In this document: positions 1-64,000 of the stretch, piece by piece | Layout of the letters: every line of letters begins with the position of its first letter | Numbering within the stretch: position 1 is the stretch's first letter | NCBI GenBank assembly: GCA_022768465.1 | Contig: JALELZ010000021.1 | Location: 1-64,000 of the forward strand | Length of the DNA: 64,000 nt | Direction: 5' to 3' | From: Lachnospiraceae bacterium | GTDB lineage: Bacteria > Bacillota > Clostridia > Lachnospirales > Lachnospiraceae | Position numbers and translations under genes: made by a program | The notes under the pieces: model-generated | The model's input: only the letters and a program-made list of their open reading frames with translations | Told to the model about the DNA's origin: nothing | The model's database searches: none

Positions 1-72
1 ACGTAGCAATAGTTTTAGCCGTATTTCACCAACACTTTTTGTCCACCCTGTATCTTCTTCTAAACAACTTAA

Positions 73-112
73 AACCGCGAATTAGCCTTATATACTTAGC
101 TAATTCGCGGTT
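73..112. repeat. Perfect 13-bp inverted repeat (AACCGCGAATTAG / CTAATTCGCGGTT)
   Basis: Arms read directly at 73-85 and 100-112, 14-nt loop; flanked by 15-bp direct repeats CAACACTTTTTGTCC at 30-44 and 118-132. Confidence 0.85.
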
Positions 113-251
113 CAAAACAACACTTTTTGTCCTATAACCCATGAATTCTTTATTTGACGACCTGAAGGAAGGTCTGCAGTAAGCAATCGATTTTGAACAA
201 AAGAAAAGCGGAAACTCCTTATCTACAAGGGTTTCCGCTGAAATAAAAGAA

Positions 252-322
252 GCGCGAGACGGGGATCGAACCCGCGACCTTCGCCTTGGCAAGGCGACGC
301 TCCACCACTGAGCCACTCGCGC
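252..322 (-). tRNA. tRNA-Gly (GCC)
   Basis: Cloverleaf on minus strand: GCGCGAG/CTCGCGC acceptor ends, GGTTCGATCC T-arm, anticodon loop TTGCCAA. Confidence 0.95.
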
Positions 323-331
323 ATAGATAAC

Positions 332-405
332 TGCCTCAGGCCAGAATCGAACTGGCGACACATGGATTTTCAGTCCATTGCTCTACCAACTGAGCTACCG
401 AGGCA
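332..405 (-). tRNA. tRNA-Phe (GAA)
   Basis: Minus strand: TGCCTCGG... acceptor, anticodon loop CTGAAAA, T-arm AGTTCGATT. Confidence 0.95.
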
Positions 406-552
406 TTTGCCTTCGGGACTGAACTCCCGCTGACAGCATGATTAGTTTACTAGAAAGCTATCCTTTTGTCAACACAATTTTTTATTATTTTCTTTTTATT
501 TTTTGGCTTGACCTTTTATGAGATACATTGTATACTGAGGAAGTTAATTGAT

Positions 553-623
553 GGCGACATAGCCAAGTGGTAAGGCGTAGGTCTGCAACACCTTGATCAC
601 CGGTTCAAATCCGGTTGTCGCCT
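553..623 (+). tRNA. tRNA-Cys (GCA)
   Basis: GGCGACATAGCCAAGTGGTAAGGC...TCTGCAACA...GGTTCAAATCC...TGTCGCC. Confidence 0.95.
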
Positions 624-630
624 CTAAAAA

Positions 631-655
631 AACGACTCATATGAGTCGTTTTTTC
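631..655 (+). terminator. Rho-independent terminator after tRNA-Cys
   Basis: Perfect palindrome AACGACTCAT|ATGAGTCGTT followed by TTTT. Confidence 0.8.
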
Positions 656-672
656 TTTTATCAATTCAGTCC

Positions 673-1533
673 TTACTGCATTCCCGTCTTGAGCTCTGCG
701 ACAAATTTTCCTATAGGCTCAGCCGCATCACGACCGTACTGTTCTGCTATTTTTACTATGGCACTTCCTACTATGGCACCGTCCGAGACCTTTGCCATGC
801 GTCCTGCTGTCTCAGGGTTTGATATACCGAAGCCCACAGCACAAGGTACATCTGTATTTTCCCTTATGACCTTTGTCATGGCTGCAATATCCGATTTTAT
901 CTCAGTTCTTGTTCCGGTAACTCCGAGACTTGAAACCACATATATAAATCCTTCTGCTTCTTTTGCTATCATCGCTATACGATTTTCAGAGGTAGATGCA
1001 ATGAGCGAAATAAGATCAACCCCGTACTTACTGCAAATGTCTGCAAATTCTCCCTTTTCTTCATAAGGAAGATCCGGCAGGATAAGCCCGTCAATGCCTA
1101 TTTCGGCACATTTTGATATAAATTTCTCTGAGCCGGTGTACTGCACTGCTCCGGCTCTTCTCATGGTTCCGTCAGCTCTTAAGCTTTCATTTTCCTTTTT
1201 CAGCTCCTCCGACTGCTCATAGCCATAGGAGAATACAACATTAGAATATGTCATAAACACCATTGGAATGCTGACATCCTTCCTCAGCTCCTTAACAAAA
1301 TCAAATATCTTGTCGGTGGTAACGCATCCCTCAAGAGCTCTCAGATTAGCCGCCTGAATTACCGGCCCTTCTGCAGTAGGATCAGAAAACGGAATGCCCA
1401 ATTCTATAAGATCCGCTCCGTTTGCAGCCATTGCCCTTACTATTTTCCCTGTTGTCTCAAGATCCGGATCTCCGCAGGTTATAAAAGGTATCAGCGCCTT
1501 ACCGTTCCTAAATGCATTTTTAATATTACTCAT
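673..1533 (-). CDS. trpA: Tryptophan synthase alpha chain
   Basis: 286 aa; [19 protein letters not shown] and LPDLPYEE motifs; trp operon context. Confidence 0.97.
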
Positions 1534-2716
1534 GGAGATCCTCCCCTCTGTACCTTGCGATAGCGGCTACATCCTTATCGCCTCTGCCTGAAAGCGTTAT
1601 CACAATTATCTTATCCTTATCCATATTAGGTGCCAGCTTCATGGCATAGGCAACAGCATGAGAGCTTTCTATTGCAGGTATGATTCCTTCTGTCTTTGAA
1701 AGATATTCAAATGCATTAACGGCCTCATCATCTGTCACAGCCACATATTCTGCTCTTCCTATATCATGAAGATGTGCATGCTCCGGCCCTATTCCCGGAT
1801 AATCAAGTCCTGCAGAAATCGAATAAACCGGTGCTATCTGTCCGTATTTATCCTGGCAGAAATACGACTTCATTCCATGGAAAATGCCTAATCTGCCGGT
1901 GTTTATGGTTGCTGCCGTTTCATAAGTATCTATACCGCGTCCTGCTGCCTCACAGCCAATAAGCCTTACTCCCTTATCATTTATAAAGTTATAGAAGGTT
2001 CCGATAGCATTTGAGCCGCCGCCTACACATGCAAGCACTGCATCCGGAAGTCTGTCTTCCTTTTCAAGCATCTGTTCTTTTATTTCTTTTGAAATGACCG
2101 CCTGAAAATCACGAACTATTGTAGGGAACGGATGCGGTCCCATACATGAACCGAGGCAATAATGTGTATCATCGATTCGGCTTGTCCATTCACGCATAGC
2201 TTCCGATACGGCATCTTTTAATGTTGCCGTTCCCGATGTTACAGGAACTACAGTTGCACCCAAAAGCTTCATGCGGTAAACATTTAACGCCTGTCTTTCA
2301 GTATCCTCTTTGCCCATAAAAACTACGCATTCCATGTCCATGAGCGCTGCTGCTGTAGCTGTAGCAACTCCGTGCTGACCTGCACCGGTCTCAGCTATAA
2401 GCCTGGTCTTGCCCATTTTTTTCGCAAGAAGCGCCTGTCCTAGCACATTGTTGATCTTATGTGCTCCTGTATGATTGAGATCCTCTCTCTTGAGATATAT
2501 CTTCGCACCGCCAAGCTCCTTCGTAAGCTTTTCAGCATAATAAAGTCTTGACGGTCTGCCTGCATAATTATTTAAAAGCTCTGTAAGCTCAGCATTGAAA
2601 TCGGGATCATTTTTATAATGATTATATGCGGCTTCAAGTTCATTTACGGCGTTCATAAGAGTTTCAGGTATATATTGTCCGCCGTGAATACCGAAGCGTC
2701 CGTTTGGATTTGTCAT
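1526..2716 (-). CDS. trpB: Tryptophan synthase beta chain
   Basis: 396 aa; [18 protein letters not shown]-lysine motif, GGGSNAIG; overlaps trpA by 8 bp. Confidence 0.98.
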
Positions 2717-2822
2717 ATCTCTTATCTGTATGATGGCAATGCTTCGTCACCATACGTTTCCTTTCCTTATTACTTTATCAACTAAATTTTTTCTACAGAA
2801 TCACTTTATCAACTAAACTATT

Positions 2823-3605
2823 TTACAGATTTTTATCCTCATTAGGCAGAATCTCCGCAGCTCTGACGTTTACCGCAAACTCTGCGATCTTGGCCATGTC
2901 CTTTTTCTTGTCCGTCTCTATTCCTGAGCTTACATCGACCGCGTACGGATGAAAACGCCTAACGGCGCCGGCTGCATTTTCAGGTGTAAGTCCTCCGGCA
3001 AAGAAATACGGCCTTTTTATTTCTGACATCAGTGTCCAGTCGAAGGTCTGTCCCGTTCCGGTTCCTGAATCAAGCAGTATGTAATCCGCAGAGGATGACA
3101 CTGCTCTTTCGATATCCTCAGCTGATTTTATTTTGAAAGCCTTGATGATATCTCCTTTTACGATCCTTTTACTGTGGTTTTTGTTTTGTCCTTGATCTTT
3201 ATCTGAGCAGTTTTTATTTAAGCTTTCTTCGGGCATCCTCATGCTTTCGTTTAAAGATACGGCTTTGCAGGTATATTTAGCTGTCATTGAATCACTAACA
3301 TCCCCTATAGCTGCTGATTTTCTAAGCTCTGCTATATAATCATCATCCTCAGTGCCGTGGAGCTGTGCAATATCTATCGTGCCGTCTCTTAACTGCTTTG
3401 CAACGTATTCGACAGGCTCGTTGACAAATACGCCTACTGCCAAAATTCCGGGCTTTAAAAGCTTTTTAAGTCTCGCAACTCTTTCAGGCTCAACATATCT
3501 CCGGAATCCGGAGCTCATTATAAAACCGGCAAAGTTCGCTCCGGCAGCATTTACCATGGCTACATCTTCGCTGCGCCTTAACCCGCAGCATTTTATCATT
3601 GTCAT
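2823..3605 (-). CDS. trpF: Phosphoribosylanthranilate isomerase
   Basis: KCCGLRRSEDV, QLHG, LLDSGTGTGQTFDW motifs; contains an internal ~50-aa insert. Confidence 0.95.
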   Translation of the reverse strand: MTMIKCCGLRRSEDVAMVNAAGANFAGFIMSSGFRRYVEPERVARLKKLLKPGILAVGVFVNEPVEYVAKQLRDGTIDIAQLHGTEDDDYIAELRKSAAIGDVSDSMTAKYTCKAVSLNESMRMPEESLNKNCSDKDQGQNKNHSKRIVKGDIIKAFKIKSAEDIERAVSSSADYILLDSGTGTGQTFDWTLMSEIKRPYFFAGGLTPENAAGAVRRFHPYAVDVSSGIETDKKKDMAKIAEFAVNVRAAEILPNEDKNL

Positions 3606-3612
3606 TTTATGC

Positions 3613-4410
3613 TTAAGCCCTCCTCATAGCCTCTAAAAGCCCTGCCTTATCCTTGGTTCTCATTAATGCCTCGCCTATAAGCACCGCATCGACTCCTGCT
3701 GCCTTTAAAGGCGGTATGTCTTCAATTCCTCTGATTCCGCTTTCAGATACAAATGTCACATCTTCAGGAGCTATTTCCTTTAATCGTCTGCTGTTTTCCG
3801 TATCAACTTCAAAGGTTTTTAAATTGCGGTTATTCACACCTATAAGCCTTGCGCCGCAGGAAACCGCTTTCTTAAGCTCCTCTTCGTCATGGGTTTCTGT
3901 CAATGCCGAAAGTCCGAGCTCATCGCATATTCTCAGGTACTTCTTAAGCTCTGCTTCATTTAACAGTGCACATATCAGCAGCACTGCATCAGCGCCCAGC
4001 AGCTTTGCCTGATATATCTGATATTCGTCAACTGTAAAATCCTTCCTTATCATGGGAGTGTCTACCGCCGCCCTTATATCCCTGAAAATGTCATCGCTTC
4101 CGAGGAACCACTTGGGCTCTGTAAGGCATGAAATGCAGTCAGCTCCTGCTTTCGCATATTCCCTTGCAATATCAAGATATCTGAATTCAGGATCTATAAT
4201 TCCCTTTGAAGGAGATGCCTTTTTAACTTCACAAATAAATGAAAGCCCCTCTTTTTTTAATATATTTTCAAATATAAAGCTTTCTCTTGAAGCACCTCCG
4301 GACATCAATTTATCCGTTTCTTCTTTCAGCCTCCTAAGAGACATTTTCTTCTTGTCCTGCTCGGCTCTCACCCTTGCGTACTGTGAAAGCTCATCAAGTA
4401 TATTTCCCAT
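3613..4410 (-). CDS. trpC: Indole-3-glycerol phosphate synthase
   Basis: FICEVKKASPSKGII, IRKDFTVDEYQIYQAK, VNNRNLKTFEVD, SESGI motifs. Confidence 0.98.
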   Translation of the reverse strand: MGNILDELSQYARVRAEQDKKKMSLRRLKEETDKLMSGGASRESFIFENILKKEGLSFICEVKKASPSKGIIDPEFRYLDIAREYAKAGADCISCLTEPKWFLGSDDIFRDIRAAVDTPMIRKDFTVDEYQIYQAKLLGADAVLLICALLNEAELKKYLRICDELGLSALTETHDEEELKKAVSCGARLIGVNNRNLKTFEVDTENSRRLKEIAPEDVTFVSESGIRGIEDIPPLKAAGVDAVLIGEALMRTKDKAGLLEAMRRA

Positions 4411-4460
4411 ATCTAAGCCTTTTTTCTGTATTCCTGCTGCCTTATATGATCTTACCGTCT

Positions 4461-5480
4461 TTACGAATTTGATTCCTTTATAAATTCCTCAAGCTTTTTG
4501 TATGCGGCTCCGGAATCGATCAGCTCTGCGGCAAGCTTAACTCCTTCAGCTGCCGATGCTGCTTTTCCTGCTATATAAAGTCCGCAGCCTGCATTCATAA
4601 GTACAATGTCTCGCTTTGCTCCGTGCAGTTCTCCCTTTAATATCTTTCCGGTGATCTCCGCATTTTCCTCAGGTGTTCCTCCGACAATTTCATTCTTTGA
4701 AGCAGTTTTTAATCCCAGATCCTCCGGTTTTATCTCATAAGACCTGTAGTTTTCTCCTTCAAACTCGCAGACCTTTGTCGGTGCGTTTATCGAAAGCTCA
4801 TCCAGCTTATCAGTGCCGTATACTACCATACCTCTCTTTACACCTAACTTTGTAAGCACTCTCGCAAGAAGATCTACAAGCGACTCATCATACACTCCGA
4901 GCAGCATCATTTCAGGTGAAGCAGGATTTGTCAGCGGTCCTAAAATGTTAAACACTGTACGGATGCCAAGCTCCTTTCTGATTGCTCCTACATATTTCAT
5001 TGAGCTGTGATATTTCTGTGCGAAGAAGAAGCATATGCCGACTTTATTTAAAAGCTCTTCGCACTTTTCCGGTTCAAGGGAAATGTTAATTCCGAGAGCC
5101 TCCAGGCAGTCAGCTGTTCCTGATTTGGAGGAAGCCGCTCTGTTTCCGTGCTTTGCTACACATACACCGCCTGCTGCCAGAATAAATGCAGATGTGGTTG
5201 ATATATTAAAGCTCTGTGCCTTATCTCCGCCGGTTCCGACTATTTCAAACACCGGCATGTCATGATTAACTTTGAGCGCATGCTCTCTCATTGCTGCCGC
5301 ACAGCCTGATATCTCAGGTATTGTTTCTGCCTTTGAGCTCTTAGTGGATAATGCCGCCAGAAATGCTGCATTTTGCGTAAGCGTTGTTTCTCCGTTCATT
5401 ATTTCATTCATGACGGTGTAGGCCTCGTCATAGCTTAAATCCTGCTTATCAACTATCTTCTTTATAGCTTCCTGTATCAT
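4461..5480 (-). CDS. trpD: Anthranilate phosphoribosyltransferase
   Basis: [41 protein letters not shown] motifs. Confidence 0.98.
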
Positions 5481-6181
5481 TTGTTCTTCCCCTTTCTTGT
5501 AAGCTCTATAAAGCTTTTCAGCATTTTATCTCCGTCAGGCGTCATTATTGATTCCGGATGAAACTGCATCCCGTATATAGGAAGCATTCTATGCTCTACC
5601 GCCATAACACCACCATCAATAGTTTTTGCCGTTATCCTTAACTCCTTTGGAAGTGTGTTCTCATCAAGTGCAAGTGAATGGTATCTTGCGACAGGTGCCA
5701 TTTTCGGTACATCTGTAAATATTACCGAGCTTTTATCAAATTCCGTAATTGACTGCTTCCCGTGCATCAGCTCTCTTGCATAGGTTATTGTTCCTCCGAA
5801 GGCCTGACATATTGCCTGATGACCAAGACATACACCGAGCACCGGAATACAGCCCTCAATACTTATAATTTTTTTATTATCTATGTAAGGCTCCTGCTTC
5901 TTTGCTTCCTTATTGTCTGCAGTGGAATTTATTTTGTTTTCCTTACTATAAGTTTTGTCCTTATTAGCTTGCCCCAAGGTCCGCACAAGCTCTGTTATAA
6001 TTCCTGCATCCTCCGGACGCCCAGGACCGGGTGAAATGATAATTCCGTCCGGTTTCATTTCAATTATTTCTTCTACAGTCATTTCATCATTTCTTATTAC
6101 CTTTATATCCGGCTCTATAGCACCTATGAGCTGGTATAGGTTATATGAAAAGCTGTCATAATTATCTATTAATAGAAGCAT
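5477..6181 (-). CDS. trpG: Anthranilate synthase glutamine amidotransferase component
   Basis: [15 protein letters not shown] start preferred over ORF start at 6223; [28 protein letters not shown] motifs; lysine-rich internal insert. Confidence 0.96.
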
Positions 6182-6238
6182 TGCTCTCCTCTTTTCTTCT
6201 ATCCTTTGTTCTGATGCATTCAAGCTCTGCCTAAAGCA

Positions 6239-7720
6239 TTAAGCTTCTATTTCTCCGGCGCTTTGAAGTGCCTTCACCACTGCCGCTGCCTTGTTTATGC
6301 ATTCTTTGTATTCATTTTCAGGGACAGAATCGGCAACAATTCCGGCTCCGCTTCTTACATAAACCTTGCCGCCCTTTTTGTAGGCTATCCTTATGGCAAT
6401 GCAGGTGTCCAGATTGCCGGTGAAATCTATGTAGCCTATCGCACCTCCGTAGATGCCTCGCTTGTTGTTTTCAAGCTCGTTTATCAGCTGGCATGCTCTT
6501 ATCTTAGGTGCGCCTGAAAGCGTTCCTGCCGGAAGCACCGAGCCTACTGCATCTAAAGCGTCCATGTCTTCTCTGATAATGCCTCTTACAGTTGAACCTA
6601 TATGCATTACGTGAGAATATCTTTCTATCGAATGAAGCTTCTCAACCTCTACAGTGCCGAATTTTGAGATTCTGCCGAGATCGTTTCGTCCTAGATCCAC
6701 AAGCATGTTGTGCTCTGCAAGCTCCTTTTCATCCTTTAAAAGTCCTTCCTCAAGTGCTTTATCCTCAGCCTCTGTCTTTCCTCTCGGCCTGGTTCCTGCA
6801 AGCGGAAATGTATGAAGTATGCCGTCCTCCAGCTTTACAAGTGTCTCAGGTGAAGCTCCTGCTACCTCTACATCCTGACCCGAGAAGTAAAACATATAAG
6901 GTGAAGGATTAAGTGTACGCAGCACTCTGTAGGTATTAAGCAGGCTTCCTTCAAACCTTGCCGAAAGAACATTTGAAAGCACTATCTGGAAAATATCTCC
7001 TTCTTTTATGTAATGCTTTGCTTTTTCAACCATCGCGCAATATGCATCTTTATCAAAAAACGGCTTTGGCTCTTCTAAAAGTCTTCCGCCCTTTTCAGCT
7101 TTGGCTTCTCCGTTAAGAATGAGCTCCTTGAGACTCCTTAGTTCTAATTTGGCTTTGTTGTAATTTACCTCGAGCTCCTCAGCACTTTCACCGGTTTCTA
7201 TATTGCATATAAGTATCAGCTTCTGCCTGTAGTTATCAAAGGCTATGACCTTATCAAAAAGCATCAGATCGAAATCCTTAAAGCCCTCCGTGTCTGCAGC
7301 ATCCATATTTAAAGAGGGCTCTGTGTATTTCAGATAGTCATAAGAAAAATATCCTACTAGACCGCCTGTAAACGGCGGAAGATAATCTATCTTTGGACTT
7401 TTATGCTCGGAAAGTATCTGTCTTAGATAGTCCTTAGGGCTGTCTGTCTTTACTGTTATAGAGCCCATCTTCATAACCTTGTCTGCACAGGTTATTTCCA
7501 TTGTCGGATCAAAGCCGAGAAAGGTATATCTGCCCCATTTTTCGGTATTCTCTACTGATTCCAGTAAATAGCAATGTCCCGAAACATTTTTCAGTATTTT
7601 AAGTACTTCTATAGGAGTACGTGTGTCCAACAGGATCTCACAGCTTACAGGTATAAGCTTGTAGCTTTTATCTTTTGCTGCGATTTCTGTTGCCTCTTTA
7701 AGGCTCGGTCTGAAATTCAT
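6239..7720 (-). CDS. trpE: Anthranilate synthase component I
   Basis: 493 aa; GDIFQIVLSN, LAGTRPRG, GTLSGAPKIRA, GGAIGYIDF, VRSGAGIVADS motifs. Confidence 0.98.
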   Translation of the reverse strand: MNFRPSLKEATEIAAKDKSYKLIPVSCEILLDTRTPIEVLKILKNVSGHCYLLESVENTEKWGRYTFLGFDPTMEITCADKVMKMGSITVKTDSPKDYLRQILSEHKSPKIDYLPPFTGGLVGYFSYDYLKYTEPSLNMDAADTEGFKDFDLMLFDKVIAFDNYRQKLILICNIETGESAEELEVNYNKAKLELRSLKELILNGEAKAEKGGRLLEEPKPFFDKDAYCAMVEKAKHYIKEGDIFQIVLSNVLSARFEGSLLNTYRVLRTLNPSPYMFYFSGQDVEVAGASPETLVKLEDGILHTFPLAGTRPRGKTEAEDKALEEGLLKDEKELAEHNMLVDLGRNDLGRISKFGTVEVEKLHSIERYSHVMHIGSTVRGIIREDMDALDAVGSVLPAGTLSGAPKIRACQLINELENNKRGIYGGAIGYIDFTGNLDTCIAIRIAYKKGGKVYVRSGAGIVADSVPENEYKECINKAAAVVKALQSAGEIEA

Positions 7721-7751
7721 AAAAACTCCCTTCTGCGGCTCCGCCCATTCC

Positions 7752-7798
7752 TAACATTCGTCATGAACAAATTCAAGCAAGCTTGATTTGTTCCTTCC
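7752..7798. repeat. Repeat copy 1 (47-bp core: TAACATTCGTCATGAACAAATTCAAGCAAGCTTGATTTGTTCCTTCC)
   Basis: Identical to the core of copies at 7869-7940 and 26986-27057; contains hairpin AACAAATTCAAGC..GCTTGATTTGTT with one bulge. Confidence 0.9.
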
Positions 7799-7868
7799 CT
7801 TTTTATATTTTTTGTTATGCCTGCGGCTCCGCCTCAGGTAATCATGTTTGGAACCGCTTCGCTTGTTC

Positions 7869-7940
7869 CAAACTGATTAACATTCGTCATGAACAAATTC
7901 AAGCAAGCTTGATTTGTTCCTTCCTCATTGTCATAACAAA
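7869..7940. repeat. Repeat copy 2 (72 bp)
   Basis: 72/72 identical by eye to 26986-27057; adjacent to T-box terminator. Confidence 0.92.
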
Positions 7941-7943
7941 AAA

Positions 7944-8368
7944 CGTCCTTGACAGTCTTTTACAACTGTCAAGGACGAATAGTTATTTTTATCCGCGGTG
8001 CCACCTTGTTTCACGTTCCTTCAAGGCTGCTTTATTTTCTTGTGACCGCCTGTTCTGATAATGTCTTTTTCTGCTGCTGTGCGGCTTTTTCTTAATCGCC
8101 GGTTAAGCTCTCAATTTATCAGTCTTGCGGACTTTGCAGTCTGTTTATGGATCATGCTCTTTAAGAGATACCATCATATCCCCGACTCTTAACGCGAGTC
8201 TCACGTCGCCTTATACTCGGATGCTGACAGAAGAAATCATCTGTCCTTTCCTTTCCCTGCGCCCTCGGAAGTCCATTCAGCTGAATATTTCATGCTGCGA
8301 TCACACCATCCGCAGCTCTCTCTTATGAAAGGGAAGCAGCCTACTTACTCTCCCTCATCGGTTTTATT
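7944..8368 (-). ncRNA. T-box leader (tRNA-Trp specific) upstream of trpE
   Basis: Minus strand: T-box AAGGTGGCACCGCGG (7993-8007), terminator GTCCTTGACAGT..ACTGTCAAGGAC + T run (7944-7977), specifier loop GAATGGACTTCCGAG with UGG at 8273-8275; promoter TTGACA-N17-TATTCT just upstream. Confidence 0.95.
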
Positions 8369-8374
8369 GCAAGC

Positions 8375-8403
8375 AGAATATCACTATTTCTTATGTATGT
8401 CAA
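8375..8403 (-). promoter_or_regulatory. Sigma-A-type promoter for the trp T-box/operon transcript
   Basis: Minus strand TTGACA (8398-8403), 17-nt spacer, TATTCT (8375-8380). Confidence 0.75.
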
Positions 8404-8511
8404 CGCATTAAAGCGTTGATTCGTAAGTATTTTTATTTGTACATGCCGGTTCGAATGAAACATCGACTCGGCACTGTCTTTAACCTATTAGCCTTAAATA
8501 TTTCGAGTATT

Positions 8512-9426
8512 TTATAAAAGCAATGTAATAAGCGGTATCGTCACTATTGAAAATATTGTTGACATTACAACTATATTCGTAGCAAATTCTGCATCCGCAT
8601 TGTATTTATCGGCCAGTATCGATGTAGCCGCTGCCGCAGGCATTGCTGCCATCACAAGTCCGATGCCAAGAACTGTAGCATCGACGTTCATCAGCTTCAT
8701 AAAAGCAAAAATAATAAGCGGGAAAACAACGAGTCTAACTATGGTAAAGCTAAAGATTGGTATGCTAATTATTTTCTTGTAATCAGCATCTGCAAGTATT
8801 GCCCCTATAACAAGCATCGATACCGGTGTTGTGCAGCTTCCCAGGCTGAGAATGCCGTTTGTGATAAATCGAGGTAAACTGATGCCGGATATTAATATGA
8901 TAAGCCCCAGAAACACCGCATCTGCCGCAGGCGTGGTCATTATTGCCTTAAATATATTTACATTCTCATTTTTCTTAAACAATGCGAGTGCAAATGTCCA
9001 CATGCATATTTCACTCGGGATAAAATATACCGAAGTATAGAGCAAACCTGTATCGCCAAAAAGCGCTCCGGCTACAGGTATGCCTATAAACGCTGTATTG
9101 GGAACTATCATGCCGTAATGCATGATTGCTTCTTTTCCCTTGCCGCAGCAACTGAATATCCTGCCTCCGAACAAAACCGTAAGTGCATGCGTCACAACGC
9201 TTATAATAAATATGTCCATGCAATTTTGCATAAGCTCCGGTGTGAAACGTTCCGTACTTAGAAATGCTCCGAGCACACTCGCAGGAAGCATAAGATTTAT
9301 TAAAAGATCCGAAATGCTGCCGCGCGATTTATCTGTGATAACACGAGTCTTATTCAGTATTATCCCTATTACGATCAGGAAAATAAGCTCCAGCTGCTGC
9401 TCGAGCATCCTATGAAAAAATACCAT
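8512..9426 (-). CDS. AEC (auxin efflux carrier) family permease
   Basis: 304 aa, multi-TM; IGIILNKTRVI, PNTAFIGIPV, AEFATNIVVMSTIFSIVTIP pattern of the AEC family. Confidence 0.85.
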   Translation of the reverse strand: MVFFHRMLEQQLELIFLIVIGIILNKTRVITDKSRGSISDLLINLMLPASVLGAFLSTERFTPELMQNCMDIFIISVVTHALTVLFGGRIFSCCGKGKEAIMHYGMIVPNTAFIGIPVAGALFGDTGLLYTSVYFIPSEICMWTFALALFKKNENVNIFKAIMTTPAADAVFLGLIILISGISLPRFITNGILSLGSCTTPVSMLVIGAILADADYKKIISIPIFSFTIVRLVVFPLIIFAFMKLMNVDATVLGIGLVMAAMPAAAATSILADKYNADAEFATNIVVMSTIFSIVTIPLITLLL

Positions 9427-9467
9427 ATCTTCCCCCTTTTAATATTTTTTCATTTTAAATATTATTC

Positions 9468-10826
9468 TCAAAAAGGCTTTAATCTTAAAGCTATTATTGC
9501 CGTAATAAGCTCAGTAATCCAGAAGGCATGCCAGACTCCCTCGGGTCCGAATATACGGCTGAGTACAAATGCTGCAGGTATTATGATTATAAGATAACGG
9601 CAAAGAGACAAGATAAGTGAAGTCTTACCGTTTCCTATTCCCTCCAAAACTCCGGAAACCGTTACAGAAAGAGCTGATACTACAAATCCAAAGCAAATGA
9701 TCCTAAGCGCATGTGCTCCAGCTTCTATCGTAGACGCATTATCCGTAAACATTGCAATCAATCTGTCCGGAATCGCCAGGCAAAGCAGCATACCTACTGC
9801 CATTATAGCAGCAGCAAGTCCGAGCGTAAGGAGACTGACATCGCGTACTCTTTTTTCCTCTCCGGCACCATGGTTATAGCCGACTATAGGTCTTATTCCC
9901 TGAATGATTCCGTTAGCCGGAAGGTAAAGGAAGGTCTGGAGTTTATAATAAACTCCGAGAACCATAACATAGCTCTGAGACCATGCCGCAAGTATAGCAT
10001 TTAATGACGATATAAGTATAGAAGGAAGTGCAAGATTTAATGAAGCCGGAATGCCTACAGAATATATCCTGAATGCCACAGATTCCCTGCTTGTGAGATC
10101 ATTTTTAATGACCGACGGCCTCAGATATTCCTTAAGTCTGATATCTACAGGAAGAGGCTTTATATATCCTGCTGACACGTAGAGCACAAATGCAATAAAC
10201 TGTCCGAGTCCTGTCGCAAGCGCTGCTCCCTCTATGCCCATTTGCGGAAACGGCCCTATACCGAAAATAAGTATAGGATCCATTATTATATTGAAAATGG
10301 CTCCTGCCAGCATACAGAGCATGGTCTCCGTCATTCGTCCCGCAGCCTGAAGCACCTTTTCTGCATGCATACCCATACTGAACGCAGGTGAAAAGAGGAA
10401 CACTATAAATGCATATCTGAAGCCAAGGTCTACTATCTCTTTGTCAGATGTAAACATTTTGAGAAAGGTGCCGACTATGGCAATGCAAACAGCACCTAGT
10501 ATAAGTCCGTGCATGAACGAAAAAATATATCCGAGAGTTGTTGCGGCATCCGCTTCTCTTTTTTTCTGTGCTCCTAAGAAAAAGGATATTGCGGCGCAGC
10601 TTCCGACGCCAAAGCCTATTGCAACGGCATTTACAAGATTTTGCAGTGGAAATACAAGTGAGATCGCAGTCATCGCATTCTCACTGATCTTTGCAACAAA
10701 ATAGCTGTCAACAATGTTGTAAAGTGCATTTACCATCATTGACAGGACCATCGGCAATGACATGGATAAGACAAGCCTTGTGATTGGCTGTTCCTTCATA
10801 AATGTCTGGTTGTTTGTATTCGACAT
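9468..10826 (-). CDS. MATE family efflux transporter
   Basis: MSNTNNQTFMKEQPITRLVLSMSLPMVLSMMVNALYNIVDSYFVAKISENAMTAISLVFPLQ; ORF opens to 10934 but start at 10826 preferred. Confidence 0.93.
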   Translation of the reverse strand: MSNTNNQTFMKEQPITRLVLSMSLPMVLSMMVNALYNIVDSYFVAKISENAMTAISLVFPLQNLVNAVAIGFGVGSCAAISFFLGAQKKREADAATTLGYIFSFMHGLILGAVCIAIVGTFLKMFTSDKEIVDLGFRYAFIVFLFSPAFSMGMHAEKVLQAAGRMTETMLCMLAGAIFNIIMDPILIFGIGPFPQMGIEGAALATGLGQFIAFVLYVSAGYIKPLPVDIRLKEYLRPSVIKNDLTSRESVAFRIYSVGIPASLNLALPSILISSLNAILAAWSQSYVMVLGVYYKLQTFLYLPANGIIQGIRPIVGYNHGAGEEKRVRDVSLLTLGLAAAIMAVGMLLCLAIPDRLIAMFTDNASTIEAGAHALRIICFGFVVSALSVTVSGVLEGIGNGKTSLILSLCRYLIIIIPAAFVLSRIFGPEGVWHAFWITELITAIIALRLKPF

Positions 10827-10853
10827 GCTTTGTTTTCTCCCTATATATAAAAA

Positions 10854-10895
10854 TCGCCGCACAGTCATCCGTATTTCAGAATCACTGTGTGGCGA
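10854..10895 (-). terminator. Strong hairpin CGCCACACAGT..ACTGTGCGGCG + ATTTTTATAT between LysR remnant and MATE gene
   Basis: Inverted repeat followed by T-rich tract on minus strand; a second GC hairpin (TGCCGCC..GGCTGCGGCA) sits at about 10902-10920. Confidence 0.6.
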
Positions 10896-10970
10896 AAAGT
10901 AATGCCGCAGCCCGGCGGCACCAGAAAAATCCACAAATTGTTTTAGTATTAAAATTCCATGATTATTCTA

Positions 10971-11565
10971 TCAGCTCTGATTCCTATAATCAATATAAGG
11001 AATAAATCTTTTAAGCGCTGCCGATTGTGCGCCTCCGCTTTTTCTCGCAATACCTATAGTTCTGAAGGTTGGTTTGCTGAGAGGCTTTATAACGATATCA
11101 TACGGTAAACGCTTAAGTATCAGCCTTGGAAGTATGCTTATCCCTATACCCTGCTCAACCATAGACATGATCGTATAGTCATCCCAGGTGGTAAATCTTA
11201 CATTAAGCTTTAAATCATTTTCCTTAAGAAAGTCAGCAATCTCAACTCTTCCGTTTTTCTCAAGCAAAATAAACGGCTCAGCCTCTAACTTTTCTATCGG
11301 AAAGCATGGCTGCTCATCACCGTCAAACGGGTGATCCTTCGGAATTATTGCAACAAATTCATCCTTTTCAAGCTCTTTTGTAATAAATGCATCGCGCATC
11401 GGAAGCTCTACAAAACCAAAATCTATCCTGCCTTCATTTATCCATGCTTCGATTTCATCGAAATCTCCAAGAAGTATCTCATACTCTATATTTGGATAAT
11501 CCTTATGAAAACGCTTTATTATCCCCGGCAGCCAGTTCTGCGCCGCACTTGCAAAGCTGCCCGTT
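10971..11565 (-). pseudogene. LysR-family regulator, 5'-truncated (substrate-binding domain only)
   Basis: Continuous frame GSFASAAQNWLPGIIKRFHKDYPNIEYEILLGDFDEIEAWINEGRIDFGFVELPMRDAF... runs past the annotated Met at 11399 to about 11562, then LysR homology stops; HTH domain absent. Confidence 0.85.
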
Positions 11566-11760
11566 GCCGCTGTATCAATGCTTGGTTATCTTGAGCCGCT
11601 TTCATCAGTTATATTTGCAGTGATCCTGCTGCATGAGACAATGACTCCTGCAGAGCTTATCGGCGCAGTTTTGATTCTTTCAGCCTCTGCCGCATCAGAG
11701 CTCCTTCCTAAAAAAGCTCCTGCAGTAAATCGAAATATTGCTGTGCAAAAGTCACTTTAA
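11566..11760 (+). pseudogene. EamA/DMT transporter, C-terminal fragment
   Basis: AAVSMLGYLEPLSSVIFAVILLHETMTPAELIGAVLILSASAASELL is the terminal EamA helix pair; N-terminal ~230 aa absent. Confidence 0.85.
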
Positions 11761-11880
11761 GTTCATCTTTAGTTTAAATCATTAAAAATATCTGTCGATA
11801 TTAACATATGCTTTATATAATTAATTTATTTGTGCTAAAATCATTACGTTTTTCAGATAAGCACAAAGTAAAGGAATTGA

Positions 11881-13845
11881 ATGTTGACAGGAGTATTTAA
11901 TAAGCGTGATACCGAAGTGACGGTATCTGCTGCCGATAAAAGCAAAACCGCTTTAATAAAAAAATTTATAGGAATTCTTGGGCTTATTATTATGCCCGTT
12001 GTTTCCTATGTTCTTTTTGAATCCGTAACTGGAAATCTCCATTCTATAATTTGGCAAAAGGCAATTCTCAACATATGCTTCAGCTATTGTATTTATCTGC
12101 TGCTTTTTGCCGTTTCAGGAACGACTCGTTTCAGTATTCCCTTTGCCTCGATACTGCTTGTTATTATTTCGATGGCAGAGGCCTTTGTTGTGCAGTTTAG
12201 AGACAGGCCTATCATGTACTGGGATATCTTAGCCTTAAAAACCGCGCTTACTGTAACTCAGAACTACACCTTTGTTTTGTCTGAGCAGATGATAAAGTCA
12301 ATTGCGGTAACAGCAGTATCAAATATCATACTCTTTTTCTTTCCGTTTAGTCTCAAAGGCCTTAAGCAAAGACTTATCGGATTTGCTTCATCTGCTGTTT
12401 GCATAGGCTGCTTTATATCATTTTTCTTCAGCTATCTCATGCCAACAAAGAATTATGAAATAAATGTTTGGGATCTCAACAGCACCTATGAAGAAGGCGG
12501 TTATCTTCTTTCTACGGCGATTTCTGCCAAATATGTTGTTGCAAAAGCCCCTTCTGGCTACAGTCATGCTAAGCTCGAAGAGATAATAAATGCTGTTGAA
12601 TCCAATCAATCTTCAGCTGAAAATGCAGATAGCTCTGAATTTGCTGAAATGACATATTCTGACAATGCTTCAGCTCAGGGTAATATTTTAACCGTCGCGG
12701 CAAATACCGGCATTCAGCCTGTCAACATTATCTGCATAATGAATGAAAGCTTTTCCGATCTAAGTACTGCCGGAGAATTTACTACTAATACCGACTATAT
12801 GCCGTTTTGGCATAGTCTCACTGAAAATACTATCCGCGGAAGTCTCTGCGTCCCGGTTTTTGGTTCCATGACTAGCAATACAGAATACGAATTTCTGACC
12901 GGAGATTCAATCTCCATACTGCCGTTTGGCTCAAATGCATATCAGTTTAATGTCAATTCCGGCGCAACCTCTCTTGTAAGCACACTCAAGGATCAGAGAT
13001 ATTACTCTGTTGCAATGCACCCGTATCCAGCTGAAAACTGGAACAGAAATACCTGCTATAAGGACTTCGGTTTTGACGAATTTTATGATATTGAATACTA
13101 TGAGGGCAGTGAAGAATTAAGAAACTATGTCAGTGACAAGGCTGACTTCGATAAGCTGATAGAACAGGTTGAAAATAAGTCTGATCCGAATGATAAGCTG
13201 TTTATATTTAATGTCACCATGCAAAATCACGGCGGCTACTCACAAAGCTTTGACAATTTCGAGCAGGAAGTGTGGCTTACAGGCGATATGGAAGGAAAAT
13301 ATCCTCAGACTGACCGCTATCTTTCATTAGTAAAGAAATCAGATGAGGCTTTTGAATATCTGCTCGACTACTTTAAACAATGCGATGAACCGACAATGAT
13401 AGTTATGTTCGGTGATCATCAGCCTGCCGTAGAGGATGAGTTTTTTGATGAGCTTGCCGGAATGCCAAGCTCAGAGGTTCCTACCGCCGATAAGCTTATA
13501 TGGTATCAGACACCTTTTGTGATATGGACAAACTATGAACAGCCTTCGGAAGATCTCGGAAAGCTTAGTTCTATGTATCTTTCCTCATATATACTTAAAG
13601 CTTCCGGCCTTAGTATGACTCCTTACAACAATTTCCTTTTATCACTTTCTGAGGATGTACCGGTCATTCATCCAAATGGCTGCTATGATTCAAATGGAAA
13701 CTATTATTATTGGGGTAAAGCTGAATCAGAAAGATGCCCTTACGGAGAAGAAATCCTTGACTATAAATATCTGGCTTATAACCACAGTCTGGATTCAAAG
13801 AAATATACTAAAGCCTTTGTCATTGATGACAACAGTGACGATTGA
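11881..13845 (+). CDS. LTA synthase family / sulfatase-fold membrane protein
   Basis: 654 aa; N-terminal TM helices; NIICIMNESFSDLS, GSMTSNTEYEFLTGDS, FNVTMQNHGGY, MIVMFGDHQPAV motifs. Confidence 0.9.
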   Translation: MLTGVFNKRDTEVTVSAADKSKTALIKKFIGILGLIIMPVVSYVLFESVTGNLHSIIWQKAILNICFSYCIYLLLFAVSGTTRFSIPFASILLVIISMAEAFVVQFRDRPIMYWDILALKTALTVTQNYTFVLSEQMIKSIAVTAVSNIILFFFPFSLKGLKQRLIGFASSAVCIGCFISFFFSYLMPTKNYEINVWDLNSTYEEGGYLLSTAISAKYVVAKAPSGYSHAKLEEIINAVESNQSSAENADSSEFAEMTYSDNASAQGNILTVAANTGIQPVNIICIMNESFSDLSTAGEFTTNTDYMPFWHSLTENTIRGSLCVPVFGSMTSNTEYEFLTGDSISILPFGSNAYQFNVNSGATSLVSTLKDQRYYSVAMHPYPAENWNRNTCYKDFGFDEFYDIEYYEGSEELRNYVSDKADFDKLIEQVENKSDPNDKLFIFNVTMQNHGGYSQSFDNFEQEVWLTGDMEGKYPQTDRYLSLVKKSDEAFEYLLDYFKQCDEPTMIVMFGDHQPAVEDEFFDELAGMPSSEVPTADKLIWYQTPFVIWTNYEQPSEDLGKLSSMYLSSYILKASGLSMTPYNNFLLSLSEDVPVIHPNGCYDSNGNYYYWGKAESERCPYGEEILDYKYLAYNHSLDSKKYTKAFVIDDNSDD

Positions 13846-13926
13846 CATTTTTATTATATCAACATGACCAACATCAAAATTTAGATTGTCATTTTTTATT
13901 TTTACCGAGAATTCTATAATCTATGA

Positions 13927-13966
13927 AAAAGTCTGTCGTACATAGATATGGCAGGCTTTTTTCAAA
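13927..13966 (+). terminator. Terminator downstream of LTA synthase-like gene
   Basis: AAAGTCTGTC...GGCAGGCTTTTTT hairpin with T run. Confidence 0.65.
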
Positions 13967-14217
13967 TTCTTTATAAATTACGGCTGCTTTAATAATTGTA
14001 AATGTTTTTTAATTGCAGCTGCTTTATTACTTGCAGCTCACAGTCCATGCTGTATCAAATCAAACAAAAAACAGTTCAGAACTGCAATAATATTTTTTTT
14101 ATACAAAGTTTTTCAAAATATTTGTTAATTTTTTTTATCTTAAAACATTGAGGTTTTTAATAATTAGTAATATAAATAATTGTATACAAAAAACTATTGT
14201 CACTAGGGGGAAAAGAA

Positions 14218-15720
14218 ATGGTTAATTTTTTAAACTCACTCAATAACTTCCTTTGGGGTCTGCCGCTTCTTATTGTGGTAATCATGATAGCGCTGTACTT
14301 TACAGCAAGATCAGGATTCTTCACTGTATCACATTTCGGTTATATCTTAAAGAACACGCTCGGTAGTCTCACAAGTAAGGAGGCCAATACCAAAAAGGAA
14401 GGCCAGGTTTCACCGTTTGAGGCTGTCTGCGTTGCTATCGGAGGTTGTGTTGGAGGTGCCAACATCTCAGGTGTTGCTACAGCTATCGCAACCGGCGGTC
14501 CTGGTGCTATTTTCTGGATGTGGGTATATGCTTTCTTCGGAATGATGTTAAAATTAGCTGAGATTGCTCTCGGCTGCTACTATCGTTCACAGGATGAGAA
14601 GGGTAACTACTACGGCGGTGCTCAGTACTATATCGAAAAAGGTATAGGTCGTGAAATGGGCAAAACAAAATTTGCTGCTGCTTTCAGTGTTCTTTTCTGC
14701 CTTGCATTCATCTTCCAGGCTATTCAGGGTTCTCAGGGCTATAACATTGCAGAGACTCTTAATATGGCCTTTGGCTGGAACATGATCGTTGTTACTTTAG
14801 TCTACTCTCTTTTCGTAGTATGGGTAATATGGAATGGTACTCCTCATATCAGTATGGTTGCTTCTAGGGCCGTACCTTTCATGTGTATCATTTATCTTTT
14901 AGGCGGAATCGCGATAATTATTTTTAATATTAATCAGGTTCCTGCAGCTATTGTAAGTATCTTTAAGGACGCATTCACAGGACATGCTGCTGTCGGCGGA
15001 TTTATCGGAGCATCAGTTGCACAGGCTATCAGACAGGGTGTCAACAGATCTGTAAACTCTAACGAAGCCGGCATGGGTTCATCACCATTGGTACACGGTT
15101 CTGCCGATACAGTACATCCTATTCGTCAGGGTATGTGGGGATCATTCGAGGTATTCATTGATACTCTTGTTGTATGCTCAATAACAGCTCTTGCTGTAGT
15201 TACTTCAGGCGCATGGACTTCAGGTTCAAAGGGTGTAACTCTTACTATTGAGGCATTCTCAACAGTATTCGGACCATTTGCTCAGTACTATATCGCTATA
15301 CTTATTATCCTTTTCGGCTTCACTACGACTGCAGGATATTTCGTATACTATCAGAATCTTATTGCATACCTGCTTCGCAAGAACCCTAAGGTAAGAGACA
15401 GAGTTATCACCTTCTTCAAGCTGTGGTTCCCATTATGGAATGTGCCTATCGTTGCTTTCATTACACTTACAAACAATGATGCCGAGCTCTTCTGGACTAT
15501 TGTTTCAATTGTTACAATATTCCCGACAATTATAAACCTGATTGCACTTGTGCTTTTACACAACAAGTTCTTCACAATATTCAGGGATTACAAGGCTCGC
15601 TACTTCGGAGAAGGTACTCCTGAGCTTAAGTATGTATTCTACGAGGATGATCCTGCTGTATTCGCAGAAGAGGAAGCAATCAGAAAAGAAGTTCGCAGAA
15701 TAGCTGCAGAACACAAATAA
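14218..15720 (+). CDS. Sodium:alanine symporter (AGCS) family protein
   Basis: AVCVAIGGCVGGANISGVATAIATGGPGAIFWMW, GVNRSVNSNEAGMGSSP motifs; start at ATG 14218 behind AGGGGGAAAAG. Confidence 0.95.
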   Translation: MVNFLNSLNNFLWGLPLLIVVIMIALYFTARSGFFTVSHFGYILKNTLGSLTSKEANTKKEGQVSPFEAVCVAIGGCVGGANISGVATAIATGGPGAIFWMWVYAFFGMMLKLAEIALGCYYRSQDEKGNYYGGAQYYIEKGIGREMGKTKFAAAFSVLFCLAFIFQAIQGSQGYNIAETLNMAFGWNMIVVTLVYSLFVVWVIWNGTPHISMVASRAVPFMCIIYLLGGIAIIIFNINQVPAAIVSIFKDAFTGHAAVGGFIGASVAQAIRQGVNRSVNSNEAGMGSSPLVHGSADTVHPIRQGMWGSFEVFIDTLVVCSITALAVVTSGAWTSGSKGVTLTIEAFSTVFGPFAQYYIAILIILFGFTTTAGYFVYYQNLIAYLLRKNPKVRDRVITFFKLWFPLWNVPIVAFITLTNNDAELFWTIVSIVTIFPTIINLIALVLLHNKFFTIFRDYKARYFGEGTPELKYVFYEDDPAVFAEEEAIRKEVRRIAAEHK

Positions 15721-15782
15721 GCCGATTTTAGCTTATTTAAGCTAATCATTATTATCAAACCCACCTTGACCACATTGGTCGC

Positions 15783-15831
15783 AAAAAGCTGCTGCCGGAT
15801 GGAGCTTACCACCCTGACAGCAGCTTTTTGT
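15783..15831 (+). terminator. Rho-independent terminator
   Basis: AAAAAGCTGCTG...CAGCAGCTTTTTG hairpin. Confidence 0.75.
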
Positions 15832-15840
15832 ATATGATTA

Positions 15841-16428
15841 TTATTTCTTTCTAAGTATTACATTATCCCACACAATATCTCGTTTTAAGCTGTCTGCCGT
15901 CTTCCAATATCTAACTCTTTCAAACATAGGGTTCTCGGACAATATACGTTCAAGCTTTGTGTTATCGAAGCTAAGATACCATCTTCCTGCCTCATCATAA
16001 CCATCTTTAATTCCGGCCTTCATTGAAAAATAAATTACTCCGGATGATGACAGACATTTTTCTGCGCGTTTAAAAAACTCGAAAAATTCCTTATCTTTGA
16101 GATGCAGAAGCGATGCGCAGGCCCATATTCCGCCATATGTATACATCGGCTTCCAATCTATGATATCCTGACATTTAACGCATATCTCTGTATATTCTTC
16201 AGCTGCCTGACAGATCTCCTGAGAAGCATCTATACCATCAACAGTATAGCCCAGCTCATCAAATATCTTCATGTCTCGACCGCCGCCGCAGCCAATGTCC
16301 ATAAGTCTTGCTCCAGGTTCAATAAAATTCAGAAATATACTTCTTATATCGTGCATATTAACGTATCTGGTCTTATCCGAATACTCTGCCGCATGAGTAT
16401 CGTAATAAGCAATCGTAGATTTATCCAT
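15841..16428 (-). CDS. Class I SAM-dependent methyltransferase
   Basis: GARLMDIGCGGGRDMKIFDELGYTVDGIDAS motif I and acidic post-I. Confidence 0.9.
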   Translation of the reverse strand: MDKSTIAYYDTHAAEYSDKTRYVNMHDIRSIFLNFIEPGARLMDIGCGGGRDMKIFDELGYTVDGIDASQEICQAAEEYTEICVKCQDIIDWKPMYTYGGIWACASLLHLKDKEFFEFFKRAEKCLSSSGVIYFSMKAGIKDGYDEAGRWYLSFDNTKLERILSENPMFERVRYWKTADSLKRDIVWDNVILRKK

Positions 16429-16501
16429 AACTTAGGTCAGCTCCTATCTATCTGATTCTGCCATAAATATAATGACTTATAATTTACAATTGTAGTATAG
16501 T

Positions 16502-17650
16502 TCAGCTGTTTGTGCACGATTTTCTTTTTTCAGCTAAGCTCCCTATAATAAAATACAGAGCTGTGCACACTGCAAAGATCACGTATATAGGAAACGTTCT
16601 TTTGACAGTCTCCATCCCCTTCAAAACGTATACAGTAACAAGACCTGCCAGCATTATAAGCTGAGTTATTATTATTTTTGTTAATAGTTCTCCGCCGATG
16701 CTTTTATCAGAATTATCATCCACATCGGCTGCGATTTGATTTTCATCTAAATTATATGAGTTATTTCCTGCCGAATCCATATTTTTACGGAAACTTCTGT
16801 TAACTGTAAATTCATCCGGCTGATCATAATCGTAATAATTCCTATCATCGTTTAAATCTTCTATTCTTAGTTCTGACTTATAACCATCCTCTGAAAATCC
16901 GTCATTATAACTACTATATTTATCAGCTTCTCTTTCCTCAGCCGGACGAGCTGCATTTATTTCTTCTGCGTTCAGCATATCTAAGCGCTCGCTTTTTGAA
17001 TATGCTATCTTAGCATCATTACTTTTTTCTTCCGTATTTGAATTCTCTATTTTCGCAGTCTCAAAACCTTCTGAAGCATTTCTTATATTTTTTGAGATTT
17101 CCTTTTTAACCATTATTTCTGTCATAATGTCACAAAATCTGCAATTCGGTTTGCTGGCTGCTTTAACCAATCTCAAGCAAAGCAATATTGCTTCGTTATC
17201 AGCTTCCTCTGCACACATAAGCATTTGCAGAAGTAAGGCTTTCAAGGCTTCCTCATATTCGGAAATATCTGTTGCTAAGGGATATGCACAAAAATGCAGT
17301 CTTCCATCCAACTTATCAACAAAAATATGGTCTGTACACAGCATTAGATTAAGCTCTGATAAAAGAAATCTGTCAAGAAGCATGACTGCATTATTAACCT
17401 GCAAAAGCATTGATATAATCATTTCTTTGTTAAATGCTCTGCTATGAATATATTCTTTCAAAGTCTCACAGCCTGTTATGTTATAACTTAAAACTCTTGC
17501 TCCTTTTGACACAGATACCACCGGTCTTATTAAACGATCATCCGGAATTGAACAAAGCATATTTAATTCTAATTCATCTGTATCTGCTGTTAGCTCTGCT
17601 GCAAGATATTTGCCGCTGCTCTCGGTTTTCATCCAGATTTTATGGTTCAT
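16502..17650 (-). CDS. DUF6382-like Tad-locus accessory protein with two C-terminal TM helices
   Basis: N-terminal DUF6382-like region (recalled), disordered middle, TM at the C-terminus; position in Tad locus. Confidence 0.5.
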   Translation of the reverse strand: MNHKIWMKTESSGKYLAAELTADTDELELNMLCSIPDDRLIRPVVSVSKGARVLSYNITGCETLKEYIHSRAFNKEMIISMLLQVNNAVMLLDRFLLSELNLMLCTDHIFVDKLDGRLHFCAYPLATDISEYEEALKALLLQMLMCAEEADNEAILLCLRLVKAASKPNCRFCDIMTEIMVKKEISKNIRNASEGFETAKIENSNTEEKSNDAKIAYSKSERLDMLNAEEINAARPAEEREADKYSSYNDGFSEDGYKSELRIEDLNDDRNYYDYDQPDEFTVNRSFRKNMDSAGNNSYNLDENQIAADVDDNSDKSIGGELLTKIIITQLIMLAGLVTVYVLKGMETVKRTFPIYVIFAVCTALYFIIGSLAEKRKSCTNS

Positions 17651-18071
17651 TATCCGCTATCTCCTCTAAAACAGTAAGCTTTCGCATAAATGTATGAGGG
17701 GAGAATCCTTTATCCTCATATGTCCTGACTCCTTCTTCACCACTTATACTTACAACACTTCCATCTTTATACTTTTCAAGAGAAAGCTGATATTTTCTTC
17801 CTGAAAACAGCCCATCCATTCTTTTGGCTCCGTATCTTTCCGCAGTATCAGTATCAGAATCATCCAGCATATGTCCATATATTTCTGCTGCCTCATTCGC
17901 GGCTAAATCAGCAGTCACAATATCATGAAGCTTATATGAAAAAAGTATCATGCCTACCAATGCAATTATTACTGTCGGCATGACAACCGCAGCCTCTATT
18001 GAAAAGCCGGCATCAAGCCTTCTTGTTTTTCTGTCTATAGATTGTATTGCTCCTTTTCCCTTCATTATCAA
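17640..18071 (-). CDS. TadE-like pilus assembly/pseudopilin protein
   Basis: Class III-like leader: DAGFSIEAAVVMPTVIIALVGMILFSYKLHD. Confidence 0.7.
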   Translation of the reverse strand: MIMKGKGAIQSIDRKTRRLDAGFSIEAAVVMPTVIIALVGMILFSYKLHDIVTADLAANEAAEIYGHMLDDSDTDTAERYGAKRMDGLFSGRKYQLSLEKYKDGSVVSISGEEGVRTYEDKGFSPHTFMRKLTVLEEIADNEP

Positions 18072-18170
18072 CTTCCATTCCGATTAGCTTCCTCAGTTTG
18101 CTTGTTGTCCTCTTTGTTTTTATAGCTTTTAAAATTTTCCCGGGTTTTATTATCCGTAATATACATGCCT

Positions 18171-18662
18171 CTAAATATAATTAAACACTTGCACCACGAT
18201 AAAGATAGGAATCATAAACGCTATAAAAGGAAGCGGTTTTTTACTCTTTTTATGTTCTATAAAATCCAAAGTTATCATAAAAAGCGACACCAAGGCACAT
18301 AAAAACCAAGCAGCCGCAAATACCAAAGAAAGCATTTTTGCTTCTGTGTAAAAACCGCAGATCAATACAAACAGTCCGTCTCCGATCCCTATAGCACCAC
18401 CTGTTATGATTGAAATCATCACAACCAGCATTCCCGGCATTAACGCCTTAAAAAGCTCCGATACAGCCTGCACTGCACCGGTGTTAAGGGCTATATTCTG
18501 CACAATATAAAGCAGTAAGCCTATGGCTCCGCCTGCTATAAATGTTCTAAGACTTATGCTTCTGTGCTTTATATCTTCGACCGCACATACTGCTGCAAAT
18601 AAAAAAAATATACCTTGCTTTAAATACGTAATATATAATACTGGCTGCATAATAAAATTCAT
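18171..18662 (-). CDS. A24-family prepilin peptidase-like membrane protein (CpaA/TadV-like)
   Basis: AAVCAVEDIKHRSISLRTF and GAIGIGDGLFVLICGFY carry the two expected Asp motifs. Confidence 0.7.
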   Translation of the reverse strand: MNFIMQPVLYITYLKQGIFFLFAAVCAVEDIKHRSISLRTFIAGGAIGLLLYIVQNIALNTGAVQAVSELFKALMPGMLVVMISIITGGAIGIGDGLFVLICGFYTEAKMLSLVFAAAWFLCALVSLFMITLDFIEHKKSKKPLPFIAFMIPIFIVVQVFNYI

Positions 18663-18678
18663 GGTTCATCCAACTTAA

Positions 18679-19728
18679 TTACTGCTTTTTGTGCTTTCCG
18701 CAATATGAACACGGTCTCATTCCGTGAATTTCGCTTAGCTTTACGCTTTTTGAATATGCAGTTATCGCCTTGCAATGCTCTGAACTATGGTAAGCAGTTC
18801 CGTTTTCGAAGTAATAAACCGCTCCCGACGCCCCAGGCTTACACGATGTACAGGCATGATATTTTCCTCCGTTTGAATTTCTGAGATTTTTGATTTTTGA
18901 AGCATCTGTAACAGATAGTTTGTTGCTTAGATAATGACAATTTGGGTCTTCATGATAAACTTCACTGCTTGTCTTTCCCAAATAAACTATCCTGTCAGGA
19001 TCATCTTCATCCTCATCATATTCATCAGAATATTTACTGCGTCCGCGTCCTCCCTTGGAGCCAACCCATGCCCTTCTGTTAACCACAATACTCTTTTTGA
19101 GCGGCAGTATCTCAAAAGCTGATACGGGCGATTTGACATTATATGAAAGATTCATATATATCATGTAAGGATCTTTTCCGCTGTCATTGGATAAAATACT
19201 GGTATCCTCTGCAAATAGCGGATATTCAAACCTATCATGATCTACTGAGGCTAATATATATGCCATCCCGGCACCTTCCTCAATGCCGCCTATCATATTC
19301 ATCAGTACATCTTTTTTATCCTTGGCAATATATTTTTTCCCGGTTTCCTTAAGATATTCTGCTTTTGACATTTCTTTTGCCGTTATTTCCATAACATTCT
19401 GCAATTTTCGCTCTGCTTCCATAACCTTTAACGGATAAATAAGAAAATATATGGCAAATATCATTAGCGGCAGTGCCAATGCAGCTTCAACAGTAATGGA
19501 TGCTTTGAATAATTTTGATCCATGTTTATGAAAACAAGGGAAAGGATGCCGTTTCTGACTCAGCTTGATAAGTTTTAGATTTTTTTCAGAGTTGTATTTT
19601 TGATTGTGTATTGAGTGTTCCCGGTCATATTCCTTTCTATTGATTCTAAAAAACAAATTGGAGTAATGATAATATCCCACAACAGATATATCAAAACGAT
19701 GAGTCTTAATCGAATGCAGAAACGGCAT
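18679..19728 (-). CDS. TadE-like protein with C-terminal tandem Cys/His (zinc-binding-like) motifs
   Basis: SITVEAALALPLMIFAIYFLIYPLKVM leader; C-terminus CHYLSNKL..CTSC and CKAITAYSK..CSYC. Confidence 0.65.
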   Translation of the reverse strand: MPFLHSIKTHRFDISVVGYYHYSNLFFRINRKEYDREHSIHNQKYNSEKNLKLIKLSQKRHPFPCFHKHGSKLFKASITVEAALALPLMIFAIYFLIYPLKVMEAERKLQNVMEITAKEMSKAEYLKETGKKYIAKDKKDVLMNMIGGIEEGAGMAYILASVDHDRFEYPLFAEDTSILSNDSGKDPYMIYMNLSYNVKSPVSAFEILPLKKSIVVNRRAWVGSKGGRGRSKYSDEYDEDEDDPDRIVYLGKTSSEVYHEDPNCHYLSNKLSVTDASKIKNLRNSNGGKYHACTSCKPGASGAVYYFENGTAYHSSEHCKAITAYSKSVKLSEIHGMRPCSYCGKHKKQ

Positions 19729-19759
19729 GCTTTCCCTCCTTTCCTTTACTATTATCTGA

Positions 19760-21718
19760 TTAGTAGCTAAATGCTGTAGATGCTCTCATCTTGTAGTTCT
19801 TCTCTCCGGAAGAAACAAAAGCCTTAACAATACCAAGCTCAGAAAATAAATGTGATGCTCTGACATTAACATCAGCCTGCATTGAATACACCAGCCTGTC
19901 CATTCTAAAATCACCTTGAGCCTTTCTCAGGTTGACCTGGATTATATCCATTACTCTGTATGCCTTACTGCTTCCGTAAAAAGAAAACATAAGTATTCTC
20001 AAATATTCTCTGTATAAAAGCCCTTTGTCTGTCTTATTTTCTTTCACTCCGATATTTGATACACCATCTGCTGAAAGGCTCATAAGCCCGGACAACGAAA
20101 GGTCGAAGCTGCCCTTACTATGCATAATAGGCACTTTATATCCTGCCAACAGTCCTTTAACATCCATCACCGCCTGCCCTAACGCCCATACACTCAATAT
20201 AAAAAATGTCATTACTGATATAAGCGGCGTTATCCCGGCAGCTCCTGTTATTGCGGCTGCAAGAGTTCTTGCTTCAGCCATTTTTTCATTATCAGAATAA
20301 AGATAAATCAAATTCATACCGCTTCTAAATGCAGTAAGCTGCTTTACAAGTTCATTTAAGTTCTCAGTATCATTGTCATAGCCATACAAAACATATTCCA
20401 GCTCACACCCTCCGCTTCCCTTCTTACTTTTATCGTCATATATACCACGTCCAAAATAACTAAGCTCAGATACTGCATATTCCGCAACATAAGCCCTGTC
20501 TATAAGATTCAATCTGCTTATGTCATCCTCTGCATGAAGTGCTCCGGGACAATCTGTAAGATCCATTTTTTCTGAAGAAAGCTTTGCTCCCTTTGGAAGC
20601 ACAAGCCTCAGCAGCTCAGCTGATAGCAGCTGTCTTACATTTTCAAGCTTTTTTTCACTTTCTTCATCCTGCATTCCGTGTCTGCAGCCAAGAACAATAT
20701 CCTCATATTGATATGACCTTGCAATTAATGGTCTCCAAAGTGCTTCCTCATCAAGCTCATCTTCATCATCCTCCGGCTCCCATTCAGCAATATAACGAAG
20801 CACTTCCTCGGCATCTTCAATAAGCTCTTGTAAAAGATCAATATTTCTTACAGCTTTTTCTCCTGAGGCTTTTATTTCAGCTCTTCTTTCACCGTCAGAG
20901 CTTACATAGCTGTCGAACTGCTCCATATCATCATTTATTGCCTGCCATGACTCATAACTAAGCTCCCCGTTTTCAAGCTCATTTTTTAATGCAGCTTTTG
21001 ACCTTTCCAGAGATTTTGCAAGCTTATCTGCCTCTTTCTCATATTCCTCTATAAGTCCTGGAAGCTTTCCCAATTCACCTATAGCAGATGATGCCCGGTC
21101 AATGAATGCCTCTCCATCACATGAATTCAGCGCGCTTCTTCCTTCTTTGACTTTATCGCCTGCCTGCGATGCTGCTTCAGACAGTCCGGAAAGAAGTTTT
21201 TCTATAGAAGCAGCCTCTCCTGCATGCTCTTCATAAAACTCGGATATTTTATCTATAGATCTTCCTTCATGTGCACTCTTTTCAAACAATTCAAGCTCTG
21301 CAATATCACTTATGCTCGCTGCTATGCCGTATTTCATATAATCCAGTACTTCCTCTTCAAATACAGCTCCATTTTCATCTGTAATACTTATGAGCTCAGT
21401 AATATCTATACTGTCAAGCTTCATCGGAAACCAGTCCTTCGCCTTAAAATACGGCTCCATAAAGCCTTGCATTTCATCTGTAAGCTGTTCATAGTCGTAC
21501 TGCTCAAGGCCTAAAATTCTGTAATCCTGCCACAGTTTTCTGTGATATTGTGAGAAAAGCGAATCTATTGAAGAATTAGCTGCTATCCTCATATGAAGTC
21601 TCGCCGCACTCATCCTCGCAGATTCAAGCACTCCAAGAAAAAGTGCAAATATAACAGCTGAAATTAGTGCAAAAAATATCGTAATTCCGGCATTCGCTCT
21701 TTTATCAAAGTATTTCAT
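19760..21718 (-). CDS. DUF5702-like Tad-associated membrane protein
   Basis: NAGITIFFALISAVIFALFLGVLESARMSA N-terminus; long coiled-coil region; genomic context. Confidence 0.6.
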   Translation of the reverse strand: MKYFDKRANAGITIFFALISAVIFALFLGVLESARMSAARLHMRIAANSSIDSLFSQYHRKLWQDYRILGLEQYDYEQLTDEMQGFMEPYFKAKDWFPMKLDSIDITELISITDENGAVFEEEVLDYMKYGIAASISDIAELELFEKSAHEGRSIDKISEFYEEHAGEAASIEKLLSGLSEAASQAGDKVKEGRSALNSCDGEAFIDRASSAIGELGKLPGLIEEYEKEADKLAKSLERSKAALKNELENGELSYESWQAINDDMEQFDSYVSSDGERRAEIKASGEKAVRNIDLLQELIEDAEEVLRYIAEWEPEDDEDELDEEALWRPLIARSYQYEDIVLGCRHGMQDEESEKKLENVRQLLSAELLRLVLPKGAKLSSEKMDLTDCPGALHAEDDISRLNLIDRAYVAEYAVSELSYFGRGIYDDKSKKGSGGCELEYVLYGYDNDTENLNELVKQLTAFRSGMNLIYLYSDNEKMAEARTLAAAITGAAGITPLISVMTFFILSVWALGQAVMDVKGLLAGYKVPIMHSKGSFDLSLSGLMSLSADGVSNIGVKENKTDKGLLYREYLRILMFSFYGSSKAYRVMDIIQVNLRKAQGDFRMDRLVYSMQADVNVRASHLFSELGIVKAFVSSGEKNYKMRASTAFSY

Positions 21719-21893
21719 CAGACATTGTAGATATGGTTCCGAATATTTTTGTCAATAGACTGTTTATCTGTGTTTTGAAGACTGCCACAAGTCCGATAAG
21801 CACCACCAAAATCAATACAACCTCTATAACACCTACTCCGCTTTCATCATTTGCGAGTCGTTTCAGTTCATTCCTTAAATATAAAGTATTCAT
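21705..21893 (-). CDS. Flp/type IVb pilin
   Basis: Short; DESGVGVIEVVLILVVLIGLVAVFKTQINSLLTKIF; start at MNTLYLRN preferred. Confidence 0.8.
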   Translation of the reverse strand: MNTLYLRNELKRLANDESGVGVIEVVLILVVLIGLVAVFKTQINSLLTKIFGTISTMSDEIL

Positions 21894-21916
21894 ATACACT
21901 TCCTCCTTTTTCAAAC

Positions 21917-23200
21917 TTATATAAGTGTCAGCATTGCCGGTACTACCGTTATTATCAGAACAGTAAGTAATGAGAGCATAAGCGGCAGCATCAGCTTTGT
22001 TCCGGCTTCTTCACCTAACCTTCTTGCAGTGTTCTTCCTCTGTTCAAAAGCATCTCTTACTTCTAACTCCATCTCTGCTCTGATCTTGGAATCCCCGGTC
22101 TTCATATCCTGTTCCAATAGTGACATCAGCTTTATATAGCATTTCTGCGGACATCTTTTTGCAAAACCGGCATATGCCTTCGTTTCCGGAACTCCATTCT
22201 TTAAATCGGCAGCTGTCCTTAGCATTTCATCATAGACAGCTTTTTTCTCCGTCTTTCCTGCCTTAAGCTCATCCTTATATATATCTGCAATTATTATCCA
22301 CGCATTTCGTACAGCAAGTCCGGCTCCCATGTAAACCATCAGCTTAGATACCACCTCCGAGTATCCTAATAAAAGCTCTATCTCCCTTTCTTTTTCTTTC
22401 CTGCGTTTTTCTTGTTCAGGCCTTAGCCCGATAAGTACTGATGCCACGATTCCTGCGGCTATAATGTTCACCCAGCCTCTGTTCTTTCTGCTTTTGTAGC
22501 TGATTTCATGCCCATCTATGCTGTCAGGCAAAACCAACCTGTCTTCTGTTATTCCGTTTTCATCTGCAGCTCTTATCATATCCTGCAGTTTTGCTTTCAG
22601 TTTTTCAACATTATCACCTTCTGCCGGAAATATCGTGACAGGCAGGGCAAATTCTTCCGAATACTTTCCTGATCTCAGACGAACATAGAGACTGACATTC
22701 TCCGGCTTATCAAGTCCGATATTATTGACTGTTCCGTCAGAATTTATAAGTTCTTTGTTCTCTGAAGACCAACTGAGAGTTATACCGCCGTATCCCTCAA
22801 CGTGCTTTGGAAGCACCATGTCAGTGACTATTCTGTCCAATCCTTGGTTTTTGCCGACAATGTGCACTGCGATTTCTTCCATAAGACTGTCAAAGCGTTC
22901 GGCGGCCTCGCCCTCCGTGTACTCCCTGCTGGAGACCTTTATACTGACATTTTCATCTGAAGCTGATATTCCTCCGACACTCAGCTCATAACTTTTGTCA
23001 GCATCACCGGGAGCACCTCTTTCAATTGTGTTCTCTTTATCTTTAAAGATATTCTGATCATTGCTGATCGTACTGAAAGCTGCCAGCAGCAGCGCTGCTG
23101 CAATGCACAGCAATTGTTCTTTTCTGACCTTGCTGCTTAGAGATGTCTGTTCGGAAAGTATTTTGCCCCTGCCTGACATGATTTTTTTAAGCTTTCCCAT
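21917..23200 (-). CDS. TadC-like type II/IV secretion F-domain protein with N-terminal extracytoplasmic domain
   Basis: C-terminal EIELLLGYSEVVSKLMVYMGAGLAVRNAW...; beta-rich segment LVLPKHVEGYGGITLSWSSENKELINSDGTV between two TM helices. Confidence 0.65.
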   Translation of the reverse strand: MGKLKKIMSGRGKILSEQTSLSSKVRKEQLLCIAAALLLAAFSTISNDQNIFKDKENTIERGAPGDADKSYELSVGGISASDENVSIKVSSREYTEGEAAERFDSLMEEIAVHIVGKNQGLDRIVTDMVLPKHVEGYGGITLSWSSENKELINSDGTVNNIGLDKPENVSLYVRLRSGKYSEEFALPVTIFPAEGDNVEKLKAKLQDMIRAADENGITEDRLVLPDSIDGHEISYKSRKNRGWVNIIAAGIVASVLIGLRPEQEKRRKEKEREIELLLGYSEVVSKLMVYMGAGLAVRNAWIIIADIYKDELKAGKTEKKAVYDEMLRTAADLKNGVPETKAYAGFAKRCPQKCYIKLMSLLEQDMKTGDSKIRAEMELEVRDAFEQRKNTARRLGEEAGTKLMLPLMLSLLTVLIITVVPAMLTLI

Positions 23201-23205
23201 ATGCT

Positions 23206-24069
23206 CTATACCTTAATATCAAGAATCTTCTGAGAAAGCATATATGAAACGCCGGTAAGAATGAGACTTACGGTCATGATCACTCTTCCTGCGAAACATC
23301 CGTACATGATGTCTATAAAGCCATCTGAGGTAAGGTCAATATATATGATGATCACGAAGGGCAGGATATTCATAATGTTTTGTTCATATCTTCTTGAAGC
23401 TGTCATATTAAGTATTTCCTCATTAACAGCCCTTTTATCACGAATGATACTTGCTGTATTCTCAATTATTTCTTTCATCCTTCCGCCTTTTCGCTTTGCT
23501 ATTATGAAAACCTCCGAAAAGCTTTTTATGTCATCCACCATGCTTCGTTCGGCAAACTCCTTCAGTATTGCTTCTATAGGCTTATTCAACCTTATATTCT
23601 TTATGAAATTCTCGAATTCCCTGGACATAAGTGCATCTTTTCCATTTATTCTGCACTGTTCTCTGTATGCACTTATAAACGCGTTTTCTAATGATAAACC
23701 GGCTCCTAAAAAGCTCCCGACCGACAGCATTCCTTCGGTAAATTCTTCGGTAAGTCTGCTTTGACGCTTACTTTTGAGCTCTGTAATCTTAGATTTCGGA
23801 TAAACCAGTATCCCTGCCGGGAGCAGTACTATAAAGACAATAATGCTTCTGTAAAATGCATAGGCTATTGCCGCACAGATCACGGCTCCAATTGAACCAT
23901 ATTTAAGTTTATCTTCCTTTGTCAAGGCATATTCTCCATAATTTTCAGGCAGACCATTATCTCGATGAAAGGACAAGCTTTTCTTTATTAATGAGCTCTC
24001 CGCATCTTTTAAGCCTGTCCGTAGCCGCATCATATTCAAATATTTTATTAAGTCTGATTTCACCTTCAA
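23206..24069 (-). CDS. TadB-like type II secretion F-domain protein
   Basis: SVGSFLGAGLSLENAFISAYRE..., IIAKRKGGRMKEIIENTASIIRDKR; ORF overlaps tadA by 113 bp, so the true start is probably internal (for example TTG near 23925). Confidence 0.75.
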   Translation of the reverse strand: MKVKSDLIKYLNMMRLRTGLKDAESSLIKKSLSFHRDNGLPENYGEYALTKEDKLKYGSIGAVICAAIAYAFYRSIIVFIVLLPAGILVYPKSKITELKSKRQSRLTEEFTEGMLSVGSFLGAGLSLENAFISAYREQCRINGKDALMSREFENFIKNIRLNKPIEAILKEFAERSMVDDIKSFSEVFIIAKRKGGRMKEIIENTASIIRDKRAVNEEILNMTASRRYEQNIMNILPFVIIIYIDLTSDGFIDIMYGCFAGRVIMTVSLILTGVSYMLSQKILDIKV

Positions 24070-25144
24070 CTACTCCGTCTATCTCTGATATTTCCGTGAC
24101 TCTTCTGCTTTTATTAGGAAGTCTGGTAAGATGCACCATTATGTCTAAGCCAGCCGCAATCTGATTTTTTATAGCTGAAAGCGGCAGCTCTGCAGCCATT
24201 AATATCATTGATTCAAGTCTTGTCAGCATATCTGCTGTGGAATTGGCGTGCCCTGTTGACAAGGAACCGTCATGTCCTGTATTCATGGCACTCAGCATAT
24301 CAAATGCCTCTGCGCCTCTGACCTCACCTATTATTATTCTGTCAGGTCTCATTCTTAGTGATGCCTTAATGAGCATTGTCATGGTTATTTCACCCTGACC
24401 TTCTGAATTTTTGTCTCTTGTCTCAAGTCTCACAAGATTTGGAATATGCCTTATCTGAAGCTCCGCTGAATCTTCTATGGTTATGACTCTTTCATCCGCC
24501 GGAATATATCCGCTCAATGCATTCAGAAAAGTCGATTTGCCGGAGCTGGTGCCGCCTGATATGAAAATGTTATAACCGGCACAGACCATCTTTTTCATAA
24601 ACTCCGCTGCCTCCTGACTTATAGTCCTTAAACGCAGCATTTTTTCCATCTCTATAGGTTCGGGGAACTTTCTTATTGTTATGGTCGGACCTTTAAGCGC
24701 TATCGGAGGCAGAACGATATGAACTCTTGAGCCATCAGGCAATCTGGCGTCTGCTATAGGCGATGAGGTATTAACTCTCCTGTTTATGCGGCTTACTATT
24801 TGTTGTATTATGTCCTCAAGCTTTTCCTCGCTTTCTATAGCCTGCTGCCAGCGTTCCATATGATTGCTGCGTTCTACAAATATCTCCTTGTGGCTGTTTA
24901 TCATAATTTCCGTGACAGATTTGTCATCTATCAGCTCCTGCAATACATCAAGTCTTTTTAAACTGTTATAAAGTCTGTTTTTCATTGCAAGCTTTTCTGA
25001 AAGAGCCATGTGTCTGCTTTCTTCCGATTTAGAAAGCACTCTGTCTATTTCTGCCGAAAGCTCTTTATCACCGAGAAACTCATCTCCTCCGGCTCCTTCT
25101 ATGATCCGTTCTCTGAGAACTTTGAAAATTTCATTATTATTCAT
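23957..25144 (-). CDS. CpaF/TadA pilus-assembly ATPase
   Basis: NIFISGGTSSGKSTFLNALSGYIPADERVITIEDSAELQI, RPDRIIIGEVRGAEAFDML, STGHANS motifs. Confidence 0.97.
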   Translation of the reverse strand: MNNNEIFKVLRERIIEGAGGDEFLGDKELSAEIDRVLSKSEESRHMALSEKLAMKNRLYNSLKRLDVLQELIDDKSVTEIMINSHKEIFVERSNHMERWQQAIESEEKLEDIIQQIVSRINRRVNTSSPIADARLPDGSRVHIVLPPIALKGPTITIRKFPEPIEMEKMLRLRTISQEAAEFMKKMVCAGYNIFISGGTSSGKSTFLNALSGYIPADERVITIEDSAELQIRHIPNLVRLETRDKNSEGQGEITMTMLIKASLRMRPDRIIIGEVRGAEAFDMLSAMNTGHDGSLSTGHANSTADMLTRLESMILMAAELPLSAIKNQIAAGLDIMVHLTRLPNKSRRVTEISEIDGVVEGEIRLNKIFEYDAATDRLKRCGELINKEKLVLSSR

Positions 25145-26193
25145 CTTCTGTTTATATCTCTTACTAAATCTCCCATATCTCCATAAAGTAAGGAATCAAG
25201 GTACGATACTCCTGCTGAATATGCAGCAGGCTCAGGAAGCTTTATCCATTTCAGTTTTGACTTCCATTTCTCGTTCCTTTCATTTTGTATATACTCGATA
25301 AAGCTTTCTTTTTTCATAAGTGATATTGCATCTTCTCCGCAGGGCATATAGACCACCCCGCAAAGTTCTATCAATGCGTCCGCCTGTCCCGAAAATCTGT
25401 TCATATCAAGTATCAGATAATCGTAATCTGTATTTTTTAATATTTCTGCAATAAGCTCTGCATAATCATCTCCGCTTATTGAGCTATTGTCCTCCGGATC
25501 TGTTACCGGTGCGATCCAGTCTATTCCTGAAGAACTGCTTATGAGTGCTCTTATGCTGCTTTCATCAAGCCTTCCCTGCTTCAATTTGTAAACTGCTTCA
25601 GATAATCCTCCGCCTTCCGGTTTTTCTGCTTTAAGAAGCTTTAGCACAGGCGGAAATTCTTCCAGATTTATATAAAGCACTCTGCTTCTCCGGCTTAAAT
25701 CGCGGCACATAGTTAAAGCAAATGATGTTTTTCCGCATCTCATGATCGGACTGTAAATTCCTATAACAGATGCGTGCCCGGCTGTATTCACATGAGTTCT
25801 CACCAGATTATCGCAGCCTGCTCGTTCAATCACCTGTGACATAAGGCTTTCTGCTGATTGATATTTATTTAAAACTATGCTTCCTCCTGAAAAAGCTGCA
25901 AAACCATCATCCGAAACCACGCTTCCCTCATGAACTGAGTCGGCTAAAAAAATCCTTTTTACAGCATCTATGTCTCCGGCGGTGCAGTGCTCTTCTCCAT
26001 ATTTACAGGTTGAGGAAAGGCTTGCATCCGATATGAGCAGCTCGATGCCGTGCTTTTTACTGTATTCAAAACAGCTTTCCATGTTTTCAAACGGTACAGC
26101 TAAAATTGACAGCTTATCAGATCTGTTAACATAGTCGCAAAAGCGTTCCGAATACTTTGCCTCTTTTGTAACGACTGCCATTATCCTATCCAT
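25141..26193 (-). CDS. TadZ/CpaE-like MinD-family protein
   Basis: VIGIYSPIMRCGKTSFALTMCRDLSRRSRVLYINLEEF; 4-bp overlap with tadA. Confidence 0.8.
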   Translation of the reverse strand: MDRIMAVVTKEAKYSERFCDYVNRSDKLSILAVPFENMESCFEYSKKHGIELLISDASLSSTCKYGEEHCTAGDIDAVKRIFLADSVHEGSVVSDDGFAAFSGGSIVLNKYQSAESLMSQVIERAGCDNLVRTHVNTAGHASVIGIYSPIMRCGKTSFALTMCRDLSRRSRVLYINLEEFPPVLKLLKAEKPEGGGLSEAVYKLKQGRLDESSIRALISSSSGIDWIAPVTDPEDNSSISGDDYAELIAEILKNTDYDYLILDMNRFSGQADALIELCGVVYMPCGEDAISLMKKESFIEYIQNERNEKWKSKLKWIKLPEPAAYSAGVSYLDSLLYGDMGDLVRDINRR

Positions 26194-26660
26194 GTCCTGC
26201 TCCTCTCGCTTATCAATATGATCAATGCTGCAGTAAATATAAATATTGCCATAGGTACGCCATCCTTTAATATGAATGTAATATTCCTTCCGGCAAGCGA
26301 TCCGCCTATAAGCTTAAAAAGACACCATGCTGCTGCTATCACCAATGAAAAGAACAAGATTATAAGTCCTGTCCTTCCGGGCATTGCAAATACGGTAAAT
26401 GCATAAAGCTTAAGATCACCGCCTCCGATAAGATGTTTTGTAAAAAACAGAAATAAAATGATCAGAAAAAATATCATGCAGAACAAAGATTCTCTGTCTG
26501 CTGACGGAAATGAAAATATATGCAAAAGAAATATAAATAAAGTCCCAAATATAAGAACATTGTTAAATATACGTCTCCATGCAAGATCTGTAACCGCACA
26601 TATAAATGCAGTACATAAATAAATAGATGTGCGAATAATGTCTGCCAAAACATAACCCAA
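26181..26660 (-). CDS. A24-family prepilin peptidase (second copy in locus)
   Basis: AVTDLAWRRIFNNVLIFG and HLIGGGDLKLYAFTVFAMPG motifs. Confidence 0.85.
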   Translation of the reverse strand: MGYVLADIIRTSIYLCTAFICAVTDLAWRRIFNNVLIFGTLFIFLLHIFSFPSADRESLFCMIFFLIILFLFFTKHLIGGGDLKLYAFTVFAMPGRTGLIILFFSLVIAAAWCLFKLIGGSLAGRNITFILKDGVPMAIFIFTAALIILISERSRTWIG

Positions 26661-26985
26661 AATGAACCGGGCTATACAAACACTCTTAATAAATAAAAAC
26701 TCTGAAATCCGGGAGATATTCCCAATTTAAAACTTAGATCCGCTTATTAAGCGGCTTATGGTTAAGAGATTATTGAACTCTTATCAAGTGCTTTTATGAT
26801 ATGACCGATTGAACTTTTCGTCAAGGATATAAAAAACTATGTAAACCTCAAATAAAATGAGGAATTTTTGTGTATCTTTAAAATAGTACTACAACTTGAT
26901 AATAACAGTGATTTTTTTCATATTTACCACAAGATACATTATCTATAAAAATTATATACCTCATAACAAATATTATTTATTGTTT

Positions 26986-27057
26986 CAAACTGATTAACAT
27001 TCGTCATGAACAAATTCAAGCAAGCTTGATTTGTTCCTTCCTCATTGTCATAACAAA
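26986..27057. repeat. Repeat copy 3 (72 bp)
   Basis: Identical to 7869-7940; adjacent to adhE terminator. Confidence 0.92.
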
Positions 27058-27060
27058 GTA

Positions 27061-27100
27061 ACGCCTGCAGTGACAGTCTTTTTTCACTGCAGGCGTAAGA
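27061..27100 (-). terminator. Terminator of adhE
   Basis: ACGCCTGCAGTGA...TCACTGCAGGCGT stem-loop. Confidence 0.7.
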
Positions 27101-27181
27101 GGGCTTGATTATTTACAAGCTGTCTGTATCTCACCTGATATCGATATATTCATTGTGAGCTCAGCTTAATTTTGATTTAAA

Positions 27182-29812
27182 TTACTTTTTTGAATCATTC
27201 CCGTAATAAGCTCTGAGATACATATTCTTTATCTCGCTTATCATCGGATAACGAGGGTTGGCTCCTGTACACTGATCATCGAATGCATTTAAGCTCATCT
27301 CATCAAGAGTAGCGAGGAATTCAGCCTCTTCCGGCACATAGTCCTTTATTGTAGGCTTAATACCAACTGTTGCCTTTAATTCATCAAGAGCAGCTATAAG
27401 CCTCTCAACCTTGTCATCTGCTGTTCTTCCGCCAAGTCCGAGTGCGTCAGCTATTTCAGCATAACGCTCCTTTGTGTGCGGATGATCGTACTGTGAGAAT
27501 GTTCCCATTCTTGTAGGTGCCTCAGCAGAGTTAAATCTGATAACCTCATCAAGCATAAGTGCGTTTGCAACACCGTGTGCTATGTGGTGGTATGCTCCAA
27601 GCTTGTGAGCCATTGAATGACAAACTCCGAGGAATGCATTGGCAAATGCCATACCTGCCATAGTTGCAGCATTAGCCATCTTCTCACGTGCCTCGAGATC
27701 GTCTCCATTCTCATAAGCCTTTGGAAGATACTTGAATATAGTCTTAAGTGCTCCGATTGCAAGGCTGTCAGTATAATCTGTAGCCATCATAGATGCATAT
27801 GCCTCAAGAGCATGTGATGCTGCGTCGATTCCTGATGCAGCTGTAAGGCCCTTAGGTGCAGTTACATGAAGATCTGCATCAACGATAGCCATATCAGGCA
27901 TAAGCTCATAATCAGCAAGCGGATACTTGATTCCGTTCTTCTCGTCAGTGATAACAGCAAACGGTGTAACCTCTGATCCTGTACCTGCAGATGTAGGAAC
28001 AGCTACGAACATAGCCTTCTCACCCATCTTAGGGAACTTATAGATACGCTTTCTGATGTCACAGAAACGCATAGCCATATCTGCGAAATCAGCTTCCGGA
28101 TGCTCATAGAGTACCCACATGATCTTTGCAGCATCCATTGCAGAACCGCCGCCTACTGCTATAATGCAGTCAGGCTGGAATGCTCTCATCTGCTCAGCAC
28201 CTTCTCTTGCACATTCGATCGTAGGATCAGGAAGAACTCCGAAGAATGCCTTGTGGTCAATTCCCATAGCATCAAGCTTATCTGTTATTGGCTTAAGTCC
28301 GCCGCTTGTAAATGTATGGCGTCCTGTTACTATAAATACCTTCTTTTTATTATACTCTGTCTTAAGTTCTTCAAGTGCAACCGGGAGACAGCCTCTCTTG
28401 AAATATACCTTCTCAGGTGCTCTGAACCAAAGCATGTTCTCTCTCCTCTCTGCAACTGTTTTTATATTCAGAAGATGCTTAACTCCGATATTTTCACTGA
28501 CAGCATTGCCGCCCCATGAACCGCAGCCAAGAGTAAGAGATGGTGCAAGCATGAAGTTATAGAGGTCTCCGAGTCCGCCGTGTGCAGAAGGTGTGTTAAC
28601 TACTATACGGCAGGTCTTCATCTTTGCCTCAAACTGAGCAACCTTTTCAGGGCACTTCTTCTCATCAAGATAAATGCTTGATGTATGACCATTACCGCCT
28701 ATAAATACGAGAGTCTCTGCCTTATCTACAGCCTCATCGAAGTTTGTTGCATGATACATTGCGAGTACTGGTGAAAGCTTCTCGTGTGCAAACGGCTCTA
28801 CAGCTTCTGTCTTGGTAACTTCACCTATAAGTATCTTTGTATCCTCAGGCACCTTGACACCTGCAAGCTCAGCAATGTAATGAGCCGACTTTCCGACAAC
28901 CTCTGCGCTTACTGATCCGTTTTCCTTAATAACTGTACGGCCAACCTTCTCAGCCTCATCAGCCTTAAGGAAGTAGCAGCCTCTCTTTATAAACTCATTC
29001 TTAACAGCCTTATAGATGCTGTCAACAACTATAACTGACTGCTCTGATGCACAGATAACTCCGTTATCAAAGGTCTTTGAATGAATGATAGAGCTTACTG
29101 CAAGCTGAATATCAGCTGTATCATCAATAACTGCAGGTACGTTACCGGCTCCGACACCGATCGCAGGTGTTCCTGATGAATATGCAGCCTTGACCATGTT
29201 AGGTCCGCCTGTTGCAAGGATGAGGTCTGAATCCTCCATGAGGTGCTGTGCAAGCTCGTATGTAGGCTCGTCTATCCAACCAATAATATTTTCAGGTGCT
29301 CCTGCTGCTACAGCTGCCTCAAGAACGATCTTAGCAGCCTCTATTGTAGCGTGCTTAGCTCTGAAATGCGGGCTGATGATAAGAGCATTTCTGGTCTTTA
29401 ATGCAAGAAGGCATTTAAAAATAGCTGTTGATGTAGGATTGGTTGTAGGTATGATAGCACTTACAAGTCCGACCGGCTCAGCTACTCTTGAATAACCGTA
29501 TTCTTTATTTTCTTCAATTATGCCACAGGTCTTTGTATCTCTGTATGCATTGTAAATGTACTCTGCAGCGAAGGCATTCTTTATAACCTTATCTTCAACT
29601 CGACCCATGCCTGTCTCTTCGACAGCCTGCTTTGCGAGAGGTATCTTATTCACATTAGCTGCTGTAGCTGCTGCAAGGAATATTTTATCCACCTGCTCCT
29701 GAGTATAAGTTGCATAGACTTCCTGTGCCGCTCTTGTACGTTTTATGGCTTCCTTAAGGGTATCAAGGCTGTCTACAGTTTCATAGTGTTTGCTTGTCAT
29801 TTCATCCTCCAT
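27182..29812 (-). CDS. adhE: Bifunctional acetaldehyde-CoA/alcohol dehydrogenase
   Basis: 876 aa; ALDH part NGVICASEQSV; Fe-ADH part GGGSAMDAAKIMW, GICHSMAHKLG-like GVCHSMAHKLGAYHHIAHG. Confidence 0.98.
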   Translation of the reverse strand: MEDEMTSKHYETVDSLDTLKEAIKRTRAAQEVYATYTQEQVDKIFLAAATAANVNKIPLAKQAVEETGMGRVEDKVIKNAFAAEYIYNAYRDTKTCGIIEENKEYGYSRVAEPVGLVSAIIPTTNPTSTAIFKCLLALKTRNALIISPHFRAKHATIEAAKIVLEAAVAAGAPENIIGWIDEPTYELAQHLMEDSDLILATGGPNMVKAAYSSGTPAIGVGAGNVPAVIDDTADIQLAVSSIIHSKTFDNGVICASEQSVIVVDSIYKAVKNEFIKRGCYFLKADEAEKVGRTVIKENGSVSAEVVGKSAHYIAELAGVKVPEDTKILIGEVTKTEAVEPFAHEKLSPVLAMYHATNFDEAVDKAETLVFIGGNGHTSSIYLDEKKCPEKVAQFEAKMKTCRIVVNTPSAHGGLGDLYNFMLAPSLTLGCGSWGGNAVSENIGVKHLLNIKTVAERRENMLWFRAPEKVYFKRGCLPVALEELKTEYNKKKVFIVTGRHTFTSGGLKPITDKLDAMGIDHKAFFGVLPDPTIECAREGAEQMRAFQPDCIIAVGGGSAMDAAKIMWVLYEHPEADFADMAMRFCDIRKRIYKFPKMGEKAMFVAVPTSAGTGSEVTPFAVITDEKNGIKYPLADYELMPDMAIVDADLHVTAPKGLTAASGIDAASHALEAYASMMATDYTDSLAIGALKTIFKYLPKAYENGDDLEAREKMANAATMAGMAFANAFLGVCHSMAHKLGAYHHIAHGVANALMLDEVIRFNSAEAPTRMGTFSQYDHPHTKERYAEIADALGLGGRTADDKVERLIAALDELKATVGIKPTIKDYVPEEAEFLATLDEMSLNAFDDQCTGANPRYPMISEIKNMYLRAYYGNDSKK

Positions 29813-29898
29813 GATATTCAGCCGTTTCCCCTTATACGGCTCTTGATATGAATAATAATAGTTAAAAAAGTGACATTCATGTTATTTTTTTAACTATC

Positions 29899-29916
29899 AT
29901 GTCAAAATCTTAACAC
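29899..29916. promoter_or_regulatory. Candidate Rex operator upstream of adhE
   Basis: ATGTCAAAATCTTAACAC versus recalled consensus TTGTTAANNNNTTAACAA; 87 bp upstream of the adhE start. Confidence 0.55.
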
Positions 29917-30071
29917 TCTATCATGGGTTTGTAAAGGTGCACAAAGCTATTTTGTTATTATATTTTTAAATTATGCACATTGATTATTATCAATCATCAA
30001 GAGCCTGTCATATTTTCTTTATATATCTTTAATAATTGTTCTTTTATGTTTTTGGTTATTTTCTCTCTCCA

Positions 30072-30851
30072 TCAATGACAGCTGTGACTTCCGCAGCCGT
30101 GATTTCCGCAGGTGTGTCCGCCTTCTCCATGCTCGTGATCATGATGACTGCAGTGCACATTAGGATCATAGCCAAGATTATCTGAAAGAAGTGCATTTAC
30201 TGCTGCATCTGCATCACCGCTTACACCGCCGTAAAGCTTAATGCCTGCTTCTGCCAGTGCTGCCTGTGCTCCTCCGCCTATTCCGCCGCAAATGAGTGTA
30301 TTTACGCCGTGCTGCATCAAAAATCCTGCCAAAGCACCATGACCGCTTCCGTTTGTATCAACAACCTCAGAACCTGTTATTTTTCCGTCTTCTACTTCAT
30401 AAAGCTTAAACTGCTCTGTATGTCCGAAATGCTGAAATATCTGACCATTTTCATATGTAACTGCTATTCTCATAATGTTTTCTCCTTTTTGATTACTGTT
30501 GAATTTCTTTGTCCTTAATGCCGGTTCTTTGCAGCGGCGCCCGCAGAGATCGTTTTCCTGCCCTCCGCATATACGGTAGTTTCCGCCGGTGATATGAAGC
30601 GGTTTCCCATAAACCAGACAGGCAGCCACCTTGCATCTGGCACTTTCATAAATCTCCTGCACCGTCGATCTGGAAATGTCCATCTGTTCGGCACATTGCT
30701 CATGAGTCTGCTGCTCCAGATCCACCAGTCTTATAACCTCGTATTCATCCAATGTCAAAAGGATTGGCTCAGTATCTGTACCTCCGACCGGACAAAATCT
30801 GTCCGCCTTAGGCATACTGCATATCCTTCTGCATCTTGGCGGTCTTGACAT
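30072..30851 (-). CDS. DUF134 (HTH) - NifX/NifB-type dinitrogenase iron-molybdenum cofactor-binding fusion protein
   Basis: N-term RPPRCRRICSMP...EQCAEQMDISRSTVQEIYESAR; C-term MRIAVTYENGQIFQHFGHTEQFKLYEVEDG and His-rich tail. Confidence 0.85.
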   Translation of the reverse strand: MSRPPRCRRICSMPKADRFCPVGGTDTEPILLTLDEYEVIRLVDLEQQTHEQCAEQMDISRSTVQEIYESARCKVAACLVYGKPLHITGGNYRICGGQENDLCGRRCKEPALRTKKFNSNQKGENIMRIAVTYENGQIFQHFGHTEQFKLYEVEDGKITGSEVVDTNGSGHGALAGFLMQHGVNTLICGGIGGGAQAALAEAGIKLYGGVSGDADAAVNALLSDNLGYDPNVHCSHHDHEHGEGGHTCGNHGCGSHSCH

Positions 30852-31054
30852 ATACGCACCTCCTTTTCCGGTATATACCGATTATCTGATTAATTGTCTA
30901 AAATGTCAATCTTTATAATTCTCCGAATGCTTTAAAATAGCTTTCCTTCATTCAAAAGCTACTGAAAATTTCTTTTTATTGTTCCAAAATCAGAGATAAA
31001 GAACAAAATCAATTCTTTACAAAATTTCGTTTCCGGATAATCATATATAAAAAA

Positions 31055-31147
31055 CGACCGCATATGAGCATTTCCGTGAGCTGAAATTCTTTTATCGGAG
31101 TTTAACCGATAAAAACTTTGCTCATCATGTATGCCCGTATACGGTCG
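31055..31147 (-). terminator. Large branched hairpin, probable terminator/structured RNA
   Basis: Outer arms CGACCG..CGGTCG, ATGAGCA..TGCTCAT; inner TTTTATCGG..CCGATAAAA; TTTTTTATAT follows on minus strand. Confidence 0.6.
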
Positions 31148-31201
31148 CATTATCTAAGTTTTATGTTTAAATATGTTTTTAGCTTTGGTTTATTACGTTT
31201 T

Positions 31202-32293
31202 TTACTCAGCCTTGGTTATAAGATCTTTTCTTACTACAACGCTTACTCCGTCCAATGTGAACTGTACAAAATCAGATCCTTCAATAGGTGTTACCGCTCC
31301 TATAACTGTACCTGCCGCAAGCTGTGTATATATCCTATCCTGATTATCAGCATAACGAATATTTGTGCCGTCATCTATGATCTTATAATTAACTACCGGT
31401 GCCTCAGTCTCAGGCTCTGTAGTTTCAGGCTCTGTCTCTGTCTCCTCAGTCTCAGGCTCTGTCTGTTCTACTGTAACAACCGGCTGACTGGAAGTCTCAG
31501 TTACTGTAGGCTTTGACGGAAGCAGACTCCTGATAATGATAACTATCAATATAACAACTACTACAGGTATGATTATCCTGAGAATGTCATAAATATTTAT
31601 GCCGCCTCTTTCTTCCTCAGCATTGTAATCGCGCTCACGTCTGCGTCCGTCACGATTGCGGCGATCTCTGTCTCTGTTATAAAAGTCCCTGTCTGATCTT
31701 TCACTTCTGTCCCTGTCAGTTCTTCTCTGTGAACCCTCAGGATTTCTTCGAGGCATATCTTCAAGACCCCAGTCTCTTCGTTCATCTCCATCGCTTCTGC
31801 TTTCTGAAGAATACCTATCCTCCTGAACAGGTCCTCTGGTATTTCTATTCACTCTTATCGGAGTTCTGTCAACGCTGACATCTTTACGTGAAAGATACGT
31901 CTGTATTTCATTTTTAAGAAGATAATAAGCACTCTGCGCATCTTCTTCATTCTCTGCAGACTCATGGACTATTTTATTGCCGTAAAGGCGGATAGTATGA
32001 TATGCATCTCTTGATGCCATATTAATAAAGCCGCCTGCATAGAGCTGCTCAATGGTATCAGCAAGTGTTGTATACTCTATGCCGCGCTCTAAAGCATAGC
32101 TCCTGATAAGTCGTTCCTCTATCTGTCTCGCTCTGACAATGCTGAGACCGTATTCTCTTCTGCTGAGAAGCCCTGCAACATCGGCAAGACCGTTTTCGGC
32201 ATATTCCTTTATATCTATTCCTCTGTAATCAGCCATTAATAGCCTCCGCTGTTTGAATTGATTTTTACCTATAATACAAATACATTCTATCAC
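31202..32293 (-). CDS. Single-pass membrane protein: helical N-domain, Arg/Asp-rich linker, TM, Glu/Thr-rich stalk, C-terminal SH3-like domain
   Basis: Linker RRTDRDRSERSDRDFYNRDRDRRNRDGRRRERD; TM INIYDILRIIIPVVVVILIVIII; stalk EPETEETETEPETTEPETEAP; C-term DDGTNIRYADNQDRIYTQLAAGTVIG. Confidence 0.6.
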   Translation of the reverse strand: MIECICIIGKNQFKQRRLLMADYRGIDIKEYAENGLADVAGLLSRREYGLSIVRARQIEERLIRSYALERGIEYTTLADTIEQLYAGGFINMASRDAYHTIRLYGNKIVHESAENEEDAQSAYYLLKNEIQTYLSRKDVSVDRTPIRVNRNTRGPVQEDRYSSESRSDGDERRDWGLEDMPRRNPEGSQRRTDRDRSERSDRDFYNRDRDRRNRDGRRRERDYNAEEERGGINIYDILRIIIPVVVVILIVIIIRSLLPSKPTVTETSSQPVVTVEQTEPETEETETEPETTEPETEAPVVNYKIIDDGTNIRYADNQDRIYTQLAAGTVIGAVTPIEGSDFVQFTLDGVSVVVRKDLITKAE

Positions 32294-32398
32294 AATTATT
32301 TTTTAGTTTGTGAATTATTGATTAATTTTGACAAAAGAATGCATTGAGACAAAAATAAAAGCCCATGCCGATCTTACATCAACACAGACTTTCGTGAT

Positions 32399-32470
32399 GC
32401 GCGTTCAGGGGTTCGAACCCTGGACAACCTGATTAAGAGTCAGGTGCTCTACCAACTGAGCTAAACGCGC
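32399..32470 (-). tRNA. tRNA-Lys (CTT)
   Basis: GCGCGTT/AACGCGC acceptor; anticodon loop CTCTTAA; GGTTCGAACCC T-arm. Confidence 0.95.
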
Positions 32471-32580
32471 TTTTTATTGTATCGCCTCAAGCGACGTTCA
32501 TTATGATACAATATCATAATTATAAAGTCAATAGGATTTTTTCATTTTTTCTATTTTTTTCTGCAAAGTGCCTTGTCAAA

Positions 32581-33489
32581 CTAACTTCCACCCCTCAACT
32601 CCCAAAACGCCACTGCGCTTGCAGCTGCAACATTAAGAGAATCTACACCGTGCATCATCGGTATTTTCACTGTGGCATCGCAGGCATTTATCGTTTCTTC
32701 TCTAAGCCCGGGCCCTTCCGAGCCTAAAATAATAGCGATACGCTCTTTTTCTTTAAATGCCTTATCATTTATATCCAGGGTGTCATTACGAAGTGCCATT
32801 GCGACTGTAAAAAAGCCCATCTCCTGAAGTGCTTTTACATAATCACTATTAATCTGTACTGATGAATTCTCAGCTCTATTATTCTCTATATATGTCCACG
32901 GTATCTGAAAAACCGTTCCCATGCTGACTCTTGCAGCTCTTCTGTAATACGGATCACTGCAGCCCTTAGTAAGAAGTACCGCATCCATACCGAGTGCCGC
33001 CGCAGATCTGAATATTGCTCCGATATTAGTGGGGTTCATCACGTCCTCAAGTACCGCTATTCGCGATGCCTTCGCACATATCTCTTCAACAGTTTTAGAC
33101 CTTGGTCTCCTGAATGCGCACAGCATGCCTCTTGTCATAGGAAAACCGGTAAGCTCTCTAAGCACGGCTTTATCTGCCGCATAAATATTTATTGTACCGA
33201 TATCTTCCTGTTTTGTAACTCCGACTCTTGTATCGATATTCTCTTCTGTTTTGCCTTTAGCTTCAACAATATCAATAATTCTTTTCGTCTCCGAATTACC
33301 CGCATCTGTTTTATCAATAAGCATTGAAACAGGTATACAGCCGGCATTTAAAGCTCTTTCAATAACATTTGGGCTTTCTGCTATAAAAAGGCCTCCGTAT
33401 GGCTCATAGTAGTGTCTCAGCTCATTTTCGCCCAATTTTGAAAATATATTAAGCTCAGGAAGATTTATATCATTTACCTCTTTTATCAC
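32581..33489 (-). CDS. TrmH/SpoU-family RNA methyltransferase
   Basis: LEDVMNPTNIGAIFRSAAALGMDAVLLT, ILGSEGPGL, IPMMHGVDSLNVAAASAVAFWEL motifs. Confidence 0.95.
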   Translation of the reverse strand: MIKEVNDINLPELNIFSKLGENELRHYYEPYGGLFIAESPNVIERALNAGCIPVSMLIDKTDAGNSETKRIIDIVEAKGKTEENIDTRVGVTKQEDIGTINIYAADKAVLRELTGFPMTRGMLCAFRRPRSKTVEEICAKASRIAVLEDVMNPTNIGAIFRSAAALGMDAVLLTKGCSDPYYRRAARVSMGTVFQIPWTYIENNRAENSSVQINSDYVKALQEMGFFTVAMALRNDTLDINDKAFKEKERIAIILGSEGPGLREETINACDATVKIPMMHGVDSLNVAAASAVAFWELRGGS

Positions 33490-33678
33490 CGCTTAAACTC
33501 CTAATGAAAATCTATATGCTTTATGCCTTCAAAGCATCTATGCCAAATATCTAATCTTGTAAGCAAAATATCGGTTACATATATTCATTATATCTTGTTA
33601 ATATACCTCAGTTAACCTATATTTATAATAACTTGCAACATCCAATAAAATTCTTATTAAAAGGAGCTCAATCATACA

Positions 33679-34329
33679 ATGAACCCAAAGCCTATTGCCG
33701 TATTTGCAGGAACACCAGTCGACACAAAAATGGGCGCTGAATGCCTTGAAGCACACGGTCTTATTCCGTTAATGTATCCCGTTTCAAAGGATCCTCATGA
33801 ACAGCATATGTTTCAGGTGAGTCCTCTGGAGGAAAAACATGAGATACTTAAGACAATGCTGAATGATGCCATATCAAAGAATTGTGACAGGGCATTCATT
33901 TACTGTAATTCCCTTTCCGGCGCCGTAAGCTTTCCGGCTCTTTCAAATGAACTCGGACTCCGCATAATAACACCTATGGATGCACATGCAAGCCTTGCCT
34001 CAGATTATAGAAAGCTTGCTGTCATTGCTTATAATCCTCAGGCCTTAAGCGGCATTGAGCTTGCTATGATGCATGCCAACCCTGATCTCACTATGCTTAC
34101 CTCCAGTGTAATGCCTGTCGTTTTTGACATAGAAAAGGGCTTTTCTCCGGATGAAATAATTGATCGCAATCATCTTGCAGAGCTTTGTGATTATTATACA
34201 GCCTGCGGCTGCGAAGGTCTGGTACTCGGCTGCACACATTTCCCATACTTAAAAAACGCCCTTTCAAAGCGCACAGCACTGCCTATCATAGATCCGGCCG
34301 AGGAGATGGTACGTCTTCTTTTAAAATAA
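33679..34329 (+). CDS. Aspartate/glutamate racemase family protein
   Basis: FIYCNSLSGAVSFPAL and GLVLGCTHFPYL catalytic-Cys motifs. Confidence 0.85.
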   Translation: MNPKPIAVFAGTPVDTKMGAECLEAHGLIPLMYPVSKDPHEQHMFQVSPLEEKHEILKTMLNDAISKNCDRAFIYCNSLSGAVSFPALSNELGLRIITPMDAHASLASDYRKLAVIAYNPQALSGIELAMMHANPDLTMLTSSVMPVVFDIEKGFSPDEIIDRNHLAELCDYYTACGCEGLVLGCTHFPYLKNALSKRTALPIIDPAEEMVRLLLK

Positions 34330-34381
34330 GCTGCCACAGCAGTACCGCCTCAGACTATTATAATAATATATTAAAATAAAT

Positions 34382-34428
34382 ATGCCTTCGCAGATCAACG
34401 ATCTATAAATTTTCTGCGAAGGCTTTTT
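34382..34428 (+). terminator. Terminator after racemase-family gene
   Basis: GCCTTCGCAGA...TCTGCGAAGGC + TTTTTATA. Confidence 0.8.
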
Positions 34429-34518
34429 ATAGTATTATTTTCTGATATTCAATCAAACCTGCAGTCACCTGCAGGTTTAAGGCAAATTCACTGTTTTTTC
34501 ATCAATTAAACTAATTAA

Positions 34519-35247
34519 TTACTTTATAATAGGCACATAAGTTTCAATAAGCTCTGCCGGAATGCTTATCTCTGTCATATCCATTGCATATGCATACGTT
34601 CCGTCATTCCAGATGACCACGCTGTAGCTGTCTGCTGCCTCTCCCTTTGCAATAACAGTCATGCCATTAATTTCCATTGTCTCTGTCACATCGTAATCGT
34701 TGTAATCTCCGCTTACATCTACGATCTCAGTGCCGTCTGTATTTTCAGCCTCCTCTGCATCTACTGAGGACTCTTCTGAAGCTTTATCCTCATCCTTGTA
34801 CGCTTCGATCAAAGCCTTTCTGACTAATATTCCTCCATCATCCGGTGCTCCCTCCCCTTTATTGAACACCTGGATCATTTCGCCTTTTATAGCCTGATAA
34901 GTCTTATTCTCAAGATCGTCAAATGTCGGTGTTTCCAGCGTGAAGCCCGCTTCCTTTTCTGCATCCTCTATCGAATCACAATCTATAAACGGATTCGGAA
35001 TTCCTACAGCATTGGTATCTTTCGATGATTCAGGCTCTGCAGTTTCACTTTCCGCCTCAGATGTTTCTTCCTCAGAGGTTTCTACCTTTGTTTCATTATT
35101 ATTTTTACCACCGCAGCCTGCTGCAAGCACTGCCGCAAGCGCAGCGACTGCCATTATATTAATCAATCTTATCTTTCTCATTTTATGACCTCCCTTTTTA
35201 GCATACCCTTCGCCATGAACTATTATCATCGGGCTTTGCAGTTTCAC
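34519..35247 (-). CDS. Putative lipoprotein, unknown function
   Basis: Signal/lipobox AALAAVLAAGCGGK; likely start at MRKIRLINIMAVAAL. Confidence 0.7.
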   Translation of the reverse strand: MKLQSPMIIVHGEGYAKKGGHKMRKIRLINIMAVAALAAVLAAGCGGKNNNETKVETSEEETSEAESETAEPESSKDTNAVGIPNPFIDCDSIEDAEKEAGFTLETPTFDDLENKTYQAIKGEMIQVFNKGEGAPDDGGILVRKALIEAYKDEDKASEESSVDAEEAENTDGTEIVDVSGDYNDYDVTETMEINGMTVIAKGEAADSYSVVIWNDGTYAYAMDMTEISIPAELIETYVPIIK

Positions 35248-35392
35248 TATATAGAAATGCTGTGAACTTAATGTGTCTGTATATTTACATATATCTTAAA
35301 CGATACCTATTATACAAGCACATATTCACAGCATTAATAATTATTATCAGCAGCTTAATAAGTTAACTATTCTTTTTTTACACCTTATAGTT

Positions 35393-35914
35393 TTATGCCT
35401 TATACATTTTAAAATGTCCGGCCTTATATTCCTTAGATGCCTCAATATACTCGTCAGCATTTTCTATGATTTCAATTATTTCCTGTTCGTTAAGTGCTCT
35501 CTTTACCTTTGCCGGTGCACCTACAGCAAGTGAACCGTCAGGTATCTCTGCACCGCCTGTAACAAGCGCCCCGGCTCCGATAATACAATTCTTGCCAATA
35601 TGTGCACCGTTTAATATTATAGCACCCATGCCTATTAATGTATTATCATCGATCCTTGCACTGTGAATAATTGCACTGTGTCCTACTGTTACATTTTTTC
35701 CAAGGACTACCGGATAGTCTTCATCGCAATGCACCACTACACTATCCTGAATATTTGAGCCTTCGCCGATAATGCAGTAATTATTATCCGCTCTTATAAG
35801 TGCGTTGTACCAGACACTTGCGCCTGATTCTATTCTTGCGTCACCTATGATAGTTGCATTATGTGCTACAAATACATTCTCCGCAACCTGCGGCTCAATA
35901 TTTACATGCTTCAT
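35393..35914 (-). CDS. Gamma-carbonic anhydrase family (left-handed beta helix) protein
   Basis: Hexapeptide repeats; NIQDSVVVHCDED, VGHSAIIHSARI, GAIILNGAHIGKNCIIGAGALV. Confidence 0.92.
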   Translation of the reverse strand: MKHVNIEPQVAENVFVAHNATIIGDARIESGASVWYNALIRADNNYCIIGEGSNIQDSVVVHCDEDYPVVLGKNVTVGHSAIIHSARIDDNTLIGMGAIILNGAHIGKNCIIGAGALVTGGAEIPDGSLAVGAPAKVKRALNEQEIIEIIENADEYIEASKEYKAGHFKMYKA

Positions 35915-35962
35915 GATAAGGCCTTCCTTTCATTAATTTGTTATCCTACATTCCAATAAAGC

Positions 35963-36619
35963 TTACAGTCCCTGAGCCTTTGCTATCTTGACAATACGGC
36001 TTGTTCCAAGTCTGTCTGCGCCCAGTCTTAAGAATTCATCAGCATCCTCAACACTGCTGATGCCTCCTGCTGCCTTCATTTTCACATCAGGTCCTATATT
36101 CTCTGCAAAAAGCTTTATGTCTGAAAAAGTTGCACCTGCTGTTGAAAAGCCTGTAGAAGTCTTGATATAATCAGCCTTTGCATCTGTCACGCACCTGCAA
36201 AGCTCCTTTTTCTCATCATCTGTAAGAAGACAGGTTTCGATTATCACCTTTAAGATCTTATCTTTGCATACTGCCTTAAGAGTTCTTATCTCCTCTGTAA
36301 TAAGATCATAGCGGCCTTCCTTTACCCAGCCTAAGTTTATGACCATATCTATCTCATCAGCACCGTTTTCAACAGCATCCTTTGCCTCGAATTCCTTAAC
36401 CTTAGTTGTATTATAACCGTTAGGGAAACCTATTACAGTACAAATTTTCACCTGCCCTTTGGCATATTCTGATGCCTGCTTTACAAAGCTTGGCGGTATG
36501 CATACGGATGCGGTGTGATATTTTATTCCGTCATCGCATATCTGCTTTATATCCTCCCAGGTAGCTGTCTGTGAGAGTAATGTATGATCCGCGTGTGTAA
36601 GAATTTCCTTAATATCCAT
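35963..36619 (-). CDS. deoC: Deoxyribose-phosphate aldolase
   Basis: [55 protein letters not shown] motifs. Confidence 0.97.
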
Positions 36620-36717
36620 ATCTATTCTCCTGTTTTAAACTGTTTTTCAGAATACTTCAAAATTTAAACAGGCTGCAGCAGAAAGCCGTATAGCTCTGCC
36701 ACAGCCCGAATGTAAAT

Positions 36718-37749
36718 TTATCTCTTTCCCTTATCGTAAGGAATTCCCTCTGCTTTAGGGGCTCTTGATTTGCTTGATGTAAATGCAAGCACTACAAGAG
36801 TAATAACGTAAGGCAGCATACGATATATATGAGGGCTTATTCCAAGCTCTGCAAGCATATATATTCCGTCTCCGTTAATATCTATACTTGAATATCCGGC
36901 CGCTATACATTTAAACAGACCGAAAAGCAGTGATGCTCCTGCGATATTAAGTGGCTTCCAGTTACCGAATATCATGACGGCAAGTGCAAGGAAACCAAAG
37001 CCCGCTACATCTCCGTTTGCGGAACAGTTAGCTGTTGTAAGTGCATATACGAAGCCTCCCATTCCGGCAAGTGCTCCTGAGATAGTTGTTCCTGCATATC
37101 TCATTCTATATACATTGATACCAAGTGAATCAGAAGCCTGAGGATTCTCACCGCAGGAACGAAGTCTGAGTCCGAAGCGGGTCTTATAAAGTATGACTGA
37201 CAATATTATAAATACAATAATACAAATATATGTTGCCAGATAAACCCTGTGTATAAAGGTATTTCCCAAAAATCCGAGATCGTCAGTTTTTGAGAAGCCG
37301 AGTGTTGTCTTTTTAATCATAAACCAGCTTGCCGCATCACCCGTCTGCATCTGCAGAGTATTCTGATTGGCAATGATTCTGATGAAGAAAAGTACCAGCG
37401 CAGGTGCCATAAGGTTAAGTGCCGTACCGCCTATGGTCTGGTCTGCTTTAAGGTTAATAGATGCAAATGACAACAGCAGTGAGAAGATCGCTCCGCATAA
37501 AGCCGCTGTCGCCATAGCCATGACCTCAAGCCCCTGCAGGCTCATCCAGTCCTTAGCGTTCTTTGCGGCAATCACCCACTCTGCGCTCTGCATCTTGTTT
37601 ACAAATAAAACACCGATAAATGCTCCGAAGATCATGATACCTTCTAAGGCGAGGTTGATGATACCGCTTCGCTCTGCAAAAACTCCGGCAAGTGCAACTA
37701 TCATGAGAGGTATAGCATACAAAAGTGTCTGCTGAATAATATATGTCAT
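36718..37749 (-). CDS. BmpA-type nucleoside ABC transporter permease (NupQ-like)
   Basis: RSGIINLALEGIMIFGAFIGVLF, RLRSCGENPQASDSLGINV. Confidence 0.9.
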   Translation of the reverse strand: MTYIIQQTLLYAIPLMIVALAGVFAERSGIINLALEGIMIFGAFIGVLFVNKMQSAEWVIAAKNAKDWMSLQGLEVMAMATAALCGAIFSLLLSFASINLKADQTIGGTALNLMAPALVLFFIRIIANQNTLQMQTGDAASWFMIKKTTLGFSKTDDLGFLGNTFIHRVYLATYICIIVFIILSVILYKTRFGLRLRSCGENPQASDSLGINVYRMRYAGTTISGALAGMGGFVYALTTANCSANGDVAGFGFLALAVMIFGNWKPLNIAGASLLFGLFKCIAAGYSSIDINGDGIYMLAELGISPHIYRMLPYVITLVVLAFTSSKSRAPKAEGIPYDKGKR

Positions 37750-38996
37750 TACTCATTACCTCCCTTCCCTGCAGCATCTTCCGCCACAGTAGTTTTATCA
37801 TTAATTACAGGTTTTTCCTCATTTGCATTTACGGTCTCAGGCTTTTTTCCAATTTTTCCGAGCAGCATGCTGATAAAGAGTGAGAATGCACTGAGATACA
37901 CGATCACGGCAATGATAACGTTGGTTATGTACTCATTGTATGCGGTAAGATTTGAAAGCTGCAGTCCGCAAATATCAAGCATAGACATAAAGAAGGCTGC
38001 AAATATTACTCCTATAGGATTGCAAAGTGCAAGCAATGCGACCGGGATACCGTTAAATCCGATAGCCGGAAGGCTCTGGTATGTTGACCAGAAAAACTCT
38101 GTGTTTCCTGCCAAATAATAAAGCGATGCTCCGGCTGCCGAAAGACCTCCCGCTATTCCCATTGAAAGAACGATGTTGCGCTTATCTTTTATTCCTGCAT
38201 AACGGGCTGCGTGTCTGTTTGATCCGCAGGCCTTAAGCTGGAATCCGAGCGTAGTCTTTTCCATAAGGATATATACGCCTGCCGCTATAATTATGGCAAT
38301 GATTATGCCTCCGTTTACCTGTGAACCCGAGAATATCTTGTCAAGACCAAGCTTTGCTGTCGCAACTCCGTTATATGTAGTCTTGTAGATATATCCTGAC
38401 TTTGTATTTTCAACTACGTTTTTAAAATTACTAATGTCAAAAAAGAATGTGACAAGGTTTGCCGCTATCCAGTTCGTCATAATGCAGGCAATTACTTCAT
38501 TTATATTGAGAAATGCCTTCATGGCTCCGGATATCATTCCCCATGCCGCACCTGCAAGTGTGCCTCCCGCAAAGGCTATTATCCATATAAGCACCGGCGG
38601 TACCTTATCCGAAGGAATGCTGAGTGCGATCATCAGGGATGCCATTGTTCCCATAAGATACTGACCCGGCGCACCTATGTTGAAAAGTCCGGTCTTATAT
38701 GCTGTCGCTACCGAAAGTCCGGTCATAATGAGCGGTGTCGCTCTAAACAGCATGTTTCCTATATTGGTAGAGTTAAATCCCCAGGTCAGTACGCCCTGAG
38801 CATTACGACCTGTTGAAAACAGACCTCCGAATACAAGCTTGATGCCTTCTCCCACGCTTGACGCTCCGAGACTTGGATCAGTCATGCCTACAGCGCAGAT
38901 AATAAGCGCTCCTACAGCCATTCCGATAACAATAGATATCAATGAAGCAAGCACAGATCTGAAGCTTTCACTTCTGAAAAATGATTTCTTTTCCAT
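37749..38996 (-). CDS. BmpA-type nucleoside ABC transporter permease (NupP-like)
   Basis: LFNIGAPGQYLMGTMASL, LNINEVIACIMTNWIA, QLKACGSNRHAARYAGI. Confidence 0.9.
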   Translation of the reverse strand: MEKKSFFRSESFRSVLASLISIVIGMAVGALIICAVGMTDPSLGASSVGEGIKLVFGGLFSTGRNAQGVLTWGFNSTNIGNMLFRATPLIMTGLSVATAYKTGLFNIGAPGQYLMGTMASLMIALSIPSDKVPPVLIWIIAFAGGTLAGAAWGMISGAMKAFLNINEVIACIMTNWIAANLVTFFFDISNFKNVVENTKSGYIYKTTYNGVATAKLGLDKIFSGSQVNGGIIIAIIIAAGVYILMEKTTLGFQLKACGSNRHAARYAGIKDKRNIVLSMGIAGGLSAAGASLYYLAGNTEFFWSTYQSLPAIGFNGIPVALLALCNPIGVIFAAFFMSMLDICGLQLSNLTAYNEYITNVIIAVIVYLSAFSLFISMLLGKIGKKPETVNANEEKPVINDKTTVAEDAAGKGGNE

Positions 38997-38999
38997 AGC

Positions 39000-40538
39000 T
39001 TACTCAGCCTCCTTTTTATGCTTTGCTCCGGCCATGTAGAGACCAAGCTCCTCGACCGTAGTCTTCTTCGGATCGAATTCACCGGCGATCTCTCCGTTAT
39101 GCATGACAAGTATTCTGTCAGAAAGTCCCATGACCTCATCAAGCTCAAGCGACACCAAAAGCACAGCCTTTCCTCTGTCTCTTTCGGCTACCAGCTGAGA
39201 ATGTATATACTCGATAGCTCCGACATCAAGACCTCTGGTAGGCTGAACTGCCACGATAAGCGCCTTATCTCTGTCTATTTCTCTGGCGATAATTGCTTTC
39301 TGCTGATTACCTCCGGACATAGATCTTGTTATAGTTACAGGGCCTTGTCCGCTGCGGACATCAAACTGCTCGATGAGTCTTTCTGCATAGTTTCTGACCT
39401 GCTTTTTGTCAATAAAGCCATGGTGCTGGAACATAGGCTCATTAAAACGCTGAATGACCATATTGTCTTCCAGAGAGAAATCCAGCACGAGCCCGTGCTT
39501 ATGTCTGTCCTCTGGTATATGGCTCATATCATGGCCCCTGTCTGCTATTGCTGCATGAGTAATATCTCTGCCGCAGAGAGTGATCTTTCCGGAGCTCACC
39601 TTATCCAGACCTGAAAGTCCGTATATAAATTCCGTCTGTCCGTTTCCGTCAATACCTGCAAGACAAACTATCTCGCCGGCTCTTACCTCAAATGAAACAT
39701 TATGTACAGCATCACGGTTATGGATGTGAGATCTGATGCACACACTCTCAACCTTAAGCACTACCTCGCCCGGCTTCGCCTCATACTTATCCACAACCAG
39801 CTGTACCGGTCTTCCTACCATCATGGAGGAAAGCTCTTCCTTTGTTGTATCGGCAGTATTAATCGTATCTATATATTTACCTTTTCTTAGTACTGTAACA
39901 CGATCCGAAACCTGCATGATCTCATTAAGCTTATGTGAAATAAACAGAATGGATTTACCCTCTGCAACAAGGTTCTTCATGACAGCCATAAGCTCATCTA
40001 TCTCCTGCGGAGTAAGCACTGCTGTAGGCTCATCAAAGATAAGTATTTCATTATCCCTGTAGAGCATCTTCAATATCTCTACTCTCTGCTGCATTCCAAC
40101 GGTAATATCCTCGACCTTTGCGTCAAGATCGACTGAAAGACCGTATTTTTTTGAGAGCTCCTCGACCTTTTTCCTGGCTTCCTTCTTTTGCAGGAATCCA
40201 AGCTTGGTAGTTTCCGCTCCCAGGATAATATTTTCAAGTACAGTAAATACCTCTACCAGTTTGAAATGCTGATGAACCATACCTATGCCGAGCCTTGTCG
40301 CATCATTAGGATCATTTATGGTTACCTTTTCACCGTTCTTTCTGATCTCTCCCTTTTCAGGCTTATAAAGACCGAAAAGTACACTCATGAGTGTTGATTT
40401 TCCTGCACCGTTTTCTCCCAGCAGCGCATGAATTTCCCCGCGCCTAAGCTGCAGGGTAATATCATCATTTGCTATGATTCCCGGGAACTCCTTGGTGATA
40501 TGGAGCATTTCGATTACATAATCTTGTTTATTTTCCAT
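39000..40538 (-). CDS. Sugar/nucleoside ABC transporter ATP-binding protein, two ABC domains (NupO-like)
   Basis: LLGENGAGKSTLMSVLFGLYKPEKG, EILIFDEPTAVLTPQE, second domain SGGNQQKAIIAREI. Confidence 0.95.
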   Translation of the reverse strand: MENKQDYVIEMLHITKEFPGIIANDDITLQLRRGEIHALLGENGAGKSTLMSVLFGLYKPEKGEIRKNGEKVTINDPNDATRLGIGMVHQHFKLVEVFTVLENIILGAETTKLGFLQKKEARKKVEELSKKYGLSVDLDAKVEDITVGMQQRVEILKMLYRDNEILIFDEPTAVLTPQEIDELMAVMKNLVAEGKSILFISHKLNEIMQVSDRVTVLRKGKYIDTINTADTTKEELSSMMVGRPVQLVVDKYEAKPGEVVLKVESVCIRSHIHNRDAVHNVSFEVRAGEIVCLAGIDGNGQTEFIYGLSGLDKVSSGKITLCGRDITHAAIADRGHDMSHIPEDRHKHGLVLDFSLEDNMVIQRFNEPMFQHHGFIDKKQVRNYAERLIEQFDVRSGQGPVTITRSMSGGNQQKAIIAREIDRDKALIVAVQPTRGLDVGAIEYIHSQLVAERDRGKAVLLVSLELDEVMGLSDRILVMHNGEIAGEFDPKKTTVEELGLYMAGAKHKKEAE

Positions 40539-40699
40539 TTAGAAGACTCACTTTTCTGTGATATTTAGAACCTTTTACGGTTTTTTTATATGAAAATGCC
40601 GATTTTTTGTCGGTCTTATCTTATTATATAAATTATTAATGTACCAATCAAGGTAAATCGGTTTCCCAAATCTTTAAGCTTCCGTTCGCAAAACCTGCT

Positions 40700-42505
40700 C
40701 TATATCTTTATCCACATAGCCGGCCTTATACAATTACTTGTATAATTCACAAGAAATCCTATATTAACAGCTGTTCCGTAATAATCGACATTGGACGCAT
40801 GTACCTCGTCCGAGCCCGGGGTTCTGAGCCACCATGCCGTATAACCTGTACCCGCCACATAAGCTCTTTTTCCGAGTGCTTCCTTGCCTGCCAATGCCTG
40901 TCTTTTAAATCGATCATCAAAATAGAACTCAGCCTCGTCTATATTTAATAAAAAGACCTTGTCTTTTGTATCATTTCCACCGTTTACCCTGTTAAAATAG
41001 TTATCCGGATTTCTGAGCGGAGTCTCAAGTATATGCTCACGTTCATCCTCTGTAAAAGCTGTCTTTATAAACTCCTCATTAAGCCATTTCCTGATAGAAC
41101 TCGTTTCCCAGGTAGTTTTTTCATAGCTTGCATTATAATTTTTAGAATCTATGCACTCTTTTGTAATAATAAGTGCCTCGTTATCCACTGTTGAGAGCAC
41201 TTCCCACACTATCGGGCTCTTGTCTCTGCCATAATGTCCGAAGCTAAGCTCCCCATCATCAGATATAATATTATCCTTTGTACCCGTTTCTTCTGCTTCG
41301 TCATCAAAATCAAGCTCAAGCTCCACGAAAATATCCTCAGCCTCTTTTTTTAAATGCTTTTTCTTATACTCTAAGAATGCCGCAATGCAGTTGTGACTCT
41401 TATTTTCAATAGCCAGCTTAAGATATTGTTCTATCCTTTCTTCACTGCAGTCATTTCCCAAAAATCCTATGCAGTCAGCATCATCCTGAATTATATATAC
41501 AGGCATCAGGTCTCTTTTTCGATAGAAATACTCAGCATTATGAAGGCCGCGTCTCAGTTTTCCCGCACTGATATGAGCTCCGCAGAAAGGACAGGTTAAT
41601 ACCTCTTCTGCAATAGCCTTAAGCTGCGATTTTATCCCGCAGAAGCTGATTTCCTTACCGCATGAACCACAGCTGAAAATGTCTCCGTCCGGCATATCAC
41701 AGTTAAGCTCAGAAATACACAGCTCTCCTTTTTTAACGCTATAGCTGTATACAGCACCAAAGGTCTGTTCCTCCGGATCAACTATAACCCCGGGTCTGTC
41801 ACCCTGTCCCTGCTTAACTATGCTTTCTACAGTTATCTCAAAGTCGCCCTTTTTTACTGCCGCCTTCTTCTTTGCTATAGCTATCATCTGCTCAAGAATA
41901 AACTCTGTTTCCTCATGAGCTCTGGTGTAGTTATTATCATATCCGTAATGGCTGTATGCAACAAGCTTTACGCTGTGAAGCCTCGTATCATCTTCAAGGC
42001 GCTTTGCAGCGCCGTCAGCATCCATAATAAGCTCTATGCGCTCTATATCATGCGCCTTGCCTTCGGCTGAATTCCTGGTGCTGCCGTTATCGCCTGCCAT
42101 ATTATTAGTTTTTTCTAATTCATCAGTAAGCGAGATTCCGATTTCCTCTCCCGGATTAAGCCATATCCTTATATTGCCGTTATCACCGCAGGCGCCGTCT
42201 ACTTTGCTTATGATAGTGCTAAGATCAGACTGCTCATCTGCTGAGATCTCTGCACAGCAGATTCCGGCATCCGAAAGCACCTTGCTGGCAATACTCTCTT
42301 TTTTGTCGGACCCCGCTATATGATCACTCTCAAGCCTCGCACCTTTTATCAGCTGCTTAAGTCTCACTATATCGGCATCTCCGCCTGTCAATATTGAAAA
42401 CTCCTTAACATTATCTCCGCCAAGATATATTGTCAGATCTATCTCGCCTTCGGAGGTCTCTCTCAAACCGAAGGCTGTATCCCTGTTATAATGTGAAAAA
42501 TCCAT
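40700..42505 (-). CDS. TerD-like/zinc-ribbon/DUF6273-like multidomain protein
   Basis: N-term beta-rich ISLTDELEK...ELIMDADGAA...LHSVKLVAYSHYG region; CGSCGKE...CPFCGAH zinc ribbon; C-term TTWETSSIRKWLNEEFIKTAFTEDEREHI...WWLRTPG...IRPAMWIKI. Confidence 0.6.
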   Translation of the reverse strand: MDFSHYNRDTAFGLRETSEGEIDLTIYLGGDNVKEFSILTGGDADIVRLKQLIKGARLESDHIAGSDKKESIASKVLSDAGICCAEISADEQSDLSTIISKVDGACGDNGNIRIWLNPGEEIGISLTDELEKTNNMAGDNGSTRNSAEGKAHDIERIELIMDADGAAKRLEDDTRLHSVKLVAYSHYGYDNNYTRAHEETEFILEQMIAIAKKKAAVKKGDFEITVESIVKQGQGDRPGVIVDPEEQTFGAVYSYSVKKGELCISELNCDMPDGDIFSCGSCGKEISFCGIKSQLKAIAEEVLTCPFCGAHISAGKLRRGLHNAEYFYRKRDLMPVYIIQDDADCIGFLGNDCSEERIEQYLKLAIENKSHNCIAAFLEYKKKHLKKEAEDIFVELELDFDDEAEETGTKDNIISDDGELSFGHYGRDKSPIVWEVLSTVDNEALIITKECIDSKNYNASYEKTTWETSSIRKWLNEEFIKTAFTEDEREHILETPLRNPDNYFNRVNGGNDTKDKVFLLNIDEAEFYFDDRFKRQALAGKEALGKRAYVAGTGYTAWWLRTPGSDEVHASNVDYYGTAVNIGFLVNYTSNCIRPAMWIKI

Positions 42506-42542
42506 GGCTTAAGCCCTTGTCCCCCCCATTGTTTTCTATCAT

Positions 42543-44123
42543 TTAAATACCGAGATCGCTAAGCTCCGAAATAATCTCCTGCTGACGCTCGTAGAATAAC
42601 AGCTCTTTATTGTGTGCAAAATATTCATCACAGCCGTAACGACTTATAAACTGAGCTGAAAATTTATTCTTCGTGAGTTCAGTGACGAATATAAGTATCT
42701 CCTGCCCGTCTGTAAATGCCGCATCACAGAACTCAAAGGCATTTTTAAGCTCATCCTTGGTTTCTGCTACCTGTTCCTTAAACGATCCGAGCCTGCTTGC
42801 GTAATATGTCTTTAAGATCCCGATCGCCTCTTTTTTATCAGTAATACCAGCAAGCATTGACTGAAGCTCCTTTAAAGCAGCTATCGTAAGGTCATATTCT
42901 CTGCGCTTTTCCTCTGACAAGCCTGCTGCCTTTTCTATTTTGCTCTTTTCATTAATAATACTGTCCGCAAACCTTTCTGCTATGTCTGCCGGAAGTATTG
43001 CTGCATTTTCGCCTGCTAATGCGCCTCCCATATTAGCTGAAAGCGAAGGGTCGGCTGAACGCATATCTGCACCGGCTCTTTCCGTAAGCTCTTCCTTTAT
43101 GTCTCCGATATGATTTTTCAGCGCCTTCATAACATTTTCAGTTATTATGATATCTCTGACATCTCCGGTCACTCCGTAAATGATAAGCCCCAGCAGTGAA
43201 TGCCTCTCATCAAACTTTGCTTCTTTTGCACGCTCTACAATGCCCGGCGCAGCATTTCCCTTAAGGATATCAGGTATCTGATAATCGCTTCTGTACTTTG
43301 CAAAAAGCTCATAGTATGCTGCAAAATCCTCTGCAATATGCGGCTCCTGAATATACTGAGCTATCAGACTGAGATCTACCTTTATGTCATTCTTTTCATA
43401 GTATGTGATCATTTCGCTTAAGTCTTCCCAACCTCTTGCGGTAACAAAGAATTTACCCTCAACTGTAGTCTCGACCTTATAGAAATTACTCTTTTTTATC
43501 TCAAGATAACTTAGTATTGACTGATGAACTCTCTTATTCAGAGCATACTCCTGCCATGCCTTATAATCAGGCTCAACATCTATTCTCTTTAATCTGTCCC
43601 AGGTCGCAATGTCATATTCCCGAACAGATTTATTGTACTCCGGCGGATTTCCGGCAGTCACCACGATCCATCCGTCCGGCACTCTGTGGCGCCCGAATAT
43701 TTTATACTGCAAAAACTGCAGCATTACAGGTGCCAAGGTCTCCGAAACGCAGTTTATTTCATCAAGAAAAAGTATTCCTTCCTTCTTTCCGCTCTGCTCT
43801 ATCATATCGTATACCGATGCTATTATTTCACTCATGGTATACTCGGACACTTCATACTCAGTTCCTCCGTAGTTCTTCCTTGTTATAAACGGAAGTCCGA
43901 GCGCTGATTGTCTGGTGTGGTGAGTCATCGAATATGATACAAGTGCAACGCCAAGCTCCTGTGCTATCTGCTCCATTATGGCTGTTTTTCCTATGCCAGG
44001 AGGGCCCATAAGAAACACCGGGCGCTGACGCTCTATCGGAATAGCATAGTTTCCGAATTCATCTCTTGTAAAATATACCGTCATGGCATTTTTAATCTGT
44101 TCTTTTGCATCCTTTATGTTCAT
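42543..44123 (-). CDS. MoxR-like AAA+ ATPase
   Basis: PVFLMGPPGIGKTAIMEQIAQEL, GILFLDEINCVSETLAPVMLQFLQ, VVTAGNPPEYNKSV. Confidence 0.9.
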   Translation of the reverse strand: MNIKDAKEQIKNAMTVYFTRDEFGNYAIPIERQRPVFLMGPPGIGKTAIMEQIAQELGVALVSYSMTHHTRQSALGLPFITRKNYGGTEYEVSEYTMSEIIASVYDMIEQSGKKEGILFLDEINCVSETLAPVMLQFLQYKIFGRHRVPDGWIVVTAGNPPEYNKSVREYDIATWDRLKRIDVEPDYKAWQEYALNKRVHQSILSYLEIKKSNFYKVETTVEGKFFVTARGWEDLSEMITYYEKNDIKVDLSLIAQYIQEPHIAEDFAAYYELFAKYRSDYQIPDILKGNAAPGIVERAKEAKFDERHSLLGLIIYGVTGDVRDIIITENVMKALKNHIGDIKEELTERAGADMRSADPSLSANMGGALAGENAAILPADIAERFADSIINEKSKIEKAAGLSEEKRREYDLTIAALKELQSMLAGITDKKEAIGILKTYYASRLGSFKEQVAETKDELKNAFEFCDAAFTDGQEILIFVTELTKNKFSAQFISRYGCDEYFAHNKELLFYERQQEIISELSDLGI

Positions 44124-44239
44124 GTATCTTTCCTCGGAATACCAAAAATTTCCTTTAACTTTATGATTACGTTTATAATTCCTTTAGTCACACTCTGATT
44201 TTTACCGTAATGCTTACACTAATTTGTCATTGTCACAGC

Positions 44240-45907
44240 TCAGATCTCTTCGCTCTCAAGAACCAGCTTTATAGCCCAGACCGGCACATCAGGATTGTTA
44301 TATTCATCATCTACAAATACAAATGCAGTTTGATATTCAGGCTGATGCGCCGGGAATACTCCGTATCCGTCAGTAAAATAAATAAGCCCTTTCAGATTTG
44401 TAAATTCATGCTTCTTTATACGTTCATCCACATATTCAAAAACAGGTCTGAAATCCGTGCCGCCGAAGCCCTTTAGCTCCATGTGTTCAATATAATCATC
44501 GAATTCCTCAGGTGAGGTGATTTTTTTCGCTTCCTGGATCTCTGCATCACACTGTATTATGTGAATATTTATCTTCGAGAAAAAACTCTCTCTTTCGCTT
44601 AGTATATTATAGGTCTTTGTCACAAATTTCTGCACCAAGGGTCCGGATACGGAACCTGAGGTATCTATGGCAATGACAAATTCCTTTATCTTCATTTCTT
44701 CTTTATACTCTAACGGTTCAATAAGCGGCATTTTCTCATAAAGCTCCATACCGTAGGTATAAAAAATGTAGTCAAATTCATCATCATTTACCTTAAGTGT
44801 TTCTCCAAGCGCCGCAAAACGTCTTAAGAATGCCGAATAATCATAGCGCTCACGATTTACGGCATTGAGGCTCTGCATAAGTCCGCCCTTTTTATCTCCG
44901 ATTTCCTTTGAAAAGGTCTCAAGATCCGTCTGCATTTCTTTAGCTATATCATCCCAATGCTTCTCAAGATCACTTCTGCTCTCGTCCGCATCATCCGGCG
45001 ATGCTGCCTCATTTAAGGCATTTTTTTCATCATCCCCATCTTCAGGCTCTTCCTTTTGCTCTTCTTCGGATCTATTGGTATTTTCTTCTCTTCTTTCTTC
45101 TTTCTTTTCCTCGGAGCGGCTGTCATCCTCATGCCGCTTATCATCAGCACCTTCCTCTCGCTTTTCGACAGTGCTTTCGGCATCGTCGATTTCTTCCTTA
45201 GGTGCATACCAGTCTGTATGATCATCGTTGGTAAAGAGCGACATCATACGGATATATTCTTCTGTTGTTGGTGGATTTTCCTTTAGATAATGGTAGATCT
45301 TCTCAGCTGACATAAGCTTAACTTCTGCTCTAAGCTTTTCTATATCTGCCTGCTGATTTTTTTCTCTGATAGCTTTGGTACAGCTTAAGTGAAGATCGGT
45401 AATAGCATTTTCTACTGCAATATCACATGCCAAATTCCATAGCCCCTGATCCATCTCAGGGCCTACAAAAGCATGATGAAATACGCAGTGAAATATCTCA
45501 TGGAGATAATCTCTTGCCGGGTTTTCCCTGCACTCTCTGTAGCGCTTAAGCACATACACCGGATCATAGTAAAGATTCTCTCCGTCAGTAGCCATTGTTC
45601 CCTGATACTGTGAAAGCCTCAGGCTGCCGATTGCAGAATCAAGAAATCTCAGATTTACCTGCAATGTATTTCTTGCAAGCGTTATCACCTCACGTCCGAG
45701 TCTGTCTATTTTAGCATTAGTTTCGTCAAGAGCTCTTTGAGCCTCATCATATGAACGATGAGCGCCGCAGCCTCTGAGGCCCAGAAATGCATTCTGCGCC
45801 TCATGGCAGTCAAGCTGAGTACCGTCTCTGTGTCCTCTTACTATGCCGTCTTCAATGTATGCACCGGCACCGCCGTTATTATCATATTGTGTATTAATAT
45901 CCGACAT
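44240..45907 (-). CDS. VWA-like (DUF2201-type) metallopeptidase-related protein
   Basis: DYLHEIFHCVFHHAF; C-terminal EFVIAIDTSGSVSGPLVQKF MIDAS and GFGGTDFRPVFEYV. Confidence 0.9.
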   Translation of the reverse strand: MSDINTQYDNNGGAGAYIEDGIVRGHRDGTQLDCHEAQNAFLGLRGCGAHRSYDEAQRALDETNAKIDRLGREVITLARNTLQVNLRFLDSAIGSLRLSQYQGTMATDGENLYYDPVYVLKRYRECRENPARDYLHEIFHCVFHHAFVGPEMDQGLWNLACDIAVENAITDLHLSCTKAIREKNQQADIEKLRAEVKLMSAEKIYHYLKENPPTTEEYIRMMSLFTNDDHTDWYAPKEEIDDAESTVEKREEGADDKRHEDDSRSEEKKEERREENTNRSEEEQKEEPEDGDDEKNALNEAASPDDADESRSDLEKHWDDIAKEMQTDLETFSKEIGDKKGGLMQSLNAVNRERYDYSAFLRRFAALGETLKVNDDEFDYIFYTYGMELYEKMPLIEPLEYKEEMKIKEFVIAIDTSGSVSGPLVQKFVTKTYNILSERESFFSKINIHIIQCDAEIQEAKKITSPEEFDDYIEHMELKGFGGTDFRPVFEYVDERIKKHEFTNLKGLIYFTDGYGVFPAHQPEYQTAFVFVDDEYNNPDVPVWAIKLVLESEEI

Positions 45908-46061
45908 GTTTTTATATTTATTTTACAAAATATTTTTTAGCCTTTTCCCTTTTGAATTATACAATTTTATCGGCTTTTCTGTAAACAAATTACATAAGAT
46001 ATGACTCTTAAAAGAGCAGTTATAGATTAGGAAAAGCTATTATTTTTTCATCGTTCCTATC

Positions 46062-46274
46062 CTATGCTTCAAATATCTCGTCTGTAGTGCTGAAAAAGCG
46101 GTTAAACTCATCCGTATACGCTCCGGCGCTTTTATCTATGGCTTTTTCAAAGCCGACAAGCGCCGCAAACGGTGCAAACTGAGCAGCCCTGTCATGCCTG
46201 GACATATGCTTTCTCGCATAGGATACATGATGCGGCAAAAGAATAATATCCTTATAGTCATTAGCTGCATTCAT
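46062..46274 (-). CDS. YolD-like protein
   Basis: 70 aa; LLPHHVSYARKHMSRHDRAAQFAPFAAL; 4-bp overlap with Y-family polymerase gene. Confidence 0.7.
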   Translation of the reverse strand: MNAANDYKDIILLPHHVSYARKHMSRHDRAAQFAPFAALVGFEKAIDKSAGAYTDEFNRFFSTTDEIFEA

Positions 46275-47800
46275 GCTTTGTGCCCTCCTATCTGTGCGTT
46301 GCGTTCCCTTGCTGTCGCACCCTCCAGGAAATTCATCCCCCTTAGTACAGCGTTTTTACCGTATCTTTTCTTTATACTGAGTATAGATTCCTGTATGCGC
46401 GTATCTTTTTCTGTATCAATATCTCCTGATACATCTATATTTTTAAGCCTGTCAGCTTCCGCGTCAAAAAGGCCAATTTGCCTGAAGGCATTTTTTTCCT
46501 GTGCCGTTGATTTTCCGGCTGTATGATTAGCAACGACGCACATCCGTCTTATCAGAAGCTTTCGATCAACTATATCATCAAAAAGCTCTGTAACGGCGGC
46601 AAGAAGCCTGGCTGATGATGCAGTATATGCTCCTGTATTGATGCTTCCATGAGCTGATTTCGGAATCACTCTGCCATAATGATCTACCGTAAGCTCGCCT
46701 CTATAGCTCTTCATGATTTCTTTATCCTTTGCATTCTCTGTATCATAGCCCACAGTAAGCACTAACTGATTGCACACAAGTCCTTTCTCCACTAATTCAA
46801 GTGCTAATGCATCCGTCATTTCCCGTATAACTATCTTTGCTTTTTCAAATGTATAAGGTTCAGTTAATACCTGTCCGGAGCTTAGGCTTGAGGATTCGGG
46901 TACATAGCTTTTTATATCCGATATGGTACACGGTTCGTAGCCCCATGCATGATCAATGAGCAGCTCTGCATTAATACCGAAAAGCCTGTATAAAAGCTCT
47001 TCATTATAAAAATCTGCAGGCTTTCCCATAGAACATCTGGCTATATCCCCCATCGTATAAATTCCATATGCAGATAATCTTTTCGATATGCCTCTGCCGA
47101 CTCTCCAAAAATCAGTAAGCGGTTTATGCGTCCACAGTTTCTGTCTATAGCTAAGTTCATTAAGCTCTGCTATCCTGATACCGTTCTTGTCAGCTTTTAT
47201 ATGCTTTGCAACTATATCCATAGCTATTTTGCACAGATAAAGATTTGTACCTATGCCTGCCGTAGCTGTAATGCCCGTAGTCTCCAAAACATCTGATATA
47301 AGAGTCTTCGTAAGCTCTTTTGCAGTACAGTCATAAAGCCTGAGATACGAAGTAACATCTATAAATACCTCATCGATCGAATATACATGTATATCCTCCG
47401 GTGATATATATTTTAAATATATCCCGTATATTTTACTGCTTACTTCTATATAGCGTGCCATCCTCGGCGGTGCAATGATATAATCAACAGCTAATTCAGG
47501 GTTTTCATAAAGCTCCAAAGCTTTGTACGAGCTTCCTTTAAGCACATGTCCCGGCACAGCACTTCGCCTTTTGGCATTTATCTCCTTTACTCCTTGAACG
47601 ACTTCAAAAAGTCTGGCTCTGCCTGAAATGCCGTAGGCCTTCAGCGTTGGTGTGACTGCAAGACAAATTGTCTTATCCGTGCGGCTGCTGTCAGCCACCA
47701 CGAGATTGACTTCGAGCGGCTCAAGTCCTCTGTCTACACACTCTACCGATGCATAAAAAGACTTAAGATCAATAGCTATATAAACCTTCTCTCCATCCAT
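46271..47800 (-). CDS. Y-family DNA polymerase (DinB/UmuC type)
   Basis: YIAIDLKSFYASVECVDRGLEPLEVNLVVAD, VYSIDEVFIDVTSYL, TATAGIGTNLYLCKIAMDIVAKH motifs. Confidence 0.95.
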   Translation of the reverse strand: MDGEKVYIAIDLKSFYASVECVDRGLEPLEVNLVVADSSRTDKTICLAVTPTLKAYGISGRARLFEVVQGVKEINAKRRSAVPGHVLKGSSYKALELYENPELAVDYIIAPPRMARYIEVSSKIYGIYLKYISPEDIHVYSIDEVFIDVTSYLRLYDCTAKELTKTLISDVLETTGITATAGIGTNLYLCKIAMDIVAKHIKADKNGIRIAELNELSYRQKLWTHKPLTDFWRVGRGISKRLSAYGIYTMGDIARCSMGKPADFYNEELLYRLFGINAELLIDHAWGYEPCTISDIKSYVPESSSLSSGQVLTEPYTFEKAKIVIREMTDALALELVEKGLVCNQLVLTVGYDTENAKDKEIMKSYRGELTVDHYGRVIPKSAHGSINTGAYTASSARLLAAVTELFDDIVDRKLLIRRMCVVANHTAGKSTAQEKNAFRQIGLFDAEADRLKNIDVSGDIDTEKDTRIQESILSIKKRYGKNAVLRGMNFLEGATARERNAQIGGHKA

Positions 47801-47922
47801 ATCAAAACACCTCCGGCTTCTCTGCTTAAGGGCTTTCGGTACACGACATTATGCTATGCTCCGATGTAAGCCTTGCCGTGTACCGTACAGAAACTCTGAA
47901 CTCCTTTCCTTTTAGTAACGTC

Positions 47923-47951
47923 ATATTACTATCACTTTAAGTGAATGTCAA
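47923..47951 (-). promoter_or_regulatory. Y-family polymerase promoter with operator in spacer
   Basis: Minus strand TTGACA (47946-47951), N17, TATTAC/TAATAT-type -10 (TAATAT, 47923-47928); operator 1 TCACTTTAAGTGA 47932-47944. Confidence 0.8.
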
Positions 47952-47963
47952 CACTAAAAGTGA
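47951..47963. promoter_or_regulatory. Operator 2 (ACACTAAAAGTGA; reverse TCACTTTTAGTGT)
   Basis: 13-bp match to operator 1, abutting/overlapping the polymerase -35. Confidence 0.75.
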
Positions 47964-47970
47964 TATCTCC

Positions 47971-47999
47971 TTGCAATAGTTTCACCTTAAGTGTATTAT
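47971..47999 (+). promoter_or_regulatory. XRE regulator promoter with operator 3 in spacer
   Basis: TTGCAA (47971-47976), N17, TATTAT (47994-47999); operator 3 TCACCTTAAGTGT 47982-47994. Confidence 0.75.
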
Positions 48000-48152
48000 A
48001 TTGGTGTAGCTGCCAATCATATAGAAGCAGCTGCACTATGTAAAAATCCCATTCATATCCGATAAAGGATTCTCTGGATATAAACAGGATTTATGCATAT
48101 ACTAAAATTTATTCAGATTATTTAAGCTGTATCTTTCAGAAAGGTTCCTGAT

Positions 48153-48563
48153 ATGCCGGATAAGGACTTCAATACTATATTTTCAAGCCGTCTCAGATTT
48201 TTTCTTAAGAAAACTTCTATGACTCAGGCAGAGCTGGCCAAAAGATTAAATGTAGGCACAACCTCCGTCTACAACTGGTGTGCCGGAATAAAGACTCCGC
48301 GCATGGATAAAATAGACGCTATGTGCGATTTGTTTTGCTGCAGCCGCTCAGAGCTTATGGAAGAGATGTCTGTCGGCGCGAAAGCTTCCGGCGGTTACTA
48401 TGCAGATCCCGAAACTGCTGAGATTGCCCAGGAGATATTCGAAAATCGTGAGCTTCGCATACTCTTTGATGCTGCCAAGCATGCTGCCCCGGAAGACCTT
48501 AAGGTTGCGCATGACATGCTCCTTGCACTGAAGAAGAAGGAACAGGGTGGCTTCGATGCCTGA
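48153..48563 (+). CDS. XRE-family transcriptional regulator
   Basis: KKTSMTQAELAKRLNVGTTSVYNWCAGIKTPRMDKIDAMCDLFCCSRSELM HTH. Confidence 0.92.
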   Translation: MPDKDFNTIFSSRLRFFLKKTSMTQAELAKRLNVGTTSVYNWCAGIKTPRMDKIDAMCDLFCCSRSELMEEMSVGAKASGGYYADPETAEIAQEIFENRELRILFDAAKHAAPEDLKVAHDMLLALKKKEQGGFDA

Positions 48564-48774
48564 TATATTTGTCAAGCTTATAGATCTGCCTCTCAGTATA
48601 AACGGGCTCACTACTGAAAATGACGACGGCAGCTATACTATATTTTTAAATTCACGTGCTTCCTCTGCTCAGCAGCAGGCTGCCTATGAGCATGAGCTTG
48701 AGCATATAAACGGCCTTGATTTTGGGAAGTCGGATGCAGACAAAATCGAGCAGCATACACATGCTGCCCGTTAG
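48556..48774 (+). CDS. Minimal ImmA/IrrE-like HExxH peptidase
   Basis: About 72 aa; AAYEHELEHINGLDFGKSDADKIEQHTHAA; overlaps the XRE gene end. Confidence 0.75.
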   Translation: MPDIFVKLIDLPLSINGLTTENDDGSYTIFLNSRASSAQQQAAYEHELEHINGLDFGKSDADKIEQHTHAAR

Positions 48775-48794
48775 TGTTTTGATATTCATTTTTC

Positions 48795-49532
48795 TCAAAT
48801 TCCGGCTGTGATCATTCCTGCAAAAAACTGCATTATAAGATTCTGTCTGTAAAGCATTGTAAGCAGCGCATCTCTTGATATTTGTGTCAGAACAAAGCTG
48901 CAGAACTTATAGGTCGGAAAGCCGGATACAATAAACATAAAAAGCCAAATATAGACTATTCCCTCAAAAAATCCGAATATTCCTCCGAAAAATCCGTCTG
49001 CCCACGCTATAAAATGTATGCATCTTAAGCCTTTTGCCAGAGTCATGAGGAGCTTCACCAAAAGTCTTATCAGGATGAAAATGCCTATAAAGCATACTAT
49101 CTTTGCTGCCAGATCTCCTATTGCTGCACCCGCACTCTCAGCTAAAACATTAAGTCCGAGCACATCATAAAGCGGCGAATCAGCAATGCTTATACTTGTG
49201 CTTCCGACGGCTTCACCCATGCCCATATTTCCTAAAGCAGCTCCTGCTGCACCTCCTATAAGCTTCATGCCAAGCTCTGATAAAAATTCATTCATTGCCT
49301 CGCTGTTCTTTATATAAGAAAGCACTATCGGATATACCTTTATCTCCACAGCTAAAGTCATTACTACAGAGCAAAGCGACAAAAGCTTTATCATAAAACC
49401 TCGCCTTCCGCCCCACATGACCATAAATGCAATAAAGAGTACTGTCGAAAGCAGAACCGCATTATCCTTTATAATAAAAATTAACTCGTCAATTATTTCT
49501 TTAAAATCCATATTCAATATCCGTATTATCAC
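48795..49532 (-). CDS. CvpA-like membrane protein
   Basis: MVMWGGRRGFMIKLLSL, LLMTLAKGLRCIHFIAWADGFFGGIFGFFEGIVYIWL. Confidence 0.75.
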   Translation of the reverse strand: MIIRILNMDFKEIIDELIFIIKDNAVLLSTVLFIAFMVMWGGRRGFMIKLLSLCSVVMTLAVEIKVYPIVLSYIKNSEAMNEFLSELGMKLIGGAAGAALGNMGMGEAVGSTSISIADSPLYDVLGLNVLAESAGAAIGDLAAKIVCFIGIFILIRLLVKLLMTLAKGLRCIHFIAWADGFFGGIFGFFEGIVYIWLFMFIVSGFPTYKFCSFVLTQISRDALLTMLYRQNLIMQFFAGMITAGI

Positions 49533-49580
49533 GAAGGCTCAGCAGGTCACCCTGTTGAGCCTTTGATATTATGTCTTAAC

Positions 49581-52151
49581 TTAGTTTATAAAATCATCTT
49601 CCTTAAGTATGAGACATCCGTTCTTATCATATTTTGAATGGAACATTCCGGAAATACGCTTTCCGATAGGTGGTTTTTCGGCTCTGTCCGCTGCCTCTTC
49701 AATAAGCTGCTCTGCATTATTCTTTGTAAGCGGTATGCCTTCCTCCTCCATGAGCTCTATTCTCTCATAGAGTGCCAGCATGCTCTTTCCTGTTATGCTG
49801 CAGTCTATTTCCGCAGCATATTGTGAACAGTACTGGGCGAAATCATCGATCTCCATCTGCTCATCATCAGATACAGGTGCAACCTCTTTGACATTGCTGA
49901 ACTTTTCTTTGACCTTGCCTGCGGAACGCTTCTGGGGCTCCTTCTTTTTACTCACCTCAGCTTCGTCATAGACATCGTCATCCTCATAGATGTCATCCTC
50001 GTCATCATAAGGTTCGTCATCCATATCGTCATAGTCTGAGTAATCGTCATCGATGTCATCATCCTCTTCCGGTTCGTCCGAATAATCCTCATCGTCAGGC
50101 TCGTCATCATAGCTTGAAGCTGCTGCAGCTGCTGCCTTTTTGCTTTCCTTTTCCTCAAACTCCTCATCATCGATATCCGATATATAATCACATATCTCAA
50201 AGAGCTCAGGTCTGACATCTTCTATATTATCAAGACCTTCAGGTGTATCTATCATAACAACGATAGTTCCGCTTCTGTCGATCCTTATAAAGTTATAGAT
50301 GTCTTCGATAATATCTCTGTCAAGCTCTCCGGCATTTTCGATAACGAAATCCTTGCCTCTGATCTTGCTGATTATAGAATCCGTAAAGCCTATCTCATTA
50401 AGCTTTGAAGCTATAGTTTTAGCTGATGCATGCTGTATTCCGTTTTCCTCATGAATTGCCTTGAGCTCGTCCACGGCAATGTTTAAGCCTTCCTCTATAG
50501 TCTCAGCCTCAACTATCATGTGGAACTTCTTCATAGCTACCTGACGAGTAACTCGCTCTTCGGAAGCATTCTGAAGACTTGCAGCATCCGGATTTATTGC
50601 CTGTGTATTTTCCGGCTGAGGTCTTTCCTGTACCTGCTGCGGTTTATATGCAGGGCGTGCCTCTTCTGCATGCGCTGCTTCCGAAGGAAGAACAGCTTTT
50701 TTGATCTCCGGCGCATTACCGTTAAGAGCAGCTTCAACTGCAGCTATCGTAGAGCCTGCCGATAAATCGGCCGCCTGTACGGTTTCTTTTACCGCAGTCT
50801 CTGATGCCGCCTCGACAGCTGCACCGACAGATGCTGCCGCAATATCAGAAACATTTACAGAAGCTGAAGCATTTATCTCTGTTCCTTCCGACTCTTCAGC
50901 TGCAGGCACTTCGGTTTCTTCTACGACCTTAATATCTCCGGCTCCGAAATCAAATGCCATCTGCTGTCCGTCATCACTTCCGTCATCTTCTGTCGCTTCA
51001 ACTACTTCTGCTGTATCAGGTGCTGCAGCCTCAGAGTTCTTAACTGAAGCCGCAAGCGCAGCTCTCTGCATAGCAGCCTGCTGTGCCTCAGCCTTAGCCT
51101 TAAGCTCAGCACTGCGTTCAGCGGCTGCTCTCTCCATATCAGCTCGCTTGGCCTCTTCTACAGCTCTTGCCTCATCTGCTCTTTTAGCTTCTTCTGCAGC
51201 TCTCAGCTCTGCGGCCTTGGCTTCAAGGCGCTGCACATAAGCATTGAACTCTTCGTCTTCATTTTCATATCTTGCAGCTGCAAGTGCATTGCTGTTTCTT
51301 ATAGCTGCCTCATCATCGGCGGAAAGCTCTGTATATTCTTCTGCCGGCTCCTGTTTAAGCGCCGGAACATCGTCTCTTCCCGGAGCCTCAGTCATGCCGT
51401 ATTCCGCATACAGATTTCTTTCTCTGCCCTTTCCCGCACTTTCTGCATTATTATAAGCATTACCCTGCTCATAACCTCTTCCGAATGCACTTTCCTGCTG
51501 CTTTCCATAGGCTGCATTATCCTGATACTGTTCTGTCATAGCCGAACGCGGATAAAGCACATTCTTCTGTGCATCAGTCAGATCGGTATATCTCATCTTA
51601 AGGCGCAAAGCCTTTACGCTGTAATTACTGTCGCCGTAAAGCAGAGCTATTCTGTCACATGTACGGATACAGTCCTCTATTCGTCCTGCAAACTCATAGG
51701 TCGTTGCCAGCTCATACAGCCATTTTTCATCGGGGTCTGCCTGACAGAAAAGCTCCAGCGGCTGAAGCTGTCTGTCATAAGGAGCATGACGCGCTTTCAG
51801 TATCATGTACTGCAGCACATAGTTTCCTATATCCTCAGGATCCACAGCTCTGAATTCATAATAATAATCTTCAGCCTCGTCAAGACTGCCTGTCCTTACG
51901 GCAAGCTCAGTAAGCTTATATAAAAGTCTTTTTCCGACAGGCGCTCTGTCAAGTGCAAGATGCAGTATTTCTTTTGCTTCTTCCAGCCTGTCATTTTTCT
52001 CGAATACCGTTGCCGCCATAGTCAGAAGATTAGTATTTCTGACACGGTTCCAGTCTATTCCTTCAACGATTTTGAGCGCTGTTAAATAGTCCTCCTCGTG
52101 GATCAGCTTTTTCATCTGTTCCATCTTTAAACTGAATTCGTATTTATCCAT
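49581..52151 (-). CDS. TPR-containing protein with Ala/Glu-rich coiled coil and Asp/Glu-rich low-complexity segment
   Basis: TPR-like N-term; KRADEARAVEEAKRADMERAAAE; SYDDEPDDEDYSDEPEEDDDIDDDYSDYDDMDDEPYDDEDD. Confidence 0.7.
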   Translation of the reverse strand: MDKYEFSLKMEQMKKLIHEEDYLTALKIVEGIDWNRVRNTNLLTMAATVFEKNDRLEEAKEILHLALDRAPVGKRLLYKLTELAVRTGSLDEAEDYYYEFRAVDPEDIGNYVLQYMILKARHAPYDRQLQPLELFCQADPDEKWLYELATTYEFAGRIEDCIRTCDRIALLYGDSNYSVKALRLKMRYTDLTDAQKNVLYPRSAMTEQYQDNAAYGKQQESAFGRGYEQGNAYNNAESAGKGRERNLYAEYGMTEAPGRDDVPALKQEPAEEYTELSADDEAAIRNSNALAAARYENEDEEFNAYVQRLEAKAAELRAAEEAKRADEARAVEEAKRADMERAAAERSAELKAKAEAQQAAMQRAALAASVKNSEAAAPDTAEVVEATEDDGSDDGQQMAFDFGAGDIKVVEETEVPAAEESEGTEINASASVNVSDIAAASVGAAVEAASETAVKETVQAADLSAGSTIAAVEAALNGNAPEIKKAVLPSEAAHAEEARPAYKPQQVQERPQPENTQAINPDAASLQNASEERVTRQVAMKKFHMIVEAETIEEGLNIAVDELKAIHEENGIQHASAKTIASKLNEIGFTDSIISKIRGKDFVIENAGELDRDIIEDIYNFIRIDRSGTIVVMIDTPEGLDNIEDVRPELFEICDYISDIDDEEFEEKESKKAAAAAASSYDDEPDDEDYSDEPEEDDDIDDDYSDYDDMDDEPYDDEDDIYEDDDVYDEAEVSKKKEPQKRSAGKVKEKFSNVKEVAPVSDDEQMEIDDFAQYCSQYAAEIDCSITGKSMLALYERIELMEEEGIPLTKNNAEQLIEEAADRAEKPPIGKRISGMFHSKYDKNGCLILKEDDFIN

Positions 52152-52261
52152 TTTGACTCCTTACAGCATCAATTTTCTTTAATACGAGTAAATGCTTCAG
52201 GCCCACACTTCAGGCTCTTCACATTTTCGTATATGTCCCGCCGCCGATAGCGTTCTTAAGA

Positions 52262-52888
52262 TCAGAGCTCCGTACGTCCCTTGAGCGCTCTTTCAAGCGT
52301 TACCTCATCGATATTTTCAATATCTCCGCCGACCGGCACTCCGGAAGCAATCCTCGTTATTTTAACAGGAAGCTCCAGTGTCCTTATCAGCTTAACTATA
52401 TACATCGCCGTGCTCTCTCCTTCAACCGAGGAATTGGTGGCGATTATCACCTCATCGGCCGTACATTCTCCGTCAGGACCCTGCAGTCTCATCATAAGCT
52501 CTCTGAGTCTTATGTCGTTCGGTCCTATCCCGAGCATTGGGGAGATAGCCCCATGCAGAACGTGATAAACTCCGTCATAGCGGCCTGTTTTTTCGTATGC
52601 CGCAAGATCTCTGGAATTTTCAACGACCATTATCTGTCTTTTGTTGCGCTTTCCGCTTTCACCGCCTGCACATATAGGACATATTTCACCGTCTGTCACT
52701 GTGCAGCAGCATTTACAGAAATGTACATTATGTCTCGCCTCGGTCATCGCCTTGGCTATGCCCTTAACATCATCCTCTGGCATTGATATTATATGAAAGG
52801 CAAGTCTCTGTGCGCTCTTTGTGCCTATCCCCGGCAGACTGCGAAACGCCTCTATCAGCCTTCCTATACTTGCTCCGTAATAATCCAA
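52262..52888 (-). CDS. recR: Recombination protein RecR
   Basis: LPGIGTKSAQRLAFHI, CKCCCTVTDGEICPIC zinc finger, Toprim. Confidence 0.97.
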   Translation of the reverse strand: MDYYGASIGRLIEAFRSLPGIGTKSAQRLAFHIISMPEDDVKGIAKAMTEARHNVHFCKCCCTVTDGEICPICAGGESGKRNKRQIMVVENSRDLAAYEKTGRYDGVYHVLHGAISPMLGIGPNDIRLRELMMRLQGPDGECTADEVIIATNSSVEGESTAMYIVKLIRTLELPVKITRIASGVPVGGDIENIDEVTLERALKGRTEL

Positions 52889-52928
52889 CCTAAAGCCTCC
52901 GTACCTGACAGCTTGTCATGCACATTTA

Positions 52929-53264
52929 TCAGAAGCCGAAGCCGCCGAGCTTTCCGTTCTGACCTTCTGCAGCCTGCTCTATCTTAGCTGCTGCATCATT
53001 AAATGCCAGCATTACAAGCTCTTCAAGAGTCTCCACATCCTCAGGATCACATGCCTCAGGATCGATAGATACCTTTTTCATCTCCTTAAGTCCTGTGAGT
53101 GTAATGCTTACAGCCCCGCCGCCGGCTGTTCCGGTATACTCGGTCTCAGCCATCAGCTTCTGCTGTTCCTCCATCTGTCTCTGCAGACGCTGTGCCTGCT
53201 TTAACATATTGTTCATATTGCCGGGCATACCCATTCCGCCCGGAAAGCCTCCTCTTTTTGCCAT
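52929..53264 (-). CDS. YbaB/EbfC family nucleoid-associated protein
   Basis: NNMLKQAQRLQRQMEEQQKLMAETEYTGTAGGGAVSITLTG. Confidence 0.96.
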   Translation of the reverse strand: MAKRGGFPGGMGMPGNMNNMLKQAQRLQRQMEEQQKLMAETEYTGTAGGGAVSITLTGLKEMKKVSIDPEACDPEDVETLEELVMLAFNDAAAKIEQAAEGQNGKLGGFGF

Positions 53265-53294
53265 TTCATTATCCTCTGTTCTTTAGTTTATCTG

Positions 53295-55061
53295 TCAGCC
53301 CTCGATATCAATGTGAAAATTTATCCTCGAAAGCTCCTCATCCGTCGCACGGTTATTCATGACCTCTATTTCTCCCGGTCTTGCTATCCTTGCGACCATT
53401 TTAACTGTTTCTCCGGTCAGCTGTGCCGCAAGCTCTCTGAGCTTAAGCACACCGTTTTCCTCAATATTCTTAGCGGCAAGCTTATAGTTCATATTGTTTT
53501 TAAATACAACTACTATATTGCCGTTTTCTTCCTTCAGTATCGCTCCTGCAAACAGCGGTCTGTTTGACGGCATAAGTCTGCCGACAAGCTCTGTCCAATG
53601 CTCTCTTAATATGTCAATAACATTGCCCGCTTCCGCATCCTGCTGAATAAAATCATTGGTTTCCGTCATCTGCTCTTCACGACTCAAGCTATCGCACGGC
53701 TGTTCCTCAGATATAGTAACGCTTTCGCCTCCCGGTACAGTCTGTCTGTCATAAGCCTCTGCTATATTGGCATTTTCCGTTACCTGCCACGGCACGTCAT
53801 CATTTGCAGTTGTTTTTGAAGAGCTTATTCCTGACGAGTATGAATCCGCCTCTGAATCTATTCTTAACACAGGTTTCTGTACCGCAGCTATCCTTGGCTT
53901 TCTGATAATTGAGTCAGTCCCAGTCTGTGCCGCTGTACTTGCTGCCGACATCGTACCTTTAGTACACAGCCTTATGATCTCAACCTCAAAAAGAGCTCTT
54001 TTCTGTGCTGAAAATCTTGCTCTGTTCGTAAGCTCTGCAAGTGATCCCAATATTGAAACAAGCTCTCGTCTGTCTGTCAGCCCGGCATCATTTTTCGCCT
54101 GTTCAAATCGCTCAGAGGAAATATCAAGTATATCCTCCTGCCCTTTCTCAATGCTTCCCGCCAGCAGAACATTTCTAAGATACCATATAAAATCATTTAT
54201 AAGCTGTATGATATCAGCTCCTGAATTTATCAGTTCATTTACCGTATGCAATGCATTTTCAGCATCGCTTTCTATGATCTGCCTATACAGCCTTGAAAAC
54301 ACTGACGGATCGGCAGCCCCGATTATCTCTAATACATTGTCATAGGTAAGTCTGTCATTAAAATGATATGACATGCACTGATCCAGCAGGCTTAGCGCAT
54401 CTCGCATGGAACCGTCCGCAGCCTCTGCAATATAGCTTAAAGCCTTATCCTCTGCATCCATGCCTTCTGTCTGCGCTATCATCTTCAGATGCTCGGCAGC
54501 GTTTTTTCTGCTCATACGCCTGAAGTCATAACGCTGACAACGGCTTAATATAGTCGCCGGAAGCTTCTGCGGATCTGTCGTGGCAAGAATAAATATTACA
54601 TATGACGGAGGTTCCTCCAAGGTCTTAAGCAGGGCATTGAAGGCTCCCGTCGAAAGCATGTGCACCTCGTCAATGATATAAACCTTGTATCGTCCGGTTA
54701 CCGGCGGATATTCCACCTCATCTCGTATATCTCTTATATTATCTACGCCGTTATTGGATGCGGCATCGATCTCGAACACATTCATGCTCGTGCCGTTCTT
54801 TATGCTCTTGCATATCTCACACTCGTTGCACGGGTTGCCTCCGTGCTCTTTTGAATGAGGGCAGTTAACAGCTCTTGCCATTATCTTGGCTGCCGAGGTC
54901 TTACCGGTTCCTCTCGTACCGCAAAAGAGATAGGCATGACCTATCCTTCCTGAACTCACCTGATTTTTAAGTGTCGTCATAACAGCATCCTGACCTACTA
55001 CATTGTCAAAGGTCTCCGGACGCCATTTGCGATACAGTGCCTGATATGACATATCCCACAA
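53295..55061 (-). CDS. dnaX: DNA polymerase III subunit gamma/tau
   Basis: YRKWRPETFDNVVGQDAV, AYLFCGTRGTGKTSAAKIMARAVNC, IIDEVHMLSTGAFNALLKTLEEPP. Confidence 0.97.
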   Translation of the reverse strand: MWDMSYQALYRKWRPETFDNVVGQDAVMTTLKNQVSSGRIGHAYLFCGTRGTGKTSAAKIMARAVNCPHSKEHGGNPCNECEICKSIKNGTSMNVFEIDAASNNGVDNIRDIRDEVEYPPVTGRYKVYIIDEVHMLSTGAFNALLKTLEEPPSYVIFILATTDPQKLPATILSRCQRYDFRRMSRKNAAEHLKMIAQTEGMDAEDKALSYIAEAADGSMRDALSLLDQCMSYHFNDRLTYDNVLEIIGAADPSVFSRLYRQIIESDAENALHTVNELINSGADIIQLINDFIWYLRNVLLAGSIEKGQEDILDISSERFEQAKNDAGLTDRRELVSILGSLAELTNRARFSAQKRALFEVEIIRLCTKGTMSAASTAAQTGTDSIIRKPRIAAVQKPVLRIDSEADSYSSGISSSKTTANDDVPWQVTENANIAEAYDRQTVPGGESVTISEEQPCDSLSREEQMTETNDFIQQDAEAGNVIDILREHWTELVGRLMPSNRPLFAGAILKEENGNIVVVFKNNMNYKLAAKNIEENGVLKLRELAAQLTGETVKMVARIARPGEIEVMNNRATDEELSRINFHIDIEG

Positions 55062-55189
55062 CTTTCAAGACAATATGCCCATTTTGAGCATTACATAATT
55101 ATGACAATTATAGCACAGGTATGTTATTATTGTCATGAATATTTGGTGTCCTGCTCATGCAGGCATTATTTTAATAAAGGATCCGTGAA

Positions 55190-55723
55190 ATGACAGCAAA
55201 GCTATCCGAGGAAGAAAAAGCCTCACGCGCAATTCTGCGTAAAAGAACAAAATACATGCGTGCCGCAATAACCGAGGCAAAAAAGGCTGAAGCCTTGGGA
55301 GAAGTGCCTATAGGCTGCGTTATCGTAAGAGATGACCGAATCATCGCCCGCGGCTATAACCGCCGTACAGTTGACAAAAACACTCTGTCTCATGCAGAGA
55401 TAACTGCCATAAATAAGGCCTGTAAAAAAACCGGTGACTGGCGTCTCGAGGAATGTGAACTGTATGTAACTCTCGAGCCCTGCCCTATGTGCGCAGGTGC
55501 TATAGTTCAGGCCAGAATTCCCACCGTATTTATAGGCTGCATGAATCCAAAGGCCGGCTGTGCAGGTTCAGTCATCGATATGTTTCATGAAAACGGCTTC
55601 AATCATCAGGTCAATACAGACATTGGCATCTGCGGTGATGAATGCAGCGCTCTCATGAAGAATTTCTTTAAGGCATTAAGGCTTGCACATCCTAAAAAAG
55701 TGAAATACAAGGCTCCGCAATAA
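55190..55723 (+). CDS. tadA: tRNA-specific adenosine deaminase
   Basis: LSHAEITAINKACKKTGDWRL and LEPCPMCAGAIV zinc motifs. Confidence 0.95.
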   Translation: MTAKLSEEEKASRAILRKRTKYMRAAITEAKKAEALGEVPIGCVIVRDDRIIARGYNRRTVDKNTLSHAEITAINKACKKTGDWRLEECELYVTLEPCPMCAGAIVQARIPTVFIGCMNPKAGCAGSVIDMFHENGFNHQVNTDIGICGDECSALMKNFFKALRLAHPKKVKYKAPQ

Positions 55724-56414
55724 CGTTTTTTACTGCAGGTCTCACTATTTCGGCATATTTTTGCATCTCATCATCCGAAGGTGTATAAAATGTGCCCGAT
55801 GCCTGCCCTCCGATAAACCTGCGCAGACGATATGTGTCTCCGCCATCTATAAAATCTCTTATTTCCTCAAAATCTCTGTCTGTATGGAAGCCACCGACTA
55901 CTGTCGTGCAGAACTCTCTTTCGACCTCGTCCTCTTCTATGAGCATAATTTTACTTTCTTCAAGTTTTTTCCATATCTCATCATCTACTGAAATTCCAGA
56001 AGCAAGGCTGTAGGATGTTCTTCCTGAAAGTATGTCGAGCGTAACATACTCCGCTATTCCTTCACAGATGATTTCAAACAGCATGTCAGGTTCTGTACCG
56101 TTGGTCTCAAGCCCGATCTCCATTCCGTAAAAGCCTTTTATATGCCGCATAACATCCAATATATTGTTATGGATAGTAGGTTCTCCGCCTTTAAATGCAA
56201 CAATATCCACCGTTTTCTGTCTCTGCGCAAGATATTCATATAATTCATCAGTATCCGCTTCGAGACATTTTGTATTTGCGGCATTGTCAAAAGCCTTTAA
56301 AGACTCTGTCTCAAACGGACTTTTAAAATTACTTCCCTTAGTATAAACAGTACATACACTTTTGCCGGATCCGTTCAGACTTATTTCATTTTTTATACTG
56401 AATATTTTCTTCAT
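55692..56414 (-). CDS. NrdG/activase-type radical SAM-fold protein lacking the CX3CX2C cysteines
   Basis: VDIVAFKGGEPTIHNNILDVMRHIKG, LETNGTEPDML, EFCTTVVGGFHTDRDFEEI; motif region reads GSNFKSPFE. Confidence 0.75.
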   Translation of the reverse strand: MKKIFSIKNEISLNGSGKSVCTVYTKGSNFKSPFETESLKAFDNAANTKCLEADTDELYEYLAQRQKTVDIVAFKGGEPTIHNNILDVMRHIKGFYGMEIGLETNGTEPDMLFEIICEGIAEYVTLDILSGRTSYSLASGISVDDEIWKKLEESKIMLIEEDEVEREFCTTVVGGFHTDRDFEEIRDFIDGGDTYRLRRFIGGQASGTFYTPSDDEMQKYAEIVRPAVKNVIAEPCISLF

Positions 56415-56419
56415 ATTTA

Positions 56420-57274
56420 TCAGTCGAACAGTCTGTCTGTGAGCTCTGCAAATTCGGAAAGTGAAAGCTTTTCACCTCTTATATCCGCAGTGAGCCCCAT
56501 CTGTGTAAGTGTCTGCTCAACTTTTTCTCTGCTGAGGTTAAGCTGCGGTGCATTTTTCAGTGCATTGGCAAGAGTTTTTCTCCTTTGTGCAAAGGCAGCT
56601 TTTATGACAGCAAACAGCTTCTTTTCGTCCTTTGCCTTTACCGGAGGCTCGGCATAACAGCGAAGTCTTATGACAGCAGAATCAACGCCCGGTCTCGGGA
56701 TAAAGCAGTTTGGAGGCACATTTGATATGACCTCTGCCTCCGAACGATATTGCACTGCAAGAGTCAGCGCTCCGTAATCCTTGCCGCCCGGTTTTGCCTG
56801 CATACGGTCTGCAACCTCTTTTTGTACCATTACCGTAATCGACTCTATGCTGAGCCCACTCTCTAAAAGCTGCATGATTATAGGCGTAGTAATATAGTAC
56901 GGCAGATTTGCCGCAACCTTTATGCGCTTTTTTTCCTCGCTCATGACCTTATTCAGATCAAGCTTCAGCACATCCTCATTGATAATGCTGTAATTATCAT
57001 AATCAGAAAGATTCTCCTCAAGGATAGGGATCATATCCTTATCAATTTCTACCGCTATGACTCTGCCTGCTGCCTCGCACAGAGCCTGAGTCATAGTTCC
57101 TATTCCCGGACCTATCTCAAGCACAGTATCATCCTTGGTTATTTCAGATCCGGCTATAATGCGATCCAGGATCCTTCTATCGATAAGGAAATTCTGTCCG
57201 TAGCGTTTTTTCGCACTGATTCCGTGCTCTTTAAGGAATTCTATCGTATTTTTTGCTTCTATAAGATTATTCAT
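56420..57274 (-). CDS. rsmA: 16S rRNA (adenine1518/1519-N6)-dimethyltransferase
   Basis: KKRYGQNFLIDRRILDRI, VLEIGPGIGTMTQAL, NLPYYITTPIIM. Confidence 0.97.
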   Translation of the reverse strand: MNNLIEAKNTIEFLKEHGISAKKRYGQNFLIDRRILDRIIAGSEITKDDTVLEIGPGIGTMTQALCEAAGRVIAVEIDKDMIPILEENLSDYDNYSIINEDVLKLDLNKVMSEEKKRIKVAANLPYYITTPIIMQLLESGLSIESITVMVQKEVADRMQAKPGGKDYGALTLAVQYRSEAEVISNVPPNCFIPRPGVDSAVIRLRCYAEPPVKAKDEKKLFAVIKAAFAQRRKTLANALKNAPQLNLSREKVEQTLTQMGLTADIRGEKLSLSEFAELTDRLFD

Positions 57275-57322
57275 ATTTCTCTCAAGTTGACAAAATCTCT
57301 GTCGTTTAATATACTAAGCAGT

Positions 57323-57423
57323 GCGTCGAGGTCTCACGCGATGGGAATCTGCGAACCGTGTCAGGGTAGGAATACAGCAGCACTAAGCAGACAACTCTCA
57401 TGTGCCGTGAATAACCTCGGCGC
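57323..57423 (+). ncRNA. ffs: Bacterial small SRP RNA
   Basis: GCGTCGAGGT/ACCTCGGCGC closing helix; conserved AACCGTGTCAGGGTAGGAATACAGCAGCACTAAGCAGA apical domain; T run after. Confidence 0.93.
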
Positions 57424-57441
57424 TTTTTATTTAAATTGTTC

Positions 57442-58311
57442 TCAGTCTTCTATCCGGTAGAAGCGGCAGGCATTATCCCAGGTAATTCTTTCGATTTCTT
57501 CCGGTGTAACTTTCTTTATCTCAGCGATTCTCTCTATAACATGAGGCAGATATGCTGAAGAGTTTCTGCTCCAATGTCCCTTTTCTCTCACCGGAACAGG
57601 AGTAAGATAAGGGCAGTCTGTTTCAAGCAATATCCTTTCAAGCGGCGCAGCCTCCAAGGCCTTTGTAAGCTTTTTCTGTCCTTCATAGGTTATGACGCCG
57701 CCAAAGCCAAGATAATATCCCATATCAAGATATTCAAGTGCAGTCTCTCTGCTGTAGGAAAAGCAATGTATTACAGCACTGTCAAGACCGTCTGCATGTG
57801 CCTTTTTCAAGATTTCCATTGTATCCTGCGAAGCGTTTCTCGAATGAATAACAACAGGCTTCCTTATTTCTATAGCAAGCTCAAGCTGCTTTTTAAACCA
57901 GTATTTCTGGAGCTCTTTGCCGGGTTTGACCTCATAAATATCATATCCGTGATAATCCAGGCCGATTTCTCCGACTGCTACAGTCTTTTTATGCTCTGCC
58001 AACGCCTTGAGCTCATTAAATACAGCATTTCCATCAGCTTCAAAGCCTGCCGAGCTTTGTTCATACATGGCTTCTATATCATCAGCTGTCTTGCCCGGAT
58101 AGAAATCATATACCTCATCCGGATGCACTCCTGCAGCCGCATAAACAAAATCATATTCTTCACTGAAGGCGACAGAGGCTCTTGCCCCATTCATAGTCGC
58201 TCCTATATTACATATCCTTCCTACGTTATTTTTCGGAAGGCCTTCTATAATTTCAAAGCGGTCTTTATCAAATGCCGCATCGTCATAATGTGTATGTGTG
58301 TCAAATATCAT
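57442..58311 (-). CDS. TatD family hydrolase
   Basis: IFDTHTHYDDAAFD, AVGEIGLDYHGYD, VIHSRNASQDTMEIL, LLETDCPYLTPVPVREKGHWSRNSSAYLPHV. Confidence 0.95.
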   Translation of the reverse strand: MIFDTHTHYDDAAFDKDRFEIIEGLPKNNVGRICNIGATMNGARASVAFSEEYDFVYAAAGVHPDEVYDFYPGKTADDIEAMYEQSSAGFEADGNAVFNELKALAEHKKTVAVGEIGLDYHGYDIYEVKPGKELQKYWFKKQLELAIEIRKPVVIHSRNASQDTMEILKKAHADGLDSAVIHCFSYSRETALEYLDMGYYLGFGGVITYEGQKKLTKALEAAPLERILLETDCPYLTPVPVREKGHWSRNSSAYLPHVIERIAEIKKVTPEEIERITWDNACRFYRIED

Positions 58312-58411
58312 ATATCTCCGTTTGCCGACTTAAAATAATGTCTTAATCCGGCTAAAAAGTGCTGCTTTTCACTTTTTATATTATTTTATTTTTTTAATTA
58401 TGCTGCATTAA

Positions 58412-59188
58412 TTATCTGTTTGCAAAATATACCATAGCCCAGAACATGAGTAGATGTGCCGGATACGCGATATAAAAGAAATACTTCATAGGCAGCTCAC
58501 CGCGTTTTCCGTTATAAAAATATATAATGCCAAAGGCCAGTACAGAAACACATGCATACTCTATACTTTCGGCAGCGGCTATGATCGCACCGGTTATAAG
58601 CATTGCATTACGATCCTCTCTTACCAGATACAATGCCGAGATCATAAATACCCCTACTGCCCCGTAATCCGACTTAATAAGATATGCCATCATGCAGCAT
58701 ATACCGGCAATCATAAGTCTGAAAATAATGTGCAGTCTGCGGCACTTCTGCATCAGAGTTATGGAAAGCGCACCCAAGAACAGCGTGAACATAACATTCT
58801 GATACTCAGGATAAAACCATGTGTTCTTAATTGCCAGATCAAACGGTACCTCACTTATAGCTGCAAATAAAAACAGCCTTGTCAGATACTTTTTGGCATT
58901 TCCTGTGTGAACAGCTCCCTCTGCCGTCATAAATGCGAATATCGGAAATGACAATCTGCCCAGTGTCCTCAGTATTCTCGCAGCAAGATACCATCTTTGC
59001 CCTTCAGGAGTTGCAACAGCCATACTCCAATATACCGGGTTTTGCCCGTAAAGCACTCCGTTTTCAATAAGCATAAAGCCTATATGATCGCAGAGCATAA
59101 AGAGAAGGGCAATCAATTTTAACTGATTGCCCGTAAATCCGGCTATTCGCCTCATATTAAATCTAAGTCTGATAGTTTTAGCCGACAT
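58412..59188 (-). CDS. TraX family membrane protein
   Basis: GNQLKLIALLFMLCDHIGFM, LGRLSFPIFAFMTAEGAVHTGNAKKYLTRLFLFAAISEVPFDLA. Confidence 0.9.
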   Translation of the reverse strand: MSAKTIRLRFNMRRIAGFTGNQLKLIALLFMLCDHIGFMLIENGVLYGQNPVYWSMAVATPEGQRWYLAARILRTLGRLSFPIFAFMTAEGAVHTGNAKKYLTRLFLFAAISEVPFDLAIKNTWFYPEYQNVMFTLFLGALSITLMQKCRRLHIIFRLMIAGICCMMAYLIKSDYGAVGVFMISALYLVREDRNAMLITGAIIAAAESIEYACVSVLAFGIIYFYNGKRGELPMKYFFYIAYPAHLLMFWAMVYFANR

Positions 59189-59198
59189 AAGCTCTCCG

Positions 59199-61268
59199 TC
59201 AGCAGATCTCGCTGCCTGACGGCATATCGCTGTTATCCGGTGTCATAAGTGAAATCATCTCTCCGCTCTCATCCTCTGCAGCGATAATCATGCCCTGAGA
59301 CATTTCGCCTGCTATCTTTCTCGGTTCAAGATTACATACGACCATAACCTTTTTGCCTACCATATCCTCAGGCTTATACCATTTCTTAATTCCTGAAAGG
59401 ATAGTGCGGGTCTCGCTTCCAAGCTTTACAGTCTCCTTTAAAAGCTTGCTTGACTTCGGCACTGCCTCGCATGCAATGACCTCACCAACGCGGAATTCAA
59501 GCTTAGCAAAATCATCATAGGTCACATTCGGCTTATGTGTAAGCGGCTTTGCTTCCTTTGCTTCTGCCTTCTTCTCTTCGGCAGCGTCCTCCGCCTCGGC
59601 CTCTTTACCTGTAATGTCTATACCTGCAGCTTCCTTGACACGCTTTGCAAGAGTATCAAAGTCCATACGTGCAAAAAGTATCTTCGGTGACTCTGTTACC
59701 TTATTGCCGTTAGGATAAAGTCCGAATGCATCCATCTCAGCATATTCACGCTTTGAGGTATTAAGCTCTGCAAGAATGACCTCTGCTGTCTCAGGCATAA
59801 AGCTGTGAAGCAGTGAAGCTCCGATAGTAATTCCCTCTGTAAGATTGTAAAGAACAGTCTTAAGTCTTTCCTGCTTAGCTTCATCCTTAGCAAGAGCCCA
59901 AGGCATAGTCTCATCTATATACTTGTTGCAGCGTCTGAAAATGTTGAATATCTCAGTTATGGCATCAGCCACTCTGAGCTCATTCATCTTGCTGTCAACC
60001 TTTTCAACTGCCTCGAGGATAGTATCTATAAGATCGCTGTCAATGTCTTCGGCCGCGTCATTATTTTCAACGATGCCTCCGAAATATTTATTTGTCATGG
60101 ATATGGTTCTCGAAACAAGGTTTCCGAGTACGTTTGCAAGATCTCCGTTAAAGCGCTCGCACATAAGCTCCCAGCTTATGGAACCGTCATTGTCGAACGG
60201 CATCTCATGAAGCACGAAATATCTTACGGCATCCACTCCGAATACATCAGTAAGAGTATCAGCATAAAGAACGTTGCCCTTTGACTTTGACATCTTGCCG
60301 TCAGCCATAAGCAGCCAAGGATGTCCGAATACCTGCTTAGGAAGCGGAAGGTCGAGTGACATCAGGAATATTGGCCAGTAAATGGTATGGAAGCGGATAA
60401 TATCCTTTCCTATAAGATGAAGATCTGCAGGCCAATACTTCTCAAAGGTCTTTCTTCCGGCATCATCAGCCTCACCTGAGCCGTATTTGCCGTTTGCATA
60501 TGCTGCGCCCTCGTCATCGGTCTCGCCGTCACAGTTATAGCCGCAGCCTGTTATATAGTTTGTAAGAGCGTCAAGCCATACATATACTACATGATCCGGA
60601 TCGAATTCTACAGGAATGCCCCATTTGAATGAAGTCCTTGATACACAAAGATCCTGAAGTCCCGGAAGGAGGAAGTTGTTCATCATCTCGTTCTTACGGG
60701 ATACAGGCTGAATGAATTCCGGATGCTCATTGATATACTGTATAAGACGATCTGCATATTTACTCATCTTGAAGAAATATGCTTCCTCTCTTGCCTTCTT
60801 TACAGGTCTTCCGCAGTCAGGGCAGTTGCCGTCCTCAAGCTGTGAATCTGTCCAGAATGACTCGCATGGAGTGCAGTACCAGCCCTCATAATGTCCCTTA
60901 TAGATGTCTCCCTTATCGTACATCTTCTTGAACATCTTCTGAACCTGCTTCTCATGGTAGCTGTCTGTTGTACGGATGAACTTATCGTATGATGTGTTCA
61001 TAAGATCCCATATGCGTCTGATCTCTCCGGCAACATCATCTACGAACTGCTTTGGTGTAATACCTGCTGCCGCAGCCTTTTCCTCTATCTTCTGACCATG
61101 CTCATCTGTTCCCGTCATGAATCTGACATCATAGCCCTGTTCTCTTCTGTAGCGGCAAATAGCATCCGCAAGCACGATCTCATAAGTATTTCCTATATGC
61201 GGCTTGCCTGAGGTATAGGCAATAGCCGTTGTGAGATAAAATGGTTTATTCTCTGCTGTCTGTCTCAT
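59199..61268 (-). CDS. metG: Methionyl-tRNA synthetase with C-terminal tRNA-binding domain
   Basis: KPHIGNTYEIVLADAICRY, MTGTDEHGQKIEEKA, KMSKSKGNV; C-terminal FAKLEFRVGEVI OB-fold. Confidence 0.98.
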   Translation of the reverse strand: MRQTAENKPFYLTTAIAYTSGKPHIGNTYEIVLADAICRYRREQGYDVRFMTGTDEHGQKIEEKAAAAGITPKQFVDDVAGEIRRIWDLMNTSYDKFIRTTDSYHEKQVQKMFKKMYDKGDIYKGHYEGWYCTPCESFWTDSQLEDGNCPDCGRPVKKAREEAYFFKMSKYADRLIQYINEHPEFIQPVSRKNEMMNNFLLPGLQDLCVSRTSFKWGIPVEFDPDHVVYVWLDALTNYITGCGYNCDGETDDEGAAYANGKYGSGEADDAGRKTFEKYWPADLHLIGKDIIRFHTIYWPIFLMSLDLPLPKQVFGHPWLLMADGKMSKSKGNVLYADTLTDVFGVDAVRYFVLHEMPFDNDGSISWELMCERFNGDLANVLGNLVSRTISMTNKYFGGIVENNDAAEDIDSDLIDTILEAVEKVDSKMNELRVADAITEIFNIFRRCNKYIDETMPWALAKDEAKQERLKTVLYNLTEGITIGASLLHSFMPETAEVILAELNTSKREYAEMDAFGLYPNGNKVTESPKILFARMDFDTLAKRVKEAAGIDITGKEAEAEDAAEEKKAEAKEAKPLTHKPNVTYDDFAKLEFRVGEVIACEAVPKSSKLLKETVKLGSETRTILSGIKKWYKPEDMVGKKVMVVCNLEPRKIAGEMSQGMIIAAEDESGEMISLMTPDNSDMPSGSEIC

Positions 61269-61301
61269 TTTTATTCCCCTGATAATAATGCTTTAGTAAA
61301 A

Positions 61302-61333
61302 AGAATACAGTAAGTTTTAACTCACTGTATTCT
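61302..61333 (-). terminator. Hairpin + T run just upstream of metG
   Basis: AGAATACAGT..ACTGTATTCT perfect 10-bp arms, followed by TTTTT on minus strand. Confidence 0.65.
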
Positions 61334-61440
61334 ATCACATATCGCTATACGTTTCTATTGAGCACATAGCATTTAATGGCTTTTATCCGCGAAAAATCTG
61401 CGGTTTTTTGTATTTTTTTCGTTAATGCCGTCCGGTTTAA

Positions 61441-62085
61441 TTACTTAGTGCTCTTTTTTGTATCAAACTCCTGTGAGAATCCCATGTATCCATAGTCCTC
61501 ACCTGCAGCTGTAACATCGATCTCATCAAGACCGAAGTTATCGATAAATGTATTGGCAACCGCTGCCACAACCATCTTATCGCTTGCTGCAGCATATACA
61601 GATGTTGCATCACTTATCTCAAGCTGTGCGCTTCTTCCGTCCTCTGACGGTGTATAGCTGATAAGATCTATGTCGTCTGTAAGTGCGTTATTATTCTTAA
61701 GAGCCTGAATTACAGATGCTGCATCACAGGTATCAACATAGTCAAATGATGCTGATATGCCGTTTGAGCCCGGAATATATACTATGATCATTGTTCCGTT
61801 TTCCTCAACGCTTTCGCCCTGCTGCTTGTCCTCAGGATAGTATGATCTGTCAACCGCTGTTGTCTCCATTGCTCCCGGTCCGCCGTTCTCACCTGTCTCT
61901 GCATCTGCAGGTATTGTGTACTTGCTGGTCTCAGGCAGAGTCATAGCTGCTGTAGTATTTTTCTCTATTACAACTCCGTCAGGAAAATCTTCGGGAGCAC
62001 CGCTCTCTCTGATAGTAGACGGTGTGCATCCGAAAAGCATAAGTGCAGCTGCTGAAAGCATAAGTATATTTAAAAATTTCTTCAA
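61441..62085 (-). CDS. GerMN-like lipoprotein
   Basis: Lipobox AAALMLFGCTPS; DAASVIQALKNNNALTDDIDLIS... domain, GerMN-like by recall. Confidence 0.55.
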   Translation of the reverse strand: MKKFLNILMLSAAALMLFGCTPSTIRESGAPEDFPDGVVIEKNTTAAMTLPETSKYTIPADAETGENGGPGAMETTAVDRSYYPEDKQQGESVEENGTMIIVYIPGSNGISASFDYVDTCDAASVIQALKNNNALTDDIDLISYTPSEDGRSAQLEISDATSVYAAASDKMVVAAVANTFIDNFGLDEIDVTAAGEDYGYMGFSQEFDTKKSTK

Positions 62086-62222
62086 GATCTATTTCCTCCC
62101 GATATTATATAAATGCTCATCTACAGCATTATAGCAAAAAAGCAAGGGTATAGCACTTAAAACTTTTTTACGGAAATGTGAAAATGCTGTGACAAAAAAG
62201 CTGTAAAGCACAGCATATCCGA

Positions 62223-63170
62223 TCAATACAGCGCCAGCTGGTAAATAAATATCATTGCCGGCATTGTGATCATACAGAATATTATTGACATTACATTAAT
62301 AACACTTGCTGTCTGATAGTCACAGTCATTAAGCTTTGCCATCTGTGTAACTGTCGACGCTGACGGTCCTATGGCACCCAAAAATGTCACCATGAAAAGC
62401 TGTGCCGAATCAGGCAGTATTCTTGTAAGTCCCGAAAGCTTTAAAATAAGCACAAGTAAAAGCGGATATACTAAAAGCCTCAGAACGCAGATCAAGTACG
62501 AATCTCTGTCAGCAAAGACTTCTCTGAGATCAATATTAGCCATAACGATACCTGCTATCAGCATCCCCAAAGGTCCTAACATGCTGCCCAGCGCATCCAC
62601 GGCATCATTTACAGGTGAAGGAAATGTTAAGCCTGTGATAAACAGCAGTATCCCCAGTACAATAGCTATAATATTAGGATTTGTCAGGATCTTTTTAACA
62701 TCTACAGCCGCTTTTCCTCCGAGTGTATACATGCAGTGTGTCCACAAAAAAACCGTCTGCACTGCTATAAATGCACAAGCATAAAAAAGCGCCTCCGCTC
62801 CTAACAAAGACCCGATAATAGGAATTATAAGATTGCCGCAGTTGGCATAGATCACCGAATCCTGCTGTACCGGATCAATGTGCCCGCCTCGTGCCAGGAC
62901 CCAGGTTGCCGCAATAAATATAAAGTGCACTACCGTTGCAGCCACTATACAATATACAAGCTTCAATGCTCTGTCAGCTGTAAACTCCATCCTGAATGCA
63001 CTGAGTATCATGCACGGACACACTATATAAAGACTGAGTGCAGACATAAGCTGCGTATCAGCCTCCTTCAATACATTCTTTCTTACCGCAGCATATCCTG
63101 CGACTACCATAATAGCCATCGAAAGGATCTTTTTCATCAGTAGCAGGCTAAGCTCCATCTTACCGCTCAT
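62223..63170 (-). CDS. AEC family transporter
   Basis: AAVRKNVLKEADTQLMSALSLYIVCPCMILSAF, GNLIIPIIGSLLG. Confidence 0.88.
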   Translation of the reverse strand: MSGKMELSLLLMKKILSMAIMVVAGYAAVRKNVLKEADTQLMSALSLYIVCPCMILSAFRMEFTADRALKLVYCIVAATVVHFIFIAATWVLARGGHIDPVQQDSVIYANCGNLIIPIIGSLLGAEALFYACAFIAVQTVFLWTHCMYTLGGKAAVDVKKILTNPNIIAIVLGILLFITGLTFPSPVNDAVDALGSMLGPLGMLIAGIVMANIDLREVFADRDSYLICVLRLLVYPLLLVLILKLSGLTRILPDSAQLFMVTFLGAIGPSASTVTQMAKLNDCDYQTASVINVMSIIFCMITMPAMIFIYQLALY

Positions 63171-63295
63171 TGCCTCCTCAATATCAGCTTAAATCATCAA
63201 AAAGCACTACCCGACAGCCCTTTCCTTTAATGTCTGTAAGTACATTTCAGGCCGCACGGATTTCAATAATAATTTAGTCTTCCGCTGTTTCAATG

Positions 63296-63970
63296 TCAAT
63301 GAAAAATACCTGCTTTTCCTCTCCATCCGTAAGCCTTTGCAAGCTCCTGCATATGCATTGCTTCATTCTTGTTTTTTCCGTATAAGGCTTTTAAAAATGA
63401 GAAAAATCCGTCAACACCGCCTATATCATCAAAAAGATCCATGCCGTCTGAGGCGATACAAATAGGATGCCTTGAATCCGCAACTTTTTCTAAGCCTATC
63501 CTTAAATTGTTCGAAACATCCAGCCCTTCTGCATTGATCCAATCCTGCTTTACTGCCGGTTTCTTAGAATAAACCCCGTTTCCTGCTCCATCGGATACCA
63601 CGCTTATACCATGCTCATCATAAATATCTTTACAGAGTATTTTTACATACCAGCCGTCTCCTCTGTCATATCTGTAATCAAGTGCAGAAAAGAACGGCTT
63701 GAGCTTTGGTATAAAAGAATTAATCAGCTCTCCTGCTTCGTCATAGCTTTTTAACATTTCCCGGCGGCAGTCTTTCGCACATAGTTCCCGGCTTTCTGTT
63801 TCCTTCATATCGGCTGAAATGCTTATTTTTTCTTTATTCATGTACTCAGAATATTTCTTCTTAATATCCTCCAGTTCTTTAAATGCTTCCCGATAAGCAC
63901 ATGCTTTTTGCTGTTCGGCTTCAAAAAATATCATCATCCGTTTAATTTCTGCAAATGCAGATATGGTCAC
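63296..63970 (-). CDS. Hypothetical protein, DUF6553-like
   Basis: 224-aa ORF, plausible coding; family recalled with low certainty. Confidence 0.45.
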   Translation of the reverse strand: MTISAFAEIKRMMIFFEAEQQKACAYREAFKELEDIKKKYSEYMNKEKISISADMKETESRELCAKDCRREMLKSYDEAGELINSFIPKLKPFFSALDYRYDRGDGWYVKILCKDIYDEHGISVVSDGAGNGVYSKKPAVKQDWINAEGLDVSNNLRIGLEKVADSRHPICIASDGMDLFDDIGGVDGFFSFLKALYGKNKNEAMHMQELAKAYGWRGKAGIFH

Positions 63971-64000
63971 GCTTTCACGCCAAGCAGCAATATCCTTTTT

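Follow-up and report, generated by a model that had tools for sequence, protein, structure and literature searches.

A phage-type repressor switch very probably wired to a umuC-yolD mutasome operon in a Lachnospiraceae genome without a recognised LexA

Introduction

How is mutagenic repair switched on in Clostridia that lack LexA? The question is made directly testable by a locus on contig JALELZ010000021.1 of a Lachnospiraceae bacterium (assembly GCA_022768465.1), where what reads as a complete phage switch, comprising the repressor, three operators, both promoters and a partner gene, is placed on a host mutasome in a genome without a recognised LexA. We analysed positions 1 to 64,000 of this contig, hereafter the window. 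The initial annotation of the locus had proposed that an XRE protein co-represses the divergent polymerase gene and autoregulates its own; the phage origin of the switch, its mini-ImmA partner, the YolD-like second gene and the lack of LexA are additions of the present analysis. Judging from sequence comparisons, we conclude with high confidence that the chromosome took over a phage-type CI/ImmR-like lysogeny switch, which now governs umuC-yolD, a mutasome operon of the Pol V-like kind. This suggests that the bacterium re-used a phage switch for mutation control in a lineage mostly without the usual SOS repressor. The features of the locus, in window coordinates, are as follows.

46062..46274, minus strand: small YolD-like protein of 70 aa, encoded by the operon's second gene; open reading frame with a 4-bp overlap with the polymerase stop
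46271..47800, minus strand: UmuC-like Y-family DNA polymerase, 509 aa (PF00817 IMS, 2.8e-25; PF11799 IMS_C, 1.5e-8; phrog_1268, 5.6e-60)
47801..47917, minus strand: leader of the polymerase mRNA, containing a strong hairpin whose stem falls inside 47837-47885
47923..47951, minus strand: leftward polymerase promoter TTGACA-N17-TAATAT, from sequence
47932-47944, no strand: putative operator O1, TCACTTTAAGTGA, a dyad inside the leftward promoter spacer (rank 1, 19.4 bits)
47951-47963, no strand: putative operator O2, ACACTAAAAGTGA, against the leftward -35 (rank 2, 17.6 bits)
47971..47999, plus strand: rightward repressor promoter TTGCAA-N17-TATTAT, from sequence
47982-47994, no strand: putative operator O3, TCACCTTAAGTGT, within the spacer of the rightward promoter (rank 3, 16.5 bits)
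48153..48563, plus strand: XRE/CI-type repressor, 136 aa (PF13443, 2e-8; PF01381, 4e-7; phrog_8, 1.5e-16)
48547..48774, plus strand: mini-ImmA-like protein, 75 aa (phrog_20886, 2e-17), overlapping the repressor stop

Results

Operators embedded in two divergent promoters

Both divergent promoters are of the sigma-A type by sequence. The leftward -35, TTGACA, is the complement of 47946-47951 and its -10, TAATAT, the complement of 47923-47928; the rightward -35, TTGCAA, occupies 47971-47976 and its -10, TATTAT, 47994-47999. O1 is a perfect dyad about its central base and lies entirely within the 17-bp leftward spacer, O2 shares one base (47951) with the leftward -35, and O3 takes up the whole 17-bp rightward spacer, with one base (47994) in common with the -10. 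The three 13-mers of the initial annotation are thereby correct to the base, and so is its placement of them within the spacer, abutting the -35 and filling the opposite spacer. An imperfect dyad, TAGTAA-CGTCATA-TTACTA (window 47914-47932), was also spotted by eye; it covers the leftward -10 and the region of the start.

To score the sites we used a position weight matrix built from 17 homologous loci and excluding the 64-kb window. O1, O2 and O3 were the top three among all positions in the window, the next best being 13.8 bits at 44788 in a coding region, and their scores had per-position frequencies of 0, 3e-7 and 2e-6, respectively, over 3 million bases of an intergenic-region Markov model. 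A generic scan allowing three mismatches was not significant alone (79 matches versus 93 expected), and the operator case therefore rests on clustering and comparative evidence. Across the 1.86-Mb genome the exact consensus TCACYTTWAGTGW occurs only at the O1-O3 sites, and no regulon beyond the locus was found, matches with at most one mismatch numbering 14 against 11 for a reversed-pattern control. The regulon that the initial annotation proposed to define by a genome scan comes down, in this genome, to a single locus.

The layout follows the repressor rather than its target

From 85,462 species genomes scanned we obtained a comparison set of 17 loci (L074-L090). The nearest repressors, at 60-61% identity, lie in prophage-like regions, including one of Hungatella hathewayi, and the relatives are mostly prophage lysogeny modules with mini-ImmA or integrase-like genes close by. 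They share a common layout, with O1 inside a TTGACA-N17 promoter, O2 against the -35 and O3 in the repressor promoter. The O1-O2 spacing is 19 bp in the window and in 14 of the 17 relatives, wherever O1 is present among the relatives (16 of 16) a TTGACA-like N17 promoter surrounds it, and the rightward hexamers with their N17 spacing are identical in L075, with TATTAT and N17 also present in L076 and L077. The O2-O3 spacing is 31 bp in the window versus 40-43 bp in most relatives, a shortening of about one helical turn that may reflect helical phase. The leftward gene of most relatives is a Cro-like XRE gene, whereas in the window it is the UmuC-like polymerase with its YolD-like companion, so conservation of the layout tracks the repressor and not the target. 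Among 391 other genomes of the order, a strict operator-pair pattern that misses variants had no match.

The outer operator base varies with the repressor's recognition helix. Tyrosine at the position aligned with Tyr40 goes with an outer T in 13 of 13 loci (the window counted), and serine or threonine there goes with an outer C in all four remaining cases (L077, L086, L088, L090). Label shuffling gave 4e-4, a value uncorrected for relatedness, and because the loci are related the true significance is weaker. This covariation ties the XRE family to the O1-O3 sites and is the best computational evidence that the repressor reads them; the 17-locus set, with operator and recognition helix covarying, should also be useful for decoding XRE specificity.

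A mini-ImmA-like partner and interchangeable sensors

The repressor consists of an HTH and a short ImmR-type C-terminal segment. Its 75-aa partner carries an HExxH zinc motif (HELEH, residues 49-53) together with an invariant downstream Glu, and scores 16.8 bits against Pfam M78, under the cut-off of 22. An AlphaFold model of this protein, built with eight sequences, has a mean pLDDT of 78, and its sole credible PDB match, Deinococcus PprI/IrrE (prob 0.93, E 0.27), is suggestive of a shared fold. Since the M78 score is sub-threshold and the structural match stands at E 0.27, we refer to the predicted product as mini-ImmA-like rather than ImmA.

In the prophage mini-ImmA proteins of L074, L075, L076 and L078, HAxxH replaces HExxH. 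Proteolysis is therefore no conserved property of the mini-ImmA family, suggesting a non-proteolytic role for the HAxxH forms of phages. The repressor's HTH also occurs joined to S24 peptidase domains (L080, L084) or with a longer M78 ImmA after it (L079; PF06114, 1.6e-14 on the part scanned), which argues that sensors have been interchanged across the HTH module. Viewed as a whole, L074-L090 present one HTH/operator module whose C-terminal sensors vary between a short ImmR-type segment with mini-ImmA, an S24 peptidase and a longer ImmA.

The mutasome operon and the missing SOS repressor

The polymerase translation contains the catalytic-type motifs DLKSFYASVE and YSIDEVFIDV. The 70-aa product of the second gene has no Pfam match itself; homologues directly follow umuC in 21 of 29 relatives (phmmer, E 1e-18 to 2e-6), and its assignment as YolD-like draws on this homology and on position. 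The hairpin in the polymerase leader has a 12-bp outer stem and a folding energy of -32.3 kcal/mol (z -2.5; 3 of 200 shuffles equally good), matches no credible Rfam family, and could provide a second control layer for the polymerase.

No LexA was recognised in this genome, where the best TIGR00498 match, a phage-type XRE-S24 repressor beside its own Cro-like gene, reaches 82.9 bits and so falls under the cut-off of 110.95. LexA exceeds the cut-off in two of the 25 genus genomes and has no such match in the other 23, an absence limited by the incompleteness of the drafts. The polymerase promoter has no SOS box (GAAC-N4-GTTC, up to one mismatch), and with neither box nor LexA over the cut-off, SOS control of the polymerase was rejected. 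A second phage-type switch, in which the genes for an XRE-S24 repressor and a Cro-like XRE diverge, was seen at G000 C19:14974-15537.

A lineage-specific insertion

The polymerase family is widespread, with matches in 50 of 61 relatives, some of them weak. The XRE gene and the operator sites are absent from all 29 relatives' umuC loci inspected, and the genus's 24 other genomes yielded nothing closely homologous to the repressor; switch control of umuC as the ancestral state was rejected on the strength of those 29 loci. The CvpA gene upstream of the cassette is kept in the genus and is followed by different genes in the 11 relatives inspected, which argues that the cassette is a lineage-specific insertion, assembled or acquired there. 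The wiring of umuC to the switch is known from one genome, a draft of 33 contigs that is about 96% complete. The cassette is adjoined by a gene pair encoding an AAA ATPase and a DUF2201 VWA/metallopeptidase-like protein (window 42543-45907, minus strand), beyond which lies a DUF6273 gene (40700-42505).

Three genus relatives (L021, L024 and L026, in genomes G019, G003 and G012) carry XRE and ImmA-like genes upstream of umuC and co-oriented with it. These genes adjoin umuC in L021 and L024, and in L026 a single gene intervenes; the ImmA-like motif, read by eye, is HELGH or HEIGH. From this similar pairing the link between XRE/ImmA genes and umuC appears to recur, and by sequence the arrangement is an independent instance of it. 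Another local repressor pairing occurs in L040 (G021), where a LexA-like S24 repressor gene lies immediately downstream of umuC.

Discussion

Taken together, repression of the mutasome operon and autoregulation of the repressor are well supported as predictions. The proposal of co-repression with autoregulation made in the initial annotation gains from three lines of comparison, namely a layout kept wherever a close XRE homologue occurs, whatever the leftward gene, the covariation of operator and recognition helix, and the absence of the sites in relatives that have the polymerase without the XRE gene. A repressor dimer bound at O1 and O2 would block RNA polymerase at the umuC promoter, and repressor at O3 would limit its own transcription. 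Stress or DNA damage would then release repression, most likely through mini-ImmA acting on the repressor, and the outcome would be a LexA-independent mutagenesis switch. Occlusion, autoregulation and damage release are all modelled on known CI/ImmR biology (PMC10233336, PMC12637031). Damage-triggered release via mini-ImmA, which we infer by analogy, is the weakest step, because HAxxH partners exist and elsewhere the same HTH is accompanied by S24 domains or by an ImmA of greater length.

These observations give some weight to a working switch whose trigger is something other than mini-ImmA, be it an antirepressor supplied by a phage, infecting or resident, turnover by a housekeeping protease or superinfection cross-talk, with mini-ImmA vestigial or structural. 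We regard this as a real possibility, though somewhat below even chances: HAxxH in several relatives indicates that phages can dispense with the catalytic Glu, and the sensors have been swapped in L079, L080 and L084, but the window copy retains HELEH, the invariant downstream Glu and the overlap with the repressor gene. An unlikely reading is that the locus is a decaying prophage remnant in which repressor cassette and polymerase were left by one phage, umuC having been a lytic-side gene. Such polymerases do occur in phages (phrog_1268), and the repressor belongs to a prophage type; however, from the CvpA gene to the VWA/AAA operon no phage gene was recognised, every part is intact, and the polymerase and YolD family is found in most genus genomes and in nearby families in varied chromosomal contexts. 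That the operators are conserved by chance or used by another regulator would agree with the non-significant loose-match motif statistics of the single genome, yet the held-out matrix ranks, the fixed spacing and the helix/operator covariation over 17 loci make this highly improbable.

Returning to the captured switch as the preferred reading, we tentatively extend it to a broader idea, which at present we would sooner doubt than assert: that a LexA-lacking lineage rebuilt control of mutagenic translesion synthesis from captured mobile-element switches, placing mutation rate under phage-derived sensing. Its instances would be the CI/ImmR-type operator array with a minimal ImmA described here and the XRE and ImmA-like genes of sister species.

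Comparison with known systems

Among openly accessible papers searched we found none describing umuC under XRE/ImmA control, and several known systems share parts of the arrangement. UvrX/YqjW-YolD, the putative Gram-positive Pol V counterparts (PMC6511836), unite a Y-family polymerase and a YolD homologue within a single operon, to which the polymerase domains and gene order here correspond and the YolD-like gene probably does; the examples studied answer to LexA/SOS, whereas here neither an SOS box nor a LexA over the cut-off was found. UmuDAb/DdrR of Acinetobacter (PMC7273328) resembles our locus in its LexA-free lineage and in a dedicated repressor over divergent promoters that represses error-prone polymerases, but UmuDAb is a LexA/UmuD-type S24 protein acting at several loci, whereas the repressor here is of CI/ImmR type with one local target. 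IrrE/DdrO of Deinococcus (PMC8072749) also joins an XRE repressor to a metalloprotease in SOS-independent control of repair genes; the DdrO regulon has many genes, in contrast to three sites at one locus and a partner of mini form.

Similar in gene order are ImmR/ImmA of ICEBs1 and the ImmR/ImmA-like module of TnSmu1 (PMC10233336), in which an XRE repressor gene is likewise followed by an M78-type partner gene and which are damage-inducible in known cases (PMC10233336). The adjoining, overlapping partner gene of the ImmR/ImmA module's XRE HTH repressor is present here too, encoding a mini version of 75 aa; the predicted target is a chromosomal mutasome, whereas theirs is element excision or transfer. 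A further parallel is the prophage CI/Cro switch of Hungatella hathewayi DSM 13479 (L075), together with its kin in other Lachnospiraceae prophages: the repressor is 60% identical to ours, and the three operators, the promoters and the 19-bp O1-O2 spacing are shared, but leftward come a Cro-like XRE and phage genes where the window has umuC-yolD.
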